From Paenibacillus sabinae T27 (GTDB lineage Bacteria > Bacillota > Bacilli > Paenibacillales > Paenibacillaceae): DNA of 64,000 bases. The notes under the pieces are model-generated. The model saw nothing but the letters and a program-made list of their open reading frames with translations, had not been told where the DNA came from and ran no database searches. The stretch lies in contig NZ_CP004078.1 of assembly GCF_000612505.1 (NCBI RefSeq), positions 4,413,280 to 4,477,279 of the forward strand, in the 5' to 3' direction. The translations under genes and the position numbers were made by a program. Of the stretch, positions 1 through 64,000 are shown piece after piece. Positions within the stretch are counted from its first letter, which is position 1. Every line of letters starts with the position of its first letter.

Positions 1-94
1 TATAAAACCTAGCTATTTAGTATGAAATATTACTGTGACTACTGCCATTACAAATCACCTTGCGTCAAATGAGATAAGAGAGGATGGATAGCGA

Positions 95-1618
95 ATGGGC
101 AAGATCAATTTGAGGATGGCTGAAGTTCAGAATCGTGAGCGGCGGCTCGGCACCATCATCGCCTGGAACGGAACAGCATCGGATCTGCACACGCAATCAG
201 GCTATCAGCAAAGAGGAAGCGGATGTAAAAGCAATAAGGATGGATGCCGGCTGTGCGAAGCCAAAGGACCTTTCACTCAAGGCTCGGTATGCAGCGAGCA
301 AATGGTTGAATGTCAGGCAGGCAATGTCAGAGATGCGGTGCTGATCCAGCATTCACCGATCGGCTGCGGTGCCGGACAAGTTCCCTACAATTCAATCTAC
401 CGTAATGGATTGGCCATGAGAGGCCATAAAGTCGAGAATATTAGAATTATCAATACAAACCTGCAGGAGACGGATATGGTATTTGGCGCGCTTGGCAAAC
501 TCAAGCAATCCATTGACGATGCGTGGGAAAGGTATTCACCCAAAGCCATTTTCATCGGAACCTCCTGCCCTACCGGGATCATTGGCGAAGATATTGAGAG
601 TGTTGCAAGGAAGAAACAAGAGGAGCTGGGGATTCCCGTCATTCCTCTTTTCTGTGAAGGATTCAGATCGAAGCATTGGAGTACCGGCTTTGACGCGACC
701 CAGCATGGCATTTTGCGCCAGATTGTGAAAAAAAGCACGAAAAAACAAGAGGATCTTGTCAATGTCATCAGTCTTTGGGGTTCGGATATTTTCACCCCTA
801 TGTTCAAAGAGTTTAATCTAAGAGTCAATTATGTTGTCGATATGGCATCCGTCTCCGATCTCGAGCAATTGTCTGAAGCGGCGGCAACTGTAGGCTTCTG
901 CTATACGCTCTCTTCGTATATGGCGGCGGCGCTGGAGCAGGAATTTGGCGTGCCCGAAGTCAAAGCTCCGATGCCCTACGGCTTCGCCGGAACCGATGCA
1001 TGGCTTCGCGAGCTCGGAAAAGTCACCCATCGGGAAGAGCTTGTAGAGCAGTACATCGCGAAGGAACACGCCAGAGTGAAGCCGAAGATCGCCGAGCTCA
1101 AGAAGAAGCTTCAGGGGTTAAAAGGATACGTAGCTACAGGCTCCGCTTACGCCCACGGACTGATTCAAGTACTGAGAGAGCTGGATATTCAGGTAGACGG
1201 CTCACTGGTGTTCCACCATGATCCCGTTTATGACAGCGGCGATGCCAGAGAGGATTCATTGGGGCACCTGATTGAACATTACGGCGAGGTCCCGTCGTTT
1301 AATGTGAGCAACAGGCAGCAGTATCAATTTTACGGTTTGCTGCAGGAGGTCAAGCCGGATTTTATCCTGATCAGACATAACGGTCTCGCGCCGCTGGCTT
1401 CCAAGCTCGGTATCCCCGCAGCCCCGCTGGGCGATGAACATATCGCAATCGGCTACGAAGGCATCATTAATCTGGGTGAAGCGATTCTGAACATTCTCGC
1501 CCATAAAAAATTTCACGATGATCTGAAAAAGCACGCAAAACTCCCCTACAAGCAGTGGTGGCTTGAACAAAAAGACCCCTACATTCTCTCCAAGCACCCG
1601 GAATTGATCGATGCGTAA
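95..1618 (+). CDS. Nitrogenase-like alpha subunit (NifD/NifE superfamily)
   Basis: A 507-residue protein of the nitrogenase component 1 superfamily. The three P-cluster-type cysteines of NifD are present as Cys66 (GSVC), Cys91 (SPIGCG) and Cys158 (GTSCPTGIIGED). Cys269 in GFCYTLSSYM lines up with the cofactor-ligating Cys275 of Azotobacter NifD. The His442 region is less clear: the nearest histidine is His449 in GDEH, about three positions off. The N-terminus has extra cysteines (Cys44, Cys51, Cys54, Cys73) that ordinary NifD lacks. A weak Shine-Dalgarno (agagga) precedes the start; a second ATG at 116 is possible. It forms an operon with the NifK-like gene 31 bases downstream. It is probably catalytic rather than a NifE scaffold, because both subunits keep a full cysteine set. 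Which clade it belongs to (Mo-independent nitrogenase-like, methylthio-alkane reductase-like, or other) cannot be decided here. Confidence 0.85.
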   Translation: MGKINLRMAEVQNRERRLGTIIAWNGTASDLHTQSGYQQRGSGCKSNKDGCRLCEAKGPFTQGSVCSEQMVECQAGNVRDAVLIQHSPIGCGAGQVPYNSIYRNGLAMRGHKVENIRIINTNLQETDMVFGALGKLKQSIDDAWERYSPKAIFIGTSCPTGIIGEDIESVARKKQEELGIPVIPLFCEGFRSKHWSTGFDATQHGILRQIVKKSTKKQEDLVNVISLWGSDIFTPMFKEFNLRVNYVVDMASVSDLEQLSEAAATVGFCYTLSSYMAAALEQEFGVPEVKAPMPYGFAGTDAWLRELGKVTHREELVEQYIAKEHARVKPKIAELKKKLQGLKGYVATGSAYAHGLIQVLRELDIQVDGSLVFHHDPVYDSGDAREDSLGHLIEHYGEVPSFNVSNRQQYQFYGLLQEVKPDFILIRHNGLAPLASKLGIPAAPLGDEHIAIGYEGIINLGEAILNILAHKKFHDDLKKHAKLPYKQWWLEQKDPYILSKHPELIDA

Positions 1619-1649
1619 ACAATGATTTTCATAGAAAAGGAGAACTACC

Positions 1650-3014
1650 ATGGCTGTTACCAAAAATGAGCACGGGCAGACCAATTCAATCAATCAAGTT
1701 CGCTACGGCTGTGCCGTCGGAGCCCTGTACAGCGTCGTATCCATTCCGGGCGCCGTTCCCATCGGCCACTGCGGACCGGGCTGCATGGACAAGCAATACA
1801 CCAGCCTGGCCTTTTACAACGGCTTTCAGGGCAGCGGGTATTCGGGAGGCTCAGTCTCTCCAAGCGTCAATGCCGGTGAGAAAGAAGTGGTGTTCGGCGG
1901 CGAGAAGCGCTTGGACGAATTAATTAAATCCACTCTTAAGATCATAGAGGGCGACTTGTTTGTGGTGCTGAACGGGTGCATCGGAGAATTGGTCGGGGAT
2001 GATGTTGGAGCGGTCGTCAGTAAATATCAGAAACAGGGAGTCCCCATTGTGTATGCCGAAACCGGCGGCTTTAAGGGCAATAACTTCGTCGGCCATGAGA
2101 TCATAACGACAGCCATCATTGATCAATACGTTGATAAATATGCGGTTGACAAGGACCACAAGGAACAAGGACTCATTAATGTCTGGTCGGAGCTGCCGTA
2201 TCAGAATACCTTCTGGCGCGGAGATTTGTCCGAGCTGAAGCGTATTCTGGAGGGCGCCGGTTTCAAAGTCAATATTCTGTTCGGCGGCAAATCGGGCGGA
2301 GTCGAGGAATGGAAGACGATCCCCCATGCCCAGTTTAATCTGGTCGTGTCGCCATGGCTCGGTCTGAAAACGGCCAAGCATCTGGAACAAAAGTACAATC
2401 AGCCGTATTTGCACATCCCTGTGTTACCGATCGGTGCGCAGCAGACAGCGGCATTTATTAGACAGGTCGTTGAGTACGCGGGCATTGACCCTGCAACAGC
2501 CGAGTCGTTTATCGAGCAGGAAGAAAAAGAATACTATTATTATCTGGAACATTTCAATGATTTCTTCTCCGAATATTGGTGGGGGCTGCCGGCAACCTAT
2601 GCCGTAGTCGGGGACAGCACGTACAATCTGGCCTTAAACAAGTTTCTGGTGAACCAGCTCGGCTTAATTCCAAGGAGACAAATCATCACCGATAATGCGC
2701 CGGAAAAATATAGAGAAGCCATCGCTCAAGAATATCAAAAGCTCGCTCATGATGTCGCCACCACGGTCGATTTTGTTGAAGATGGCTATATCGTCGGCAA
2801 ATTATTGAGAGAGACGGATTTCGGTCATAAGCCTCCGATTATTTTTGGAACAACATGGGAAAGAGACACGGCCAAGGAACTAAAGGGCAAAATTGTCGAA
2901 GTCGGATTTCCGGCGTCCTATGAAGTGGTTCTGAACAAAAGCTACATCGGCTACAGAGGCGCATTGCAGCTTATTGAGAAAATATTCACTGTCGCAATAA
3001 GCGCCAGCGCATAG
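1650..3014 (+). CDS. Nitrogenase-like beta subunit (NifK superfamily)
   Basis: A 454-residue NifK-family partner of the preceding gene. P-cluster-type cysteines are Cys21 (RYGCAVGAL), Cys41 and Cys45 (GHCGPGC), and Cys110 (NGCIGELVGDD), the last followed by the GDD typical of component 1 subunits. It is shorter at the N-terminus than molybdenum NifK (about 510-520 residues), as in alternative and nitrogenase-like beta subunits. A strong Shine-Dalgarno (aaaggag) lies nine bases before the ATG. A bidirectional terminator follows the stop, so the operon ends here; any further members (for example a reductase or NifB-like gene) would lie upstream of the window. The pair most likely forms an alpha2beta2 catalytic component served by a NifH-type reductase. 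Confidence 0.85.
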   Translation: MAVTKNEHGQTNSINQVRYGCAVGALYSVVSIPGAVPIGHCGPGCMDKQYTSLAFYNGFQGSGYSGGSVSPSVNAGEKEVVFGGEKRLDELIKSTLKIIEGDLFVVLNGCIGELVGDDVGAVVSKYQKQGVPIVYAETGGFKGNNFVGHEIITTAIIDQYVDKYAVDKDHKEQGLINVWSELPYQNTFWRGDLSELKRILEGAGFKVNILFGGKSGGVEEWKTIPHAQFNLVVSPWLGLKTAKHLEQKYNQPYLHIPVLPIGAQQTAAFIRQVVEYAGIDPATAESFIEQEEKEYYYYLEHFNDFFSEYWWGLPATYAVVGDSTYNLALNKFLVNQLGLIPRRQIITDNAPEKYREAIAQEYQKLAHDVATTVDFVEDGYIVGKLLRETDFGHKPPIIFGTTWERDTAKELKGKIVEVGFPASYEVVLNKSYIGYRGALQLIEKIFTVAISASA

Positions 3015-3052
3015 CTCTCGGCATGGCGCTGCTGCTGGAACGGCCTGGAAAT

Positions 3053-3092
3053 AGAGCGAAGACCCTCCCGAATCCAGGAGGGTCTTCGCTCT
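3053..3092. terminator. Bidirectional rho-independent terminator
   Basis: A perfect 16-bp inverted repeat (AGAGCGAAGACCCTCC at 3053-3068, complement at 3077-3092) with an 8-base loop. It sits between two convergent genes, the NifK-like gene (+) and the rRNA methyltransferase (-). Confidence 0.85.
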
Positions 3093-3102
3093 ATTGCCTT
3101 GT

Positions 3103-3894
3103 TTAATCCCCCCGCTGCCGCATCGCCTCAAACAACAAAATCGTCGCCGCCATCGCCGCGTTCAGCGATTCGGCCCGGCCCTTCATCGGGATGATGATGC
3201 TCTTATCCACCTGGGCCGCCGTCTCCGGCGAGATGCCGCGGCCTTCGCTGCCGATCACCAGCCACTGGCTGCCGCTGCGGAAATCGTGGCTGTAGCAGGA
3301 GTCCACGCCCTGCAGCGAGGTGCTGACCAGCAGCACGCCGCGCTGCCGCGCCTGCGGCAGGATCTCCGCCAGATCGGCCTCGACTATCGGCAGATGGAAC
3401 ATCGAGCCCATCGTGGAGCGGATGGTCTTCGGATTGTACAGATCGGCGCTGCCGCGGCCCAGGATGACGCCGTCCGCCCCCGCCGCGTCGGCGCTGCGGA
3501 TGATGGTGCCGACATTGCCGGGGTCCTGCACGCCGTCCAGCACGACGACGAGGCTGCCCGGCTTGTCCAGCGCCGCTTCGGCGCTCTCCCGAGGCTTTCG
3601 CACCACCGCGAACACGGGCTGAGGCGTGTTGGTGCTGCTGCATTTGGCAATGACCGCGGGTGAGACCGCAATCGTCTCCATGCCGGGAACGGACTGCAGC
3701 AGACCGTTCAGCTCCGCGGGCATGCCTTTCTCAATATCATAAGCCAGGATTTCGACGTTAGCTTCCGCCAGCAGTGCCTCCTGCACCAGATGAACGCCTT
3801 CAATGATGTATTTTCCGCTCTTGTCGCGGTGTTTTTTCTCGAGCAGTCCGGCCCATTCTTTAACCCGCGCATTTTGCGGGGACATGATTTCCAT
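3103..3894 (-). CDS. TrmH/SpoU-family RNA 2'-O-methyltransferase (YsgA-like)
   Basis: A 263-residue SPOUT methyltransferase. The N-terminal substrate-binding part has SPQNARVKEW and YIIEGVHLV. The C-terminal catalytic knot carries the three family motifs: DGVQDPGNVGTIIRSADAAGA, IGSEGRGIS and IPMKGRAESLNAAMAA. SPOUT enzymes transfer a methyl group from S-adenosylmethionine to rRNA or tRNA in the cytosol. The Bacillus orthologue ysgA lies beside sspI, and sspI is two genes away here, which supports the orthology. The target nucleotide cannot be inferred from the sequence. Confidence 0.88.
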   Translation of the reverse strand: MEIMSPQNARVKEWAGLLEKKHRDKSGKYIIEGVHLVQEALLAEANVEILAYDIEKGMPAELNGLLQSVPGMETIAVSPAVIAKCSSTNTPQPVFAVVRKPRESAEAALDKPGSLVVVLDGVQDPGNVGTIIRSADAAGADGVILGRGSADLYNPKTIRSTMGSMFHLPIVEADLAEILPQARQRGVLLVSTSLQGVDSCYSHDFRSGSQWLVIGSEGRGISPETAAQVDKSIIIPMKGRAESLNAAMAATILLFEAMRQRGD

Positions 3895-3936
3895 CCTAAT
3901 TCAACCTTTCCGGTCCATTCATTCTTAATTAATCCG

Positions 3937-4596
3937 TTATTGATAGGCTATCTCCAGCCGGTTCAGGTTATCCTTGTGTCCGACAATGACCAGCACATCG
4001 CCGCTCGTCAGCCGGTCGTCCGCGTTCGGAGTAATGTTCATATGGTCTCCCCGCCGGATCGCCATCACGTTGCATCCATACTTGGCGCGGATATCGAGTT
4101 CCTTGAGATTTTTGCCAAGCATCGCTTCGGGAACCTTCATATCCAGAATACTGTAATCCGGCGACAGCTCGATATAGTCGAGAATATTTGGCGAGGCCAG
4201 ATGATGCGCCACCCGCAGCCCCATATCCCTTTCCGGGTAAATCACCTTGTCCGCACCGATCTTGCCCAGAACCTTCCCATGCAGCTCGCTCTTGGCCTTG
4301 ACGAGAATGACCGGTACTCCGAGATCCTTCAGAATAAGCGTGGTCAAAATGCTGGATTGAATATCCTCACCGATCGCCACCACCACTACGTCAAAATTGC
4401 GGATGCCCAGCGCCCGCAGCGCCTCCTCGTCCGTCGAATCCGCCGACACGGCATGCGTCACGATTTCGGAAATTTCCTGTATGCGCTGTTCGTCCGAGTC
4501 GATGGCCAGCACTTCGTACCCCATGCCGCTCAGCGCCTTGGCCACACTGGACCCGAACCGGCCCATTCCGATGATGGCGAATTGCTTCTTGGGCAT
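3937..4596 (-). CDS. Potassium-channel gating subunit KtrA/KtrC (RCK protein)
   Basis: A 219-residue cytosolic regulator of K+ uptake, matching the length of B. subtilis KtrA/KtrC (about 220). Residues 5-125 form an RCK-N/TrkA-N Rossmann domain (GMGRFGSSVAKAL; acidic IDSDE at the end of the second strand). Residues 135-219 form the TrkA-C domain. The family forms an octameric ring that binds ATP/ADP and cyclic di-AMP and gates a KtrB or KtrD membrane subunit. No membrane partner is adjacent, as is usual for the KtrC/D pair. The choice between KtrA and KtrC is not resolvable here. Confidence 0.88.
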   Translation of the reverse strand: MPKKQFAIIGMGRFGSSVAKALSGMGYEVLAIDSDEQRIQEISEIVTHAVSADSTDEEALRALGIRNFDVVVVAIGEDIQSSILTTLILKDLGVPVILVKAKSELHGKVLGKIGADKVIYPERDMGLRVAHHLASPNILDYIELSPDYSILDMKVPEAMLGKNLKELDIRAKYGCNVMAIRRGDHMNITPNADDRLTSGDVLVIVGHKDNLNRLEIAYQ

Positions 4597-4658
4597 TTCT
4601 ACTCCCCCCGTATGCTGTCAATTGTCTCAAAACAGTATAGCATATGGGGAATTAAACT

Positions 4659-4689
4659 TGAATTTTAGGTTCTGTAACAGGGCATATTA
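4659..4689 (+). promoter_or_regulatory. Candidate sigma-G (forespore) promoter of sspI
   Basis: TGAATT at 4659-4664 and CATATTA at 4683-4689 are separated by 18 bases. This resembles the sigma-G consensus (TGNATA, about 18 bp, CATNNTA) and lies about 110 bases before sspI, a gene class known to be transcribed in the forespore. Confidence 0.45.
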
Positions 4690-4799
4690 TACCCAGCCTA
4701 CTGGAGAAGAACCGGCTGCGCCCGCGTCCTGCAAGCATTGGTTTCGGATGCGGCGGTGCTTCAACAATATTCCGTCATTTTGAAAAAGGAGGTGTTATC

Positions 4800-5042
4800 A
4801 TGTCCATCACACTCGACTTGCGCCAGGCGATCATCCATAAAGTCCATGGTCAATCCAAAGAGGAACTGCGGGAAATGATCGACGGTTCGATCGACGGCCC
4901 GGAGGCCGCTCTGCCGGGACTCGGCGCCGTGTTCGAAATGATCTGGAAAGACCTCGATCCCGTCAAAAAAGATGAAATCGTCTCGCTGCTGCACGAACAC
5001 CTGAAGTCTGAAATTCCCGGCTCGCTAACGACCGGCAAATGA
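4800..5042 (+). CDS. sspI: Small acid-soluble spore protein SspI
   Basis: An 80-residue SspI-family protein (71 residues in B. subtilis). Recognisable features are the N-terminal LDLRQAIIHKV and the central LPGLGAVFEMIW block. SspI is a minor DNA-associated protein of the forespore core that is degraded during germination. An excellent Shine-Dalgarno (aaaaaggaggtg) fixes the start. It has its own terminator and a sigma-G-like promoter, so it is probably monocistronic. Its presence shows the host forms endospores. Confidence 0.9.
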   Translation: MSITLDLRQAIIHKVHGQSKEELREMIDGSIDGPEAALPGLGAVFEMIWKDLDPVKKDEIVSLLHEHLKSEIPGSLTTGK

Positions 5043-5049
5043 TGGTGTG

Positions 5050-5099
5050 AAAAAGCCTCCGTCTCTAGCGCAAAAGCGCGCGAAAGACGAAGGCTTTTT
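5050..5099. terminator. Bidirectional terminator between sspI and prfC
   Basis: A long imperfect hairpin: AAAAAGCCTCCGTCT on the left pairs with the complement ending in AGGCTTTTT, with an inner AGCGC-AAAA-GCGC tip. It is flanked by A and T runs and serves convergent genes. Confidence 0.8.
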
Positions 5100-5136
5100 G
5101 TTGGTTAGCCGGTATCCCCTGCCGGCTTGATTCACA

Positions 5137-6723
5137 TTAAGGCGCCGTTTCCAGAAACTTCGCCGACGGGTTTTTCTCGATGGACGTCCGCATGGCATAC
5201 TCGTTCTCGAACAGCACAACGAAATTCCCCTTCTTATCCGTAACAAGCGTGGAATTGATCCGGAACTTGCCCGGGTCCGGCTTGTTCTCGTCCACAATCC
5301 AGCGCGCGAACTGATACGGCATCCGCTGAAGCTGTACATCCACGCCGTATTCACCCTTCATCCGGTACTCGAACACTTCAAATTGCAGCTGACCGACCAC
5401 ACCCAGAATAATATCGTCAAAGCTGACCGTACGGAACACCTGAATCATGCCTTCCTCCGTCAGCTGGTCGATGCCCTTCTGGAACTGTTTCGATTTCAGC
5501 GCGTTCTTGATGCTGACCTTGGCGAATATTTCCGGCGAGAAGGTAGGCAGCTCATCGAATACGACATCGCCCGCCTGACTGAGCGAATCGCCTATCCGGA
5601 AGATGCCCGGGTCGAACAGACCGATAATATCGCCCGGATACGCCTCCTCGACGATATCGCGGTCCTGGGCTAGAAACTGCTGCGGCTGGGACAGCTTGAT
5701 ATCTTTGCCGGCCCGCACATGCTTTACGCTCATGCCCCGCTGGAACTTGCCGGAGACGATGCGCAGGAAGGCGATCCGGTCCCGGTGAGCCGGGTTCATA
5801 TTCGCCTGGATCTTGAAGACGTAGCCGGTAAACTTCTCGTTCGTCGGCTCCACAATCCCCGCCGTGCTGCGGCGCGGCTCCGGCTTTGGAGCAAGCTGCA
5901 GGAAGTTCTCCAGGAACGTCTGCACACCGAAGTTATTGATCGCGCTGCCGAAGAAGACCGGCGTCAGCTCGCCGCGCAGCACCTTCTCGTAATCGAAAGG
6001 ATCGCCCGCGACATCCAGCAGCTCCAGGTCCTGGCACAGCTGGTCATGCAGGTAATCGCCCGCCATCTCGCGAATGACGGGATCATTGTAATCCTCGACC
6101 TTCTGCACTTTGATAACCGAATGGTCGTCGCCCTGGAACAGCTCCACCTGATTCATCATGCGGTCATAGACGCCGCACAGGTCGCGGCCAGAGCCGATTG
6201 GCCAGTTCATCGGCACCGAGCGGATGCCGAGCACCTGCTCCAGCTCCTCCATCAGGTCAAACGGGCTGCGGCCCTCGCGGTCGAGCTTGTTGATGAATGT
6301 GAAAATCGGAATGCCCCGCTTGGCGCATACCTGAAACAGCTTAATCGTCTGGGCCTCGACGCCTTTGGCGACGTCGATCAGCATGACCGCGCTGTCGGCG
6401 GCCGTCAGTGTACGGTAGGTGTCCTCACTGAAGTCTTGGTGACCCGGAGTATCCAGGATGTTTATCCGGTGACCCGAATAATCGAACTGCATCACCGAGG
6501 AAGTAACGGAGATTCCGCGCTGCTTTTCGATTTCCATCCAGTCGCTTGTTGCGTGCTTGCTTGCTTTGCGGGCCTTGACCGTTCCCGCCAGCCGGATCGC
6601 GCCGCCGAACAGCAGCAGCTTCTCCGTCAGTGTCGTTTTGCCTGCGTCAGGGTGGGAAATAATCGCGAATGTTCTGCGTTTGTCCACTTCCTGCTGCAAG
6701 TTCTGATCCATCGTTTGACTCAT
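5137..6723 (-). CDS. prfC: Peptide chain release factor 3
   Basis: A 528-residue translational GTPase of full length. The G domain has the P-loop SHPDAGKTT (about 24-32), switch I with RGISVTSS, DTPGHQDF and the guanine-specificity motif NKLD. These are followed by the RF3 domain II and the C-terminal RF3 domain. RF3 recycles RF1/RF2 from the ribosome after peptide release by GTP hydrolysis and adds to translation quality control. It is transcribed alone, in the opposite direction to sspI. Confidence 0.95.
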   Translation of the reverse strand: MSQTMDQNLQQEVDKRRTFAIISHPDAGKTTLTEKLLLFGGAIRLAGTVKARKASKHATSDWMEIEKQRGISVTSSVMQFDYSGHRINILDTPGHQDFSEDTYRTLTAADSAVMLIDVAKGVEAQTIKLFQVCAKRGIPIFTFINKLDREGRSPFDLMEELEQVLGIRSVPMNWPIGSGRDLCGVYDRMMNQVELFQGDDHSVIKVQKVEDYNDPVIREMAGDYLHDQLCQDLELLDVAGDPFDYEKVLRGELTPVFFGSAINNFGVQTFLENFLQLAPKPEPRRSTAGIVEPTNEKFTGYVFKIQANMNPAHRDRIAFLRIVSGKFQRGMSVKHVRAGKDIKLSQPQQFLAQDRDIVEEAYPGDIIGLFDPGIFRIGDSLSQAGDVVFDELPTFSPEIFAKVSIKNALKSKQFQKGIDQLTEEGMIQVFRTVSFDDIILGVVGQLQFEVFEYRMKGEYGVDVQLQRMPYQFARWIVDENKPDPGKFRINSTLVTDKKGNFVVLFENEYAMRTSIEKNPSAKFLETAP

Positions 6724-6954
6724 TGCACATATCCCTTCATATCTGAATTCATCACGTTTAAGTAATCATGGCTTAAAATAAGCCTGTATCAAATCGGCAT
6801 AATGGCCATTGTTCATTGCTCCTGTCAGCTGATTAACGGGACTCTCCGCAGTTATCGGCCTCCACAGCCAAAGGACATCATAACGCGCGGGCATCCTTTA
6901 AAGTATATCAAAATTGGGGCGGCATTATCTACCTAAAACCAGCCAGTGTGAAAA

Positions 6955-6984
6955 AAATCTCCCCGCTGTAAAGCAGGGAGATTT
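6955..6984 (-). terminator. zwf terminator
   Basis: On the minus strand the sequence AAATCTCCCTGCT, a 4-base loop and AGCGGGGAGATTT is followed by a run of T. It lies just after the zwf stop codon. Confidence 0.8.
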
Positions 6985-7009
6985 CTTAACATCTATCGAA
7001 CTAACGATT

Positions 7010-8563
7010 TTAATTATTGTTCACTGACCATACAACATTACTTTCCTTCTGTCCGTTGACCGGCCACCACTGGAAGCCGTCCTGTTCAAGCAGCTCAGCC
7101 GCTTCAACCGGTCCCCAGGTGCCTGCCGGATAGGAAGCCAGATCGCTGGAATCCTCTCTCCAGGCTTTGGCGATATGGTCCACGAACGACCATGCCGAGG
7201 ATACCTCATCCCAACGGGTGAAGTAGGTGGAATCGCCCCGCGCCGCATCATGCAGCAGACGCTCATAGGCTTCCGGCGAGTTGATGCCGATCAGACAGCT
7301 CTGGCAGAAGTCCATCGCCAGCGGCTGAATCTCCGATTCCGAGCCCGGCTTCTTGGCATTGATCTTCACGTAAATGCCTTCCATCGGGTTAACGCGGATA
7401 ACGAGCAGATTCGGTTCCAGGTTATGCTTCTGCCCCAAATAGACATTGGTAGGCATGCTCTTGAACTCCACAACCACCTCGGTCGTCTTGGCCGGCAGGC
7501 GTTTGCCTGTGCGGATGTAGAACGGTACGCCCGCCCAGCGGAAGTTATCCACGAATACCCGGGCGGCAAAATACGTTTCCGTCGTTGACTCCGGATTCAC
7601 CTTGTCTTCCTGGCGGTAAGCCGGCAGGGTCTTGCCGTTGAACAGCCCCTGCGTATACTGCCCGCGAACCACGTTCTTGCGCACTTCTTCGCCGGTCAAA
7701 TATGGACGGAGCGAGCGCAGCACCTTGACCTTCTCATCGCGGATATCCTCCGCAAGCAGACGGCTTGGCGGCTCCATCGCGATCATGGTCAGCAGCTGAA
7801 GCATATGGTTCTGGGCCATATCCCGCAGCGCTCCGGCATGGTCGTAATAGCCGCCGCGCTCTTCGACACCGACGGTTTCACCCAGCGTAATCTGGATGTT
7901 GGCGATGTGCTGCTTGTTCCACAGCGGCTCAAAGAAGGCGTTGGCGAAGCGGATCACTTCGATATTCTGTACCATTTCCTTGCCGAGATAATGGTCGATC
8001 CGGAAGATTTCTTCTTCCTGGAAGACTTGGCGGATCTGCTCGTTCAGCTTCTCGGCCGACTCCAGATCGTAACCGAACGGCTTTTCAATAACGAGACGAT
8101 TCCAGCCTTCTCCATCCAGCATGCCTCCGGCTTTCAGGTTGAACGATACGCTTCCGAACAGCTCGGGAGCGAGCGCCAGGTAGAACAGGCGGTTGCCCGG
8201 AATGCGGAACCGCTCCTCCAGCCCTTCGGTCTGCTCTCTCAACTCGCGGAAACCATCAATATTGTTAATATCGAGCGATTTATACTCAAAATGATTGACG
8301 AATCCTGTCCATTCATTGTCATCAATGGCTTGATAACGGCTGAACTCGCGGATCGAGGCCTTCACATCTTCCCTGAACTCCTCGGGACTCCGTGGACGGC
8401 GTGCCACGCCGATTACCGCAAAATCCTCGGCAAGCTTCCCTTCACGGTACAGGCTGTAAATGGCCGGAAAAAGCTTGCGCCGGGCCAAGTCGCCGGTTGC
8501 ACCAAAAATAAAAAATACAGCGCCGGGTGTTTTCAATTCATCAAAGGTTTGATTTTCAGCCAT
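7010..8563 (-). CDS. zwf: Glucose-6-phosphate 1-dehydrogenase
   Basis: A 517-residue enzyme of the oxidative pentose phosphate pathway. It oxidises glucose 6-phosphate to 6-phosphogluconolactone with NADP. The N-terminal Rossmann motif is GATGDLARRKLFPA. The active-site block RIDHYLGKEMVQN carries the substrate-binding lysine and the catalytic-histidine context, and RWAGVPFYIRTGKRL is a conserved C-domain motif. Length and order are normal. It has its own terminator and no operon partner. Confidence 0.95.
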   Translation of the reverse strand: MAENQTFDELKTPGAVFFIFGATGDLARRKLFPAIYSLYREGKLAEDFAVIGVARRPRSPEEFREDVKASIREFSRYQAIDDNEWTGFVNHFEYKSLDINNIDGFRELREQTEGLEERFRIPGNRLFYLALAPELFGSVSFNLKAGGMLDGEGWNRLVIEKPFGYDLESAEKLNEQIRQVFQEEEIFRIDHYLGKEMVQNIEVIRFANAFFEPLWNKQHIANIQITLGETVGVEERGGYYDHAGALRDMAQNHMLQLLTMIAMEPPSRLLAEDIRDEKVKVLRSLRPYLTGEEVRKNVVRGQYTQGLFNGKTLPAYRQEDKVNPESTTETYFAARVFVDNFRWAGVPFYIRTGKRLPAKTTEVVVEFKSMPTNVYLGQKHNLEPNLLVIRVNPMEGIYVKINAKKPGSESEIQPLAMDFCQSCLIGINSPEAYERLLHDAARGDSTYFTRWDEVSSAWSFVDHIAKAWREDSSDLASYPAGTWGPVEAAELLEQDGFQWWPVNGQKESNVVWSVNNN

Positions 8564-8779
8564 GGCTCCTCATCTTTCTCTATGCAATCATAGTAATAGT
8601 TTATTGAAATCAGTTCTCATCGTCAAATGTCAAATCGAAAGTTACAACGACGTGATGTCATTTTATCATATTCCGGATGAGGATGCTATTAGATTACCTG
8701 ACAGTTTCTCTCGGAATTCGTCAAAGTTCTATTACTGTTTTTTATCATATTTAATATCTGAACTTATACTGGCTGAAAA

Positions 8780-9619
8780 TCAGTACTCAATCGTAATCAG
8801 CGGGAGTCCAAGGGTCACCCGGTTGCCGCCGAGGACATCATCCTGATGTACCGCCGCCTGTAAAGCAAGGCTGTGTTTCCCGCTCTGCACGGTATGCTCA
8901 AGGGAAGGGACCGTATAGGAGGTGCTTGCGGTTGCCGCATCCGTGTAGGTTTCGGCCGCGCTCATGCCCGGCAGCTTGCCTTCAAGCGTCCGCTCCGTCA
9001 GCTTCAGCGCCCGGCCGGCCTCTCCATGCTCCCTGGACATGCCTTGCAGGGAGACGTTCCAGTCGGCGGCAATGCCTGCAGATGCCAGGATGCTGCCGGC
9101 CTCATCGGCGGCCTCGGCCATTCCCTCAGTGCGGGACAGATCGTTCGTCTCCAGTGTAACGATCACATAGCTTGCGCCCTCTCCCATTTCACTCCAAAAC
9201 AAAGAGATCTTCATGCCTCCGGTCTTGGCGGAGGAGCGGTAAGCGGCATGACCTTCCTCGGACGACTGGACAGCGTCCGGCAGTCCGAGCGACTTCGCGA
9301 GCGAGTTCGCACCTTCGAGCAAGGAACCGGCCTCTCCCGTATACGAGCCCTGCCATTTAAAAACAAGACGCAGCGGAGAGCCCGGCTCCGTCACGCTCCG
9401 TCCAAGCTCAGTGAGCAGCGCGACCGAGTCCGACGGCTCTTCACGGCCGGCAGAGCCTTGGACGACCGCTCCGCCAGGGCGCACAGCCTCCGCGCCGCCC
9501 GATTCCGCCGGGCTGATTTCCGCTCCGCTGCGAAATCCAGCCAGCAGCAGCACCGCAGCACAGCACAGAACGAACATCAGCAACATTCCCTTGCTCCCTA
9601 CTCTTCCCCGGTTACCCAT
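8780..9619 (-). CDS. ywmB: YwmB-family secreted or membrane-anchored protein
   Basis: A 279-residue protein with one N-terminal hydrophobic segment (about residues 11-28), likely a signal or anchor, and a low-complexity Gly/Ser/Glu region up to about residue 65. The rest resembles the YwmB family (TATA-box-binding-like fold) of spore-forming Firmicutes, including the closing signature NRVTLGLPLITIEY. The function of YwmB is unknown. Start ATG with Shine-Dalgarno agggagag. Confidence 0.6.
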   Translation of the reverse strand: MGNRGRVGSKGMLLMFVLCCAAVLLLAGFRSGAEISPAESGGAEAVRPGGAVVQGSAGREEPSDSVALLTELGRSVTEPGSPLRLVFKWQGSYTGEAGSLLEGANSLAKSLGLPDAVQSSEEGHAAYRSSAKTGGMKISLFWSEMGEGASYVIVTLETNDLSRTEGMAEAADEAGSILASAGIAADWNVSLQGMSREHGEAGRALKLTERTLEGKLPGMSAAETYTDAATASTSYTVPSLEHTVQSGKHSLALQAAVHQDDVLGGNRVTLGLPLITIEY

Positions 9620-9902
9620 CGCTTCTCTCTCCCTTTCGGTTCCGTTCTAGCAATCTACTAGACAGGATAACCGGTCCTGAGAGATTTTATACTGAAAGCC
9701 GGAAAAGGCTAAGGCCTCAGCAATACGCAAAGAAGCCGGCTGGTTCGCCGACTGCTGTCGTTAAGTCTGTACTACAGGCTGGATTGTCTAAAACTACAGC
9801 GGCCGATACCGCTGCTACCACGGCGTTTAACCCTTAACGGGCATGGAGCCACACCGGGGGTTATCGCTATATCACGCTACATGTACCGCCTGTCCGTAAT
9901 CG

Positions 9903-10556
9903 CTACTCGGCCAGCCCGTTCTTATAAGCGTAAATGGCCGCCTGCGTACGGTCTTCCACGCCCAGCTTGGCGAGAATATTGGTGACGTGGAACTTCACCG
10001 TCTTGATGCCGATGATCAGCTGGTCGGCAATATCCTGGTTGGATTTGCCCTGCGCCAGCAGCTTCAGCACCTCCATCTCCCGGTCCGTCAGCTCCGAATG
10101 TGCCGGAGCCTCAATCCGGGCGTCGCTCCGGAACCGGTTCATCATTTTGGAGGCGACCTGCGAGACGAGGACGGACTGTCCCCGGGCCGCCGCACGGATC
10201 GCATCGGCCACTTCGGTAGCGCGGGAGGTCTTGAGCAGATAGCTGAATGCGCCGGCCTCGATTACGGGATACATTTTTTCATCGTCCAAATAGCTCGTCA
10301 GCACAATCACCTTACACTCCGGGTAGAGCTTCATGATCTGCCTTGTCGTCTCGATACCGTCCATCCCTTCCATGACGAGGTCCATGAGCACGACATCCGG
10401 CTTGTATTCCTGCGCCAGACGAACGCCTTCCTCGCCGCCCCCGGCTTCGCCGACGACCTCGATTCCATCCTCGGTTCCAAGCACAGCAGCCAGCCCGATT
10501 CGGACCATCTCGTGGTCGTCCACAAGCAGCACTTTAATCGGTTCCCCATTCTCCAT
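9903..10556 (-). CDS. liaR: LuxR/NarL-family response regulator LiaR (VraR-like)
   Basis: A 217-residue regulator. The receiver domain (8-125) has acidic VDDHE, phospho-acceptor Asp59 (VLMDLVMEGMDG) and Lys near 109. The C-terminal LuxR helix-turn-helix (about 150-213) has LTDREMEVLKLLAQGKSNQDIA. It lies 17 bases after liaS, and both follow liaF, the order of the LiaFSR envelope-stress system that senses lipid II-targeting antibiotics. It is expected to activate the lia/psp cluster upstream. Confidence 0.85.
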   Translation of the reverse strand: MENGEPIKVLLVDDHEMVRIGLAAVLGTEDGIEVVGEAGGGEEGVRLAQEYKPDVVLMDLVMEGMDGIETTRQIMKLYPECKVIVLTSYLDDEKMYPVIEAGAFSYLLKTSRATEVADAIRAAARGQSVLVSQVASKMMNRFRSDARIEAPAHSELTDREMEVLKLLAQGKSNQDIADQLIIGIKTVKFHVTNILAKLGVEDRTQAAIYAYKNGLAE

Positions 10557-10573
10557 GGTTGTTCCCTCCCTGA

Positions 10574-11620
10574 TTAAATCCCCTTATCCTCGCTGAGCAG
10601 CGGCACCGTAATCTCGATGCGCGTGCCTTTGCCCGGCGCCGTTATGAACTGGATTGATCCGCCCGTTTCGGTAATGCGCTCCTGCATATTGGACAGGCCG
10701 TAGGACGTCTGCTTGCCGGCATCCATATCAAAGCCGATTCCGTCGTCGCGGATGGTCATGCGAACCGTATCGCCCCGCCGGTGGATGCGAATCTCCATTT
10801 TGTCCGCCTTGGCATGCCTCAGCGTATTGGAGATGGCCTCCTGCACAATGCGGAACAGGTGGTTCTCGATCCCCTTCACAAGCTGCACACCAGAGTCCAT
10901 TTCAAAATGGATATCGATCGGCACCTTCACCTGCAGCTCCTTGATCAATTCCCGGATGCCCTGCTCGAGCCGCTTCCCTTCCAGATAGACGGGACGCAGA
11001 TGCAGCAGCAGCGCCCTCATCTCCGACTGGGCCACCGCAGCCATTTCCTCGATGAGTGCGATCTGGCGCTGGGCCTTGTCGAAATCCTTCTCCAGCGTCC
11101 GGCCGACGGCAGTCGCCGTCATGGAAATGGCGAACAGCTGCTGGGAGACCGCATCATGCAGCTCCCGGGCCAAACGCTGCCGCTCCTCCACAATCGCCGA
11201 CACCCTCGCCTGCTCGGCAAGCTGGGCGTTATTCGTCGACAGGCGCTGAAGCGTCGTCACCTGGTCCTCCCATTTGCTTCCGATCACATTCAATTGCTCC
11301 GCCAGCCGCCCAAGCTCGTCCTCTCCAAGCGTGGGCATAGTCAGCGTCAGGTTGCCTTTTTCCCACAGCAGCAGCGTCTCCCGCATCCGCTCAAGCCTGC
11401 GCTTGACGCGGAAGCTCTGATAGAAGCCGAATCCTACGCCGAGGCCGATCGGCAGAAGCAGCAGCGAGACCGTCCTGAGCCCGAAGTCCAGGCTTTCATA
11501 AGGACGCAAAAAACCGTATGTATACATCATGTACAATATAACGAGCAGCAGGACAAAGGAGAACAGAGCTCCTTCGCCCATGCTGCGCGACACGATATTG
11601 GCATTCTTTTTATGATCCAT
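10574..11620 (-). CDS. liaS: Sensor histidine kinase LiaS
   Basis: A 348-residue membrane kinase. Two transmembrane segments (about 16-36 and 47-67) enclose a very short extracellular loop, as in intramembrane-sensing kinases. A HAMP region and coiled coil (about 68-135) follow. The HisKA_3 dimerisation helix has ERQRLARELHDAVSQQLF with the phospho-accepting His. The ATPase domain has FRIVQEAISNTLRHA and IRDDGIGFD. It pairs with liaR. LiaF normally holds this kinase inactive without cell-wall stress. Confidence 0.85.
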   Translation of the reverse strand: MDHKKNANIVSRSMGEGALFSFVLLLVILYMMYTYGFLRPYESLDFGLRTVSLLLLPIGLGVGFGFYQSFRVKRRLERMRETLLLWEKGNLTLTMPTLGEDELGRLAEQLNVIGSKWEDQVTTLQRLSTNNAQLAEQARVSAIVEERQRLARELHDAVSQQLFAISMTATAVGRTLEKDFDKAQRQIALIEEMAAVAQSEMRALLLHLRPVYLEGKRLEQGIRELIKELQVKVPIDIHFEMDSGVQLVKGIENHLFRIVQEAISNTLRHAKADKMEIRIHRRGDTVRMTIRDDGIGFDMDAGKQTSYGLSNMQERITETGGSIQFITAPGKGTRIEITVPLLSEDKGI

Positions 11621-11644
11621 CCGGAGCTCTCCCTCCTTATCCGC

Positions 11645-12292
11645 CTATGGCAGTCTTACATCCAAATCACCCATCAAATAAGAAACGCTGACCTTCACCC
11701 GATGCTCGCTGCTTTCGTAGCCCGGAGACTTCCAGTTCAGCCGGTTCATCATCCCCGCATCGCGCTGACTCCCGAATTCGATGGAGCCGAACAGCACGAA
11801 CGCTTCGATTTCCACGCCGTAACCGTCAGCCAAATGCAGATCCACATCTCCAAAAATCCCCTGAAACAGCATGACCGTCTCCTTGTCTTCCGCCATCGCC
11901 AGCGACAGATCCAGATCCGTCTCGCCCAGCACATGCCAGGCGCTCAGACTGTGCATCACCCAGGGTGACCGGTCCCAGTTAAAGCTTGAGGAGAAATTCT
12001 GCTTCTGAAGATGATTTCTCCCCTGCTGCAAGCCTTTGGATTTGACGAAGAACATGCCCAGCGAGATCAGGCAAATGCCCAGCACTAGCACCAGATGATC
12101 CAGCAGCAGAAGCACCGCGCCGATACCCAGCAGCGTATATCCCTGCTTGATCTTCCCCGATTTCGTCCGGAAGATGCCCAGCAGCAGAAGTAAAAGGGCG
12201 ACAATGGAAAGGAAACCGATCCATCTGCCAAAAATCATCAAGCATCCGACAGCGATCAGTCCTATGGCTATCAAACGGTTTCGCTTTTCCAT
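11645..12292 (-). CDS. liaF: LiaF-type negative regulator (cell-wall-active antibiotic response)
   Basis: A 215-residue protein with up to four hydrophobic segments in the first 95 residues and a C-terminal soluble DUF2154/LiaF domain (VLGETDLDLSLAMAED, VDLHLADGYGVEIEA, VSYLMGDLDVRLP). In LiaFSR systems LiaF inhibits LiaS. It stands directly upstream of liaS, with a strong Shine-Dalgarno (aaaggaggtg). Confidence 0.82.
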   Translation of the reverse strand: MEKRNRLIAIGLIAVGCLMIFGRWIGFLSIVALLLLLLGIFRTKSGKIKQGYTLLGIGAVLLLLDHLVLVLGICLISLGMFFVKSKGLQQGRNHLQKQNFSSSFNWDRSPWVMHSLSAWHVLGETDLDLSLAMAEDKETVMLFQGIFGDVDLHLADGYGVEIEAFVLFGSIEFGSQRDAGMMNRLNWKSPGYESSEHRVKVSVSYLMGDLDVRLP

Positions 12293-12473
12293 TTCGCACC
12301 TCCTTTATGGTTAGATTAGCCGGCCGTACCTTCGGGCGGCCCGGCACCAAACGGCCGGAAAAGCCATGCCGGTATGGTAATCCATCCGTATGGCTTTCCT
12401 CTCGTTACAGCATATCATATCGGCCTGTATTTATGGAACAGGCATTATCCCGATCCCAGCCTATGCCCGGTTA

Positions 12474-13175
12474 TTATTCTTCCGTGCCTTTCGAAGCTTC
12501 GGCCGAACCGTTCAGCTTGCTCTTCAGCGCGTTCAGCTGCTCTTCCACTTTGAGCTGCTTCTCGGCGTCGATCGGGCTGTAAGCGGCAGGGGCCGAAGGC
12601 CGGTACGGAGCGCGAAGCACATCGGCCTCGGCTTCAAGCTGCATGATCTTCTCTTCCATGCGGTGGAATCCAAGCGACGCGCTGCCGCTCTCGATGCTGT
12701 GCACGCTGCTGATTTGCGACATCTGTTTCTTTGCCTTGGCCATTTGGGCCCGGGACACCAGCTCGTTGCGCTTGTTGCGCAGCTTGTAGAATTCATCCTT
12801 CATGTCATGCAGCTGCTGCACCAGTTCCTTGGCATGGACTTCCGCCTGCGCATGCAGCTCGTTGTATTCACCGAATTTTTGGTCAAAGTAAATTTTCTCT
12901 TCCAGAAGCTTGCGAGCCACTTCCTCCTGGCCGTTCTTCAAGGCAAGCTCGGCTTGGGCGCCGCGCTGTCCGGACAACTTCGCTGCTTCGTCCACACGCT
13001 GCTTCATCCGGCGTTCATTTGCCATTTGCTTGGCAACCGTAACTTCCGCTTCGTGAATTTCGGCCTCCATATCGCGCAAATACTGATTCAGCATAACAAT
13101 CGGGTCTTCCACCTTATCCAGCAGATCGTTGACGGATGCTTTGGTCATATCTTTGATTCTTTTGAAAACTCCCAT
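12474..13175 (-). CDS. PspA/IM30-family phage-shock protein (LiaH-like)
   Basis: A 233-residue, almost wholly coiled-coil ESCRT-III-like protein starting [25 protein letters not shown], the family's amphipathic membrane-binding start. PspA/LiaH proteins polymerise on stressed membranes. It is the second of two PspA paralogues in this cluster and directly follows the PspC-domain gene (3 bases). The 180-base gap to liaF may carry a terminator or promoter, but none is clear. Confidence 0.85.
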
Positions 13176-13178
13176 GTT

Positions 13179-13670
13179 TTACACTTCTCCCTTCTTGTCT
13201 TCGTATTTGGACAGCTTGCGTTTAAGCTCTTCGATTTCTTTCTGCATCGCTTTCTTCTCAATGTCCTTCATCATGTCGTCCAGAGCGGATTCCTGCGCGG
13301 CATGGCCTCCGGATTGGCCGTACCGCGGATCATAATGGCCGTCCCGGCCATAGGGCCGCGGCCCGGACGGGCCGAATGGACCTCGATGTCCGCAGCCCCG
13401 GCGGCTGTAACCACCGTCGCCTCTGTGATGCGGACCATAGCCGCCGTCCGCCATTTCGGGCCCGAAGCCGTAAGGGGGATAAGGCCCCGGCTCCTTCGGA
13501 AAGATCAGCGCGGCGATGAAATACACCGGTATAACGGCGCCGCCCGTAAAGGGAATGCTGATAAGTAGCACAATCCGCAGCAGCGTGGAGTCGATGCCGA
13601 TCGCTTCCGCCAATCCGCCGGTAAGACCTGTAAGTACTTTATCGCGGGTAGATCGATACAACCTCGTCAT
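13179..13670 (-). CDS. PspC-domain membrane protein with coiled-coil tail
   Basis: A 163-residue protein. Residues 1-60 are a PspC domain with one transmembrane segment (LYRSTRDKVLTGLTGGLAEAIG; IVLLISIPFTGGAVIPVYFIAALIF). A Gly/Pro/Tyr/His-rich linker (about 61-125) follows, then a short coiled coil (DDMMKDIEKKAMQKEIEELKRK). The tail may contact the two PspA proteins encoded on either side. It overlaps neither neighbour but is tightly spaced, so it is probably co-transcribed and co-translated. Confidence 0.8.
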   Translation of the reverse strand: MTRLYRSTRDKVLTGLTGGLAEAIGIDSTLLRIVLLISIPFTGGAVIPVYFIAALIFPKEPGPYPPYGFGPEMADGGYGPHHRGDGGYSRRGCGHRGPFGPSGPRPYGRDGHYDPRYGQSGGHAAQESALDDMMKDIEKKAMQKEIEELKRKLSKYEDKKGEV

Positions 13671-13674
13671 AACG

Positions 13675-14349
13675 CTACTCCTTTCCTTCCTTGTTCAGTT
13701 TATCCTTCAGCTTGGCCAGCTCCCGTTCCAGAACGCCGGCGACCGTCTCGCCCGCCTGGACCGCGTATTCCTGGCCCATCCGCCGCAGGTCGCGCAGGCT
13801 TTTGGCCTCCAGCTCCCAGTCGGCAAGCCGGTCATCCAGACGTCCGAACATTTTGGGAATGTCACCGCCTCCGTAAGCGGCGGCCCGCTCATTCATCCGC
13901 TGCTGCAGCCGGAGCGTCTCCATCCGGGCCGCATAATACTGGCGCTTGCTGTACACCGACTGATACTCCAGCTTCAGTTCGCCGAGCTGCTGCTCCAGCT
14001 CCAGCAGAGACTGCCGGCTCTGCTCCAGCAGACCGCCGTACTGCTCCAGCTTTTCCTCAAAAATAATTTTCTCCTGCAGAGCCAGCTTGGCGAGATTATC
14101 CTCGCCCGCCTTGAGCGCCAGCAGCGCCTGCTCCTCCCGCTTGTTCCTCATGGAAGCCGCCTGGTCAACCTGATTTTGAAGCTGCTTCGTATGATTCGCG
14201 TACTGCTGATACAATCTTTCGGCTTCGCTTATTTCCTCGCGGGTCGTATACAGAAATTGATCGATCAGCTTCACGGGGTCCTGGCTTTGTTCCAGCTTTT
14301 CATTTAAATTGGCTACGGTAATGTCCCGCATTCGTCGAAAAACGCTCAT
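13675..14349 (-). CDS. PspA/IM30-family phage-shock protein, paralogue 1
   Basis: A 224-residue coiled-coil PspA-family protein (MSVFRRMRDITVANLNEKLEQSQDP start). It shares the amphipathic N-helix pattern with the paralogue two genes downstream but differs through most of its length. The pair flanks the PspC gene, which suggests a hetero-polymer or two versions for different stresses. Start ATG is preceded by aaggaggg. Confidence 0.83.
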   Translation of the reverse strand: MSVFRRMRDITVANLNEKLEQSQDPVKLIDQFLYTTREEISEAERLYQQYANHTKQLQNQVDQAASMRNKREEQALLALKAGEDNLAKLALQEKIIFEEKLEQYGGLLEQSRQSLLELEQQLGELKLEYQSVYSKRQYYAARMETLRLQQRMNERAAAYGGGDIPKMFGRLDDRLADWELEAKSLRDLRRMGQEYAVQAGETVAGVLERELAKLKDKLNKEGKE

Positions 14350-14393
14350 TGTCTACTGCTCCCTCCTTGCCGCTTAAGTTAAATTCTCATTTA

Positions 14394-14696
14394 TTAATAA
14401 TGCGTGCTTCTCTTGCCTTTAAGTACCGATATTCCCCACACGACCAGCGCTATGCCAAGCAGCGGTCCAATCAGCCAGGCCAGCTTGCTGATCAGGGACA
14501 TGATGCCGATAAACATCACGATCCAGCCGATCACCTTGCGTCCGCTCTTGATTCCGTAGTAGCCGAGAACCACCAGCAGCACCGGGAAGAGAAGTCTGAA
14601 AATTCCGTGGATTAGCGGAAGCGCCAACCCCAGCAGCATAATCGCACCGATGGTAATCAGTATGAACGCGAGGCCGTTTCCTCTGTTTCTGTGCAT
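14394..14696 (-). CDS. LiaI/LiaF N-terminal-like small membrane protein
   Basis: A 100-residue hydrophobic protein with three or four transmembrane segments and a basic N-terminus (MHRNRGNGLA). It resembles the membrane part of LiaF/LiaI proteins, which anchor PspA/LiaH to the membrane. It is the first gene of the minus-strand lia/psp cluster, so the cluster promoter should lie in 14697-14800; no promoter was identified with confidence. Confidence 0.65.
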   Translation of the reverse strand: MHRNRGNGLAFILITIGAIMLLGLALPLIHGIFRLLFPVLLVVLGYYGIKSGRKVIGWIVMFIGIMSLISKLAWLIGPLLGIALVVWGISVLKGKRSTHY

Positions 14697-14991
14697 TCTT
14701 TCTCACCGCCTTTCGATGTCCTGTTCCTTATGCTCTTATTTTAGGAAAAATCGGGGCCGTTCAAAACGGACCGGGGACGGTTTTTGAAACTGGACCTAAG
14801 GCGGGGCGGCATTAAGACTTCCGTTCCTCAATCAGCGATAGGCGCCCCGGAACACAGCTCAGGACGCAAAAACCAGCTAATGTTTGTCAAGCATCCAGTC
14901 TTGGAGAATTTAAAAATTGCTGGTATAGTTATTTTTGAGCACAGCAAAAAAAACCTCCATTGGCGTGGAGAGTTGCTGGATTAATATGGGA

Positions 14992-16170
14992 TTATACCTG
15001 GTAAGGCTGGCCTTTTCTTAGGATCGCGTATATGTGATGAAGCAGCTTGTTGGCGCAAGCAATCACCGCGACCTTGTAGGGCTTGCCTTCTTTCTTTTTC
15101 TTGTCGTAATAAGGTCTGAGTTTAGAGCAGTCGCCTCGCCTGAGACTACATTGTACAGCTAAATACAAGGCCCTTCTCAGACGTTTGGAGCCTCGCTTGG
15201 TAATTCGGTTGCTGGAAGCGGTGAATTTCCCTGAATTAAATACCCCAGGGTCCAGCCCTGCATAAGCCACCAACTGTTTCGGGCTTTCAAACTGCCGAAT
15301 GTCTCCCAATTCCGCTACAAGCGTAGCTGCCAGTTTTTCTCCAATCCCGGGAATCGTTCTCAGCAGTTCTGTTTCCGGCATTCCCATCGAAAGCTCCTGC
15401 ATCTGCTTCTCTAAGCGCTTTAACTGCTCTTGCAAGGAATGAAGTAGGGAAAGCATCCCCTCTAGAATGTAGACTTGAGATGAACTCACTTTGACCTGGT
15501 GCCATTCACTCAAGGCCTCCTCCACACGCTGAGCCTTTTCTTCCACCCACCACTTGGCATGTGACTGTCCTGCCGTCTTCTCCATCGTCTCGTACACCCG
15601 GTCTTCCTGACCCCGCAAACAACACTCCAGCACTCGCAGTGCCGTTTCCGAGTATAGATTATAAAATATTCCCTCGAACGCAGGGAACACCTGATCCAGC
15701 AGGGCCCGAGTATTGAGCTTCGCCTGTACATATAAACCCGTCACAAATTCATGCTGTCTGGTTACATGCTGAAGCTCGGTATAAACGTCTTCCGGAGTCC
15801 GGTGAGGCAGGATTTCACCCCGGTAATACATCTCGGCCAGATGCCAGGCATCCGCCGCATCCGTCTTGACTTTCCGGAGCTTGGTTCCTCTCGCTCTTTT
15901 GGACTGCAAGGGATTTACGATACAATGCCGGATTCCCTGCTGTACCAAAAAGTTCACTAGTCCCCGGTGGTAATGTCCCGTCGCCTCCAGAATAACCACG
16001 GGCTCTTGGCTGGTCTGTTCCTGCAGTTGCTCTACGCATGCTTTCAACCGTCCAAACCCTTTCGCTTCATGAACCATGACTTCGGTTTCCCCCCACGCTT
16101 CATTCCGCCCTGTAAAGGCTTGAAATACACTACTTCCCTTCGAAACATCCAGTCCAATAACCGGTTCCAT
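14992..16170 (-). CDS. IS110-family transposase
   Basis: A 392-residue DEDD-type transposase. The N-terminal RuvC-like domain shows IGLDVSK (Asp8), EATGHYHRGL and KTDAADAWHLAEMYY, giving the D-E-D-D set. The C-terminal Transposase_20 domain has LLRTIPGIGEKLAATLVAE, FESPKQLVAYAGLDP and KRGSKRLRRALYLAVQ, where the family's catalytic serine lies. The start at 16170 is chosen because GGAGG lies five bases before it; an in-frame ATG 13 codons upstream has no ribosome binding site. The gene looks intact, so the element may be active. Confidence 0.9.
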   Translation of the reverse strand: MEPVIGLDVSKGSSVFQAFTGRNEAWGETEVMVHEAKGFGRLKACVEQLQEQTSQEPVVILEATGHYHRGLVNFLVQQGIRHCIVNPLQSKRARGTKLRKVKTDAADAWHLAEMYYRGEILPHRTPEDVYTELQHVTRQHEFVTGLYVQAKLNTRALLDQVFPAFEGIFYNLYSETALRVLECCLRGQEDRVYETMEKTAGQSHAKWWVEEKAQRVEEALSEWHQVKVSSSQVYILEGMLSLLHSLQEQLKRLEKQMQELSMGMPETELLRTIPGIGEKLAATLVAELGDIRQFESPKQLVAYAGLDPGVFNSGKFTASSNRITKRGSKRLRRALYLAVQCSLRRGDCSKLRPYYDKKKKEGKPYKVAVIACANKLLHHIYAILRKGQPYQV

Positions 16171-16174
16171 AATT

Positions 16175-16370
16175 TCCTCCACTCTTTCAGTATTCGCCGG
16201 CACTCCCACGATGGTTCCAAACCCATAGCTTCGCTTGTGATGCGGGGTCCATTGCCCCTACCAGCTCAAACATGGTCATTGGAGGCAGTGGGAGAACAGT
16301 TTTTGCTCCGGGGTATATTCCCCTAAAAGACCCTCGTTCTCCCGGCTACCGCCATCTTAAAACAACTACA
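16175..16370 (-). ncRNA. Candidate bridge RNA region of the IS110 element
   Basis: The 200 non-coding bases before the transposase can form nested stems: GGGAGAAC (16290-16297) with GTTCTCCC (16336-16343), enclosing GGGG (16310-16313) with CCCC (16320-16323). IS110 elements are known to express a structured RNA from this end that pairs with donor and target DNA. The exact RNA limits and guide loops were not worked out. Confidence 0.4.
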
Positions 16371-16372
16371 AA

Positions 16373-16432
16373 ATTAGGCCAACCAGAAGTTTCTGGCTGA
16401 CCTAATAATACGAAAAGACCCTTCGCAGGGTC
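16373..16432 (-). terminator. Tandem terminators of the solute-binding lipoprotein gene
   Basis: Read on the minus strand, AGACCCT-GCGA-AGGGTCT followed by TTTT lies just after the stop codon. A second hairpin at 16373-16406 (ATTAGG.. CCTAAT, 14 of 16 pairs) is followed by TTTTG. Two consecutive terminators insulate the operon from the insertion sequence. Confidence 0.7.
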
Positions 16433-16437
16433 TCCCT

Positions 16438-17715
16438 TCAGTATTCCGTATCTTTCAAAAGGCCGTCGATCTCGGCGGCCGCAAGGTCAAGACCTTGCTG
16501 TACGGGTAATTCACCCAGGAATATTTTGTTCAGGTATAACGTATACACCAGTTCGATTTTGTCCCAGTTCTTGACCGTCGGACGCAAAAAGCCCTCGTCC
16601 ACAGCTTCAACATAGGGATAAAGATAGGAATCCGGACTGACCTTCATCGCCTTAAGCGCTTCCCTGTTCGCCGGGATTAACCCCGACCGGGACATAATGA
16701 GCTGCGCTTCCTTGCTGGTCATCCATTGAATAAATGCCCAAGCTTCGGCAGGATGCTGGCTGCCCTTCATAATGACCAGATTCTCGCCGCCGATAATCGA
16801 GGAAGGGACGATGGAGCGCGGGAAGGGAACGGGCAAGGTCTGCTCAAGAGCAAGATTAAGCTCCGAATGCTTCAATAAACTGTAGAACCACGGTGCGTCG
16901 TCGGTAATGAGCATATTTCCATTCCTCACCTTCTCCCAGTTATCGCTGTTCAGCGTAACCGCCGAGAGATGAATAAGCTTTTCCTTATATAAGCCTGTCA
17001 GCTTCTCTACCGCACGAACGGTGCCCGGACTGTTTAAATAACCCGTTGCCCCGGTAAACCCGGGGTCCATGAACGAACCTCCAAGGCTGTAGATATAGGG
17101 CAGCGTGTCCCAAGGGTCCAATCCTCCCAGGCCAATCGTAAAGCGGTGCTCGCGGGCCACCTCTAAAATTTCGTCCATGGTGCCGGGCGGCTCGGAATAC
17201 CCCGCCTGCCTCAGCAGCTTCCGGTTAAAGATTGCCGTCTTGGTGTACAGGTTAAGCGGCAACGAATAGTATTCATCTTGATAAAAACCGATGCTGAGCC
17301 CTTTGTTGTAGAACGCATACTCAAGCTGCTCAAACCCCGGAAATCCTTCCAGCGGCTCAAGGAGGTCTTTATGCGCAAATTCCGGCACCCAGGCAATATC
17401 CATCCGCACCACATCCGGACCTCGGTTGGAGGAGGCGCGCGCAATCAAGCTGTACTTCAGTTCATTGGAATTAGCCAGATTGATGCATTTCACCCGTATA
17501 TCGGGATTGTTCCGCTCGAAAGCCGGGATGAGCTTCTTCACCAGCAGACGGGTTTCCCTATCATTGTACGTATGCCAGAAGGTAATGACCGTTTTGTCAT
17601 TCCCATGAAGCGTCTGGACCTTGCCCGGTTCCGAGATTACGGACGCGCCGGCGCAACCGGCTGTTAACACAATCGTTGTCAAAAAGATAAACCACCGGAA
17701 TACAAAGACGGAAAT
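16438..17715 (-). CDS. ABC-type sugar-binding lipoprotein (family 1 solute-binding protein)
   Basis: About 425 residues. It has a lipobox LTAGC and a bacterial family 1 extracellular solute-binding fold (ITFWHTYNDRETRLL; AWAFIQWMTSKEAQ). The first standard start (TTG at 17682) leaves only nine residues before the lipid-bearing Cys. The open frame upstream adds a basic, hydrophobic stretch (SVFVFRWFIFL) that completes a signal peptide. The only start codon in that stretch near the Shine-Dalgarno (gagaggggg) is ATT at 17713-17715. It follows the YesN-like regulator by 12 bases and is probably in its operon. No permease gene is near, so it may serve the sensor as a ligand-binding partner rather than a transporter. 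Confidence 0.7.
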   Translation of the reverse strand: MSVFVFRWFIFLTTIVLTAGCAGASVISEPGKVQTLHGNDKTVITFWHTYNDRETRLLVKKLIPAFERNNPDIRVKCINLANSNELKYSLIARASSNRGPDVVRMDIAWVPEFAHKDLLEPLEGFPGFEQLEYAFYNKGLSIGFYQDEYYSLPLNLYTKTAIFNRKLLRQAGYSEPPGTMDEILEVAREHRFTIGLGGLDPWDTLPYIYSLGGSFMDPGFTGATGYLNSPGTVRAVEKLTGLYKEKLIHLSAVTLNSDNWEKVRNGNMLITDDAPWFYSLLKHSELNLALEQTLPVPFPRSIVPSSIIGGENLVIMKGSQHPAEAWAFIQWMTSKEAQLIMSRSGLIPANREALKAMKVSPDSYLYPYVEAVDEGFLRPTVKNWDKIELVYTLYLNKIFLGELPVQQGLDLAAAEIDGLLKDTEY

Positions 17716-17727
17716 CTCCCCCTCTCT

Positions 17728-19299
17728 TTACGGTTCAGCGCTGCACTTCAGGCTTTCCCTGTATTCCACCGGAGTGAGCCCTGTTCCTTTTTTGAACACC
17801 TTGCTGAAGTATTTAACGTCCTTAAATCCAGCGCCTTGGGCCACATCATAGATCCGGCTGTCATCCTGGGCAAGCAGCCGCTTGGCTTCCCGAATCCGCA
17901 GCTCGATCACATAATCGATAAAGTTTCGCCCGGTTTGTTTTTTGAATAACAGACTGAAATAGCTTTTGCTTAGATGCACGGTATCCGCCACGCTCTGAAG
18001 CGTCAAGTTTTCGGTGAAATGGGCGGCAATGTGCTCCAGTGCCCTCGTGATTATCTGTCCCCCGTAACCGTTATCAGACAATTGAGGAATCATGGACATC
18101 CCGTTCTGCTCCAGCTCGCCAACCATGAAGGCGGCCAACTGCTCCAAGGTTTCCGTCTTGCGGATCAGCTCCTGCTCTTCGGGAGGAAGTGATTCGGCGC
18201 CCGCCTGCAGCCGGTAAGTACCGGCAAGCAGCATACAGGCCTCCTGTTGAACCTGCTCCGGGCTCAAGAGCCGGCTCTTCCAGCGTTCAAGCGCGAAATC
18301 AATCGCATGGGAAGCCGGTTCTCCGCCTCGGATCATCTCATAAAACGGTTCCCAATCCTCGGCCTGTACAAGGTCCGGCGGCGACAGTTCACGCTTGCTC
18401 TCCGGTCTCCCGCTCTCAAACCATCCGCCCAGCCCCTTGAAAAAACGCTGCTGACAGGCCAAGCGGCTCTCCGCATATCCCTGAAGAAGCCAACCAGCTT
18501 CCTGACCTATAGCCAGCCCTGCCGATGTGGAAATGCTCCATTCCGCTTCGACGCCCTGCTTCCACACTTGAAACTGCCGTACCGCTTCTCCCTCGCGCTC
18601 CGGAAAGATCAGGAACAGGCTGTTCTCCGCGACCAGCAGTGCGCTTCCCTTCTCCATCCGCTCATAGAACGCTTCCTGCAGGTCCTCAAGCAAGAGCTGA
18701 ACATATAAATAGCCGTTATTCTCTTTCCAGTCCTCAGCTCCGTCCAACATAAGATAGACACCGGCATAGGGTTCTTCCAGCCACTCCGGGGCGCCCGCCG
18801 CGGCGGACGGCGTGATCTGCTCCTGTACGATCCACCGCTTGATTTCCTGCTCCTCGCGCTTCCTTTCGAGATAAAGAGCGCTCTGCCGATACTGGATCAG
18901 CTCGGAATCCTGCTTCCTCTCGTCCTCCAGCATGGCAATGCTCCGGTGCAGGACGGCCAGAAGATCGTCCTTTTTCAAAGTCAGCTTTAGCAGATAATCG
19001 ACGGCGCCCAGCTTCAGCCCCTCTTTGACATATTCAAAGTCACTGTAATTGCTGATCAGAACCACCTTGATCCAAGGGCAAAGCGCCTGTGCCTGCTTCA
19101 TCAGGTCTATGCCGTTCATCAAGGGCATTTTGATATCCGTAATCAGTATATCGAAGGACTCGCGTTCCAGCGCAGCCAATGCCTCCGCACCGTTCGCGTA
19201 GTGGTCCTCCGCAGACATCCCTTCCTGTTCCCAGTCGATAAACGCGCTGATTCCATGGCGGATTACCGGTTCGTCATCTACGATCAGTACTCTATACAT
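17728..19299 (-). CDS. YesN-type AraC-family response regulator
   Basis: A 523-residue regulator. The receiver domain (1-120) has VLIVDDEPVIRHG and the phospho-Asp in DILITDIKMPLMNG. A long central linker follows, then two AraC helix-turn-helix motifs at the C-terminus (LTLQSVADTVHLSKSYFSLLFKKQ; IYDVAQGAGFKDVKYFSKVFKK). The start at 19299 is chosen for its Shine-Dalgarno (gggaggag). It is the cognate partner of the YesM-type kinase just upstream. Such pairs usually control carbohydrate-uptake or -degradation genes, here plausibly the glucan enzymes next door. Confidence 0.88.
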   Translation of the reverse strand: MYRVLIVDDEPVIRHGISAFIDWEQEGMSAEDHYANGAEALAALERESFDILITDIKMPLMNGIDLMKQAQALCPWIKVVLISNYSDFEYVKEGLKLGAVDYLLKLTLKKDDLLAVLHRSIAMLEDERKQDSELIQYRQSALYLERKREEQEIKRWIVQEQITPSAAAGAPEWLEEPYAGVYLMLDGAEDWKENNGYLYVQLLLEDLQEAFYERMEKGSALLVAENSLFLIFPEREGEAVRQFQVWKQGVEAEWSISTSAGLAIGQEAGWLLQGYAESRLACQQRFFKGLGGWFESGRPESKRELSPPDLVQAEDWEPFYEMIRGGEPASHAIDFALERWKSRLLSPEQVQQEACMLLAGTYRLQAGAESLPPEEQELIRKTETLEQLAAFMVGELEQNGMSMIPQLSDNGYGGQIITRALEHIAAHFTENLTLQSVADTVHLSKSYFSLLFKKQTGRNFIDYVIELRIREAKRLLAQDDSRIYDVAQGAGFKDVKYFSKVFKKGTGLTPVEYRESLKCSAEP

Positions 19300-19325
19300 G
19301 GTGCTCCTCCCGCTTTTTGCCGGTT

Positions 19326-21116
19326 CTAAGAGGTCGTTTCTATCGGCTTTTTTAATAAAATGTGTACGGTCGTTCCCTGCCCGGGAACGCTGACCATCGA
19401 ACACTCCCAATTTTGATCGTAATACAGCCGCAGCGTGTCATAAATATGGCGCAGACCGATGCCGGTTCCACCTTGGTCCACTGCAGCCTTTGCTTCATTT
19501 AACTGCCTCAGCTTCTCCTCGCCAATCCCTCTGCCATCGTCCTCCACCCGGAATTCGAGTCCCTCGGCGCCTTTTCGGATCGTTATCGAGATTCTGCCAG
19601 CCGTATTTTTCGGAACGATTCCATGGAAGATGGCGTTCTCCACCAGCGGCTGCAGCAGCATGCGGGGAATCATGATCTTCTCCGTCCCGGGCTGGACGTC
19701 CAGCTCCAGATGAAAGTTCTTTTCATAACGCAGCTCCAGAATGATCAGATACTTACGGATTATATCGAGCTCCTCATCCACTGTAATCATGACGCCGTTC
19801 TTGCCCATGTTCGCCTCAAGCAGATGATTTAATGCCGACAACACCTCGGATGCGCGGCTGTTCTGGCCGGAATCAATAAGCCACCGCAGCGTGCTGAGTG
19901 TGTTAAACAGAAAATGCGGGTGAATCCGGTGCATGACCGCCCGAAGCTCCGCGTGGTGCTTCTCGTTCTGCTCATTCTCTACCTGCCGCATCAAATTCCC
20001 GATTTCATGCACCATTTTGTTAAACTGCTTGCTTAAAAATCCGATTTCATCGGCCGTGCGGATGTCCGTCCTCGTATCCAAATCGCCTTGCTGCACGCGG
20101 AGCATGCTTTGGGTAAGCTGCTTAACAGGTTTGGTCACCATCCCGGCCACGAAAAGGCCGATGCCGACGGCGATCATGGAGAATAAGGCTGAGGTCAGCA
20201 GAATTCGGGTCTGAAGCTGCTCGAGCTGCCCGCTGATTTCATTCACAGGAACGGTTCCGACAAGCATCCAGCCGTTGGTCAGCAGCTGCTTGACCCCGTA
20301 ATAGGGGATGCCGTCCATTTCGAACTCGAACTCAACTCTGTCATTGTCCACAATGCTACTGTACAAATCGGGATTCTGCACCCGCTTGTTAATCATTTGA
20401 AGGTTGGAATCAATCATGATCCTCCCTTCGGAATCGACGACGAAGAACTTGCCTGTATTCCCAAGCTTCAGCTTCCGGATCGTTCCAAGGATCGACTGCC
20501 CGTCCAAATGAACCTGCACCAGTCCGATATTGTTCATCGTGTCAAAGTCCTTCAGCACTCTTCCCACCGGCAGAACCAGATCCGTATTCTCTCCGCCGCC
20601 GCTGAAGTGGTCGTACTGAAGGCCCTGCCACACCAGCTCTCCGTCCTTGCGCTTCACTTCCTTCACCCAATCCTCGTCGGACAGGCGGATCTGCTTAAGC
20701 TCGGTGTCCGAAAAGGTTCCGCTGCCCCATCCCTTTCCTTCCTCCTTCAATAAATACACGATTTTGACAAAAGAGTTCGAATACACGTAATTGTTCAGCA
20801 GCGTATTGATGTACTGATAATTCCAGTTATCCTCATAGGTTGGATCGCCGTTCACCTGCAAGGCGGCGCGCTGGATGTTGGGATCGCTGGAAATAAAGTC
20901 GGAGGTATCAATCCCCACATTTAATATAAAAGAGAGCGAATCCGCCGTCTGCTCCGCAATCTGGAGCGTGGATTCTCTAACGTTCTTTTTGAGAATGGAG
21001 TCCGACACCCAGTAGAAGGACAAGCTTGTGAAGACGGTCGGAATCAAAATAACGAGCAGGAGAACCACGATGATTTTGGCGGTGAAGCTTTTGGAAATTG
21101 TCAGTGTTCGCAGCAT
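19326..21116 (-). CDS. YesM-type sensor histidine kinase
   Basis: A 596-residue membrane kinase. Transmembrane segments at about 13-33 and 300-322 flank a large extracellular dCache-like sensor domain. HAMP (about 322-375), the His_kinase domain (MHRIHPHFLFNTLSTLRW with the phospho-His) and HATPase_c (PRMLLQPLVENAIFHG; VEDDGRGIG) follow. It forms an operon with the YesN regulator and the solute-binding lipoprotein, which resembles three-component systems in which a binding protein presents the sugar to the kinase. Confidence 0.88.
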   Translation of the reverse strand: MLRTLTISKSFTAKIIVVLLLVILIPTVFTSLSFYWVSDSILKKNVRESTLQIAEQTADSLSFILNVGIDTSDFISSDPNIQRAALQVNGDPTYEDNWNYQYINTLLNNYVYSNSFVKIVYLLKEEGKGWGSGTFSDTELKQIRLSDEDWVKEVKRKDGELVWQGLQYDHFSGGGENTDLVLPVGRVLKDFDTMNNIGLVQVHLDGQSILGTIRKLKLGNTGKFFVVDSEGRIMIDSNLQMINKRVQNPDLYSSIVDNDRVEFEFEMDGIPYYGVKQLLTNGWMLVGTVPVNEISGQLEQLQTRILLTSALFSMIAVGIGLFVAGMVTKPVKQLTQSMLRVQQGDLDTRTDIRTADEIGFLSKQFNKMVHEIGNLMRQVENEQNEKHHAELRAVMHRIHPHFLFNTLSTLRWLIDSGQNSRASEVLSALNHLLEANMGKNGVMITVDEELDIIRKYLIILELRYEKNFHLELDVQPGTEKIMIPRMLLQPLVENAIFHGIVPKNTAGRISITIRKGAEGLEFRVEDDGRGIGEEKLRQLNEAKAAVDQGGTGIGLRHIYDTLRLYYDQNWECSMVSVPGQGTTVHILLKKPIETTS

Positions 21117-21205
21117 ACAGCCTCTCCTATTTCGTTTCTATCTAAAAGTGTACTAGATGTAAAGCCCAATACCAATGTTATATATAGGAAAATTAAGAAA
21201 CTCTT

Positions 21206-23005
21206 CTATTTCTTATATTCAATAACGACCATATCCCAGTATTTCAGCGCTGGCAGCTTCCATTTCACAACGCCGCCCCGCTGCGTGAAAGGCAGCGCCT
21301 GAGGCGATCCTCCGTTATGATCCGGAGAAGCAAACCATACTCTGGATACCGGGCGGTCCGTTCTGACGGATACGGCAACGTTCCGTTTTTCCGCCGGTTC
21401 CGTCTGCGTTCCGCGATCATCGTTCCAGTCCATGGCGGAAGCATCGCTGAAATTGATAAATTGAACGATGTCTTTTCCATCCTTACGCTTGGAGAAAGAC
21501 CACACCTTGCCCTGCTCCGCTTGATCCGATATCGCGACCTCTTTCGTCCCTTCGGCTTTCAGGCTGGATTTTACCGGGTGATCCCGCAGCAGATTCTGAT
21601 ACGCCACCAGAAAATCGTAGTATGAAACGAGCTGCTCTTCCAGTTCCGGGGATACGCTTAAATTTTTATGAGGAAAATATTCTTTGGACAGCATATTCTC
21701 TCCCAGCTCCAGATGGGACCCGCCCGAGGCAAAAATGACCGCATCTGTCAGCAGAATTCCCGGCGTGTTGAACGTTCCCGGCGCATCGGATAAATGATAA
21801 TTCATATAAGCAGCAAGCACCGTGTTCAGCAGGTTTCCGCTGAATCTCGAATTCTCGTCAATGATATCTTTTAAATTCCGGTACTGCGGATGGTTGCCCC
21901 ATACTTCAGTGTACAGAAACTTGACGGGCGCTTCCTTCGCGATGGATTCCTGACCGAACTGGCCGACGGCGTTCATCACATAATCCACATCAAGCTTCTC
22001 CTTGGCCGCATTCAGGAACGACGGATATGTCGCGGCGAGATTGACGCTTCTGCCGTCACGAGACCACAATGCCCCCCTGTCTCCCAGCTGATCCACATGC
22101 CAGCCGTCAAAGGGAAGCGTGTCGAACGTTTTCTTTTCTTTTTCGATCAAGTAATTCTGCCAATCCGGGTTAGAGGGATCATACAGATAAATATCGCTCG
22201 CCCATTCGTCCGGAAGCGGGTGATGATCCTGCTCGGTGCCGCCCGGGTCTTTAAACAAGCCCCAGTCTCTGTTCACGCCATCCTGCTCCGCGTCCGCATA
22301 AGCGCCAAACAGCAGGTTATAGTTCATGGCCTTCATGCCGTGACCGTGAGCCAGATCGATGTAGTCTTTTACCGTACTAAGTGATACGGAGCGGTTGGCA
22401 ATATCCTTCCATTCCGCCGCCGGCCTGCCTTCTTCCCACCGAATCGGTTCCTGATGCTTGTACTGCCAATCGTAGAACTGGATGCCATTAATATGAAAAC
22501 GGTTCAACCGTTCGATGACCCGCGACTTCTCACCTGTGTTCATGTTTGAGAAATCGGCCAGATATCCGTACCGGGGGAATTTCCCCCAATCGGACGATAC
22601 GTCCACACCAATGTTCATCTGATCCGCCTCACCGTCCCGCTCATATACGACTTCGGCCATATAGCCTTGTCCCTCTTGCCGGGGCGGCTCCCAGCTCCAG
22701 ACCAGCTTGTCCCCTTCAGCTTGCAGCTTCTCTTCCTTTATGACCCTGTCCAAATGCAGGTAACGGATACTTGCGGTTCCGCCCGGTTCGGGCCGCTTGA
22801 ACTTCAGCTCAAACCGGACATCTTCTCCGGGCCAGTAAGCCGCTTTATCCGTGGATAATCCTTTCAGTAGAGAGCCTTTATGAATGACCACATGCTTTGG
22901 CGGGGTCTCGGCGGTATTCCAAGTTTTTTGGCAGGCCGAAGTTAACGTTATAGCCGCGCAGACCGCAGCAACCCCGGCCATCCGCATCCACCTGGCGCGT
23001 TTCAT
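21206..23005 (-). CDS. GH66 dextranase-type lipoprotein
   Basis: A 599-residue lipoprotein (lipobox LTSAC) of glycoside hydrolase family 66, which cuts alpha-1,6 glucan (dextran). An N-terminal Ig-like domain (about 40-130, AYWPGEDVRFELKF) is followed by the catalytic barrel. Asp305 in DGWHVDQLG is the likely nucleophile and Glu367 in LYTEVWG the likely acid/base. A C-terminal beta domain closes the protein. There is no CBM35 insertion in the barrel, so it fits endo-dextranase better than the larger cycloisomaltooligosaccharide-forming enzymes. The start at 23005 is chosen for aggaag upstream. It is divergent from the GH31 gene. Confidence 0.85.
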   Translation of the reverse strand: MKRARWMRMAGVAAVCAAITLTSACQKTWNTAETPPKHVVIHKGSLLKGLSTDKAAYWPGEDVRFELKFKRPEPGGTASIRYLHLDRVIKEEKLQAEGDKLVWSWEPPRQEGQGYMAEVVYERDGEADQMNIGVDVSSDWGKFPRYGYLADFSNMNTGEKSRVIERLNRFHINGIQFYDWQYKHQEPIRWEEGRPAAEWKDIANRSVSLSTVKDYIDLAHGHGMKAMNYNLLFGAYADAEQDGVNRDWGLFKDPGGTEQDHHPLPDEWASDIYLYDPSNPDWQNYLIEKEKKTFDTLPFDGWHVDQLGDRGALWSRDGRSVNLAATYPSFLNAAKEKLDVDYVMNAVGQFGQESIAKEAPVKFLYTEVWGNHPQYRNLKDIIDENSRFSGNLLNTVLAAYMNYHLSDAPGTFNTPGILLTDAVIFASGGSHLELGENMLSKEYFPHKNLSVSPELEEQLVSYYDFLVAYQNLLRDHPVKSSLKAEGTKEVAISDQAEQGKVWSFSKRKDGKDIVQFINFSDASAMDWNDDRGTQTEPAEKRNVAVSVRTDRPVSRVWFASPDHNGGSPQALPFTQRGGVVKWKLPALKYWDMVVIEYKK

Positions 23006-23641
23006 TCTCCCACTTCCTGTTCTCATAGTTTTTGTTCATTATCCGGGAAACCCTCCTTCAGATCAAATGGCGATTTTTAACGGGCAATTCGCATTTTTGT
23101 TGTCATATCAACATTGTATGCGCTAACAATTTTGTGTGGTGTCTTATTTTTACGAATTCACAAAAGATATTGCACCCCCTCTTGATTTTTTAAAAATTGA
23201 ACTTTTTTATTGAAAATTGTGTATTCTTTGCAAGATCAGCCCGTTTTAGTGTCCAATTTCACCATATCCAATAATTTAAGAGGTTGACTCTTTCGCAGGC
23301 AGAGCTTCTAAGCTGCAGTCCCTTAGACCTGCGGAACTATAAATATTCATATTTTTCCATATTAGTGGTAATAAATTGAATCATTCATCGGCGGGGAAAA
23401 TAAAAGCGAAAAAAACTTGAACTCCTTGTCCGGCAAGGTTTTCGCAGTTTCGCCCCCCATTTATGGAATCGATTTCATAAATGCCGTTTCCGTTTTTTCG
23501 ACAATCCTGTAGGAGGTTCTCCCCATTGTTCACACAGTTGTTCCTTGCTAATTTGAAAAAGGGCAGCCGGAAAGCGGGAGCGTAACACTCCTCGGAGGGC
23601 CTGCTGTCCAAAAACTATTTCGGAGTGGGAGAGAGAAATGT
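23006..23641. other. AT-rich divergent regulatory region between GH66 and GH31 genes
   Basis: 636 bases without a convincing gene. It must carry promoters for both directions and holds a cre-like site near the GH31 side. No coding potential was recognised. Confidence 0.6.
23464..23477. promoter_or_regulatory. Candidate CcpA (cre) site
   Basis: TGGAATCGATTTCA matches the cre consensus TGWAANCGNTNWCA at all positions but one (G for W at position 3). It lies about 165 bases before the GH31 start, which suggests carbon catabolite control of the glucan genes. Confidence 0.45.
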
Positions 23642-26191
23642 ATGCGTAAAAGGTTAAAAGCTTCACGGATGTCGAAGAAACTGGCGCAAGCAGCTGTGTG
23701 CCTCAGTCTATTGACGGGAACGGTATCTGCGGTGCTGCCGGCCAATGTGGTTTTTGCGGAAACCCAGCCTGAGGCTGATACCCCGTTAAACAAACAGAAT
23801 CTTCAGCCATTATCCGTACAATCGCTAGAAGCCCTGGAGAACGGGGTTAAACTGAACCTGGGGGATTATCAGGGATTTATCCGCCTCTTCTCGGAGGACA
23901 TGGCCAAGATCTCGGTCGTTAAAAACGGTGAAGATGAGTTCATCTCTCCGGGAATTGCCAAGAAAGACTGGAAGACGCCTAAATTCAGCACCAAGGAAAC
24001 GGATAAAGAATACATCCTTTCTACCAGCGAGCTCACCGTAAAAATTAACAAACAGCCTTTCGGCGTCAAATTCCTGGACAAGCAAGGAAACGTGATCAAC
24101 GAAGACGCGGCTCAAGGGACCGGCTATGAAAACGGCAAGCCTTATGTGTTCAAAAAGACGGATTCCGGTGAAAACTTCTACGGTTTCGGCGAGCAGTCCG
24201 GCGGGCTGAACAAACGCGGCAAAAGCCTTGGCATGTGGAACACGGACGCTTATTCCTACAACAAGAACACCAAGTATCTTTACACCTCCATTCCATTCTT
24301 CATCGGCCTGAAGGACAAAAAAGCCTATGGCATTTTCTTCGACAATACAAATCGCTCTTATTATGAAATGGCCAGCGAAAAAGACGACTATTACTACTTC
24401 TACGCCAACGGCGGCACTCTGACTTACTACTTCATCAACGGTCCGGAAATCGGCGACGTTATCGACCGGTACACCGAGCTGACAGGTAAATCCGAGACGC
24501 CTCCAATGTGGTCCCTGGGCTTCCATCAAAGTAAATGGGGCTATACACCGGAAGAACTCGTGGATGTGGCCAAAACCTACCGCGAGAAAAAAATCCCGCT
24601 CGACACGATGCATTTTGATATCGACTACATGGACGGATACCGCGTGTTCACCTGGAACGACCAGTACAAACAAGCGCTGAAGACGCTGAAAAATGAAGGC
24701 TTCCACGCCATCACTATCAACGACCCGGCCGTCAAGCAGGACGAGAATTACCGTATGTATCAGGAAGGAACCGCCAACGATTACTGGGCGAAAAATCCGG
24801 ACGGCACTACCTTCTTCGGCGATGTATGGCCGGGCAGATCCGCTTTCCCGAACTTCCTGAAGTCGGATGTCCGCACTTGGTGGGCGAACAATCTCGGAAC
24901 ACTCTTGAATGAGGGTGTTGACGGCATCTGGAATGATATGAACGAGCCTGCCGTATTTGACGGTCCTTTCCATACGATGCCGCTGGATGTCGTGTTCGAA
25001 GGCGACAACGGAGAGAAGAAGCTGCATACGGAAGTCCACAATCTTTATGGACATCTTGAAACCGAAGCGACCTACAACGGCTTCCTCAAAAACAAACCGA
25101 ACACCCGTCCGTTCGTGTTAACCCGCGACATGTACGCAGGAACGCAGCGTTACGCGGCACTCTGGACCGGTGACAACGTAAGTAACTGGGAGCATCTGCA
25201 AATGTCGATTCCGATGAACTCCAATGTCGGCTTGTCCGGTGTTCCGTTTGTCGGCAATGATATCGGCGGCTTTGCGAAATCGCCGGGCAATGTTCCGACG
25301 CCTGAGTTGTTCGCAAGATGGATCGAGGTCGGCGCTTTCCTGCCGTTTGCCCGCGACCACTACGACAACAGTGCGAAATCCGGACTGGCAGGCGGACAAG
25401 AGCCTTGGAATTTCGGCAAAGAGGTTGAAGATATCAGCCGCAAATACATCTCCATGCGTTATGAGCTGCTGCCTTACCTGTACAACCAGTTCAAGGAATC
25501 CGCGGAGAACGGTCAACCGGTTCAACAACCGCTCGTTTACCAGTTCCAGGACGACGCGAAGACGTATAACATCGAAGATCAGTTTATGTTCGGCGATTCG
25601 CTGATGCTTGCCCCTGTAGTCAAAGAAGGCCAAACGAGCCGCGAAGTGTATCTGCCGGCCGGCGAGACATGGGTCGATTACTGGACAGGCAAAAAATATG
25701 AAGGCAACCAGTCGATCACGGTTAACGCCGCTCTTGGAACACTACCTATTTTCGTGAAAAACAATTCGATTATCCCTCGTCAGGAAGTGGAGCAATCCAC
25801 CAATGAGAAGAAGCTGGAAAACCTGATCCTCGACACCTATCTGAATGATCAAGCCAGCTACAGCTTCTACGAAGACGATGCTCAGACTTTGGATTACAAG
25901 CAAGGCGAATACAATATCACGGAATTCAAGGTGGACAAGAAAGGCAACCACATCGAGTTCAAGCAGGACAAGAAAGCTCAAAACTACGCTTCCGACATCA
26001 AGTCCTACACGCTTAAGCTGCACGATGCCGAGCAGCCTCAGAAAGTTCAGGCAGCCGGCAGCAAGTACGATCAAGCTGGCAGCTTGGAGCAATTGAACGG
26101 ACAGGAAAGTGGTTACTTCTTCGATTCGGCCGAACGCGTTCTGTATGTCAAGATCCCGGCCAATGAGAACCACAGCGTAAAAATTCAATAA
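23642..26191 (+). CDS. Secreted GH31 alpha-glucosidase family enzyme
   Basis: An 849-residue secreted enzyme. The signal peptide (KKLAQAAVCLSLL... VVFA) is cleaved near residue 39. The N-terminal beta-sandwich is followed by the GH31 barrel, with Asp432 in GIWNDMNEP as nucleophile and Asp511 in WTGDN as acid/base. C-terminal beta domains follow (FVKNNSIIPRQ). GH31 enzymes release or transfer alpha-glucosyl units, so with GH66 and GH13 neighbours it probably processes oligosaccharides from dextran or starch, by hydrolysis or transglucosylation. Shine-Dalgarno gggagagag precedes the start. It ends at its own terminator. Confidence 0.88.
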   Translation: MRKRLKASRMSKKLAQAAVCLSLLTGTVSAVLPANVVFAETQPEADTPLNKQNLQPLSVQSLEALENGVKLNLGDYQGFIRLFSEDMAKISVVKNGEDEFISPGIAKKDWKTPKFSTKETDKEYILSTSELTVKINKQPFGVKFLDKQGNVINEDAAQGTGYENGKPYVFKKTDSGENFYGFGEQSGGLNKRGKSLGMWNTDAYSYNKNTKYLYTSIPFFIGLKDKKAYGIFFDNTNRSYYEMASEKDDYYYFYANGGTLTYYFINGPEIGDVIDRYTELTGKSETPPMWSLGFHQSKWGYTPEELVDVAKTYREKKIPLDTMHFDIDYMDGYRVFTWNDQYKQALKTLKNEGFHAITINDPAVKQDENYRMYQEGTANDYWAKNPDGTTFFGDVWPGRSAFPNFLKSDVRTWWANNLGTLLNEGVDGIWNDMNEPAVFDGPFHTMPLDVVFEGDNGEKKLHTEVHNLYGHLETEATYNGFLKNKPNTRPFVLTRDMYAGTQRYAALWTGDNVSNWEHLQMSIPMNSNVGLSGVPFVGNDIGGFAKSPGNVPTPELFARWIEVGAFLPFARDHYDNSAKSGLAGGQEPWNFGKEVEDISRKYISMRYELLPYLYNQFKESAENGQPVQQPLVYQFQDDAKTYNIEDQFMFGDSLMLAPVVKEGQTSREVYLPAGETWVDYWTGKKYEGNQSITVNAALGTLPIFVKNNSIIPRQEVEQSTNEKKLENLILDTYLNDQASYSFYEDDAQTLDYKQGEYNITEFKVDKKGNHIEFKQDKKAQNYASDIKSYTLKLHDAEQPQKVQAAGSKYDQAGSLEQLNGQESGYFFDSAERVLYVKIPANENHSVKIQ

Positions 26192-26221
26192 TAACGATTT
26201 CTCGGTTATTGCCGGAAGAAA

Positions 26222-26261
26222 AGGAAAACGGGTAAGCATCTTCGGCTTCACCCGTTTTCCT
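26222..26261 (+). terminator. Terminator after GH31 gene
   Basis: AGGAAAACGGGT (26222-26233) pairs with ACCCGTTTTCCT (26250-26261), with an inner AAGC/GCTT stem. Confidence 0.8.
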
Positions 26262-26306
26262 ATCCTTTAGGCGATGCCGCATCATCATGAGCCAGAATCC
26301 GAAGAA

Positions 26307-27158
26307 ATGAGCGTGCCTAATTTGAAGCATACCAAAACCATCACCGCTGCAGTCCTTTCCCTGTCGTTATTGACCCTTCCGCTTGTCCAACCTGTACATA
26401 CCGCATCTGCTGAAAAAATCAACAACGGACAAACGAAAAGCCAGCTAAACAGCAAGGCCCAACCGGCTAAATCGGCATGGGACAAAAGCACCTTATACTT
26501 TACCGTCCAAGAAACGACCTATGCCGGAATTTCGGCGACCGTTATAAACGGCGGCTCCGGGATGCAGGGCGAAACCGTCTATGAGGTATTCCGCAGCGAC
26601 ACCGGTAATCCAAAGAACGGCGAAGTCGTTGCCACAGGCGTAATCGGGGCACTCGCTCCCGGCGAATCTCAGGAACTGACCTTCACGCCGGCAGTACTCG
26701 AACAGGGCAACTACATGTTCAAAGCCTATCAGCGTCCAGGCCATCCAGGAACCGGCGTATTGTGGAGCGATTCCATTACCGTAGAAGAAACCCGCGTGGA
26801 CGCTGAATCAAACCAGCCCGAGCGTCCGTTCGATCAGTATTTCAACTCCGATGTTCAAGGCGGAACGGCGACATTTACGGTCCCTGAAGGCATCGGGAAA
26901 ATCGAGATCAGCTTCTCCAGCTACACCTATCCGGAAGGCGTCATTCCACAGGAAGACGGCAAGCCTTACGAGAATCAGCATGTGTACGATAATGTGACCG
27001 AAACCTATGGACCGGGAACGCATACCGTTCACGTTGACCTGCCGGAATCCGGGTATTGGCAGACCGATTTGTATTTGGGGCCGGTAGTTGAAACGCTAAC
27101 GGAAAGCGGACATTCCCTGGATTCGATCATTGATGCCGATTACGGCGCTGCAAATTAA
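26307..27158 (+). CDS. Secreted TapA-like (amyloid-anchoring-like) protein
   Basis: About 283 residues with a signal peptide (TITAAVLSLSLLTLPLV... HTASA). The central part (about 60-165) has TGNPKNGEVVATG and GNYMFKAYQRPGHPGTG followed by LWSDSI. This matches the G-Y-FK-Y-GxP-WS pattern of TapA/YqxM biofilm-fibre anchoring proteins. The C-terminal half is a separate beta-rich domain (SGYWQTDLYLGP) I do not recognise. No sipW or tasA gene is adjacent; it lies between GH31 and GH13 enzymes. A longer start at 26274 is possible, but it would put an acidic stretch before the signal peptide. No good Shine-Dalgarno is seen for either start. Confidence 0.5.
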   Translation: MSVPNLKHTKTITAAVLSLSLLTLPLVQPVHTASAEKINNGQTKSQLNSKAQPAKSAWDKSTLYFTVQETTYAGISATVINGGSGMQGETVYEVFRSDTGNPKNGEVVATGVIGALAPGESQELTFTPAVLEQGNYMFKAYQRPGHPGTGVLWSDSITVEETRVDAESNQPERPFDQYFNSDVQGGTATFTVPEGIGKIEISFSSYTYPEGVIPQEDGKPYENQHVYDNVTETYGPGTHTVHVDLPESGYWQTDLYLGPVVETLTESGHSLDSIIDADYGAAN

Positions 27159-27200
27159 CAATTATAACCCCATTATTTTTAAGGAAGAGAGGTTTCTACG

Positions 27201-28772
27201 ATGAAAAAAATTACATCCATGGCCTTAACCCTACCCCTGCTGTTCAGCTTCGCCAGCGGTGCTCTTGCAAAACCGCAAATTCAGAGTGACTCGGGCCTTG
27301 GCGTCTATTATGAGATTTATGTCAATTCCTTCTCTGATTCCAACAACGACGGTAAAGGCGACCTGAACGGCATCCTGCAAAAGCTGGACTATCTCAATGA
27401 CGGAAATCCGCATACGAAGAAAGATTTGGGCGTCGATTCGCTGTGGCTGATGCCGATCGGCTCTTCCCCCAGCTACCATAAGTACGATACAACCGATTTC
27501 TACAGTGTAGATCCGGCGTACGGCACCACGGAAGACTTCCGCCGCCTGACGCAAGAAGCGCATAAGCGGGGAATGAAGGTGACGATCGACCTTGCGCTCA
27601 ACCACACGAGCAACAAGCATCCGTGGTTTCAGGCAGCCGCCAAGGACAAGAACAGTCCGTACCGGGATTATTATATCTGGGCTGACGAGAACACCGACCT
27701 GAATGAAAAAGGGCCGTGGGGACAGCAACTCTGGCACGAGTCCTATCCGGGTTCCGGGGACTACTACTACGCCCTGTTTATTGATTTCATGCCAGATTTG
27801 AATTTTGATAATCCTAAAGTACGTGAAGAAATGATCAATGTCGGCAAGCATTGGCTGAACCAGGGAGTCGACGGTTTCCGTCTCGACGCAGCTATGCACA
27901 TCTACAGCAAGCCTGATGAAGTGAGCAAGAACGTTGCATGGTGGGATGAATTCAAGCGGGGACTGGCCGAGGTCAAGCCGGACGTTTATCTGGTCGGCGA
28001 GGTGTGGGACCGCCCGAACAATATCGCTCCTTACTACAAGGCGCTGGATTCTTCTTTCGACTTCGACCTGTCCTCGAAGATTCTGGACGCCGTGCAAAGC
28101 GGCTCGGATAACGGACTTGCTGGTTTTGCTTCGAATACGCTGGACTTGTACAGCAAATATGCCGATAACCCTATCGACGCTCCGTTCCTGACCAATCACG
28201 ATCAGGAACGGACAATGTCCTTATTGAATGGGGACGTGAATAAAGCCAAAACCGCCGCCTCCATCCTGCTCACCCTGCCGGGTAACCCGTTCATTTATTA
28301 TGGAGAGGAAATCGGTATGCTTGGTGAGAAGCCGGACGAGAATATCCGCGAGCCGTTCCGGTGGTACCCGGGAAGCGGAGAAGGACAGACGGATTGGGAG
28401 CCCTCCCGCGATAATACAGGCCCGGACGCCGTCTCCGTAGAGTCGCAGGAGAAGGATAAGGACTCCCTTCTCTCCCATTACAAGGAGCTGATCCGCTTCC
28501 GTCATGAGAGTCCTGCTCTAATGAAAGGCGACATTCAGGAGATGACGACTGGAGACAGCCGCATTATGGGATACACCCGAACCTTTGAGGATGACTCCGT
28601 ACTCGTTCTGCATAATTTGAGTGCAGACACCGTAACAATCCAAATCTCCAACGAAGAATGGCAGGGCCGAAAGCTCGAATTCTCCACTTCTAATGAAGTG
28701 AAAATCAAGAAAGCCGGCGATCAGCTTAACATCACCATCCCGGCCTATACCACCTGCGGGCTGAAGAAATAA
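27201..28772 (+). CDS. Secreted GH13 alpha-amylase family enzyme
   Basis: A 523-residue secreted enzyme (signal peptide MKKITSMALTLPLLFSFASGALA). All four GH13 regions are present: DLALNH (I), GFRLDAAMH with nucleophile Asp229 (II), GEVWD with acid/base Glu267 (III) and TNHDQ with Asp334 (IV). A C-terminal beta domain closes the protein. The start is preceded by aaggaagagagg, and the gene follows the TapA-like gene by 42 bases, so they may share a transcript. The region II and III patterns look like the alpha-amylase/neopullulanase-like group, so both starch and branched or isomalto-type oligosaccharides are possible substrates. Confidence 0.88.
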   Translation: MKKITSMALTLPLLFSFASGALAKPQIQSDSGLGVYYEIYVNSFSDSNNDGKGDLNGILQKLDYLNDGNPHTKKDLGVDSLWLMPIGSSPSYHKYDTTDFYSVDPAYGTTEDFRRLTQEAHKRGMKVTIDLALNHTSNKHPWFQAAAKDKNSPYRDYYIWADENTDLNEKGPWGQQLWHESYPGSGDYYYALFIDFMPDLNFDNPKVREEMINVGKHWLNQGVDGFRLDAAMHIYSKPDEVSKNVAWWDEFKRGLAEVKPDVYLVGEVWDRPNNIAPYYKALDSSFDFDLSSKILDAVQSGSDNGLAGFASNTLDLYSKYADNPIDAPFLTNHDQERTMSLLNGDVNKAKTAASILLTLPGNPFIYYGEEIGMLGEKPDENIREPFRWYPGSGEGQTDWEPSRDNTGPDAVSVESQEKDKDSLLSHYKELIRFRHESPALMKGDIQEMTTGDSRIMGYTRTFEDDSVLVLHNLSADTVTIQISNEEWQGRKLEFSTSNEVKIKKAGDQLNITIPAYTTCGLKK

Positions 28773-28789
28773 CCTTAACCGAATAAAAC

Positions 28790-28836
28790 AAACAGGCTTG
28801 TACCTACGGCTGATTCGCCGTTGTACAAGCCTGTTT
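28790..28836. terminator. Bidirectional terminator between GH13 gene and nifH
   Basis: AAACAGGCTTGTAC (28790-28803) pairs perfectly with GTACAAGCCTGTTT (28823-28836); the loop carries an ACGGC/GCCGT stem. It lies between convergent genes. Confidence 0.85.
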
Positions 28837-28879
28837 CATTATATTATGATTTCATACTCAGCCTAGGGCTTCTCTTCGC

Positions 28880-29776
<897 letters not shown>

Positions 29777-29844
29777 TCATCCTCCAATATATTAGAATAC
29801 TTAAACTGTTTTATTGATACCAATTTCTGAAGCCGCCGTCGTCG

Positions 29845-30312
29845 TCAAATCCCTAAATCCTTGTAGAACTCGACGCTCTCCAGCAGCAGCTCTTCAATGC
29901 CGCCTTTACCGGAAAGTGCCACAATCCCTTTTTGCAAAAGCTTGCGCCTCGGCGAATCGCCGATTCCCGAGCACAATAGCACTTGGCAATCCCCGAGCAT
30001 AGCCGCCGTATGGTCAAAAATCTTCTTTTTGTCATCCGGACTGCTGCACTCGATCCTTCCGGTGCAATACGCTTCAACCTGGCGCACTTCCAATTGCTTC
30101 GTCTCTTGTCCAAAGACGTCATAGATCCAAAACTCGCTCGCGTGACCAAAGTGCACATTAACTTTTCCGCCGCCCCGTGTTGCAACAGCTATTCGGATCG
30201 CCGCAGGTTCGGATGCCGGAAGCTCAGCCGTTTTAGGCGTCTGCCCTTCGTCCGCCTGCTGCTTCTTAGCCGTTTGACGGCTCGATTCATCGGCGGCGTC
30301 AATTGTTTCCAC
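29845..30312 (-). CDS. NifX/NafY-family FeMo-cofactor domain protein
   Basis: 155 residues. After a polar N-terminal tail, residues 40-150 form a dinitrogenase iron-molybdenum cofactor-binding domain (IRIAVATRGGGKVNVHFGHA; LLCSGIGDSPRRKLLQKGI). This domain occurs in NifX and NafY and at the C-terminus of clostridial NifB, and the tail of clostridial NifB is the closest pattern I recognise. The GTG start at 30312 is preceded by aaaggagg with 7-base spacing; an in-frame ATG at 30348 has no such signal. It is first in the nifH transcript, behind a promoter with GlnR boxes. It probably carries a cofactor precursor to or from the NifEN-like scaffold. Confidence 0.8.
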   Translation of the reverse strand: METIDAADESSRQTAKKQQADEGQTPKTAELPASEPAAIRIAVATRGGGKVNVHFGHASEFWIYDVFGQETKQLEVRQVEAYCTGRIECSSPDDKKKIFDHTAAMLGDCQVLLCSGIGDSPRRKLLQKGIVALSGKGGIEELLLESVEFYKDLGI

Positions 30313-30361
30313 TGAAACGCCTCCTTTAGAAAGGTTAATGACAAGCATTGCAGAAGTCCCG

Positions 30362-30378
30362 TGTAATATTACATAACA
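30362..30378. promoter_or_regulatory. GlnR/TnrA box (exact match), downstream site
   Basis: TGTAATATTACATAACA fits the GlnR/TnrA consensus TGTNA-N7-TNACA exactly. It lies about 26-42 bases after the predicted transcription start of the nifX-nifH unit, the position where GlnR acts as a repressor in the characterised Paenibacillus nif promoter. Confidence 0.7.
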
Positions 30379-30410
30379 TTTTGCGAGAGTTGGTTTAACT
30401 CGTTAGAGCC

Positions 30411-30440
30411 ATATTAGACTTTGAAGACAAAAGCTGTCAA
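30411..30440 (-). promoter_or_regulatory. Sigma-A-type promoter of the nifX-nifH unit
   Basis: On the minus strand, TTGACA (30440-30435), an 18-base spacer and TAATAT (30416-30411). Transcription should begin near 30404, about 90 bases before the GTG start. Confidence 0.6.
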
Positions 30441-30488
30441 TGACGCTAAAGCGCATACATTGCTCTTTGACAAATCGTTCAAACACTG

Positions 30489-30505
30489 CGTCATATTAAC
30501 TCACA
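30489..30505. promoter_or_regulatory. GlnR-like box (one mismatch), upstream site
   Basis: CGTCATATTAACTCACA differs from TGTNA-N7-TNACA only at the first base. It lies about 50 bases upstream of the -35 hexamer, where an activating site would be expected. Confidence 0.4.
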
Positions 30506-30581
30506 TAAAGCTGCGATGATGCGCTTTCATTTCTCTAATTAATCGCTTACATTGTTAAAAAGAAAAGCGCAAAGGCTGCGC

Positions 30582-31877
30582 TTATCGAATGATTTCTCTT
30601 CCATTCAACAGAACATTTCCGAAATAATTCAACAATTCCGCCGTCCCCCGGTAGCCGACACTAACCTGAAATGACGAACCAAAGCGGTTAAACACGGGAA
30701 AGCCGAAGGGGATAAAAGGAATACCCCATTCTTCCGCCATCGATTCGCTGTACGAACTTCCGACCCATAAATCGGCAGCCTGCACCGGTTCTTGTTCCAA
30801 TATCCGCCGGTCGTGGATTTGCGCGGACAATGGCGAAGAAAACACCGGCTCAAACGACTTAACACCGACTTCCGAAAGCCACTGGGACAGCGAGCGCAAA
30901 TGGTCGGCCTCTAGCGCCGCGACTATTCTCTTGCCTCTAAACGTTGAGCAGGTATCCAGCATACAATCCAGCAGGAACTGCCGCTGCCAGCGGTATTTAA
31001 CCTGAACCTCGTTTCCGCTCAGCTCCAGCAGGAATTGAAAAAATTCATCCGTCTCCTGCAGACCGGTTATTCCTTGGAATACACGATAAGGGATGTTAAG
31101 CTCTTTGCGGAGCAGCTTGGCGCTGGGCTCCATGCATCGTCCAACCGCTACGGTGAAGCCGGAACCGAGCATTTCCTTCAGATAGTCCAAGGGAACACCA
31201 CCCCGGGATAATGAGGTATGGCCTGTCAGCAGATGGCCCGTCAGCGAGGAGGACAGGTCGGGAAGTACGATCACCTCCATGCCGAACGAGGCGATGATTT
31301 CTTTTAATTCCATCACGTCTCCCGGTGTCAGGTGAGGACCAGGCAGGAGATTGATCCGGTTACGGTGTTTTTTGGGCAGTGCTTTGGGACGGGAACGGAG
31401 GATTTCTTCGATCACGGATTGGACAACCTGAGCGTAGCCCGATTCCATCGAGCCCTCACCATCCGGCAGCGACAAGGTCAACAGCAGCTTGTCTTCAAAA
31501 GCCTGCAAGTTTTCATCCAAATAACGCTTCGTTATTTCCTCCAAGTCCTCTCTGGCCGCAACCGTTAACGAAGTACCGATAATCGCAATCACATCCGGGT
31601 TATCCCCTGCGATCGCATGCTGAAGCGCTTCACAGACCGCATTGTTACCGCCCAGGATGACATCGGCATCCTGAATCGATATATTTTGTATGGACACCGG
31701 TTCCCTGAAGTGGCGTGACATAACGGTCCGGATGGCTTCAGCACATCCCGAGCCCCCGTGCAGAAGTGGCAGGGAGCGGTAAATCCCCTGAAGGGCAAGC
31801 ACGCCGCCGATCGTCTGGTTACCCAGCAGGAGATTGTCTGGCAGCGGTTCGTCACTCGACCTGAATGGTATAGACAT
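30582..31877 (-). CDS. nifN: NifN-like cofactor-scaffold subunit
   Basis: A 431-residue NifN-family protein. The region YRSLPLLHGGSGC keeps the single cysteine (Cys45) that in Azotobacter NifN helps ligate the O-cluster. The other two component 1 cysteine positions are Ser35 and Thr102, which is normal for NifN. It starts 3 bases after the nifE stop, so translation is coupled. It should pair with the NifE-like protein as an alpha2beta2 scaffold on which the cofactor precursor matures. The sequence is clearly divergent from standard NifN (IGTSLTVAARED where NifN has a TTGLSET-like motif). Confidence 0.82.
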   Translation of the reverse strand: MSIPFRSSDEPLPDNLLLGNQTIGGVLALQGIYRSLPLLHGGSGCAEAIRTVMSRHFREPVSIQNISIQDADVILGGNNAVCEALQHAIAGDNPDVIAIIGTSLTVAAREDLEEITKRYLDENLQAFEDKLLLTLSLPDGEGSMESGYAQVVQSVIEEILRSRPKALPKKHRNRINLLPGPHLTPGDVMELKEIIASFGMEVIVLPDLSSSLTGHLLTGHTSLSRGGVPLDYLKEMLGSGFTVAVGRCMEPSAKLLRKELNIPYRVFQGITGLQETDEFFQFLLELSGNEVQVKYRWQRQFLLDCMLDTCSTFRGKRIVAALEADHLRSLSQWLSEVGVKSFEPVFSSPLSAQIHDRRILEQEPVQAADLWVGSSYSESMAEEWGIPFIPFGFPVFNRFGSSFQVSVGYRGTAELLNYFGNVLLNGREIIR

Positions 31878-31880
31878 GGC

Positions 31881-33227
31881 TTACACCTCCCATGGCGGAC
31901 GGCGGCAGACCGTTTGCCAAACTGGCTGTTCCAAAATATCCATAAGGTCTTCAGCCATTCTCCGCAAGCCGGCGTAACCCGAATACGTCTTCCGGCGATC
32001 TTCATCAATATCCAGAAACGGTATTTTCTCTTTCAAAGGCACATAGGCGCTGCGTCCGCTGACGATCATCAGATCAGCCTGCCGTGACTCGTACAGCTTA
32101 AGCATGCTTTTTTCATCAATTTCCGTTAGGATCAGCGTATCCTCTTTGATTCTCTCCTTGATTCGCGATACATCTTCCCTCGCATTCGAATGGGTGCCTA
32201 TAGCCGTAATCCGCAGACCGAGCTCATGCAGCGCAGAGATATACAACCAGCTCTCTGACCCTTCCGTAAAGAGCATGACTTTTTTCCCCTTCAGTGGTTT
32301 GCAGGTCAAAGATATTTCCTTGCGAAGCCGCGCCTCCTCCTTGCGCATATACCGTTGAAGCCTGTCATCCAGCTCTGCATTCTGAAAATAATACGCCAGC
32401 TGACGCAGAGAGAACCGGATTTCATTGGACCCGAAGAAAGATCCCTCACAAAAAGGTATATCGAACGTATCCCTCATGTGCCGGGCCAAATTCAGCATCG
32501 ACCTTCCGCCTACAAGCATATTGACCTTTGCAAGATGTGCCGCACGCAGTTCATCAAAGGAACAATCTCCCCCGATTCGCGTCATTACACGGATTCCCGC
32601 CTCGGACAGCAAGCCTTCAATTTCCTTCATCTCTTGCGCAAACGGATACCCGCCGATTAAATTGATATCAAACGGAGTACATTCTTGGACTTCAACGTCT
32701 GCCGCACCGATCACCTTCTTGAATAAGGCTTCCCCCGCATATCGGTTCCCTATGTTCGGCCCCCCGGATAATCCCGGATTATCAACGGCGATGACTGGAA
32801 TCCCCCATGTCTTCTCCGCCTGTTCACACACAGCATTTAAATTCTCCATAGCAAAAACAGTAGAGCAGGTTGCATATACAAAAATACAGGGAGGATGGTG
32901 CCTCCTGATGATTTGGCCAATCATTTGCAGAAGTTTCTTCTCACTGCCGAGCGTGATATTTTCCTCCGTCATTCCCATGGAAAACACAAGCTTGGACAAA
33001 GATGCGCCAGGCGACTGGGCCTTCAGCATTCCCCAACCGTTCTGGAGGCAGCTTGCCGTGCCATGAACCAGATGCGCCGTATCCAAGATCGGCATCAATA
33101 CCGACTGTGAGCCCTGAAAAGCGCAGGGTTGTGTCCGCTCCCCGGGTTTGGGACTGGAGCAGCCCATTTTATCCGGGCAATGATTGTGCTCGCAAGCAGG
33201 TTCAACAAATAAGCCGGAATGATGCAT
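31881..33227 (-). CDS. nifE: NifE-like cofactor-scaffold subunit lacking the cofactor-ligand Cys
   Basis: A 448-residue NifE-family protein. The three O-cluster cysteines are present: Cys35 (CAFQGSQ), Cys60 (HGTASC) and Cys121 (VYATC). The position of Azotobacter NifE Cys250, which binds the cofactor precursor, is Gly240 in VNMLVGGRSMLNLARHM, although the surrounding sequence aligns closely (IPFCEGSFFGS). The GDD after Cys121 is also replaced (STVFAMENL). The ATG at 33227 is chosen because GGAGG lies seven bases upstream; an in-frame GTG at 33245 lacks a signal. It is the first gene of an EN-type operon. It may be a specialised scaffold for a non-standard cofactor, or a drifting paralogue. 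Confidence 0.82.
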   Translation of the reverse strand: MHHSGLFVEPACEHNHCPDKMGCSSPKPGERTQPCAFQGSQSVLMPILDTAHLVHGTASCLQNGWGMLKAQSPGASLSKLVFSMGMTEENITLGSEKKLLQMIGQIIRRHHPPCIFVYATCSTVFAMENLNAVCEQAEKTWGIPVIAVDNPGLSGGPNIGNRYAGEALFKKVIGAADVEVQECTPFDINLIGGYPFAQEMKEIEGLLSEAGIRVMTRIGGDCSFDELRAAHLAKVNMLVGGRSMLNLARHMRDTFDIPFCEGSFFGSNEIRFSLRQLAYYFQNAELDDRLQRYMRKEEARLRKEISLTCKPLKGKKVMLFTEGSESWLYISALHELGLRITAIGTHSNAREDVSRIKERIKEDTLILTEIDEKSMLKLYESRQADLMIVSGRSAYVPLKEKIPFLDIDEDRRKTYSGYAGLRRMAEDLMDILEQPVWQTVCRRPPWEV

Positions 33228-33345
33228 CAGATAACCTCCAATCACACAGTTTATATCTATTTATATTTAAACATAATTAATCCTCATCATTTATAACATT
33301 TTTCATTTATTTAGCATTCATCAGTTTCAAAAAAAAGAAAAAAAT

Positions 33346-33389
33346 AAATAGGCTCATAAGATCGCTAAAGCAATCTTATGAGCCTATTT
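33346..33389 (-). terminator. Terminator after tRNA-Leu
   Basis: A perfect 17-bp hairpin (33346-33362 with 33373-33389; arm AAATAGGCTCATAAGAT). On the minus strand a long T-rich run follows. It lies directly 3' of the tRNA and upstream of nifE. Confidence 0.85.
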
Positions 33390-33395
33390 GAATGA

Positions 33396-33475
33396 TGCCG
33401 GTGAGAGGACTCGAACCTCCACGGTTTCCCTCACGATTTTGAGTCGCGCGCGTCTGCCAGTTCCGCCACACCTCC
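33396..33475 (-). tRNA. tRNA-Leu (anticodon CAA), acceptor stem damaged at the prophage junction
   Basis: 80 bases without encoded CCA. The D-arm (GCG..CGC), anticodon stem-loop (CGCGA-CTCAAAA-TCGTG, anticodon CAA), short variable region and T-arm (GGAGG-TTCGAGT-CCTCT) are all good. The 3' acceptor strand is CACCGGC, but the 5' strand is GGAGGTG rather than the expected GCCGGTG. This leaves G-G and A-G mismatches at pairs 2-71 and 3-70. The prophage begins on this 5' side, so the first bases were probably brought in by integration. Whether the gene still makes a functional tRNA is doubtful. Confidence 0.8.
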
Positions 33476-33536
33476 CGTCACATAAGGGTTTTAACGCTGT
33501 TGTACCGCGTATTATTCGGTTTTAATCGTACAACTA

Positions 33537-33558
33537 CGGTCAATCATCCGGTCAATCA
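33537..33558. repeat. Direct repeat near the prophage end
   Basis: CGGTCAATCA occurs at 33537-33546 and again at 33549-33558, 12 bases apart, about 60 bases inside the prophage from the tRNA. Integrase arm-binding sites often look like this, but no integrase is available to test it. Confidence 0.35.
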
Positions 33559-33652
33559 ACGATAATCTAATCGTATGCGCCTCCGGGTCGTGCGCACCTC
33601 AACGTACTGATAAGTATAACTCGGACGCACCCGCAGCGCAAAGGTTGTTCGC

Positions 33653-33681
33653 TTGATAAACGCCCGTCTCTACGTTATAAT
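33653..33681 (+). promoter_or_regulatory. Sigma-A promoter for the first prophage cargo gene
   Basis: TTGATA (33653-33658), a 17-base spacer and a perfect TATAAT (33676-33681), followed by a Shine-Dalgarno (cggagg) before the ATG at 33718. Confidence 0.7.
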
Positions 33682-33717
33682 ACGAACATATATTCGCTAT
33701 TATCGGAGGCTTGCGAT

Positions 33718-34083
33718 ATGAAAACACCGACCTCAATCACGGAAGAAGACCGGGCGCTAATCAAACCGTACGTAATCCTTCCGCTCGTCCTTCACGCATT
33801 CGAACGCGACACTCGCGTTTTCCTCAATCTACGCTCACCCGATCCGTACGTCGACTGGATACATGCGGCCCGTGAACGTCTGTGCCACGAGACACGTCTG
33901 ACCCGCTACGAAGCTTTGAAGCGCGGGCTTAATATATACAAGAACGAACGGACGGGCAGTGGCATTGTCGTGAAGTTCCATTATCGAGGCAGCGGCGGGG
34001 AAATGACGTTAGAAAACAGGGAGATCGCGGAGATTGCGGTATCTCTTATGCGGAAGTACCTGACGTTCGAGTTACCAAACTAA
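33718..34083 (+). CDS. Hypothetical prophage-end protein
   Basis: 121 residues, soluble, basic and acidic residues mixed, no signal peptide or transmembrane segment. It has a clear promoter and Shine-Dalgarno. It is oriented opposite to the late genes and lies between the att site and the lysis module, where lysogenic-conversion (moron) genes are usual. I do not recognise the family. Confidence 0.7.
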   Translation: MKTPTSITEEDRALIKPYVILPLVLHAFERDTRVFLNLRSPDPYVDWIHAARERLCHETRLTRYEALKRGLNIYKNERTGSGIVVKFHYRGSGGEMTLENREIAEIAVSLMRKYLTFELPN

Positions 34084-34216
34084 AATACGGCCTGTTTCGT
34101 CCCCTCGTGCGCTAATCTTGAACCGGGGCGTTGGAGATCGCGCGTGTTCGTTGGCTGGCGGTATGATAGCGAGTATCTTACGCCGGTCAGTCTATCGGCA
34201 TGAGCTGGAAATATCA

Positions 34217-34247
34217 TTGACACTGAAACAGCGTATCTCCGTATAAT
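34217..34247 (+). promoter_or_regulatory. Promoter of the DUF3862-like lipoprotein
   Basis: TTGACA (34217-34222) and TATAAT (34242-34247) are perfect hexamers, but the spacer is 19 bases, longer than the ideal 17. Confidence 0.5.
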
Positions 34248-34280
34248 ATTAGAAACATTGTAAAACTAAAGGAGATAACA

Positions 34281-34913
34281 ATGAAACGTAGTATGTTCGT
34301 GCTCATTTTTTTCCTTCTCTTGGCCGGTTGTGGACACGTCACAGAACAAACGTCACCAACGCCCAGCCATTCGCCGAAACCGATTGTAGTGCCATCCCCG
34401 TCGCCATCTCCAGAACCTTCCCTCCCACCTGACGAGTTATTCCGTAGCGCTAAAACAGAACTTAACGAAGGCCGACCGTTGACTGCTCGGAAAATGTTTT
34501 ATCAGATATTAAATAACTATCCAGAGACGAAAGAGGCCAAAGAGGCAAAGTCGGCCATTGAGTTTATAGAAGGAGTCAGCGCTGAGGAAAAGGCGCAGAA
34601 ATTAGCTATCAGACAAGGCAACTTTCCACCAACTCCTTCCCCCACTCCTGCGGACGCACAGCCGACAGATACAAGCGACTGGATACCAGTAGACGACAAC
34701 GCAAAAATGACAATGGCCGACTTTTTAAGTATTAAGGAAGGGATGCGGCTATATGACGTGGTGAAAATAGTAGGCGGCACGGGCGAACTTCTATCGGAAG
34801 GATACGGGACAGAGATATACTCTTATGAAGGCGTAGGTGATTTAGGGGCTAACGCAATAATTACATATACGGACGGTAAGGTCGTTTCAAAAGCGCAGTA
34901 CGGACTTAAATAA
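34281..34913 (+). CDS. Lipoprotein with DUF3862/SmpA-like C-terminal domain
   Basis: 210 residues. The signal peptide ends in the lipobox LLAGC, with the lipid on Cys at about 17. A Pro/Ser-rich spacer (about 25-52), a TPR-like helical stretch (about 54-108), a second Pro/Thr-rich linker and a DUF3862-type domain (about 143-210; FLSIKEGMRLYDVVKIVGGTG, AIITYTDGKVVSKAQYGL) follow. It is probably anchored on the outer face of the host membrane and expressed from the prophage by its own promoter and Shine-Dalgarno (aaaggag). It may alter phage adsorption or host surface, but this is speculative. Confidence 0.7.
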   Translation: MKRSMFVLIFFLLLAGCGHVTEQTSPTPSHSPKPIVVPSPSPSPEPSLPPDELFRSAKTELNEGRPLTARKMFYQILNNYPETKEAKEAKSAIEFIEGVSAEEKAQKLAIRQGNFPPTPSPTPADAQPTDTSDWIPVDDNAKMTMADFLSIKEGMRLYDVVKIVGGTGELLSEGYGTEIYSYEGVGDLGANAIITYTDGKVVSKAQYGLK

Positions 34914-35024
34914 AAATACAGGAATCTGTGCATGAGTAGTACCTTCAAAAGTTAGTCTCGACTTTAAATTCATAACATATGCGATCTGTTTGTTTGAAAA
35001 TCACTTTTACTAGGAGAGGCGATA

Positions 35025-35951
35025 ATGGATCAGAAAATTACCGCATTGATAGCTGCACACCTATATGACGATGCCTTCTACAAAACTACAGGAATTAATC
35101 CTATTATTAATTATTCAGAGGTTCTACAAAAACATGGGGAAAAAATTTTAGAATCGTTAAATAAGCATTTACAAGACGGCCTCGTACTGTTTGACAGCTC
35201 ATTACAACTGATTGAAACTATCTATAAAACCTTCGAGTCAGATGCAAAATCAAACCACGAGAACATAACCTTCCTCGTACTTAGCTCCAAGATATTTTCA
35301 CTAATGCTAGGTATGAGGAGTGTGTTATTTTCAGGCTCATCCGATTCGTATAAGTGTTTATTACGCCCGCTTTTAGAATCTTTTGATACTTTTTATACTA
35401 GCCTTATCAATCCCGATTTTTCAAAAGAATATGGAAATACTACCGAAGTTTATGACAATAACGATTTTTGGTACAGAAAGGGCAAAGGCAATAAGATTAG
35501 AAAGTATATCCATCAACTTTACAGAGTATTAGGCGCAGACGATGAGTTTGTAGCGGAATTTGATAACAGACGTGAGTATCAACAGAGATTCCTATCTGAA
35601 TCACTGCATTCATCGTTTAATGCTGCCTTTTCTACACACTTCACCTTCAATTTAGACGGAGAACTTAAGCATATGTACGGGGATGTTTCTATAGCATACC
35701 CTGCACTGCTTCTAGAGACCATAGATGAGATCAGTAATTTTGGCTATATTTTGAATGCTCTATGTCAAGATGATGAGTTGTTAAGTCTTTCGTTTATCCA
35801 AAGTTTTAGGGAAAATGTTTTATTTAATTATTACTGTGATAGATTTGCTCTTCTTTACCAAACTTACCGACCACAGCTAGCAGAACTAAAAGAAAATACC
35901 AACGCAATTTTTAGAGATATGGCGAATGAACTTAATAATACCTCTTCGTAA
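35025..35951 (+). CDS. AT-rich hypothetical protein (moron candidate)
   Basis: 308 residues, predicted mostly helical, no signal peptide. Conserved-looking stretches include CLLRPLLESFDTFYTSL, and paired aromatic or acidic residues later. The base composition and codon use are far more AT-rich than the phage genes around it and than the host genes, a sign of separate transfer. It lies at the att-proximal end, where phages often carry anti-phage or host-modifying cargo. I do not recognise the family; a general resemblance to DUF5677-type proteins is possible but weak. Confidence 0.65.
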   Translation: MDQKITALIAAHLYDDAFYKTTGINPIINYSEVLQKHGEKILESLNKHLQDGLVLFDSSLQLIETIYKTFESDAKSNHENITFLVLSSKIFSLMLGMRSVLFSGSSDSYKCLLRPLLESFDTFYTSLINPDFSKEYGNTTEVYDNNDFWYRKGKGNKIRKYIHQLYRVLGADDEFVAEFDNRREYQQRFLSESLHSSFNAAFSTHFTFNLDGELKHMYGDVSIAYPALLLETIDEISNFGYILNALCQDDELLSLSFIQSFRENVLFNYYCDRFALLYQTYRPQLAELKENTNAIFRDMANELNNTSS

Positions 35952-35970
35952 CTAACAATAAACGAAAAAA

Positions 35971-36010
35971 AGCGCAGCCCTAACGGAACCCTATCCGCTA
36001 AGACTGCACT
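35971..36010. terminator. Bidirectional terminator between cargo genes and lysis module
   Basis: A 17-bp stem with a few non-Watson-Crick pairs (35971-35987 with 35994-36010) flanked by A and T runs. It ends the rightward cargo gene and the whole leftward late operon. Confidence 0.8.
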
Positions 36011-36025
36011 TTTATTCCCTACGTT

Positions 36026-36208
36026 TTACTTCGCATCCTCCGCCGGGAACGTTTTATATATCCCGACGCCAATCACCGCATACGTTACGATATCGACGGC
36101 CGCCTGGTACACGCCAGCTTCCGGGGCCGCCCCGTACTTAACGAGGAGTTGATACGTCAGGCCCGCCACCGCTGCGATAAATACCGGATTGAGTAAACGT
36201 TTCTTCAT
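36026..36208 (-). CDS. Phage holin
   Basis: A 60-residue protein with two hydrophobic segments (about 8-24 and 33-53), basic N-terminus (MKKRLLNP) and polar C-terminus (FPAEDAK), as in small Gram-positive phage holins. It lies immediately after the endolysin gene at the end of the late operon. Holins form membrane lesions that release the endolysin. Shine-Dalgarno aaggga. Confidence 0.75.
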   Translation of the reverse strand: MKKRLLNPVFIAAVAGLTYQLLVKYGAAPEAGVYQAAVDIVTYAVIGVGIYKTFPAEDAK

Positions 36209-36212
36209 TATA

Positions 36213-37010
36213 TTACGCTCCCTTCTTTACGAACATGCCGGCGCGATCCAGCAGCGTCACCAACCGGTAGAAATCGTAGCTACCGTCCGCAGTCGTATCG
36301 ATAAAGCCCGCTTTCTTCGCGTTCTCACACGCGGGCAGAGCCCACGTAGGAATAGCGCCCATCTTCGCGCGGGCTTCGAGCGTTTCAATCCGTTTAGTCT
36401 GCGTCTCTACCGTTTCTTGCAGCGCCTTAAATTGCTCCGCGATCTTCGCCTTTTCTTCCGTGGTCATTTCGTCATCTTCTCCTTCGGTTTCTTTGAGCGC
36501 CTTAACCCGCGCTAGGGCCGCGTCAAGCTGCGCCTGTGTCGGTCGTTTGCCGGCGCGATAATCTGCGGTCGACAGTCCGAATGTCATTTCGAAGTGCGGC
36601 AGGTCCGTAAACGAACGCCAGTCTCCGCCCCAATCCCATCCGAGGCGCTTTGCCTGCGCAACAACTTCGCCCCAGTCCGCCAGTCCGTCGCAGTCTCCGT
36701 CGCGCTTCGTGTCCCAACTTACGCCGCCGTCCGGAAGCAGCAGCGCGAAGTCGATCGCAACTCCGAAGTTGTGGTACGAATAGCCGCCGCGCGCATTGGT
36801 TACGATCTGGCCGCGCGTTGTCCGCCCCTGCGCATAGAGTGCGTTTTGTTCGTCGATTGTCCGTAGGCCCTGCGTGATTACGATAGGCACTCCGCACGCG
36901 TACGCAAAGTCAATCAGCGCCTCGGCTGCCGCCCGGTCAGCGCAAAGAAGCCCGCTCAACTTACTAGCGGACTTGGCGCGTACTTGTTCGAGTGTTAATT
37001 TATCGCCCAT
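36213..37010 (-). CDS. Endolysin, M15 L-Ala-D-Glu/D,D-peptidase type
   Basis: 265 residues. The N-terminal VanY/peptidase M15 domain has the zinc ligands His80 and Asp87 (SYHNFGVAIDFAL) and His139 (DLPHFEM). Such enzymes cut the peptide stems of peptidoglycan. A coiled coil (about 160-215) links it to a short C-terminal domain (WALPACENAKKAGFIDTTADGSYDFYRLVTLLDRAG) that resembles a small wall-binding or tail module. The start at 37010 is preferred because an ATG at 37022 would abut its own Shine-Dalgarno. Confidence 0.85.
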   Translation of the reverse strand: MGDKLTLEQVRAKSASKLSGLLCADRAAAEALIDFAYACGVPIVITQGLRTIDEQNALYAQGRTTRGQIVTNARGGYSYHNFGVAIDFALLLPDGGVSWDTKRDGDCDGLADWGEVVAQAKRLGWDWGGDWRSFTDLPHFEMTFGLSTADYRAGKRPTQAQLDAALARVKALKETEGEDDEMTTEEKAKIAEQFKALQETVETQTKRIETLEARAKMGAIPTWALPACENAKKAGFIDTTADGSYDFYRLVTLLDRAGMFVKKGA

Positions 37011-37011
37011 T

Positions 37012-37323
37012 TTACGCAGCATCCTTTCCGTTCAAATTCGCTTTGATATCGTGAACATCCAGCGCCAGGCTTTCGTATTGGCCGGCCAGCGCTTCGAACC
37101 TGTCCGTCAGACCCTCCGCCAGTTTCATCAAGCGGTCTTCTCGCGCAATCGCCTCCGCGTGCATAAGTTCGCGCTCCGCCTTGGCTTCCGCGCTTATACG
37201 CTCTTCCCGCGCCCGTGCTTCGTCCGATATGCGTTGCATCTGCTTCCATAGCGCGACACCGATAACAGCGGCCGCAATCGCAAATATTCCGTTCTTTGTT
37301 ACTTCGGCCCATACTGCGTCCAT
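37012..37323 (-). CDS. BhlA/UviB-like holin-like membrane protein
   Basis: 103 residues. One N-terminal transmembrane segment (GIFAIAAAVIGVALW) is followed by a long charged coiled coil (about 30-90). This layout matches the BhlA holin-like family, although it is longer than the typical 70 residues. It lies next to the endolysin gene, so two membrane lysis proteins probably act together. Its start overlaps the end of the upstream gene. Confidence 0.65.
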   Translation of the reverse strand: MDAVWAEVTKNGIFAIAAAVIGVALWKQMQRISDEARAREERISAEAKAERELMHAEAIAREDRLMKLAEGLTDRFEALAGQYESLALDVHDIKANLNGKDAA

Positions 37324-37529
37324 TAAGCGGCATCCTCCGTTTCTTGCGGTTTACTCGCCGCTTCAAACTCCGCCAAGGCCCGGCCGATTTCGTCATCGAG
37401 CGAGCGCAGAACGGATAGGCGTTGTTCAGCGGATGGTAGGACCGCCAGAACTGCGCTAATGGTCGCGGATAGTTCTGCGGCTGGGCTTGCGGTATCGATC
37501 GTACATTCAAGTAGTGCGCGTGCTTTCAT
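37323..37529 (-). CDS. Small phage protein upstream of lysis genes
   Basis: 68 residues, acidic, helical, no transmembrane segment. Good Shine-Dalgarno (aaaggacg) and translational coupling with the next gene. Position between Tal and the lysis genes is typical of small baseplate-accessory or XkdX-like proteins, but the sequence alone gives no function. Confidence 0.6.
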   Translation of the reverse strand: MKARALLECTIDTASPAAELSATISAVLAVLPSAEQRLSVLRSLDDEIGRALAEFEAASKPQETEDAA

Positions 37530-37549
37530 TTAATTACGTCCTTTCTTCG

Positions 37550-39709
37550 TTAGGCTGACGGTATGTTGACCATTGCGATTTGGTCTCCGAATGTGTTGTA
37601 CATCTTTAAATTACCGGTCGAAGGATCGTAGGATAGGTTAACGCCGGCGCTGTACTGGATTCCGGTCGCGAGGCTGTTAACGTTATCTAACTCTTCGTAA
37701 ATGGGTTCGAGCATCGGTTCGTTAACCGCGTTACTGCCGTTTATTAAGACATTCGGAGCTCTTAACGATAATGTCTCCGGTCCCCATATATCGAGGTAAC
37801 CCGGATAAGTCGCCAGTGATCCGATGACCACTCCGCCAGCTACAAAGCGTACGCCCGGCGCTCCCGATATATCCGTCTCGATCTTGACGTAGTTGCTTGC
37901 GTCTCGATATGCCGCGAATAAATTATCGGTGTTACTGATCTCAGCGCATGGATAGACACCGCCAGCCGCCGTCCTGATGTGTGCCCCGGTTATTGTACCG
38001 CCGCTAATCGTTGACGCTGATATCGACCCGCTAAAGTTACCGTCTACCGCGCTCATGATTCCGCCGCTTGTAACGGTGAACATACCGCTGCCGACGTTAA
38101 TCGACGAACCGACGATCGCACCGTCCGTAAAGTTTGACGAATTGATATGCGCATAGTTGGCGGTCAGGCTGTTCGCGGTTAGGTTTCCGGCCATGTCCAA
38201 GCGGAACGGTGCGCTGTTGAAGTCTGCATGGCCTGCGCTAATTCCGTTCGTGTTGATCTTGACTACGTTATTGTCTGCGCCGATAACCATGCTGACGAAG
38301 TTACCGAGTTGGCCGATAACCTGTTCCGCTGCGACTCCGTTAGCCGTAATTGCTGTCCGGGCCGTAGCTCCGCCGTCCGTCGAAATAACGATGCCGTTCG
38401 ACGTTAATAGTACGAGGTCGTTCGCGTCCGCTGTCGACTGCAGGACGATCCCGCGCGTATCATACTTGACCTCCGTTTTAGACGCGGTCACGTCTATTAC
38501 CGCCAACCGAGCGAACTCTTCGAACACGTCCGCCCGAATCCGCCCACCGCTGAACACGTTGTCGACCGTCCGTCTACTCGTCTCCAAGTCCGCTAGAATC
38601 TGCGTAAAATCTCGCCGCATGACGTTCGCAACGGTAAGCTGCGTATGCTGGTCGGCCGCGTACGGATATTCTGTCATCTCCGTGATTCGCGCTGTAATTC
38701 CGGTCAGGCCGAGCGCAGGATCGACGAGCGTAACGGTATCACCGAGGCCCGGCCGCGCTTCGTCCTTATCGATCTTGAATAAATCTGCAGCCGATACGTT
38801 GACTTCGAGCGCCGGTACTTCGCGTTCAGCCAAGCGTAAGCGCGCCGCCTCGAGCAGTTTTAGCGGATCGGTAACGTCTTGCTCCGTCAATAAATCGTCA
38901 TAATACGGAACGCTATCCGATGACCAATCCGCAGCATATTGCGATACAAGATAGTTGACCGCTAGATTGCCTGCGCCGTCGATTGCGCCCGGTATCGCCT
39001 CTAAACGCGACCGTTCTTCCGGCGTTAAAATTGACGCAGGCTGTCCGATCCAAGTCCGCGAGTCTTTCATTTCGCAGAATAATCGCGTACACAAAGAAGC
39101 GCCGCTGTCCGTAAATGAAGCGGTCAGCAGATTACGTGTAACCTGGACGCGGTAATCCGACGCGGAGTCTCCGATCTTCTTGCGGACATGCAGCGTAAAG
39201 TTATCCGGTTCGACTTCCGCTCCGTATAGCGTCAGGACTGCGTTGAGTGATTCGAGACAATTGCCGCCGCCGAACGCCTTGACGTCCGCTAGGTCGAACG
39301 TGTCATCGACCGCAATAGAAAAGCGCCCACCCGTTGCGGACTGGATGAGCGCTGTTAATTGCGTGATATGGATACCGTACCCTTCCGCCATGTAGGACGC
39401 GTACGGAAACTTGTAATCCGCCAGTTTGAACATAACGTGAGAACACGATATCTGAGCGGTCAGCTTACGGTCCTCACGGTTACGCTGGCGGCTATTGATA
39501 ACGTAATACTGGCCGCGCTCGTCCTTAACGTGACCTTTGAGCGGTAATTTATCGCGGAAGTCATCGGATGACATCGGGACCGAGAACGTTAAAGTATCGT
39601 CTGCGTTAATCCGCCTGGTCCGCGTAATATCGTAAGCGTCGCGTAAGATTCCGATCCGCTGGAAATGGCGGTCGTACGATTGTAGTGTAGCGGCGTTTCC
39701 GTTAATGAT
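37550..39709 (-). CDS. Tail-associated (Tal/endopeptidase-type) baseplate protein
   Basis: About 719 residues. The N-terminal 380 residues form a Prophage_tail/gp18-like hub domain (GQYYVINSRQRNREDRKLTAQISCSHVMFKL; TVANVMRRDFTQILADLE). A Gly/Ser/Thr/Asn-rich beta-helical fibre part follows (ITANGVAAEQVIGQLGN; GGIMSAVDGNFSGSISAS). It caps the tail and contacts the cell surface. The start is odd: the full anti-SD match aaaggaggtga is followed eight bases after GGAGG by ATC (39709-39707). The only standard start in frame, GTG at 39718, overlaps the Shine-Dalgarno itself. Confidence 0.85.
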   Translation of the reverse strand: MINGNAATLQSYDRHFQRIGILRDAYDITRTRRINADDTLTFSVPMSSDDFRDKLPLKGHVKDERGQYYVINSRQRNREDRKLTAQISCSHVMFKLADYKFPYASYMAEGYGIHITQLTALIQSATGGRFSIAVDDTFDLADVKAFGGGNCLESLNAVLTLYGAEVEPDNFTLHVRKKIGDSASDYRVQVTRNLLTASFTDSGASLCTRLFCEMKDSRTWIGQPASILTPEERSRLEAIPGAIDGAGNLAVNYLVSQYAADWSSDSVPYYDDLLTEQDVTDPLKLLEAARLRLAEREVPALEVNVSAADLFKIDKDEARPGLGDTVTLVDPALGLTGITARITEMTEYPYAADQHTQLTVANVMRRDFTQILADLETSRRTVDNVFSGGRIRADVFEEFARLAVIDVTASKTEVKYDTRGIVLQSTADANDLVLLTSNGIVISTDGGATARTAITANGVAAEQVIGQLGNFVSMVIGADNNVVKINTNGISAGHADFNSAPFRLDMAGNLTANSLTANYAHINSSNFTDGAIVGSSINVGSGMFTVTSGGIMSAVDGNFSGSISASTISGGTITGAHIRTAAGGVYPCAEISNTDNLFAAYRDASNYVKIETDISGAPGVRFVAGGVVIGSLATYPGYLDIWGPETLSLRAPNVLINGSNAVNEPMLEPIYEELDNVNSLATGIQYSAGVNLSYDPSTGNLKMYNTFGDQIAMVNIPSA

Positions 39710-39729
39710 CGCAATCACCTCCTTTACGG

Positions 39730-40251
39730 TTAATAGAGATAGCGGTCACGGTGCGTAATCCGCGTTAGAAGTTGGCGCGCTGATTCGTTATCCGTGTACG
39801 TTACTTCGTTCATTCCGAGTCCGAGTTCGAAAAAGTCTCCGTCAAGTAAGTGGATCGCGTTGACTCCGTTCAGCTTGATCGTCTGCTTCTTCGTATCAAT
39901 AACGAGTTTGTCTCCCGGGTCCAAATCGCCCGTAAACGTAAGGGAATCGACGTGCATATAGCGGACTTTCGGAATAAACTCCGTAGCCGTTTCGAAGCCG
40001 GCTGCGTGGAGTCGATCGCGGATCATTGACGTCAGCAGTTCCGTAGCAGATTCGAACGTTGCAGCCGCCGGGGTATCACGTGTGGGCGCCCCGTTAAATT
40101 CCGTGGCCGATTCGTACAAAATAAAAACCGCAAAGTCTGCGTTGAGACGTGCGGTCGGTTCCGTTGCAGATTCGATTGTAACGTTGAAGAACGTTTGGAT
40201 TACGTAAGGGCGGCTGAAGGGCGCGCGGTTGAATGCGCCGATGAACGACAT
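39730..40251 (-). CDS. Minor tail/baseplate protein with repeated ESATE motifs and Dit-like C-terminus
   Basis: 173 residues. The start at 40251 has Shine-Dalgarno gaaaggag; a longer reading to 40377 has none. N-terminus FIGAFNRAPFSRPY is typical of a small tail-protein family. Residues 25-95 hold four (I/Y/F)E(S/T)ATE motifs. Residues 105-173 (GDLDPGDKLVIDTKKQTIKLNG; FELGLGMNEVTY) look like the C-terminal galectin-like domain of SPP1-type Dit proteins. The separate Dit gene upstream lacks that domain. It probably decorates the tail tip. Confidence 0.7.
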   Translation of the reverse strand: MSFIGAFNRAPFSRPYVIQTFFNVTIESATEPTARLNADFAVFILYESATEFNGAPTRDTPAAATFESATELLTSMIRDRLHAAGFETATEFIPKVRYMHVDSLTFTGDLDPGDKLVIDTKKQTIKLNGVNAIHLLDGDFFELGLGMNEVTYTDNESARQLLTRITHRDRYLY

Positions 40252-40363
40252 GTGTGCGTGCTCCTTTCGTGTGGAATAACGTAAATCTGCGCAGCAGAAA
40301 AAGCCCCGCGCGTGAGAGCGAAGGGCTTGCGTGTGGGTGTGCGTGTTGCTGCACAGTAGGGTC

Positions 40364-42256
40364 CTACCCATTAACAATCTGCCAATCCCGCGCCGCTGTT
40401 GTAATGCTGGCCGTTGTTATATTCGCAAGTCTTATAACGACGTTACCATCACTGTAGTAATAGGCGCTGAACACAAGTCCCGCCTCTAACCCCCCAACAG
40501 GATGTGCTTGGATCAAGCTATTAATCGTCGTGCCGTTTGCCGTAACAACTTTATCTACACTGCTATGAGCAGGAATGATTGTAGAAGCGATGTTCTGCGT
40601 AGCACTGCGTTTTGTGGCGATCGTTTCCCAGCTCGTCCACGCCCCACTGAAATTAGTAACCCTAAATTGGATATCTGTAGACCCTGCTGGGTACCAGTAC
40701 TGATATTGGAATCCGTTGTCTGCTGAATCAATCCTATCGGTGACGAGTCTCCCGGAGGATGTGGGGAACCCTTGTCCAACTCCTGAAATAACCGTGTGAG
40801 TAATGGCTCCTGCGGGATATGCAGAGGCTAAATCACTGGCCGTTCTAGCGTTAATCGTATCTATTGTTGTGAAAACACCCGCCCCGTACTCTTTCCAGTT
40901 CTGCCACGCATTTGATACGTTATTCCAGAATCTAACGTATACAGAGTTTTGTCCTAGGGGATACCACTTCTGGTACGAAAAATCATCGTATCTCACATCT
41001 CGATAGGTGTACAGTATCCCGGCTGATTGTTTGGGGAACCCGCTATTATCTGCATTCAGAAAGGTGGTCACCGTTACTTTGTCATGATCAAACGAAGATA
41101 TAGGGCTGCTCGCTGTAAGCCCGGTGTTATACTTTGTTTGAAAGTTTTTATAGATCGCATTGCTGTAAGCCTCTCCGTTAGCCCCGACAGCAAAGTAATC
41201 ATCAGTCTCTTCGTTCCAAGCTTCGACGACGTTTCCAAATGCCGACATCGCTTCATTTGCGGTAACAACGTCTATCTCTGCGCGTTTTTCGTCAAGGTAA
41301 TCTATCAACCCGATTAAGTTATCCCATTGTGTTTCACTAACAGAATAAGAATGCAAGCAGAGTACGAACCATCCATTATTGGCAATTGCTGTGTCGACAT
41401 AGCCTTTGAAATTTGCTAGTGTTAAGTTTTCGTCTTCTCCGAGCGTAATGCGCGTAATTCGCATGGAGTGTAGAGGCGGATAGTTTATACCATATTGTGC
41501 GAATCCATATTCGTAGTATTCTTTAGATAACGTCCTTACCAGTCCGTTATTGCTGCCATATGGGTATACAATCCCCTTGACATCCAAACCATTCGAAATC
41601 AGTTCCGCCTTCGACTGACTGATTTCCGAAATGATCTGTGCTTCTGACAAGTCCGGCAAATGCGGGTGCGTCTTGCTATGAGACATAATTTCCCAGCCTG
41701 CGGCTTGTAGACCGATGATCTGGCTAAAGTTCATGTGATTACTGCTTGTTGCCGCATAGTCAGTGACAATAGCAGCACACCCCGGAAATCCATACGTGTC
41801 TAGCAGAGGCTTTAGGTTTGTTAATGTAAACAAATGGCCGTCGTCATCAATAATAGTACATAACGGTCTTTGAATTTTACTGCTGCTAAATACTGCTTGC
41901 TTGGTCTTGAAACGAGTCGCCGTTTCCGCCAACTGCGCGCTATGCTCCTCGATATTCCCGCGCATAGCATCCGCATCGTACGACGTAAAATACCGCGCCA
42001 CCTGCGCTCCCATCGCCCACGCCTTCGCTACCGTCCCGCTAAATCCGCGCGTACATCCCGTTAGGTCATTTCCGGATTTTCCCGTATACAGCACGGTTTC
42101 CGCCGTCTCATCTACGCCAATCGTCGCGAGGTTCGGAGCGTCTGGTAGCTTCGACGCATCCAGGACGGTGATTGTCGTCGCGACGTCCGTAATTGCCGCC
42201 GCTAGTTCAGTCGCGGGGCTATTCGGTGCCGCCGCGTACATAGGTAATTGCGCCAT
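40364..42256 (-). CDS. Tail-tip protein with polysaccharide deacetylase (CE4) domain
   Basis: 630 residues. The N-terminal 110 residues resemble a tail-fibre attachment domain (VDETAETVLYTGKSGNDLTGCTRGF). Residues 130-345 form a NodB-type deacetylase domain with the metal/catalytic set Asp137-Asp139 (IIDDDGH), His193 and His197 (SHSKTHPHL) and PYGSNN. The C-terminal half is a beta-rich fibre with Trp/Tyr-rich repeats (YQKWYPLGQ; YQYWYPAGS). CE4 enzymes remove N- or O-acetyl groups from peptidoglycan, chitin-like or capsular glycans. The phage probably uses it to trim the host surface polymer during adsorption. ATG with Shine-Dalgarno gaggggga. Confidence 0.82.
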   Translation of the reverse strand: MAQLPMYAAAPNSPATELAAAITDVATTITVLDASKLPDAPNLATIGVDETAETVLYTGKSGNDLTGCTRGFSGTVAKAWAMGAQVARYFTSYDADAMRGNIEEHSAQLAETATRFKTKQAVFSSSKIQRPLCTIIDDDGHLFTLTNLKPLLDTYGFPGCAAIVTDYAATSSNHMNFSQIIGLQAAGWEIMSHSKTHPHLPDLSEAQIISEISQSKAELISNGLDVKGIVYPYGSNNGLVRTLSKEYYEYGFAQYGINYPPLHSMRITRITLGEDENLTLANFKGYVDTAIANNGWFVLCLHSYSVSETQWDNLIGLIDYLDEKRAEIDVVTANEAMSAFGNVVEAWNEETDDYFAVGANGEAYSNAIYKNFQTKYNTGLTASSPISSFDHDKVTVTTFLNADNSGFPKQSAGILYTYRDVRYDDFSYQKWYPLGQNSVYVRFWNNVSNAWQNWKEYGAGVFTTIDTINARTASDLASAYPAGAITHTVISGVGQGFPTSSGRLVTDRIDSADNGFQYQYWYPAGSTDIQFRVTNFSGAWTSWETIATKRSATQNIASTIIPAHSSVDKVVTANGTTINSLIQAHPVGGLEAGLVFSAYYYSDGNVVIRLANITTASITTAARDWQIVNG

Positions 42257-42277
42257 CTATTCGTCCCCCTCTCGTAA

Positions 42278-42682
42278 TTACTGCGTAAATTTGACCGATA
42301 CAGCATCGACAGCAAAGCGCGGACGGTCGCCAGTCAGCAACGTACGCGGATTATCCAGCGCCTTCGACCACAGCAGATTACCGCCTGATACCGCCGTACG
42401 TAATCCGATGTGCGTTACGAGGCCCCAGTCCGCAGTCGCAACGGGGAATACGATCTCCGCGCTATTACTGACCGTTTGCTTGCCGCTGATAACCGCAGGC
42501 ACGCCGAACGCGATCGTTTGCCTTGCGTAAGAACCTCCGCTTACTTCCGTTCCTGTATCCGCCTGCGTTGGGTCTGACGTGTAAAGCGCGATATAGACGG
42601 TGTCCGGCCCATCAAACGTTACATTGCGCAGAGCAGCGTTAAGTAGTTGAGCGGAAAGCCAATTCGAAATTTGCATCGACAT
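42278..42682 (-). CDS. Phage tail fibre/tail-tip structural protein
   Basis: 134 residues, beta-rich (TVYIALYTSDPTQADTG; GGSYARQTIAFGVP). This is a common small tail protein found beside tail fibres in many phages. Good Shine-Dalgarno (aaaaaggag). It lies between Dit and the deacetylase protein, so it belongs to the baseplate. Confidence 0.7.
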   Translation of the reverse strand: MSMQISNWLSAQLLNAALRNVTFDGPDTVYIALYTSDPTQADTGTEVSGGSYARQTIAFGVPAVISGKQTVSNSAEIVFPVATADWGLVTHIGLRTAVSGGNLLWSKALDNPRTLLTGDRPRFAVDAVSVKFTQ

Positions 42683-42755
42683 ATATTCGTTCTCCTTTTT
42701 GGCGCATGAAAAAGACGCTTGGCCGTAATGACCGAGCGCCTGTCTGCACGTTGTT

Positions 42756-43301
42756 TTATTGATATTCGTATTCGTTCGTTACCGTAAATCCGTTGACCGT
42801 GTTCCAGCCGGTATTTGTAACCGTGATAACCGGTTGCGCCCTTACGTCCGCTTCTGATTCGATCTGGACCGCAGTAGGAGACGCGGTTATCATAAACTCC
42901 GTTACAACTTCGTCGCCGGTCGGCCACGGGTCGTTCATTCGCAGGCTTACGTCAATCAAGCGGCTGCCCGTCTCGCCTAGCGCCAACGTCCCGGCATAAA
43001 TCGCGCGATAATACTTTCCGGGCATGTCCGAAAACTCTAGCGTAATCTCGCCGCGCTTGGCGTTAAACGTTCGCGCCAGATACGCCACGGTCCGGTGAAA
43101 GTCCGCACCACTTACCGTTATCTCGAACGTAAGATTCAATAGCCGAGCGCTGTACGACCCGCCGAAATCGATAACGCCGTCTGTGCCAGCGATCTTCACG
43201 GTATTGTCGTCCATTTCCGGCAGGACGGGCAATTTCCGTTCATAGAGCGCTGCCCCTTGCGTTGATAGCCAAACGCCATTAACCGCAACGTCGTAGTTCA
43301 T
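42756..43301 (-). CDS. Distal tail protein (Dit), N-terminal domain only
   Basis: 181 residues with the SPP1/TP901 Dit N-terminal ring-forming domain (ERKLPVLPEMDDNTVKIAGTDG; FEITVSGADFHRTVAYLARTFNAKRG). Standard Dit proteins continue with a second, galectin-like domain of about 100 residues; here the protein stops at TVTNEYEYQ. The missing module seems to be present in the gene at 39730-40251. Its ATG overlaps the stop of the homing-nuclease-like gene by four bases. Confidence 0.8.
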   Translation of the reverse strand: MNYDVAVNGVWLSTQGAALYERKLPVLPEMDDNTVKIAGTDGVIDFGGSYSARLLNLTFEITVSGADFHRTVAYLARTFNAKRGEITLEFSDMPGKYYRAIYAGTLALGETGSRLIDVSLRMNDPWPTGDEVVTEFMITASPTAVQIESEADVRAQPVITVTNTGWNTVNGFTVTNEYEYQ

Positions 43302-44428
43302 GCGGCCGCCACCTCCGACGTGTTGGTGGAATACCGCGCCAAGGCTTCGTCTAAGATGACGTCGATCCGGTCGAAATCTACGTAGGAAATACGAATTAAC
43401 GGGATTCCGTGCGCCATGCAGTAAGCGGTTTTAATTGCGTCCCTGCGTTTCGTAGCCAGGTGCTGTCTCTCTGCCCAGTCTGCACCTCTTCCAGCGAAAT
43501 CCACCGGACGGAAGTGCTGCTCTCCATCGTACTCGATGAGTATATCGTAATCTTTGAGACACACGGAGAAATCGAACGGTAGTGGGTGTTTGTCGCGGCA
43601 ATCAGCAACCTTGTGCTGCTCGGTGAACGTATATCCTCGATCTACAAGGTATGCCCGGATAGAAAGCTCCCCGCGCGACGAAGCACAGTATGGACAACGA
43701 TTCCCTCCGAGGAATTCGTGTGGACTTGCTTGGTATTTGCGTCCGCACGTACTGTGCCGAAGTGTTATTTTTGTATGGGCATTTTTATACTCTCCGGAGA
43801 CCGTGTACTCGTCTACAACTGCCGCGAAGACTTCTTGTTTAAACTGTTCCGTTGTCTTTTTTAAATTTCCTGCGCAAGCGGGGCAACGTCTTCCTGCACG
43901 AAAATGCCCCGGAGGAGTTGTGTAATCATAGCCGCAAACATTATGGCGCATCAAGATTGGCGTACGTGCGCCTGCGTATTCGCCCAGTACCGAGTATGCG
44001 TCGCCTTCAAGCGCTGCGACTTCCTCCTCGAACTGAGCCGTCGACCTCATCGCGTTTGTGTGGCACCGAGGGCAGCCGTGCCCTCTTAGAAAGCTGTTAG
44101 GTGTCGCGTCCCATACTTCTCCGCAGGCGGTATGTCTGTGCGCGGTTTTAGTACCATAGCCGATATACGGACCCACAAGTACATACTCTCCCCCAGTGCT
44201 GGTTTCAACATGCCGTGCGTATGCCTCGCTTGTCCACGTCGCCTTTTTTCGAGCCCCCGGCTTGCGCAGACACCCCCTGCACACAGAGGCCCTACCTCCC
44301 GATCCTTCTTTTCGCGGACCAAAGTCACTAAGAGGTCTTACTACAGCGCACTTAGTGCACGTCTTTCCGATTAACTCCTTCCCGTCCACAGTCAGTGTCA
44401 CGGTTTGGACACGATTCCAACCTCCCAC
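43298..44428 (-). CDS. Homing-endonuclease-like protein with DUF723 zinc repeats and Vsr/EDxHD-type nuclease
   Basis: 376 residues. An N-terminal Cys4 ribbon (CTKC..CRGC) is followed by three tandem treble-clef-like DUF723 repeats (each ending in CP.C or CPYC: GHGCPRCH, GRRCPACA, GNRCPYCA). The C-terminal nuclease domain has SIRAYLVDRGYTFTEQHKV, PFDFSV and LIEYDGEQHF, the E-D-D-H pattern of Vsr/EDxHD nucleases. It is inserted between the tape measure and Dit genes. It has no structural role and is most likely a selfish free-standing homing endonuclease. GTG start with ggagg seven bases upstream. Confidence 0.75.
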   Translation of the reverse strand: MGGWNRVQTVTLTVDGKELIGKTCTKCAVVRPLSDFGPRKEGSGGRASVCRGCLRKPGARKKATWTSEAYARHVETSTGGEYVLVGPYIGYGTKTAHRHTACGEVWDATPNSFLRGHGCPRCHTNAMRSTAQFEEEVAALEGDAYSVLGEYAGARTPILMRHNVCGYDYTTPPGHFRAGRRCPACAGNLKKTTEQFKQEVFAAVVDEYTVSGEYKNAHTKITLRHSTCGRKYQASPHEFLGGNRCPYCASSRGELSIRAYLVDRGYTFTEQHKVADCRDKHPLPFDFSVCLKDYDILIEYDGEQHFRPVDFAGRGADWAERQHLATKRRDAIKTAYCMAHGIPLIRISYVDFDRIDVILDEALARYSTNTSEVAAA

Positions 44429-44521
44429 CGATCCGCCTCCCTCCTATACATAGTCGCGCCAGGTTACGCGCATTTCGGACAAGAAAAGAGACGCTACTTC
44501 TAGCGTCCCTACCCGTGCTCA

Positions 44522-47500
44522 TTAAACATCTTTGATTCCCATCGACTGCAGCCTCGAAGCAGCCCGGACGCGTTCGTCGTAAAACGTCTGAACATCGACC
44601 TTATCCGTAAGAACAACCTCGTTAGCCCCCATGTCGATATTATTCGTAATATATGTCGGTGCTGCGGGAGCCTGCGCTGCTAGTTTAGGAACGGAGAGCA
44701 TGCTGAATAGCACACTCTGTTGTTGCGGCGTTAATATAAGTTCTTGTGCGTGCGCGATGACTGGAACCGCCTGGCCGTACGCACCCTTAACAACGCCGCC
44801 GTCCGCGAAGTGCTGCAGCTTACCGGTGTCCTTCGTAACGCTGTACTTCGCGCGTAACTCCGCATTCCGCGCCGATAACCTCGCCATTTCCGCCGTGTTG
44901 CCGGCCGCTTTCGCCGCGTTATACGCATCCTTGTTCGCGTTATACTCCGTGATGTCTAGCGCTTCCTGCGCCTCGGCTCGGGCGGCCGTTATTACCGCCA
45001 TCTTCGCGCTGTATTCCGTTACGAAAGCGTCGAGTCCCGTAAGAATATCCGCATTAGCGCTGGCGGCGGAAGACACGCGGAACGCCGAGATGCCCGCTTC
45101 AATCGTTTTGATATCGCCGCTATACGAGTCAAAGGCGGCCATGAGCGCGTCGTACTGCGCTTCGGTATCGGATTTCTCCTTGTCGAACGCGGCCTCTTGC
45201 GCATCCTTTTCGTCCTTGAGCGCTTGCTGCTGCGTTTCGAGCGTGCGGTCCGCTAAGTCGCGGTCGTGTTCGAGCTGCATTTGCGCGATCTCTTTAAGCA
45301 GCGCGTCGCGTTCATCGATGCCCGGCTGACCGACTGCGGACTGCAATTCGGAGAGGCGTGCGTTTTTCTCCGCAAGCTGCGTCGCATAGTCGGCGTCCGA
45401 ATTGATCGTTTTGTTAGCATCGCGTAGCTTCTGGATAGCGTTAATGCGCGCGTCGTAATCGTCGAGTGCCGCCTTCTTGCGCTTTTCAATTGCGTCGATG
45501 TCCGCTTGCTTCGCCTTATCGATCGCTTTCTTTTCCGCGTCAACGAGGGCGTTAACGACTTCCATACGCTGCTGCGCCAGGTCTTTGCGCGCTTCGTACA
45601 GCTCCTTATCGGCCTGTTCGTAATACTCCGTGTTCGCGGCGTATTTGTTTCGAACCCGAGTCCACGCATCGATCTTCATTTGCGCGACTTCCGATTCGGA
45701 CTTGCCGGCGTCTGTCATGCGGCGTTCCTCTGCATCAATAAACTTCGCAGAAGCATCGTACTGGTCCTGCGCTTCCTTTTCCTGCGCGGCCGCTACGTCC
45801 TTACGGGATTGGCGCACTTGTTCGTCCGCTTTCTTGTAATATTCGGAGTCCTTACCGTAGCGGTTACGGAGACGCGTCCAACTTGCGAGCTTTGTTTCTG
45901 CGATTTGGAGCTCGGTCTTACCGCTGTCCTCCATACGCTTTTCCTCCGCATCGATCCACGTTGCCGAGAAGTCATAGCGCGATTGGACGCTGTCTTCCTG
46001 CAGCTTCTTGATTTGAAGCGTCAGTGTTCGCGCATCGTCAACGGACTCTTTGAGGAATTGTGCGTGTTTCTTCCGCAGTTCTTCATATTTCTTTATCTGC
46101 GCATCAGCGGATAAATCGTAAAACTCCGATTGGAACTGTACCGTTTTAAGATCGGCTTCGTACGCGGCCTTACGCGCTTCGGCTGCGAGCTCTTCCGGCG
46201 TCTTACCCGTTTTGGGCTTCGTTGTTCTCTGCTTTTTCGGCTTCGATAGGTCAACGCCAGCCCCGGTCGTTCTGCCGGAAAATGCGTCCAAGTTTCCGCT
46301 CGTTAGTGCGGACCTCTGCGCTTCCAATTCGTTAAGCGCCGATTGTACTTGGTTCTGTTCCGGATATAGCGCGTTGAGTCGTTGCTGCCCGCGAGCGTAT
46401 ACTTTCTCAGACGCGAGCGAGTCCGGATGGGTTAGCGCTGAACTTCCGGATGCGCTAATAACGGCGTTCATCGTTTTTAGCAGCGCTTGATAGTTCGCGA
46501 TTTGCGCCTCGATAGCGGCTTTCTGCGCTTTCGTCGTACGTTCCATCTGCTCTATGCGTGCCTTTTCGACTTTAAGCGTACCATCGAGTAAGCTGCGTTC
46601 GGCATTCGCCTGTGTCTCCGCTAGATTGATATTCGTAATACGGATGTTGCCCTCTTCGTCCATTACCGTGTGTAGTCCGGGGTACTGCTTGATTAACGCA
46701 GCGGTAGCGGCTTGTAATTGTTCTTTTTGGCCGGCGTCGAGTTTCTGCGCATTAGAGAGCTTCTTATACGTAGCGATGTTCGATTCAATCGAGGTTAACC
46801 GTTCGTTACTCGCGGCTGCTGCCTGCAAATTGGCGCGCTCCTCCTGCAATAACGCCGGAACCGAGTCGTTAATCGCCTTGTTCATCTTCGCAATCCCGCC
46901 CGCTGCGTCCTCGCCGCTCGCGTACCCCAAATCGCGCAATCTCTTGTCCGCAGCGTCGAGCTCATCGTTCAGCTTCGAGAGTTCCGCAGCTCCGGCCCGC
47001 CAGTCCTTTCCGGTATTTCCGCCTTTCAGGTTCGCAATCCTCCGCTCGATCGCTTCACGGTCGCGTAGTGCCTGCGTAGTTTCTTCGATTCTGCCGCGCA
47101 AGTCTTCGAGATCGCCAGTTGTTCGCGTTAACGGCGACTTACTGAGCGCATCGTTCAGAGACGTTTGTGCTGCCGCAAAGTCTTCCGCAGCCTTTTTCGT
47201 CTCTGCGTATTTGCCCGCGAGTGCTGCTGCGCCCGCTGCTAACGCGGAAATGGCGATTGAGATTGCGCCGATAATCGGGATGCTTGCGGTAAAAGCCCGC
47301 ATACCGACTCCCGCAATAGTTGCGGAAGCTGCAACCTCTTTCAATACGGCAACGAGCGAAACCCCAGCCGCTATCAACCCGCCTATAATCGGTCCCGCTG
47401 TAGTAAACGCGATGATTGCGCCCTGCATCGGCGTATTCAGATTCGTAAATCCGTTGATTAGGCCCGTAATCTGCTCGACGACCAACCGGACGGCTGGCGC

Positions 47501-48805
47501 AAACTTATCGCCCACCGTGATACCGGCGGATTCGAGCGCGGACTGCATCTCGTTAGCCGCGCCTTTGAGCGTGTCCATTTGCGTTCCGGCGACTTGTTCG
47601 GCCGTACCGCCTGCGTTTTGAAGCGATGCCGTGTACGACTCGAGCGTTGACTGGCCGTTAGAAATCAACGTTAGGAATCCGCTTGCCGCCTCTTGGCCGA
47701 CGAGCGTTGCGGCGACGTCCGCTTGCTGCGCTTGAGTCAGACGGGAAAAGGCCCCTTGCATCTGACCGATGATCTGTGCGAATGGGAGGACGTTTCCGGC
47801 GCTGTCTTGGATTGAAACGCCGAGTTTATCCATGTAAAACGCAGCCTCTTCGGACGGCGACGCGAGTTGCAGAAGGATAGCGCGTAATGACGTGCCCGCT
47901 TGCTCACCGCGAATACCGGCGTTGGATAGCGCCTCGACTGCTGCCGACGCTTCTTCGATGGACAGGCCCATATTTGCAGCAACCGGTGCGACGTACTTCA
48001 TGCTTAGGCCCAGGTCCGAAATGTCTGCGTTAGAGTCGATTGACGCCTTCGCCAGTACGTCAACGACGCGCCCTGTCTCTTCCGTTTCTAAGCGGAACCC
48101 GTTCAGGACGCTTGACGCAATGCCAGCCGTTGTCGCAAGGTCCATTTGACCAGCGGCAGCTAACGACAGTACGCCAGGCAGCGCCGTCATAACGTCATTC
48201 GTTTTAAATCCCGCCTGTGCTAAGAGGGCCTGCGCATCTGCCGCTTGCGAAGCGCTAAATACCGTTGACGCTCCGAGTTGTATCGCCTGCTCACGTAGCC
48301 GCTCGAACTCTGCTCCGGTCGCCTGCGTAATCGCCTTGACCTTCGCCATTGCCTGCTCGAACGACGCCGCTGTCTGAACGGACTTCGTAATAATCGCCGC
48401 CATCGCAACGGCAAGTCCGATATAGGCCGCGCCTAACGCTTTGACTTCGTTCGCTGTCCGGTGTGTGGATAGTGCGTTCCGTTCGATCTCCTTCGCGACC
48501 TTATCGATTTCCGCTGCGCTTGCGCCAAGCTTACGCATCTCGTCCGTAACGGCTGCGATCTGTTTGCGGAGTAATTCCGGATTCGACCGGCGGAGAGCAT
48601 CGTTAATTTTCGTAATCTGAGCGGAAGATGCACCGACATCCTTGAGCGCCATATTAAGGCCCATGAACGACGCTTCCGCCTGGTGCGCAGAGTGGCCGAG
48701 TTCTGACGCCTTCTTCTTCGCCTGCTCTACGCCGGCTGTGTATTGCGAGATATCAGCGGTTATGACCGCCCTAATGCCGGCGACTTCTGTTGCTGCGGTA
48801 TCTAT
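44522..48805 (-). CDS. Tail tape measure protein
   Basis: About 1427 residues. A coiled N-terminus is followed by the TP901 tape-measure core (about 150-480; GASTVFSASQAADAQALLAQAG, TTAGIASSVLNGF), hydrophobic segments (about 455-565; PIIGGLIAAGVSLVAVL) and long coiled coils. A tandem repeat of about 60 residues occurs near 960-1090 (FIDAEERRM / WIDAEEKRM). It sets tail length and helps DNA entry. At about 1.5 angstrom per residue the tail should be near 210 nm. The longer reading from TTG (48826) has no ribosome binding site; ggagaggtga is followed by ATA at 48805-48803. Confidence 0.9.
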   Translation of the reverse strand: MDTAATEVAGIRAVITADISQYTAGVEQAKKKASELGHSAHQAEASFMGLNMALKDVGASSAQITKINDALRRSNPELLRKQIAAVTDEMRKLGASAAEIDKVAKEIERNALSTHRTANEVKALGAAYIGLAVAMAAIITKSVQTAASFEQAMAKVKAITQATGAEFERLREQAIQLGASTVFSASQAADAQALLAQAGFKTNDVMTALPGVLSLAAAGQMDLATTAGIASSVLNGFRLETEETGRVVDVLAKASIDSNADISDLGLSMKYVAPVAANMGLSIEEASAAVEALSNAGIRGEQAGTSLRAILLQLASPSEEAAFYMDKLGVSIQDSAGNVLPFAQIIGQMQGAFSRLTQAQQADVAATLVGQEAASGFLTLISNGQSTLESYTASLQNAGGTAEQVAGTQMDTLKGAANEMQSALESAGITVGDKFAPAVRLVVEQITGLINGFTNLNTPMQGAIIAFTTAGPIIGGLIAAGVSLVAVLKEVAASATIAGVGMRAFTASIPIIGAISIAISALAAGAAALAGKYAETKKAAEDFAAAQTSLNDALSKSPLTRTTGDLEDLRGRIEETTQALRDREAIERRIANLKGGNTGKDWRAGAAELSKLNDELDAADKRLRDLGYASGEDAAGGIAKMNKAINDSVPALLQEERANLQAAAASNERLTSIESNIATYKKLSNAQKLDAGQKEQLQAATAALIKQYPGLHTVMDEEGNIRITNINLAETQANAERSLLDGTLKVEKARIEQMERTTKAQKAAIEAQIANYQALLKTMNAVISASGSSALTHPDSLASEKVYARGQQRLNALYPEQNQVQSALNELEAQRSALTSGNLDAFSGRTTGAGVDLSKPKKQRTTKPKTGKTPEELAAEARKAAYEADLKTVQFQSEFYDLSADAQIKKYEELRKKHAQFLKESVDDARTLTLQIKKLQEDSVQSRYDFSATWIDAEEKRMEDSGKTELQIAETKLASWTRLRNRYGKDSEYYKKADEQVRQSRKDVAAAQEKEAQDQYDASAKFIDAEERRMTDAGKSESEVAQMKIDAWTRVRNKYAANTEYYEQADKELYEARKDLAQQRMEVVNALVDAEKKAIDKAKQADIDAIEKRKKAALDDYDARINAIQKLRDANKTINSDADYATQLAEKNARLSELQSAVGQPGIDERDALLKEIAQMQLEHDRDLADRTLETQQQALKDEKDAQEAAFDKEKSDTEAQYDALMAAFDSYSGDIKTIEAGISAFRVSSAASANADILTGLDAFVTEYSAKMAVITAARAEAQEALDITEYNANKDAYNAAKAAGNTAEMARLSARNAELRAKYSVTKDTGKLQHFADGGVVKGAYGQAVPVIAHAQELILTPQQQSVLFSMLSVPKLAAQAPAAPTYITNNIDMGANEVVLTDKVDVQTFYDERVRAASRLQSMGIKDV

Positions 48806-48850
48806 CGTAATCACCTCTCCGGGCAAAAATAAAAGCGCCCGTTAAAGGCG

Positions 48851-49219
48851 CTATATTCCGAGTTTCATTTTCATTTTCATGCGTTCAAATCCCGTCTTAT
48901 CGAACGCAGGCTTATCCGGCACCTCACCGTATCCGGCCCGCTGTTGCAGAGCCCCCGTATACTTCCGGAAGTCCTCAACGTTCGTTGTTTGCGCCATCAC
49001 CGCGTTATTCAAGTCCGCTAGCTGCCGCTGCGCGTTAAAGCGGTCGGCTGCGTCAATCACGTCGAGGATGTCCATGACGTAATAGCCGCGCTCAAATTCG
49101 ATCTGCGTTTTTCCGAGTTTAATTGCCGCATCGATAAAAAACTGTTCCGCTGTTACGCCGCGCCCTGTTCCGCCGCTTCCGCTGCTTTCGGTATTCCCAG
49201 GCTCAGGACGCCTTGCACG
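48851..49219 (-). CDS. Tail assembly chaperone T domain, expressed by -1 frameshift (GT fusion)
   Basis: This open frame continues from the slippery site in the upstream chaperone gene without a stop. It encodes a linker and a helical domain (FFIDAAIKLGKTQIEFERGYYVMDI, then ADRFNAQRQLADLNN). An internal ATG at 49075 exists but has no Shine-Dalgarno. The G-GT product would be 248 residues (126 from the zero frame, 122 from -1). In siphoviruses the GT form recruits the tape measure and the major tail protein, and its position directly before the tape measure gene is standard. Confidence 0.8.
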   Translation of the reverse strand, partial: RARRPEPGNTESSGSGGTGRGVTAEQFFIDAAIKLGKTQIEFERGYYVMDILDVIDAADRFNAQRQLADLNNAVMAQTTNVEDFRKYTGALQQRAGYGEVPDKPAFDKTGFERMKMKMKLGI

Positions 49220-49596
49220 TTTTTTAGCATTTCGCCAAAGTTGTTCACGCTCGCCACCGCCGTAAGATACGCCAGTATTTCGTCAACGGACGCGTTCTCG
49301 TCGATCCATTCCGCGTCAATCCCCGTCAGTACGGATACGATGCGTACGAAATCGCTAAGCGACTGCTCAAGCGCGACGAGTGCGAAGGCTACCCGCTGAT
49401 CTGCCGGTGCGGAGATTACGCTAATCAACAGTTGCGGCAACGTTTGGATTGCGCCAAAAAGCTCCCGCCACTGTGCGATCACAATCTTGCGCACCTGTAC
49501 CGTTTTGGGCTGCGCGCTGCCTTCGCCGAAGATTACCGTACCGGGTAACGCAGGTGTCGGAATTACCGCTTTTTCCGTGCGCTTAAATAGCTGCAT
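49153..49596 (-). CDS. Tail assembly chaperone G
   Basis: 147 residues, helical. The position between the major tail protein and the tape measure gene, and the length, are typical of the G chaperone. Codons 125-126 form the slippery site that gives the longer GT product by -1 slippage. ATG with Shine-Dalgarno aaggag. Confidence 0.8.
   Translation of the reverse strand: MQLFKRTEKAVIPTPALPGTVIFGEGSAQPKTVQVRKIVIAQWRELFGAIQTLPQLLISVISAPADQRVAFALVALEQSLSDFVRIVSVLTGIDAEWIDENASVDEILAYLTAVASVNNFGEMLKNVQGVLSLGIPKAAEAAEQGAA
49219..49225 (-). promoter_or_regulatory. -1 ribosomal frameshift slippery heptamer
   Basis: On the minus strand the zero frame reads CTA AAA AAC GTG, giving the canonical A-AAA-AAC heptamer in the right register. 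The -1 frame is open from here to 48851 and joins the T domain. Confidence 0.8.
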
Positions 49597-49652
49597 TCTT
49601 ATCGCTCCTTATCGTGTAAATAAAGAAGGCGGACCGAAGCCCGCCCGTTAAA

Positions 49653-50183
49653 TTACGGTGTTGCTGTAACCGTCTCGTCACCGAGGATAGCTACGATATC
49701 GTCAGCGTCCGGAGTCGACCGGAGCGTAACGTTGGTGATGCGTTCGTTCTCGTTGTTGTACGAATACGACAGGTCCGTTTCCGGATACGCGAGCGGCAAC
49801 GTTACCCAATAGTTAGCGTCCGTCTTGTGCGCAATCGGCTTGATGATCGCTTTCTTAGCGGAGTCCAGCAGGTTCAGCCCGACGCCAGTCTTAACGATAA
49901 TCTTCGTATCGGTTCCGTCCGTTACGGCTTCCGCGCCGACCATGATCTTCGGAATCGTGGGGAGATCGTATTCTCCGAACGGAATCGTTACGCTGACGTT
50001 CCGTCCTGTGACACGCTTGCCTACGACAGTCTCTCCGGTTTGGTCCGTACGCTGCTCGCGGTACGCCGTTTCGGTCGTCAGGACTACGCCGCCGATCGTA
50101 GTTTCGAACGTTACCATGTCTACGCCTGTTCCGAACTCGACGATTGCCGGTCCAAGCTCGATCTTCTCGATATTTTGAGCCAA
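49653..50183 (-). CDS. Major tail protein
   Basis: About 176 residues, beta-rich (IELGPAIVEFGTG; NVTLRSTPDADDIVAILGDE), the size and gene position of a tail-tube subunit. The start chosen is TTG at 50183 because aaagggggaa lies just upstream; an in-frame TTG at 50231 has no signal. It should be the most abundant tail protein. The start choice affects only 16 residues. Confidence 0.8.
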   Translation of the reverse strand: MAQNIEKIELGPAIVEFGTGVDMVTFETTIGGVVLTTETAYREQRTDQTGETVVGKRVTGRNVSVTIPFGEYDLPTIPKIMVGAEAVTDGTDTKIIVKTGVGLNLLDSAKKAIIKPIAHKTDANYWVTLPLAYPETDLSYSYNNENERITNVTLRSTPDADDIVAILGDETVTATP

Positions 50184-50248
50184 TTTTATTTCCCCCTTTG
50201 GAATGTAAAAAGGCCGCCCGTAATCGGACAACCTTGAGTGAATCGTTA

Positions 50249-50620
50249 TTAAATTGTCGTTAACGTAAAATTGAGCGAATACATTGACCGCGCGCTATCG
50301 TCTTTGCCGAGATACCACGGCGCACTCTGTTCGGCCACGCATTTAACTACGCGCTGCGTTCCGATAGTAAACTCGGTCTTACCGTGCAGCGCCGCATAAA
50401 TCGCGTTAGCCTTCGTTTCAGCCGTCGCAGCCAATTTCGCACGCAATACGATCTGAATCGACGGGTAGGATTTCGGCGTCCATTCGCTCGGCGCGTCGCC
50501 TCCGTTTATCCGCGTATATGCGCAGTCATCCGGATTGCCTGTCGCGAACTCAAGTCCGACGAAGGTGAATCCGGGAACCAGTACGCGAAGCAGCGCGTTA
50601 GTGTCCGCTATGGTGATCGT
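50249..50620 (-). CDS. Tail terminator/minor capsid protein
   Basis: About 123 residues (ITIADTNALLRVLVPGFTFVGLEF; SMYSLNFTLTTI), resembling the Gram-positive phage minor capsid or tail-completion family encoded just before the major tail gene. A GTG at 50629 overlaps the Shine-Dalgarno (ggggaggtgg). The codon eight bases after GGAGG is ACG (50620-50618), followed by ATC-ACC, where related proteins begin Met-Ile-Thr. The probable start is therefore ACG. It overlaps the upstream gene by 23 to 32 bases. Confidence 0.72.
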   Translation of the reverse strand, partial: TITIADTNALLRVLVPGFTFVGLEFATGNPDDCAYTRINGGDAPSEWTPKSYPSIQIVLRAKLAATAETKANAIYAALHGKTEFTIGTQRVVKCVAEQSAPWYLGKDDSARSMYSLNFTLTTI

Positions 50621-51029
50621 GGCCGCCACCTCCCCGCTTCATGCCGGCTATAAGCATCCGCCGGTAAAGTTTCGCGTTAACCTTGAGTGGGCGCGATAAG
50701 AATTTCGGACGAGTACCGGGCGTTGTTGGACTCTTATACTCGCCCATTTCGTGGACACGGAGCGCGTAGTTATACCGCTCGCCGTTCGTGTCCGTCTCCG
50801 TGGCGCTGTAATAAACTTCGCCCGTTACCGTATCGCCATCGACCGTTACTTCCTTCCCGGCCGTTGTCCGCAATGTACTCGACTTTAGCGGAGCCTCATC
50901 GCGGCTGACCGCTAGTAAATGGTCGGTAGCGTCGTGCATTCCGGAAATAGCGCCCGCCAGTAATTCCGCTTTAGATGCCGTAAGCTTTTTCTCAAACGCG
51001 CTAATGTCAAATTCGATACTGTTCGCCAT
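50598..51029 (-). CDS. HK97 gp10-family head-tail joining protein
   Basis: 143 residues with the gp10-like pattern: an N-terminal helical part (DISAFEKKLTASKAELLAGAISGMHDATDHLLAVSRDEAP), then LRVHEMGEYKSPTTPGTRPKFLSRPLK, and a His/Gly-rich tail. The family is part of the head-tail connector or tail terminator. Shine-Dalgarno cggaggtgag precedes the ATG, which overlaps the stop of the previous gene. Confidence 0.78.
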   Translation of the reverse strand: MANSIEFDISAFEKKLTASKAELLAGAISGMHDATDHLLAVSRDEAPLKSSTLRTTAGKEVTVDGDTVTGEVYYSATETDTNGERYNYALRVHEMGEYKSPTTPGTRPKFLSRPLKVNAKLYRRMLIAGMKRGGGGHDHHSGH

Positions 51030-51349
51030 TACACGCTCACCTCCGTTAAGATCGGCCGACCGCTCAAATCCCGTATCACAGCGATTGCTAATGGATCGTA
51101 GGTCGTGGCCGCGCCTAATTCGTTGGTAAACGTGAGGCGGTCGTTAATCGAAATGGCCGCGAGCTTATCGAAAAGGAATGCGCCAACGCTGACGACTTCC
51201 TCTCCGTTGCGGTTGCGGACGAGTTTTACGCCCTCGTCAAAGCGGCATTTCAGCGTGTAGTCGGCCCCGTATTGCGGCTCGTTATAGTCCGGGTCGTTAC
51301 CGGTGAACGGCGAGATAACGGCGGTCTGACGCATCGGTATGAACGCCAT
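51029..51349 (-). CDS. Head closure protein (minor capsid)
   Basis: 106 residues, beta-rich (MRQTAVISPFTGNDPDYNEPQYGADYTLKCRFDEG; GRPILTEVSV). The size, position and DYTLKCRFDE pattern fit the stopper or head-closure family. It overlaps its downstream neighbour by one base, so translation is coupled. Weak Shine-Dalgarno. Confidence 0.65.
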   Translation of the reverse strand: MAFIPMRQTAVISPFTGNDPDYNEPQYGADYTLKCRFDEGVKLVRNRNGEEVVSVGAFLFDKLAAISINDRLTFTNELGAATTYDPLAIAVIRDLSGRPILTEVSV

Positions 51350-51363
51350 TTACATCACTCCCG

Positions 51364-51762
51364 TCATAAGACTGTCCATTTAACGCCGCGCTTCGAAAGC
51401 GTGACGCCGTTCTCTGCGCCTATGAGGTCGAGCGCAGCCTGCGGTACAAATCGCCGTGTACTTCCGCCCGGACCCGTAACCGCGCTGTCCTTAAAGCTGA
51501 CGGACACCCTTCCGCCGACCGACGTTGAGATAACGCCTTTTTGCGCTATGCCCGTCGTATCGCTATAAACCGCTGCCAGCACGTTCGCAAATTCGTATAC
51601 AGCCGCGTCCGGTATCGTATATTGCGAGTAGTACCGAGCGAGATCGCGAGATGCGACGTTTACTATTCGTAGTTTTTTCGCCTCGTCTGCGCTAGTCCAG
51701 TCGTCAACATCAATACAATTTGTGTTGATATACGTGTTTGCGTCCTCTACCGTAATTGCCAT
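51364..51762 (-). CDS. Head-tail adaptor protein
   Basis: 132 residues. The helical N-terminus (ITVEDANTYINT; DDWTSADEAKKLRIVNVASRDLARYY) is the common form of the DnaT-like/gp6-like adaptor that binds below the portal ring. It sits in the normal place between capsid and closure genes. Shine-Dalgarno acggagg. Confidence 0.68.
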   Translation of the reverse strand: MAITVEDANTYINTNCIDVDDWTSADEAKKLRIVNVASRDLARYYSQYTIPDAAVYEFANVLAAVYSDTTGIAQKGVISTSVGGRVSVSFKDSAVTGPGGSTRRFVPQAALDLIGAENGVTLSKRGVKWTVL

Positions 51763-51777
51763 GCGCTACACCTCCGT

Positions 51778-51996
51778 TTATTTAGCGGAGGTTTTACGCG
51801 GTTTAGACGCGGGCTTTTCTTTTACCTCCGCAACTGCTTGCGGCTCCTCCGGTTGCCGTACGACGTCAACAAGCGCGTCGAGCACGGCTATTTCAGCGGG
51901 ATTATCCGTATGAAAAAGGCCCCCGCTAAATCTGCGGAAGCCTCCGTCTACGTAAAATCCGAGTTCTTTATAGCGCGGTGATTCGTAAGTTGCCAT
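51778..51996 (-). CDS. Small phage protein next to the capsid gene
   Basis: 72 residues. The N-terminal half (YKELGFYVDGGFRRFSGGLFHTD) could form a small beta domain; the C-terminal tail is charged and Pro/Lys-rich. Small genes of this kind are common between major capsid and adaptor genes, but no function is known to me. Shine-Dalgarno cggagg supports it. Confidence 0.65.
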   Translation of the reverse strand: MATYESPRYKELGFYVDGGFRRFSGGLFHTDNPAEIAVLDALVDVVRQPEEPQAVAEVKEKPASKPRKTSAK

Positions 51997-52013
51997 CGTA
52001 TACCTCCGTTTTA

Positions 52014-53102
52014 TTACGACAGACCTTTCAGACGGCCGTGCGCTTTCTCTTGTTCAAGTTGCAGTGTGTACTCGCCGACGATTTGGCCCGTCTCATAATC
52101 CCCCTTCACGCCAAGATAGGTATGCGTGAAGTCACGCGTTACCAGCGGGCGAATGGCAATGCGGTTAGCGTCTACAAGGAAAAGCTCGTCAGGGGAGAGA
52201 TTTTGGTTAAGGGCAACCTCAAACTGTCCAAAATCAGTTACGACGAAGTCTACGACTTGTCCGCGAGTGTTTTCACCGCGAGTCAAGGTTACTTTGTTCG
52301 CATCCGCAGCGGAAAGAGCGACCTTTTGCTTAGCTGGAACCATAATTTTGTAGTTCCCACCGTTCGCAAAACCGCCGGCGTCGTATACTGTCTGTGCCAA
52401 GGTATTGATCGCAGAAAGTGTAAGCGCTCCGCCTACGTTGGTAACGTTGGTTGTGATGAATTGGCGTATACCTTTCATTTGACGAACTTGGCCGGATTCG
52501 TAAGAAACGCCGTTAATCGCGGCCTTTTCCACCTGCAGCGCAAGCTCAAGCAGTTTCTTCTGTTTCTCGTACTCGTACAGATTGCTAATTCCGTACTGAG
52601 CGACGGCTTTTGCGGTTCCGGAAAGCTCAACCGAATCCGTGAAGATTTGCGTAAGGTTGGACTTACGTACGCGCGCTTTGTAACGGGCTGCGCGAGCGTC
52701 CGCGCCTTCTACGCCTTCGTCGAACAGGAACTCGACTTTAGCGCCAGACGATACCGCAGCGGCCGTAGTCGAAGCGTATGCCCGCGTAACAGTCAGCGTT
52801 TTAGTACCGGGGTCGATTGCGGAAACGTACAGCAGCTCGTCGCCGATCTTGATTACGGAACCGACACGGAAAGGAGTTACGTCCGCTACCACGACGGAAG
52901 TAGCGTCAATCAGCGCGGATGCGGTAGTTACCGTTTCGTCCGGAAACATTTCATCTTCGAACCAAATATGCTCTACCGCTGTAACTGGATCAGCAAAACC
53001 AAGCATGTTCAGCAACGGAGTTTGATGCGGATTGAGTAGCAGAAGTTCATCTACCACTGATTCCTTTTTTCCGACCATAGATGCGTCATAAATTTTAGCC
53101 AT
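52014..53102 (-). CDS. Major capsid protein, SU10/DUF5309 type
   Basis: 362 residues with an HK97-fold capsid of the SU10 major head family (VDELLLLNPHQTPLLNMLG near the N-terminus; MKGIRQFITTNVTNV; KIMVPAKQKVALSAAD; FLVDANRIAIRPLVTRDFTHTYLG). It follows the scaffold gene. ATG is preceded by aggggga. The protein forms the head shell and is expected to be the most abundant product of the operon. Confidence 0.85.
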   Translation of the reverse strand: MAKIYDASMVGKKESVVDELLLLNPHQTPLLNMLGFADPVTAVEHIWFEDEMFPDETVTTASALIDATSVVVADVTPFRVGSVIKIGDELLYVSAIDPGTKTLTVTRAYASTTAAAVSSGAKVEFLFDEGVEGADARAARYKARVRKSNLTQIFTDSVELSGTAKAVAQYGISNLYEYEKQKKLLELALQVEKAAINGVSYESGQVRQMKGIRQFITTNVTNVGGALTLSAINTLAQTVYDAGGFANGGNYKIMVPAKQKVALSAADANKVTLTRGENTRGQVVDFVVTDFGQFEVALNQNLSPDELFLVDANRIAIRPLVTRDFTHTYLGVKGDYETGQIVGEYTLQLEQEKAHGRLKGLS

Positions 53103-53198
53103 TGTTTGTATTTCCCCCTGTTAATAAGTGCTGCGGAATTTCCGCGCAATAAAATAAGCCGCCAAATGCCCGCGACTTTATTTCCGTTATTTAATTGC

Positions 53199-53900
53199 TT
53201 ACTTGTTCAGTTCGTCCTTGAGCGCCGAGTACGCCATTCGGTCTTCAATCCGTCCGGTCTTCCGCGCCTTTTCTGCGGCTTCCTTGAGCAATTGCTCCTT
53301 CGTTTTGTCTTGCGGATCAGCGCCGCCGCTAGGCTTGCCGATCTCCTTCGGTTTCGTCTCCGCCACCAGGTACGGATTAGCCTCAATCAACGCCTTTACC
53401 GCGTCCTCTACTCCTTGCGGATTCCCTTCGTCATCGACCGTTACTTCGCTCAAGTCCGCCAGTTTCAGCGCAGCGGCCAAGCGGTCAGCAGGCACGTTAG
53501 CGTCGCGGGCCAGCGCCTTAAACTCCGCGTTAACCAGGCGCTGATTCGCTGCGGTAAGTGCGGCGTTACCGCGTTCTTCCGCTTCCTGCGCCTTTTTCAG
53601 CGCTTCTGCTTTTTCCGCTTCCAAGCGTTCGGTAGCGGACATTTCCGCTTTCTGGCGCTCGGCTTCGGACTTTTCAAATTCGGACAACTTCGCTTTGATA
53701 TCGTCGTAATCTGCGAATTTCTCCGTTTTCTTACGTTCACGCGCGATTCGGTCCGCTACAATACGGTCGAGTTCGTCCTGCGTAAACGTCTTTGGCGGGT
53801 CTTGCGGATCGGCTGGCGGATTATGGTCCGGGTCGGGATCGCCCTCCGCAAACAGTTGCAGATTAAGCGGATATCTATAGCGTTCGTTATCGTTTTTCAT
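53199..53900 (-). CDS. Capsid scaffolding protein (DUF4355 type)
   Basis: 233 residues. N-terminus YPLNLQLFAEGDPDPDHNPPADP is the classic phage scaffold start; a long Ala/Glu/Lys coiled coil (about 45-120) and a C-terminal helix pair follow. The start at 53900 has Shine-Dalgarno gaaggag; a longer in-frame start at 53939 has none. It directs procapsid assembly and leaves before packaging. Confidence 0.85.
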   Translation of the reverse strand: MKNDNERYRYPLNLQLFAEGDPDPDHNPPADPQDPPKTFTQDELDRIVADRIARERKKTEKFADYDDIKAKLSEFEKSEAERQKAEMSATERLEAEKAEALKKAQEAEERGNAALTAANQRLVNAEFKALARDANVPADRLAAALKLADLSEVTVDDEGNPQGVEDAVKALIEANPYLVAETKPKEIGKPSGGADPQDKTKEQLLKEAAEKARKTGRIEDRMAYSALKDELNK

Positions 53901-53993
53901 AGCGTTTCTCCTTCCGCGTTTAAGCGCCGCGTAGCGCATAGTATCCGTAAAGTTTAGTGTCGTTCACGTCTGGACGGGAGCCTAGCGCTCCTA

Positions 53994-55151
53994 TTAAGCT
54001 GCGATAAGTTCCGGAGTGGCTGCGCATTCCGGGATCGTGCGACGGATGCGTTCAAACTTAGCTACCATGCCAGCGTGACCTGCTGCGTTCAGTTCCTCGT
54101 AATAATCACTCACGGGGACTAACGTCAGGTTGTCAATTCCATGCTTAATATCCGGGCCACGAAGATACACAACCGTCAAGTCTGTACAGTACGGCGTGTA
54201 TTTTTTCACCGTGTCGCAGTTAAATATCGACCAAGACGACAATTTTGCGTCTACTATCTGTCTCGTTGCAGCACCGTAAAAGTCAGGAACGATTCCGGCA
54301 AATCCACGGTAGTGATACTGGAAGTCAGGTCTAATTAATGTGAATGCCTCCGCCAGCAGACTTTCAAATTCGTGGCCCATTGCGGAAGTTCGCAAGTGAT
54401 CCTCCGCGTGAAGTGGGTATTCCTCCCCTATTTCGGATAGAGCTGCTGCATAACTGCCGAAGTGTCTTGTCGCTACCTTTACAGCGCTTGGAAAAACGGA
54501 ATGAACGCTCATGACGTTCAAAGGCATTCCCTTACTCCGGCAGTCTTTAAGAACACGAAGCAAGTCCTCCGCTGACCACTCGTATACCTCCGGCCTGATT
54601 TTTGTTACGTCGAGACCTAACTCCTCGCAGATCGCGTCATACGTTCCAAAAATCTTTCTAATGGCATGGTCCAGCCCGCGATTCTTGTCCCTGAGTTGGC
54701 TTACCGTGGTAACGGATTCGTCTCCGTACATTTGTAAGAACTCTCGAATAACCTTGCCTCGATCCCACCAGGTAAACCCGAGGTTCTCCTCATAAGGAAG
54801 GCCGCACGCTTCCGTGGCGGCCTTGAAGGAGCCGAAATACTTGATTGCAGCGCTCAGAAGTGCGGGGCATTCTTTTTCCATGTCCGCCCGCTTAACGCTT
54901 TTACCTTCTTCCTGCCGAGCCTGTATCTCCATTGCTATGCGGTCCTTAGACCAAACAGTGAAACCGATAACCTCCTCGTAGTCATACCCGAGGCGCTCAA
55001 CGAAGGACTGGTAACTACCAAACTTTCTGCGTATTTGGACTAGAAGGTCGTTACGTTTGGCTTTCATATTTTTGGGCGTGATTGATTCCCCGGATAGTAC
55101 GAAAAGACTAAATTCTCGTAATACCATTTGAGCGTCCCATCTCTTCTTCAA
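53994..55151 (-). CDS. Homing-endonuclease-like protein with repeated DNA-binding modules and PD-(D/E)XK domain
   Basis: 385 residues. About four modules of 55-65 residues repeat the pattern W.(KDR/DRG/AED)..I......G...(V)......L..A....FGS...A.E..G, likely helical DNA-binding repeats. The C-terminal domain has GHEFESLLAEAF, VPDFYGA and IVDAKLSSW, the E-PD-D.K signature of PD-(D/E)XK nucleases. It is inserted between minor head and scaffold genes and overlaps the former by 44 bases. TTG start with aaggagg nine bases upstream. It is probably a selfish homing endonuclease, unrelated to the one near the tape measure gene. Confidence 0.72.
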   Translation of the reverse strand: MKKRWDAQMVLREFSLFVLSGESITPKNMKAKRNDLLVQIRRKFGSYQSFVERLGYDYEEVIGFTVWSKDRIAMEIQARQEEGKSVKRADMEKECPALLSAAIKYFGSFKAATEACGLPYEENLGFTWWDRGKVIREFLQMYGDESVTTVSQLRDKNRGLDHAIRKIFGTYDAICEELGLDVTKIRPEVYEWSAEDLLRVLKDCRSKGMPLNVMSVHSVFPSAVKVATRHFGSYAAALSEIGEEYPLHAEDHLRTSAMGHEFESLLAEAFTLIRPDFQYHYRGFAGIVPDFYGAATRQIVDAKLSSWSIFNCDTVKKYTPYCTDLTVVYLRGPDIKHGIDNLTLVPVSDYYEELNAAGHAGMVAKFERIRRTIPECAATPELIAA

Positions 55152-55989
55152 GCCTACGAACCTCCTTCGGATCTCTTATTGGGCTTAAAGTGTGCCGGCA
55201 GCACGGGTGAAAAAGCTCGCGTCGTGGTATGTCTCCGACGTACGGATAGGAACCCGGTGCGTCAGGAGTTAGTTTGACGATTGTTCCTTCATACTTAGAG
55301 CATGCATCCTTAGCGCCATGCCTTGATACCACTGCATAATAAGCGCCGCGAGAAACGGCCTCGTTCGTTGTAGCTTCGCGGTGTGTCTGCGACATTTTTG
55401 TCCGTGTCAGCATCTGAACATAATTTTCAGGCGACCACCGACGCGAGGCGCTATCCACAATCCCGGTATCAATCGCGCTACCTAACGTTTTCCTCATCCG
55501 CTGCAGCATGTCGGCGTTTAGGGTGCGTTGGCCGTTAACGCCTTTCGTCAGATTAGCGCGCAAGGATTCAGCGGTTGCCTGGCGTACGGCCTGCTTAACG
55601 CGGCGGTCTACGTTTTGGGTAACGGCCAAGATGTCCGCTTGTGTATCCGCAACGGCTGCCGCTACAAACTCGCGATTGATCCGATTAAACTTCGCAATCT
55701 TCTCCGCTTCCTCTACCGTTTCCACTGCGCCGAGGTCTACGATAGCGCGGATAACTCCGTCGGTTGCCGCTTTTGGTACGTGTTTCTCGACCCATGCCGC
55801 CGACTCAGTGTTAAGCCCACGCAAAATAGCCGCAACCTCGGCGAGTGCGGCCTTCGCATTAGCGCGGGAGATTCCCGTTAAATCTAAGCGCGATAACTCG
55901 CCGGCTATCGCTAAGAGTGCGTCCTTAAACGCTTTAACGAGCAGGTTAACGTCGTAATCGTAGTCCGGATCGGGAATAGGCGCGGCCAC
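55108..55989 (-). CDS. Minor head protein (SPP1 gp7 / MuF type)
   Basis: 293 residues. The helical N-terminal part is followed by the MuF C-domain (YVQMLTRTKMSQTHREATTNEAVSRGAYYAVVSRH; DIPRRELFHPCCRHTLSPI). It binds the portal and is packaged in small copy number. GTG start with ggagggg upstream; it overlaps the portal stop by one base. The nuclease gene begins inside its last 44 bases, so the end of this gene may have been remodelled by that insertion. Confidence 0.8.
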   Translation of the reverse strand: MAAPIPDPDYDYDVNLLVKAFKDALLAIAGELSRLDLTGISRANAKAALAEVAAILRGLNTESAAWVEKHVPKAATDGVIRAIVDLGAVETVEEAEKIAKFNRINREFVAAAVADTQADILAVTQNVDRRVKQAVRQATAESLRANLTKGVNGQRTLNADMLQRMRKTLGSAIDTGIVDSASRRWSPENYVQMLTRTKMSQTHREATTNEAVSRGAYYAVVSRHGAKDACSKYEGTIVKLTPDAPGSYPYVGDIPRRELFHPCCRHTLSPIRDPKEVRRLEEEMGRSNGITRI

Positions 55990-57578
55990 TACGCAGCCCC
56001 TCCGGTTGTTCCTCCGCCCACATCGTTAAATACCGAAGCGTCGACCGTTCCCATTGTCCGCTCTTCGTCCGCGTCAATACGCGTTATCATTTCGGACGCC
56101 ATCGCTTCATCAACGCCGTCAAGCGTTTTGATTGCATCGAGTACGGATTGCGTCGGCTTGCCGCCCGTACGGATGTTCGCAACTTCGGCCGCTTCTTTTT
56201 CATCGATCGGGATGCCATCGCGCCAGTTGATACGCGGATAAATAGGCTCGTACGGCTCGAATCCGTCAACGCCTTTATTCGCGAAGTTTTCGAGCTGCAT
56301 CGCGGTCCAGATGGCGTCACGGAGAGCGCGGTCAACGTGCGCCCGGATACGGTTGACTTTCGCCAGGATCGGCATGAAGCGGGCTTTAATAGCGCCGCTG
56401 TCCGTGTGTGACGTGCCGGTTCCGCCCTTATCGTTGGCGAGCGTCGTGCCGAATAGCCATTGCGGGGTTTCCGACATTTGGTAGACGAGGCCGAGGAGTA
56501 TATCGAGTTCGCGGAAAGCGGCGTCTAGTTGCCCGTCCCACGTCATGTACCCGGGAGTCACGTCGTCCTTTTCGAGCGGCAGGTAGCGTCCGCCGAAGCG
56601 CGTAGTATCCCCGCCGTCGTCAACGTCCGGTCCGTACGATGTAGGGTCGCTGTGCTTCCAGAGGATGTAGTCGATCTGAGCCAAGCGCTCGTTAATCGCG
56701 CTCAATACGCTTTCCAGCTTCTCTACTCCGTTAATTCCTTCCCAACGGTCATCAACGGACTTGTACGGAATATGCCGGATAAGCAACTCGGGCGTTCCTG
56801 TCTCAACTACGTCGACCTCGCGGCCGGTTGCGACCTGCTCGCCGATCGTATACGTTGAAATCGGCACGCCCCATTCGGTATCGACGTGACCCTCCGAAAG
56901 CTTATAGCGCTCGTAAATGATATAGCCCGGAATGTACCGCTCGACTACGAGATAAGGTACATACGATTCGGCCTTACCGTAAATCCACCGCACAACTTTT
57001 CCGCCGGGCTCTTCGACCCAATCGATCCAGGCAACGTTAATCGCGCGGAATTTCTTACGGGAGCCTACGGACAACTCCGGAAACACGATGTTCGCCGGGA
57101 CCGCTTCGATAATCGGTTCAGGACGCGATTCAGGCGCGGTCAGGCCGAGTTCCTCCGCAATGGCTTCCGTCTCGCTGGTGTCCGCCCGCGCTGCGTAATA
57201 CGCTTTTATAAACGAGTCGCCGCGATAGCCGCCGCCGATGACGAGTTCGTGCGTCATTTGCGTCAGGTCGTTCTCCTCAACGATCGAGTCGAGGCGTTCC
57301 TGTTCACGTGAGCCCGGTCCTTTGCCGCTCTCGTACGTCGGGGGCTCACCGGTTAGCAAGTCCGCCGGCTTCGTCAGCAAAATGTCCATCAAATTCACCG
57401 CGATGAATAACGTTTTGAGCTGCGCAGCGTGCGGCGTATCCTTGAGCAGCGACGACGCCCGTTCGTATATTTCCGGATGCCGGCCGTCAAATATCGTTCG
57501 TCCGCGCTTATAGCGGGCCAGGCGCGGAATATGTGAAGGCGGAGGGTAGATACCGCCCGTTTCGAATAACTTCGCCAA
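55989..57578 (-). CDS. Portal protein
   Basis: 529 residues, SPP1/A118-type portal (LLTGEPPTYESG; PYKSVDDRWEGINGVEKLESVLSAINERLAQIDYILWKHSDP; LEKDDVTPGYMTWDGQLDAAFRELD; MSETPQWLFGTT). It forms the dodecameric gate for DNA at the head vertex. TTG start with aaggagg upstream. It directly follows the large terminase gene, the usual order. Confidence 0.9.
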   Translation of the reverse strand: MAKLFETGGIYPPPSHIPRLARYKRGRTIFDGRHPEIYERASSLLKDTPHAAQLKTLFIAVNLMDILLTKPADLLTGEPPTYESGKGPGSREQERLDSIVEENDLTQMTHELVIGGGYRGDSFIKAYYAARADTSETEAIAEELGLTAPESRPEPIIEAVPANIVFPELSVGSRKKFRAINVAWIDWVEEPGGKVVRWIYGKAESYVPYLVVERYIPGYIIYERYKLSEGHVDTEWGVPISTYTIGEQVATGREVDVVETGTPELLIRHIPYKSVDDRWEGINGVEKLESVLSAINERLAQIDYILWKHSDPTSYGPDVDDGGDTTRFGGRYLPLEKDDVTPGYMTWDGQLDAAFRELDILLGLVYQMSETPQWLFGTTLANDKGGTGTSHTDSGAIKARFMPILAKVNRIRAHVDRALRDAIWTAMQLENFANKGVDGFEPYEPIYPRINWRDGIPIDEKEAAEVANIRTGGKPTQSVLDAIKTLDGVDEAMASEMITRIDADEERTMGTVDASVFNDVGGGTTGGAA

Positions 57579-57603
57579 ATCTGCGTTCCTCCTTCGCTAT
57601 GTG

Positions 57604-59358
57604 TTAGGCCCATGCGGGCTTATTGCGGACTCTCCGTCTCGCCTTGGCTACGTTCTCGACAGAAAGCTGCAGAGCATCACAGGAATCCACATAATCACCG
57701 TGCGGATATTGCGCGAGTTGATCGATAAGCATCGTATGTCCGGCGTTGAGGATTAGCGTTTTGTTATGAAAAAGAGGCTCTAACGATTCAATCCGCTCCT
57801 CCTTCGAGGATTTATAGGATTTGATATCGTTGAGCCTCGTTCTGTAAATGCCTTCGGTCCTCATGCGCTCCTGTAGTTGCCGGTAAAATTCGTGCTGCGC
57901 GTTTATCGTTTCTACCGAGAATACCGCGTGCTTAAACTCGCGCATCTTCTCGATGATTAAGTCGATATATTTATGCGGCTGCTCTTTCGACGCGTATTCG
58001 TCCAAGACAAAAATATGTCCGGTCTTTTCGTGACGGCCGACCGTAATCACCGCGTTGTAACAGGACCGCGCGTTCTTCCCTTGCGCAATATCCCACGCAC
58101 CTGATACCGTTAAGTCTTCGACCGGTATGCGTAGGTCTTCGTACCGGATATATCGGTGTCCACCTTCGTATTCAAACCGATAGTAGCCGTACGTGTCCGG
58201 GAAGAAGAATTGCTCGTCTTCGCTGAACGCCAGGTTTCGAAATTCGCTATTATAAGCGCGCGTACCCATGTTAACCTTTTCGTGCATGAGCGCACGATAG
58301 GTCCAGCGCCAAGGCCACGCCAGTTCGACGCCAGCTTCGAGCGCTTCCCTGTTCTCCGCGTAGAATGTGTCGGCCTCCGCCATGTCTTCGCAGCGTGCGT
58401 ATATTTCGCAATACTGCTCCCAAAGTTGCGGATTTTCCGGCTCCGATACGACCGCACCGTGAAATGACGATTCAAAGTCGCGGCGCTTGAGAACGTGATT
58501 AAGCAGGCCGGTCGCGCTAACCATCGTTCCGACGAGTATAATTGCGGTCGCTTTCGTTCCGATCGGAACCACTACGGAGTTGAACCAGTGAATCAACTTC
58601 TCGCGCGCTTCCTTCGTGCTTTCGTTATTTTGCGAGGATGGATCGTCGACGATAACGAGGTCTGGACGGTAGGAGCCGTGACGCTTACCGCGTAGTTGTT
58701 TGCCAGAAGATGACGCCTCAACGAGCGTACCGGATAACGTAATGAACGCCTCTTCGTTGTCCTTCTCGTTTTGATTATTGCGCTCGTGGAGGAGCGGCCC
58801 AAAGTCAGCGCGCAGTTTTTCGTTAAATTTAAGCTGCTTGTTTATCCAGCCAATCAGCTTTTTCGATAGCGTGTCCGTTTCCGATATGACAAGTATGTAT
58901 CGCCGCTTTCGGTAAGCGGCCTGATGCAGCGGAAACGAGTTCGAGAACATGCCGGACTTAGAATGACCCCGCGCCGCCGCGATTGCTAAACGCGCATTAC
59001 GCTCAACGTGATCGACGTGATTACATAGCGCAAAGAACTCCGCGTGTATCGGTGCTATTTCATCGAGCGAATCGTGGGGCGTTCCGTCCTCCCCGTTGCG
59101 TACGATGTTGTCCTCGTTATCCGGGTTTCCGGAGTCCGATAGGTACTCGTACGTAAAGTAAGCGACGTCATCCTCTGCGCGGTCAATCCGTTTCAACCGC
59201 TTTAATTCCGCGATATCCGCCCGCAATGACTCTTCGTGATACGTTGTTGCGCGACCGGTCCGTACGAGTTCGCGCAGTTTCTTAGCGCGTTCCGATACGA
59301 GTTTGATGCGTTCGGCACGCGCCAGTTTATCGAGCCACTCATCGTTTACCCATGCGAT
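57604..59358 (-). CDS. Terminase large subunit
   Basis: About 584 residues. The ATPase domain has the Walker A-like IAAARGHSKSGM, Walker B LVIVDDPSS and coupling motif VGTMV. The C-terminal nuclease domain has AWDIAQGKNA and SVETINAQHEFYRQ, with late Asp residues in HGDYVDSCDALQ. The frame is open upstream of the first standard start (TTG at 59226, no ribosome binding site) with convincing protein sequence (DEWLDKLARAERIKLVSERAKK). It reaches an aaggagg nine bases before ATC (59358-59356), where translation probably begins. It lies 18 bases after the small terminase. Confidence 0.9.
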   Translation of the reverse strand: MAWVNDEWLDKLARAERIKLVSERAKKLRELVRTGRATTYHEESLRADIAELKRLKRIDRAEDDVAYFTYEYLSDSGNPDNEDNIVRNGEDGTPHDSLDEIAPIHAEFFALCNHVDHVERNARLAIAAARGHSKSGMFSNSFPLHQAAYRKRRYILVISETDTLSKKLIGWINKQLKFNEKLRADFGPLLHERNNQNEKDNEEAFITLSGTLVEASSSGKQLRGKRHGSYRPDLVIVDDPSSQNNESTKEAREKLIHWFNSVVVPIGTKATAIILVGTMVSATGLLNHVLKRRDFESSFHGAVVSEPENPQLWEQYCEIYARCEDMAEADTFYAENREALEAGVELAWPWRWTYRALMHEKVNMGTRAYNSEFRNLAFSEDEQFFFPDTYGYYRFEYEGGHRYIRYEDLRIPVEDLTVSGAWDIAQGKNARSCYNAVITVGRHEKTGHIFVLDEYASKEQPHKYIDLIIEKMREFKHAVFSVETINAQHEFYRQLQERMRTEGIYRTRLNDIKSYKSSKEERIESLEPLFHNKTLILNAGHTMLIDQLAQYPHGDYVDSCDALQLSVENVAKARRRVRNKPAWA

Positions 59359-59376
59359 GCGAACGCACCTCCTTCG

Positions 59377-59817
59377 TTAATTTTCCGGTGTCTCTCCGAG
59401 CAATTCGTCAAGCTCGTCAAGTTCAGCCGCCAGTTCCTCGTTTGACCGAGCGCTACCGGCCTCTTTCGTTTCGACTGCGACCTGCTGCGTAATAAGGCCG
59501 AATCTGCGGAAGAAAAGGTCAATCGCCTTGATCGACGGTTGCTGTCCGTCAATAGCGCGCATGAGTTGGCGGTATACTTTCGCGCGATCCGCCGCTAAAA
59601 AGTCATCCGCTAGATAGTTGACGTAATCGATAAAGGCACGTTTCTGCGTCCGCCATTGGTGCAGCGTCTTGCGGGATACGCCGATTTCAGCCGCGATCTC
59701 ATCGAATGTTAAGCGGTCTTCTTCGGCGGAAAATTCGCGCTCTACACACAGTAGCGCGGCCTTGATTTGGCGGCCATCTAAGCGCGATTCGAGAGCGGCC
59801 TTTTTCTTATCGGACAT
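59377..59817 (-). CDS. Terminase small subunit
   Basis: 146 residues. The N-terminal helix-turn-helix (TFDEIAAEIGVSRKTLHQWRTQKRAFIDYVNYLADDFLA) matches the phBC6A51-type insertion-element HTH family that many Bacillales phages use as TerS. A C-terminal acidic segment follows (EELAAELDELDELLGE). It recognises phage DNA and hands it to the large subunit. Shine-Dalgarno ggagg, 8 bases. Confidence 0.82.
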   Translation of the reverse strand: MSDKKKAALESRLDGRQIKAALLCVEREFSAEEDRLTFDEIAAEIGVSRKTLHQWRTQKRAFIDYVNYLADDFLAADRAKVYRQLMRAIDGQQPSIKAIDLFFRRFGLITQQVAVETKEAGSARSNEELAAELDELDELLGETPEN

Positions 59818-59849
59818 ACTGCGTTCCTCCTTCGTTGATTTTTAACGTG

Positions 59850-59912
59850 AAATTAGCGCCTTGCGTACGTGGGAGTACGAATAGTCCCAGAACGTACGAA
59901 ACGCGCTAATTT
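59850..59912. repeat. Large imperfect hairpin upstream of terS (candidate packaging site)
   Basis: AAATTAGCGC (59850-59859) pairs with GCGCTAATTT (59903-59912). Inside it CGTACGT and GGGA (59864-59874) pair with TCCCA and ACGTACG (59885-59898). It lies just upstream of the terminase genes, where cos or pac sites are common. The rest of the gap to 60213 has no gene that I can support. Confidence 0.4.
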
Positions 59913-60213
59913 GACGTGGATTTACGGCAGAAATGCGGAGCGTGAGCGGTGGGGCTCCGTTGCTGCCCGAGTTAAAAATTTTGTGCGCAAATTCTGAACG
60001 GCAGTCGGGGCGTTATCACTGTACCGCTTGGGGGCGTCACCGTACTAAAGCAGGCGTTTATAACGTTCCAAAAACGAGCGTATATGCAACGAAAATAAAC
60101 ACGCCCAATAAGCGTGCCATCGCGTACTATAATCGTTTCAATACCCGTATCAATATATACGTTGCATTCCCATACGTGTTTATGATACGATACATTTACG
60201 GAGGCGATACATA

Positions 60214-60765
60214 GTGAAGATCGGATATGCTCGGGTATCAACCGCTGACCAATCGTTAGATATGCAAATAGATGCGTTGACCGCTGCCGGATGTGAACGC
60301 GTCTATACGGAGAAAGCTTCAGGCTCAAAGGATGATCGCGTAGAACTAGCGCGTGTAATGGACTTACTGCGAGCCGGCGACATGATTGTCGTATATAAAC
60401 TCGACCGACTAGCGCGCTCAACCGTTAAGCTAATATCAACGCTAGATGAGATACAAAGGCGCGGTGCCGAGTTCGTCAGCCTCAACGATAATATCGATAC
60501 ATCTACCGCTGTAGGACGCGCGTTCTTCGGTATGCTCGCTGTATTCGCCGAGTTCGAGCGCAACGTAATCGTTGAACGTACTCGCGCCGGCCTAGCCGCC
60601 AGTAGAGCACGCGGCCGTAACGGTGGACGCCCGAAGACGGACCGCAAGAAGGTAGCGCAAGCCGTTAAGCTGTACGATACTCAAGCGCACACAGTAACGG
60701 AGATAACGGAAATGACCGGCGTGACAAAGGCTACGTTATATAGAGCGTTGAAGGAGCGTCAATAA
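60214..60765 (+). CDS. Serine recombinase, resolvase/invertase family
   Basis: 183 residues. The catalytic domain has Ser9 (GYARVSTADQ), YKLDRLARSTVKLI and the long E helix (FGMLAVFAEFERNVIVERTRAGLAASRARG). A C-terminal helix-turn-helix follows (VTEITEMTGVTKATLYRALK). It is too short to be a large serine integrase, so it is a resolvase or invertase. GTG start with cggagg upstream. It is plus-strand among minus-strand genes. It may control a genome rearrangement, resolve dimers, or be a passenger gene. Confidence 0.88.
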   Translation: MKIGYARVSTADQSLDMQIDALTAAGCERVYTEKASGSKDDRVELARVMDLLRAGDMIVVYKLDRLARSTVKLISTLDEIQRRGAEFVSLNDNIDTSTAVGRAFFGMLAVFAEFERNVIVERTRAGLAASRARGRNGGRPKTDRKKVAQAVKLYDTQAHTVTEITEMTGVTKATLYRALKERQ

Positions 60766-60776
60766 GGCGCTCTTTT
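60754..60776 (+). terminator. Terminator at the end of the resolvase gene
   Basis: GAGCGTC pairs with GGCGCTC across a 5-base loop, followed by TTTT. The left arm overlaps the last codons. Confidence 0.65.
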
Positions 60777-60901
60777 CTATGACCCCGTGAGTTTTCGTAG
60801 GGCGTCCGGCCGGAGCCGCCAGCAGTCGTTAGCTACTTACTCGTTACCGAACGGAACCCCTACGCTCTCCCCGCTTAGTCGCGTTCCTTCTAATAATGCG
60901 C

Positions 60902-60920
60902 AAGTATAAACGCTATACTT
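60902..60920. promoter_or_regulatory. Operator-like dyad in the early intergenic region
   Basis: AAGTATA-AACGC-TATACTT is a perfect 7-bp inverted repeat with a 5-base centre. It is next to a TTGACT, and a third TATACTT half-site lies at 60988-60994. The surrounding 60777-61057 has no gene. A phage repressor could bind here. Confidence 0.4.
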
Positions 60921-61057
60921 ATTGACTACGTTACACTGACGCTTTCTATCGCTGTGTATTAGCGTTCATGTACGTGACTCTAACGTTTATACTTCCGCGC
61001 TATTAAAGCGCCGCTCTCACGCTCAGGCAAAGCGTAAGAACGACGTATATTAACGCT

Positions 61058-61252
61058 TTAAATCCATCCGCCTTTGTAACGACTAAACACGTACACAAGC
61101 GCCCAATATAACGCAGGCAGTACGCATATAAACGCTAGATTAAAGTAATCTACGCGCTCCTTGTACCGCAGTCTAAAGCGTAAGTCTGCGTATAATCCCG
61201 CTGCAGCTAACGCAGCGTGAACGATACATAACGCTACCCATACGTAGTACAT
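61058..61252 (-). CDS. Small phage membrane protein
   Basis: 64 residues with two transmembrane segments (WVALCIVHAALAAAGLY; FNLAFICVLPALYWALVYVF) separated by a short basic loop. Strong Shine-Dalgarno (cggagg) before ATG. No function is recognised; possibilities include superinfection exclusion or an early membrane modifier. Confidence 0.65.
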   Translation of the reverse strand: MYYVWVALCIVHAALAAAGLYADLRFRLRYKERVDYFNLAFICVLPALYWALVYVFSRYKGGWI

Positions 61253-61577
61253 TACGCGTTCCTCCGTTTCTTTATCTGCGCTATTCTTTGTCTTTGCCTA
61301 CATGAGATACTTCCTTGAATAATCCTCATGTATATTGCTAACAAAGGTTTCCTCTTAACTTCCTTGGATTCGGGCTTTGCCCTCATCCCCTCAGTCACTT
61401 ACATTCCTTCGGAATATCTTTTATGCGCACTAAATTACTATTACTTACCGGCCGCTAGGAATGAAGGAGCGTAAGCGACTGAATGACGACGCGTAATGTT
61501 TTGTTTGTTCTTACATGTTCGTTATTATTACGTTAGTTCTTATTACCGTCACTCTCCGGTGATTTAGGTAATTCACT
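61253..61577. other. Non-coding stretch after the HTH gene
   Basis: 325 bases with no gene, RNA or clear promoter that I can support, apart from the 24-bp repeats at its right end. Confidence 0.4.
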
Positions 61578-61620
61578 CTACAGTGCATTAGGTAAATCAC
61601 TCTCCGGTGAATGACCGTAT
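61549..61620. repeat. Three tandem 24-bp repeats at the 3' end of the HTH gene
   Basis: Units at 61549-61572, 61573-61596 and 61597-61620 share TCACTCT-C-GTG and (first two) TTAGGTAA. They are in frame (8 codons) with the gene at 61578-62036 and encode repeats of SPESDLP. A TAG within unit 2 now ends the protein before the first unit. Confidence 0.7.
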
Positions 61621-62036
61621 AGAACGTCTAAATTGGCGCGAATCTCCTCGTCAGTCAGAGCGCTATAATACTGCGGATAATACAGCTTGTCGCGCTTGTT
61701 CGACGTATAGTCCATCGCAGACTTAACGAGCCCGACCGCTTCCAGCACGTCACACAACGGTTTAATCCGGTTACGCCCGATCCCTGTCTCGTCAGCAATA
61801 CGCTGTACGGACGGGAACGCGCTCATGTACCGGTCATTGTCCGGCTGTCCGTTAACCATCGCTAGCAGGTACGTATACAGCGCCGCCATGTGAACGTTGC
61901 CTTTATCGTACTCGCGCGCGATCGGTATTAACCGGCGGAACAGGTCGTGCGGGACCGGAGCGTAATGCCCACGGTCCAGACACGTTGATTTTTTATGCGC
62001 GGCTTCTTCGGCCAACGCGCGGAATTGTTTACTCAT
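61578..62036 (-). CDS. Helix-turn-helix phage protein (replication/regulatory type)
   Basis: 152 residues. The central winged-helix-like region (YMSAFPSVQRIADETGIGRNRIKPLCDVLEAVGLVK) is typical of phage and plasmid replication-initiation N-domains that bind DNA. The protein ends in SPESDLPNAL at a TAG, after which the same frame continues 14 codons with a second SPESD copy, so the tail was shortened by a nonsense change or repeat slippage. It ends a three-gene minus-strand unit with two small genes. Confidence 0.65.
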   Translation of the reverse strand: MSKQFRALAEEAAHKKSTCLDRGHYAPVPHDLFRRLIPIAREYDKGNVHMAALYTYLLAMVNGQPDNDRYMSAFPSVQRIADETGIGRNRIKPLCDVLEAVGLVKSAMDYTSNKRDKLYYPQYYSALTDEEIRANLDVLYGHSPESDLPNAL

Positions 62037-62063
62037 ACTCCACACTCCACGTAAATTTATCCG

Positions 62064-62237
62064 TTACTTATTTGCGTCATATTCGTCAAGCGTTCGTCTA
62101 ACCGCGTCGTCCTTTGCGAACAGCCAGAAGCGTCCGCCAGTCTTCTCGTTTAGCCCTACGCAGATATATCGGTGTCCGGCCGCTCGTAGAAAGTGGAACA
62201 TAGCGGGCGAATAGCAGTAAAGATAAGCGTTTCCCAT
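62064..62237 (-). CDS. Small phage protein, DUF5659-like
   Basis: 57 residues with the pattern YLYCYSPAMFHFLRAAGHRY, then ICVGLNEKTGGRFWLFAKDD. This resembles a widespread small phage/Bacillales family (DUF5659-like) found in early regions. Start ATG with ggaggg nine bases upstream. It is too short for most gene callers. Function unknown. Confidence 0.7.
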   Translation of the reverse strand: MGNAYLYCYSPAMFHFLRAAGHRYICVGLNEKTGGRFWLFAKDDAVRRTLDEYDANK

Positions 62238-62251
62238 ACGTAAGCCCTCCC

Positions 62252-62425
62252 TTAGTTAAACTCGACAACAACGCTGCTCATTTCGGAATCAAGCGTCTGC
62301 TCAAAGTCGTAGTTAAAATCGTCAGCGTCGGCATACTCCTCGAACGTCTGGAACGAATCTTTCCCCTCTTCGCACAGCAAAAATTCGTTTCCTTTAGCGT
62401 CAATCACCTTGATAGCATATTTCAT
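62252..62425 (-). CDS. Small acidic phage protein
   Basis: 57 residues, strongly acidic (FEEYADADDFNYDFEQ). N-terminus MKYAIKVIDAKGNEFLLCEEG looks like a small beta-sheet domain. Shine-Dalgarno gagaggag precedes ATG. It is followed 14 bases later by the DUF5659-like gene, probably in one transcript. Its charge and size recall DNA-mimic or anti-host inhibitors, but that is only a guess. Confidence 0.65.
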   Translation of the reverse strand: MKYAIKVIDAKGNEFLLCEEGKDSFQTFEEYADADDFNYDFEQTLDSEMSSVVVEFN

Positions 62426-62599
62426 CTTCGCACTCTCCTCTCAAATATTCGTAAGGGCAACCGGAGTCTACCCGCGTCGTTCGTAAGCCTCACAAGTTCG
62501 GGCGCAAAGCCCAAACGGGTTGTGCCCGGATTTTACCGGGCCTCGCCTATATAGCTTTGAGATTGCATAAAATGCAACCTCATCCGTTCCCTACAACGC

Positions 62600-62635
62600 A
62601 AAAAAGACGCCGTCTCCCGGAAGGAGCCTAGCGTC
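62600..62635 (-). terminator. Terminator after the DNA ligase transcript
   Basis: On the minus strand GACGC..GGCTCC pairs with GGGAG..GGCGTC and is followed by TTTTTT. It separates the ligase transcript from the small early genes. Confidence 0.7.
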
Positions 62636-62682
62636 ATCACAGCGAATATTTAACGTAATACAACCGCAGAAAGGACGGTTTT

Positions 62683-62937
62683 ATCGAACTATTTGCGGCA
62701 GCCCTAGCGCAAGCCCGCGTCACTGTGCGCGAGAAGGACGGGCGTAACGAAGCCCCGGAGCGTAGCGGAGTGATTGAGAAGTATACGCCAAATTGCGTTA
62801 AAGTGGCCGGCACGTACTATATGCGCAGCGAGTACGAATTTAAAACGATGTAAAGGAATCTTTTTAAGACGTTCGAACTGTGGAAACGCGCCTTCCCTAA
62901 CGCAATCCCATACGAATATAAAGGGCTTAAACGATAA
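62683..62937 (+). pseudogene. Decayed small phage gene (near-cognate start, internal stop)
   Basis: A plus-strand frame of 85 codons with convincing protein sequence. It begins after aaagga at ATC (62683) and encodes ELFAAALAQARVTVREKDG then VAGTYYMRSEYEFKTM, followed by TAA at 62851. After it the same frame continues NLFKTFELWKRAFPNAIPYE to a stop at 62935. A single G-to-T change (GAA to TAA) would explain the break. Reading through the stop gives one domain-like protein. It could also be two very short genes, but the second part has no start. Confidence 0.45.
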
Positions 62938-63796
62938 ACTCCGTAAACACCGGACTACGCAGCATCCCCGCTTTTGTCCAATTACGTATCTTAACACGCG
63001 CCCGTATGCGCGGCTCCAAGCGCACAAACTCACGGTCCTCGCCGGTAATTAGCGGCTTCACAACGCCATAGAACGCCCGCTTATGCGTAGGCGTCGCGCC
63101 AAACTCGATTATGCCGGCGGGCCGTAACTTTCCGCGATCGTCCGCAACTGACGCCAGCCATCCGAAATCACCCTTACGGTAGCCCGTTATGAATACGTCG
63201 GCGTACGTCCAGTTAATGACCTTTTGCCACGCGGAGTGCCGGCGGCTGACATATACGCTGTCCTTCCGCTTGGCGACCACGCCTTCCATGTTGCGCGCCT
63301 GCATCTGTGCAAACAGCGCCTCGCCCGCTCCCTCAACGTATGGGATCACGCCGAAATTAGCGCTAGGCAACGATAGCCTAGCGAGTATGGCCTTCCGTTC
63401 CAGAAGCGGTAAGTTACGCACGTCTTCGCCTTTATAGCGCAGAATATCGAATACAACGAACGTGACCGGCAATTCCTTCGTGAGCTGCCGTATCTTATCC
63501 GCCCGTTTCGCCTGGAAACGCGACATTACGGATTCGAAGTCAACCGCGCCGGTCAGCGGATCTACGCACGCGATTTCACCGTCAAGTAGTACATCATACG
63601 GGAATAGTGTGCCGGTAGAGCCGTTTATTTCCGGATATTGGCGTGTACATTCGTTGTTATGGCGTGTATATAGGCGCACGTTGCCGGTATCTTGCGAGTA
63701 TATTAAGCGGTGTCCGTCAATCTTCGGCTCGAAAATATAGCGCGAGTCTGAGAACGGGGCGACCGCTGTTTCGAGTAACATCGGGGATATGAACAT
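62927..63796 (-). CDS. ATP-dependent DNA ligase
   Basis: 289 residues. Nucleotidyltransferase motif I EPKIDGHR has the adenylated Lys25; motifs III (LLDGEIACVD), IV (MEGVVAKRKDS) and V (AWQKVINWT) follow. An OB-fold (about 205-289) completes a minimal ligase of the YoqV/LigB phage type. It seals nicks during phage replication or recombination. It differs from the NAD-dependent host ligase. ATG start; the gene ends a few bases into the decayed plus-strand frame. Confidence 0.9.
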   Translation of the reverse strand: MFISPMLLETAVAPFSDSRYIFEPKIDGHRLIYSQDTGNVRLYTRHNNECTRQYPEINGSTGTLFPYDVLLDGEIACVDPLTGAVDFESVMSRFQAKRADKIRQLTKELPVTFVVFDILRYKGEDVRNLPLLERKAILARLSLPSANFGVIPYVEGAGEALFAQMQARNMEGVVAKRKDSVYVSRRHSAWQKVINWTYADVFITGYRKGDFGWLASVADDRGKLRPAGIIEFGATPTHKRAFYGVVKPLITGEDREFVRLEPRIRARVKIRNWTKAGMLRSPVFTEFIV

Positions 63797-63865
63797 AAAA
63801 CCGCCTCCACTCCGATTATAGCGCGTTGGTGCACCGGGGAGAGACGGTAAGTTATGGGACTTCGA

Positions 63866-64000
63866 TCACTCCGGTCTTAAATGCCACGCCTCCACATACG
63901 CAAGCCGCCCGCTCTCGTCCGCTATCACCGTTACCTTACGTCCACCCTTCGCGCTGATCCGATACCCTACGCCATCCTCACGCTTTCCTGCGCTAATCTC
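63866..64000 (-). CDS. C-terminal part of an unidentified phage early protein
   Basis: 45 codons reading into the window from the right and ending in TGA (63866-63868). The visible sequence (GYRISAKGGRKVTVIADE; YVEAWHLRPE) is beta-rich and basic. The start lies beyond the window, so no family can be named. It precedes the ligase gene by about 70 bases on the same strand. Confidence 0.55.
   Translation of the reverse strand, partial: EISAGKREDGVGYRISAKGGRKVTVIADESGRLAYVEAWHLRPE

Follow-up and report, generated by a model that had tools for sequence, protein, structure and literature searches.

Identity of the gene pair

The question raised by the locus at the beginning of the analysed window (64,000 nucleotides of the Paenibacillus sabinae T27 genome, NZ_CP004078.1, positions 4,413,280 to 4,477,279 of the forward strand) is which enzyme its nitrogenase-like gene pair encodes. 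Two genome papers on Paenibacillus from 2014 left the nifDK-like pairs without explanation, and one of these pairs can now be named. Both ORFs lie precisely where the original prediction had set a DK pair (95..3014). The first, on the plus strand at 95..1618, encodes an alpha subunit of 507 aa, the putative catalytic subunit MarD, and the second, on the same strand at 1650..3014, encodes a beta subunit of 454 aa, the putative MarK. According to the sequences, the pair represents MarDK, an additional member of the already described methylthio-alkane reductase (MAR) family, with a probability of about 85%. MAR enzymes acquire sulfur by ATP-dependent reductive cleavage of C–S bonds in methyl thioethers, with small hydrocarbon gases released and N2 left unreduced. 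MAR activity had been offered as one hypothesis, to which the PDB comparison, the residue test, and the alpha tree all point; the accompanying term "uncharacterised" was too strong, as the family has been characterised in R. rubrum (PMC12552129).

Aligned with R. rubrum MarD and MarK (PDB 9FMG/9D9U), the alpha subunit scored 838 bits (E 3e-251) and the beta subunit 699 bits (E 3e-209; chain 9d9u_C), with 131 and 78 bits, respectively, for the next-best chains among the matches listed. At the sequence level, these matches are far beyond chance. The top Foldseek match of alpha was 9fmg_A, "Methylthio-alkane reductase complex", with 72% identity. With the R. rubrum structure as reference, 12 MarD residues from the P-cluster, the cofactor ligands, and the pocket were tested and all are kept, as are the three MarK P-cluster cysteines; the 12 are invariant or nearly so in an alignment of 72 MarD proteins. 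Cysteines are present at alpha residues 44, 51, 54, 66, 73, 91, 158, 187, and 269 and at beta residues 21, 41, 45, and 110. Alpha 66/91/158 correspond to MarD 66/91/158 and beta 21/45/110 to MarK 32/56/121 (R. rubrum numbering). The P-cluster positions named in the original prediction therefore stand as ligands, except for beta Cys41, which is outside the set of published MarK ligands (PMC12552129).

Alpha Cys269, predicted to be a cofactor ligand, aligns with MarD Cys270 and so is the cofactor cysteine (PMC12552129). The second proposed ligand of the [Fe8S9C] cluster is alpha His428, aligned with MarD His429 and directly preceded in the extended Loop I by Arg427 (MarD Arg428). This Arg-His pair (1373..1378, plus strand) has been put forward as a possible MAR hallmark. 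The predicted lack of a His442 equivalent holds for the position itself, which has no conservation in MarD (PMC12552129), but not for the function, as His428 would be supplied from Loop I. The MAR pocket residues Cys73, Gln74, His194, Trp195, Phe199, and His375 are identical in alpha (six of six). Cys73 corresponds to the active-site Cys73 of MAR and stands together with Gln74 in place of NifD Val70, and Trp195 and Phe199 occupy the positions of NifD Gln191 and His195.

The poor fit to molybdenum NifDK had been recognized correctly: in addition to these replacements, alpha reached 145 bits with the NCBIfam nifD profile (cut-off 653) and was also far below the cut-offs for nifE, vnfD, and anfD. 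In the tree, computed for the alpha subunit only, it was classified in a MarD clade of 14 rows including R. rubrum (support 100/100), outside NifD, VnfD, and NifE, which were separate at 100/100; for CfbD, AnfD, and BchN, the comparison is by PDB and NCBIfam scores. The AlphaFold2 model was poor (mean pLDDT 66, residues 37–78 below 50) and too weak to place cysteines, so their structural placement rests on the approximately 70% identity to the solved structure.

N-terminal cysteine insertion

Four extra alpha cysteines (44, 51, 54, and 73) had been described as unusual. They are present but not peculiar to this protein, as Cys73 is the MAR active-site residue and the other three are common to MarD. 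Cys44, Cys51, and Cys54 lie in a MarD-specific insertion of about residues 40–58 (212..268, plus strand). The alignment contained 73 MarD rows, two of them unanchored: L102, whose ORF extends far upstream, and L120, with a divergent motif. At least three cysteines were found in the insertion of all 71 anchorable proteins, R. rubrum included, and none of the 20 non-MarD rows has the insertion. L102 has three cysteines in a separate count and L120 three in its printed start. In the CxxC form, the first cysteine is at −18 to −25 from the first P-cluster cysteine; in the other form, the middle cysteine is relocated upstream. L106 was scored as not CxxC solely from a two-residue shift of its CxxC. 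R. rubrum MarD has its N-terminal cysteines in an upstream CxxxC register, in contrast to CxxC in P. sabinae. Judged from the alignment, the insertion with Cys44/51/54 is a MarD signature.

It is conceivable, if rather doubtful, that the insertion forms an extra metal site of MAR, with iron-sulfur or zinc in a lid that covers the active site and participates in cluster loading or gating. This reading is based on at least three cysteines being retained in 71/71 proteins while the positions of two vary, a pattern that the ligands of a metal could show in a mobile loop. An [Fe4S4] cluster there could add to the g 1.96 signal of R. rubrum MAR (Em −390 mV), which was assigned to half-built P-clusters (PMC12552129). 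Against it, the P- and [Fe8S9C]-clusters already account for the measured iron, 32.6 ± 5.3 Fe per Mar(DK)2 (PMC12552129). The three cysteines raise a specific structural question that the available cryo-EM data could address.

Related pairs and substrate

Five nifDK-like pairs were identified in P. sabinae, including the pair in the window. Their cofactor cysteine was reported as lost (PMC4246453), but this is contradicted by the sequences of four of the five, where it is kept. In the same paper, the nif-like genes were under the control of neither ammonium nor oxygen and failed to rescue N2 fixation (PMC4246453). The pairs NflDK_3128k and NflDK_3302k share the cofactor cysteine, the Arg-His loop, and the P-cluster cysteines with the window pair. 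Their alpha subunits, 47% and 39% identical to that of the window, respectively, differ in lacking the three-cysteine insertion and in altered pockets, with His194 replaced by Ile in both and Cys73-Gln74 by Gly-Tyr in NflD_3302k. The Arg-His loop is thus present in at least two further families beyond MAR, and candidate [Fe8S9C] enzymes are therefore more numerous than MAR alone.

With the loop and the P-cluster cysteines retained in these two proteins, their altered pockets make it plausible that substrate range varies, and R. rubrum MAR works slowly in vitro (2.3–7.9 nmol per mg per min; PMC12552129). Both points would agree with a MAR-family reductase that carries the same clusters and acts in vivo on a different substrate, with or without sulfur. 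For the window pair this is unlikely, since it keeps all 12 of the R. rubrum residues tested, which hardly vary among MarD proteins.

Compared with known systems, the pair resembles R. rubrum MarDK in alpha identity (about 70%), in P-cluster, cofactor, and pocket residues, and in having N-terminal cysteines. However, the R. rubrum genes go by the name of a marBHDK set (PMC9147875), whereas the Paenibacillus marDK has no marH or marB nearby. The same source describes heliobacterial MarDK (NflDK5), likewise in a Firmicute host with further NflDK pairs, and in Heliophilum (locus L072) no NifH-type gene adjoins marDK either. Heliophilum differs in having one NifH-like gene, while P. sabinae possesses multiple NifH genes and a classical nif operon. 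Isethionate reductase IsrDK is also a sulfur-linked Group IV nitrogenase-like enzyme, but IsrD retains a single P-cluster cysteine and lacks the cofactor ligands (PMC11423573), similar to NflDK_4577k and not to the window pair.

Fe protein, NifB, and proposed pathway

An inspection for nifH-, nifB-, or anfG-like genes upstream of the window had been proposed. In 8.3–18 kb fetched around marDK, no NifH- or NifB-type gene (marH/marB) was found in any of ten Paenibacillus genomes, in which marDK occupies about seven distinct neighbourhoods. A MarH-type gene, NflH_2574k, is located elsewhere in the P. sabinae genome; its best match is 9fmg_D, the Fe protein of the MAR complex (492 bits, next 284), and it was found at 87–100% in 16/16 genomes tested, all ten MarD genomes among them. 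Three full-length NifB genes are coded in P. sabinae, none near marDK. In four of the ten MarD genomes (G018, G019, G099, and G050), the NifB 3350k type is incomplete or disrupted, the nif-type NifB had no match in two draft MarD genomes (G022 and G099), and no additional NifB type is intact across all ten.

Among 75 marDK loci outside the genus, six-frame searches of the DNA fetched revealed an Fe-protein gene in 46 (MarH-type in 27, nif-type in 19) and a NifB gene in 38. Among the nif-type loci are that of the nearest relative (Propionispira, L047) and a large number from Clostridium and Selenomonas. Sulfur genes of the O-acetylhomoserine sulfhydrylase family were present in 32 of the 75 loci, cysK-like in 21, Ssu-type/ABC in 21, and metK in three, in neighbourhood lists that are incomplete, as the greedy ORF picker drops some real genes; it caught marD itself in 67/75 loci and missed, e.g., L052, L053, L059, and L061.

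In some Clostridia (L092 and L115), genes like NifB_3350k, a transporter, and NifH_3355k flank marDK, from which came the idea that this P. sabinae cluster is the missing half of a split mar operon. It was rejected as a simple reading. With at most 15 candidates scored per genome, the transporter (at least 87%) occurred in 12 of 100 genomes of the genus, exactly the NflD_3302k carriers, and both genes are at most 3 kb apart in G050, G090, G092, and G073. NifH_3355k beside the transporter is full-length at four of the 12 loci, fragmentary at three, and without match at five. The genomes used for co-occurrence may all belong to one clade, and nesting is for that reason weak evidence for shared function.

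Orthology, the tested ligands and pocket residues, purifying selection, the common operator, and a MarH-type gene elsewhere in the genome are observed from sequence; which Fe protein and which NifB serve the pair, its regulation by CymR, its substrate, and its activity are inferred. As in the R. rubrum enzyme, NifB would build the [Fe8S9C] cluster, with MarD Cys269 and His428 as its ligands and neither molybdenum nor homocitrate present. ATP would be hydrolysed by an Fe protein, either NflH_2574k of the MarH type or a NifH of the nif type, which would feed electrons to the P-cluster, held by MarD Cys66/91/158 and MarK Cys21/45/110, and from there to the [Fe8S9C] cluster. The substrate there would be a methyl thioether, for example (2-methylthio)ethanol or dimethyl sulfide, cut to methanethiol and ethylene or methane, and methanethiol would enter methionine synthesis via an O-acetylhomoserine sulfhydrylase-type enzyme. 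MAR assays already exist (ethylene from methylthioethanol, methane from dimethyl sulfide), and the host is a cultured nitrogen-fixing soil bacterium of a facultatively anaerobic genus. If the enzyme is active, root-zone Paenibacillus would release ethylene, an inhibitor of plant growth, during sulfur shortage.

Promoter and candidate operator

A sigma-A-like promoter, TTGACA-18-TATACT, is located directly 5' of the window (−41 to −12; genome 4413238-4413267). It is followed at 5..28 (plus strand) by the quasi-palindromic candidate operator AAACCTAGCTATTTAGTATGAAAT, the 18-base core of which, CCTAGCTATTTAGTATGA, is invariant in 10/10 Paenibacillus genomes; promoter and operator together are conserved in all ten. 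The strict operator pattern was found at five sites in the P. sabinae genome, versus one with the reversed control. The looser pattern gave no excess in the genome (39 sites versus 41 in the control) and was dropped as a count. As three of the four other strict copies precede sulfur-linked genes (sulfate-binding protein, cysH, and metK-nflHDK), the operator suggests sulfur control of marDK. The closest other copy, with one mismatch, is situated after ssuE and before a chemotaxis/sensor-like gene, a downstream gene not related to sulfur.

CymR is perhaps the regulator. Its gene was identified at 3920085 (best PDB match 2y75, B. subtilis CymR, E 6e-60), and the operator agrees with one published CymR site, that of B. 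subtilis cysK, in 17 of 26 bases (shuffle p 0.027 in P. sabinae). Over the ten genomes this similarity is marginal (shuffle p 0.003–0.38), and in G018 the best match is off the operator. The operator evidence is small. In a search for riboswitches in eight P. sabinae loci, a tRNA was the only match at Rfam gathering scores.

Selection and history of marDK

Between P. sabinae marD and nine relatives, dN was 0.004–0.015 and dS 0.10–0.46, and the gene is, on these values, under strong purifying selection. The separation of marDK from any NifH- or NifB-type gene in all ten genomes might indicate a pair that became inactive or moribund through loss of the dedicated marH and marB. This is very improbable in view of the selection on marD, the promoter and operator kept in 10/10 genomes, and the MarH-type gene in all genomes tested. 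The presence of every P-cluster cysteine and the cofactor cysteine would also fit an alternative nitrogenase or a NifEN-type scaffold, a reading of negligible probability given the profile scores, the tree position of alpha, the Trp and Phe in place of NifD Gln191 and His195, and the failure of nifD-like 1–5 to complement a Klebsiella nifD mutant for nitrogenase activity (PMC4246453).

A recent transfer of the marDK cassette between species was also considered and had no firm support. The dS of marD to P. sabinae was lower than that of trmH in all seven pairs with both measured, and lower than or about equal to that of ssuA in the nine pairs with ssuA. Nor is marDK alone in having flanks that change: among eight genomes the 3' flank of trmH was common in 0/28 pairs, and the 5' flank in 28/28; in P. 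sabinae, the 3' flank is the site of marDK. The trmH-like neighbour, in which a SpoU methylase domain was found, is convergent to marK. A strong hairpin after marK at 3050..3095 (plus strand; −40.3 kcal/mol, z −8.3 versus 200 shuffles) is likely a terminator common to both genes.

Identification of MarDK

The PDB chains of 9FMG and 9D9U are the best matches of the products of window 95-1618 (alpha, 507 aa) and 1650-3014 (beta, 454 aa), with 838 and 699 bits, respectively; other PDB chains among the matches listed reach at most 131 bits with alpha and 78 bits with beta. In Foldseek, alpha is 72% identical to 9fmg_A, and the entry titles name methylthio-alkane reductase (MAR). The working residues of MAR are named in Rhodospirillum rubrum numbering in PMC12552129, and in alignment to this numbering alpha retains all 12 of MarD and beta all three of MarK (Cys21, Cys45, and Cys110). 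In alpha, Cys66, Cys73, Gln74, Cys91, Cys158, His194, Trp195, and Phe199 have the same number as in R. rubrum, and Cys270, His375, Arg428, and His429 are shifted to 269, 374, 427, and 428. Ten of the 12 positions are invariant across 72 MarD proteins (>60% identity), with Cys73 present in 71/72 and Arg428 in 70/72 (Lys in the other two).

In the tree of 34 alpha-type proteins, the window alpha and R. rubrum MarD are in a clade of 14 rows with support 100/100, separated by another 100/100 branch from NifD, NifE, and a Nostoc protein above the NCBIfam VnfD cut-off. MAR-like activity had been one hypothesis of the original prediction, and the phylogeny of the alpha subunit agrees with it. The consulted part of PMC9147875 assigns MarDK to heliobacteria and names an NflDK/NfaDK alone for P. 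riograndensis. No title or abstract start among the matches listed names MAR in P. sabinae, which is no proof of novelty. The original MAR report appeared in Science.

Cysteines ahead of the first P-cluster Cys were counted in 71 MarD proteins (70 from loci and that of R. rubrum); 68 of them have three, two have four, and one has five. The cysteine at -12 from the P-cluster Cys is present in 70/71 and shifted by two residues in the protein of locus L106. A CxxC at fixed positions (-15, -12) occurs in 47/71 and not in the other 24, including R. rubrum and L106. This label needs two changes on the tree, one of which, we judge, vanishes if L106 with its shifted CxxC is grouped with the 47. The N-terminal insertion is missing in all 20 non-MarD rows of the 34-row alignment. 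A flexible N-terminal region is mentioned in PMC12552129, and the searched passages of that paper hold no mention of N-terminal cysteines or zinc.

Genomic position

MarD was found at 97% identity or above in 10 of 100 Paenibacillus genomes, while NifD is present in 55 and the NifD-like proteins NflD_3128k and NflD_3302k (named by kb position in the P. sabinae genome) in 16 and 12, respectively. The sets are nested, MarD inside NflD_3302k inside NflD_3128k inside NifD. The ten genomes have in common about 160 bp 5' of marD (78–97% identity, shorter in G019), and eight of them about 80–145 bp 3' of marK; G018 and G099 diverge almost immediately. In the next 2.7 kb upstream, at least 150 bp are common to 4/45 genome pairs, one of them with 204 bp alone, and downstream beyond the conserved piece to 3/45. 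Compared over as much as 7 kb on the 5' side and 6 kb on the 3' side, the ten loci represent seven neighbourhoods; counting the 204-bp match between G019 and G071 reduces these to six. An IS110-family transposase is coded at window 14992-16209, about 12 kb 3' of marDK.

Promoter and operator

The conserved upstream piece consists of TTGACA, an 18-base spacer, TATACT, and a quasi-palindrome (operator) at window 5-28. The spacer has 17 bases in nine relatives, TATAAT replaces TATACT in G099, and the 18-base operator core is invariant in all ten genomes. A strict genome scan (three mismatches allowed) revealed five sites vs one for the reversed control. They are upstream of marDK, a chemotaxis/sensor-like gene that itself follows ssuE (the closest copy), the gene of a sulfate ABC transporter substrate-binding protein, cysH, and metK-nflHDK. 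A looser pattern gave no excess in the genome (39 sites vs 41 in the control). Seven of its sites have two mismatches or fewer. Three of these belong to marDK, cysH, and the chemotaxis-like gene; the others are at an alpha/beta hydrolase gene, between luxS and a MetQ/NlpA-like gene, at a PLP-enzyme gene (where the site overlaps a different ORF), and inside an ORF. Products of cysH, metK, luxS, and ssuE and the sulfate-binding protein passed NCBIfam cut-offs; the MetQ/NlpA-like protein did not reach its own.

Judging from these sites, marDK is likely under sulfur control, and CymR, encoded in the genome, is proposed as its regulator. In B. subtilis, CymR represses genes making cysteine from sulfide, sulfonates, and methionine, according to PMC3828012. 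The operator has 17/26 bases in common with the B. subtilis cysK site given in PMC11487621, only marginally above shuffles.

Candidate Fe protein and NifB

No NifH- or NifB-type gene was found near marDK in any of the ten genomes (8.3–18 kb fetched). The Fe protein NflH_2574k may be regarded as the first candidate partner of MarDK. In the PDB, it is most similar to the Fe protein from the MAR complex. It occurs at 87–100% in all 16 genomes with NflD_3128k, and in G074, G040, G048, G008, and G073 a stretch of at most 9 kb holds its gene together with those of NflD_3128k and a NifB. Among the 46 loci outside the genus whose fetched DNA codes for an Fe protein, this is MarH-type in 27 and nif-type in 19, the latter including Propionispira (L047), the closest relative; a nif-type NifH may therefore serve MarDK instead of NflH_2574k. 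None of the additional NifB types is intact in every one of the ten MarD genomes; nif-type NifB itself was not found in two drafts. NifH_3355k is fragmented or not found beside its transporter in G019 (L153), G018 (L149), G099 (L152), and G053 (L151), and G018, G019, and G099 also have a partial or interrupted NifB_3350k, which suggests that this system is decaying in these relatives.

Other nitrogenase-like genes

The window corresponds to 4413280-4477279 of the P. sabinae genome, a single contig of 5,270,569 bases. This genome has 16 PF00148 ORFs, five strong NifH-family matches, and three full NifB genes with one C-terminal piece. These counts agree with the gene set published for strain T27 in PMC4246453. 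That paper (2014) states that Cys275 is not conserved in NifD-like proteins; four of the five retain the ligand cysteine, so the statement fails for those four, in which a histidine is in a different loop. NflD_3302k retains the three P-cluster cysteines, Cys270, Arg428-His429, Trp195, Phe199, and His375, with Cys73-Gln74 changed to Gly-Tyr and His194 to Ile. NflD_2571k retains the ligand cysteines and has the loop histidine without arginine. The Arg-His loop is not exclusive to MAR, since non-MarD proteins of Pectinatus, Sporomusa, Treponema, Chlorohelix, and a Ruminococcaceae genome have it too in the 34-row alignment.

NflDK_3128k is a close relative of MAR by its residues (11/12 of MarD, with His194 changed to Ile) and a second candidate C-S reductase. 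In L031 (genome 3127353-3131915), it adjoins a NifX-like gene and an O-acetylhomoserine sulfhydrylase-like gene, whose product is just below the NCBIfam cut-off (494.6 vs 495.1).

NflD_4577k has a single P-cluster cysteine left and no cofactor ligands, a pattern resembling that reported for isethionate reductase IsrD(K) in PMC11423573. Its locus L033 (genome 4568000-4587000) carries a group IV set metK-nflH-nflD-nflK, with NflDK at 4576178-4578992, and the marDK operator recurs upstream of metK; genes of an FAD protein, a 4Fe-4S ferredoxin-type protein, and an ABC transporter are nearby.

A second nifE-nifN-'nifB'-nifH cluster is located at window 28880-33245. Its 'nifB' (about 29845-30348) covers positions 298–437 of the 441-position NifB profile and is a NifX-like C-terminus without the radical-SAM part; its NifH is identical to that of the nif operon over 288 aa. 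A possible prophage occupies approximately window 36213-60000, with a prophage tail endopeptidase domain at 37550-39718 and a phage minor tail protein domain at 44522-48826.
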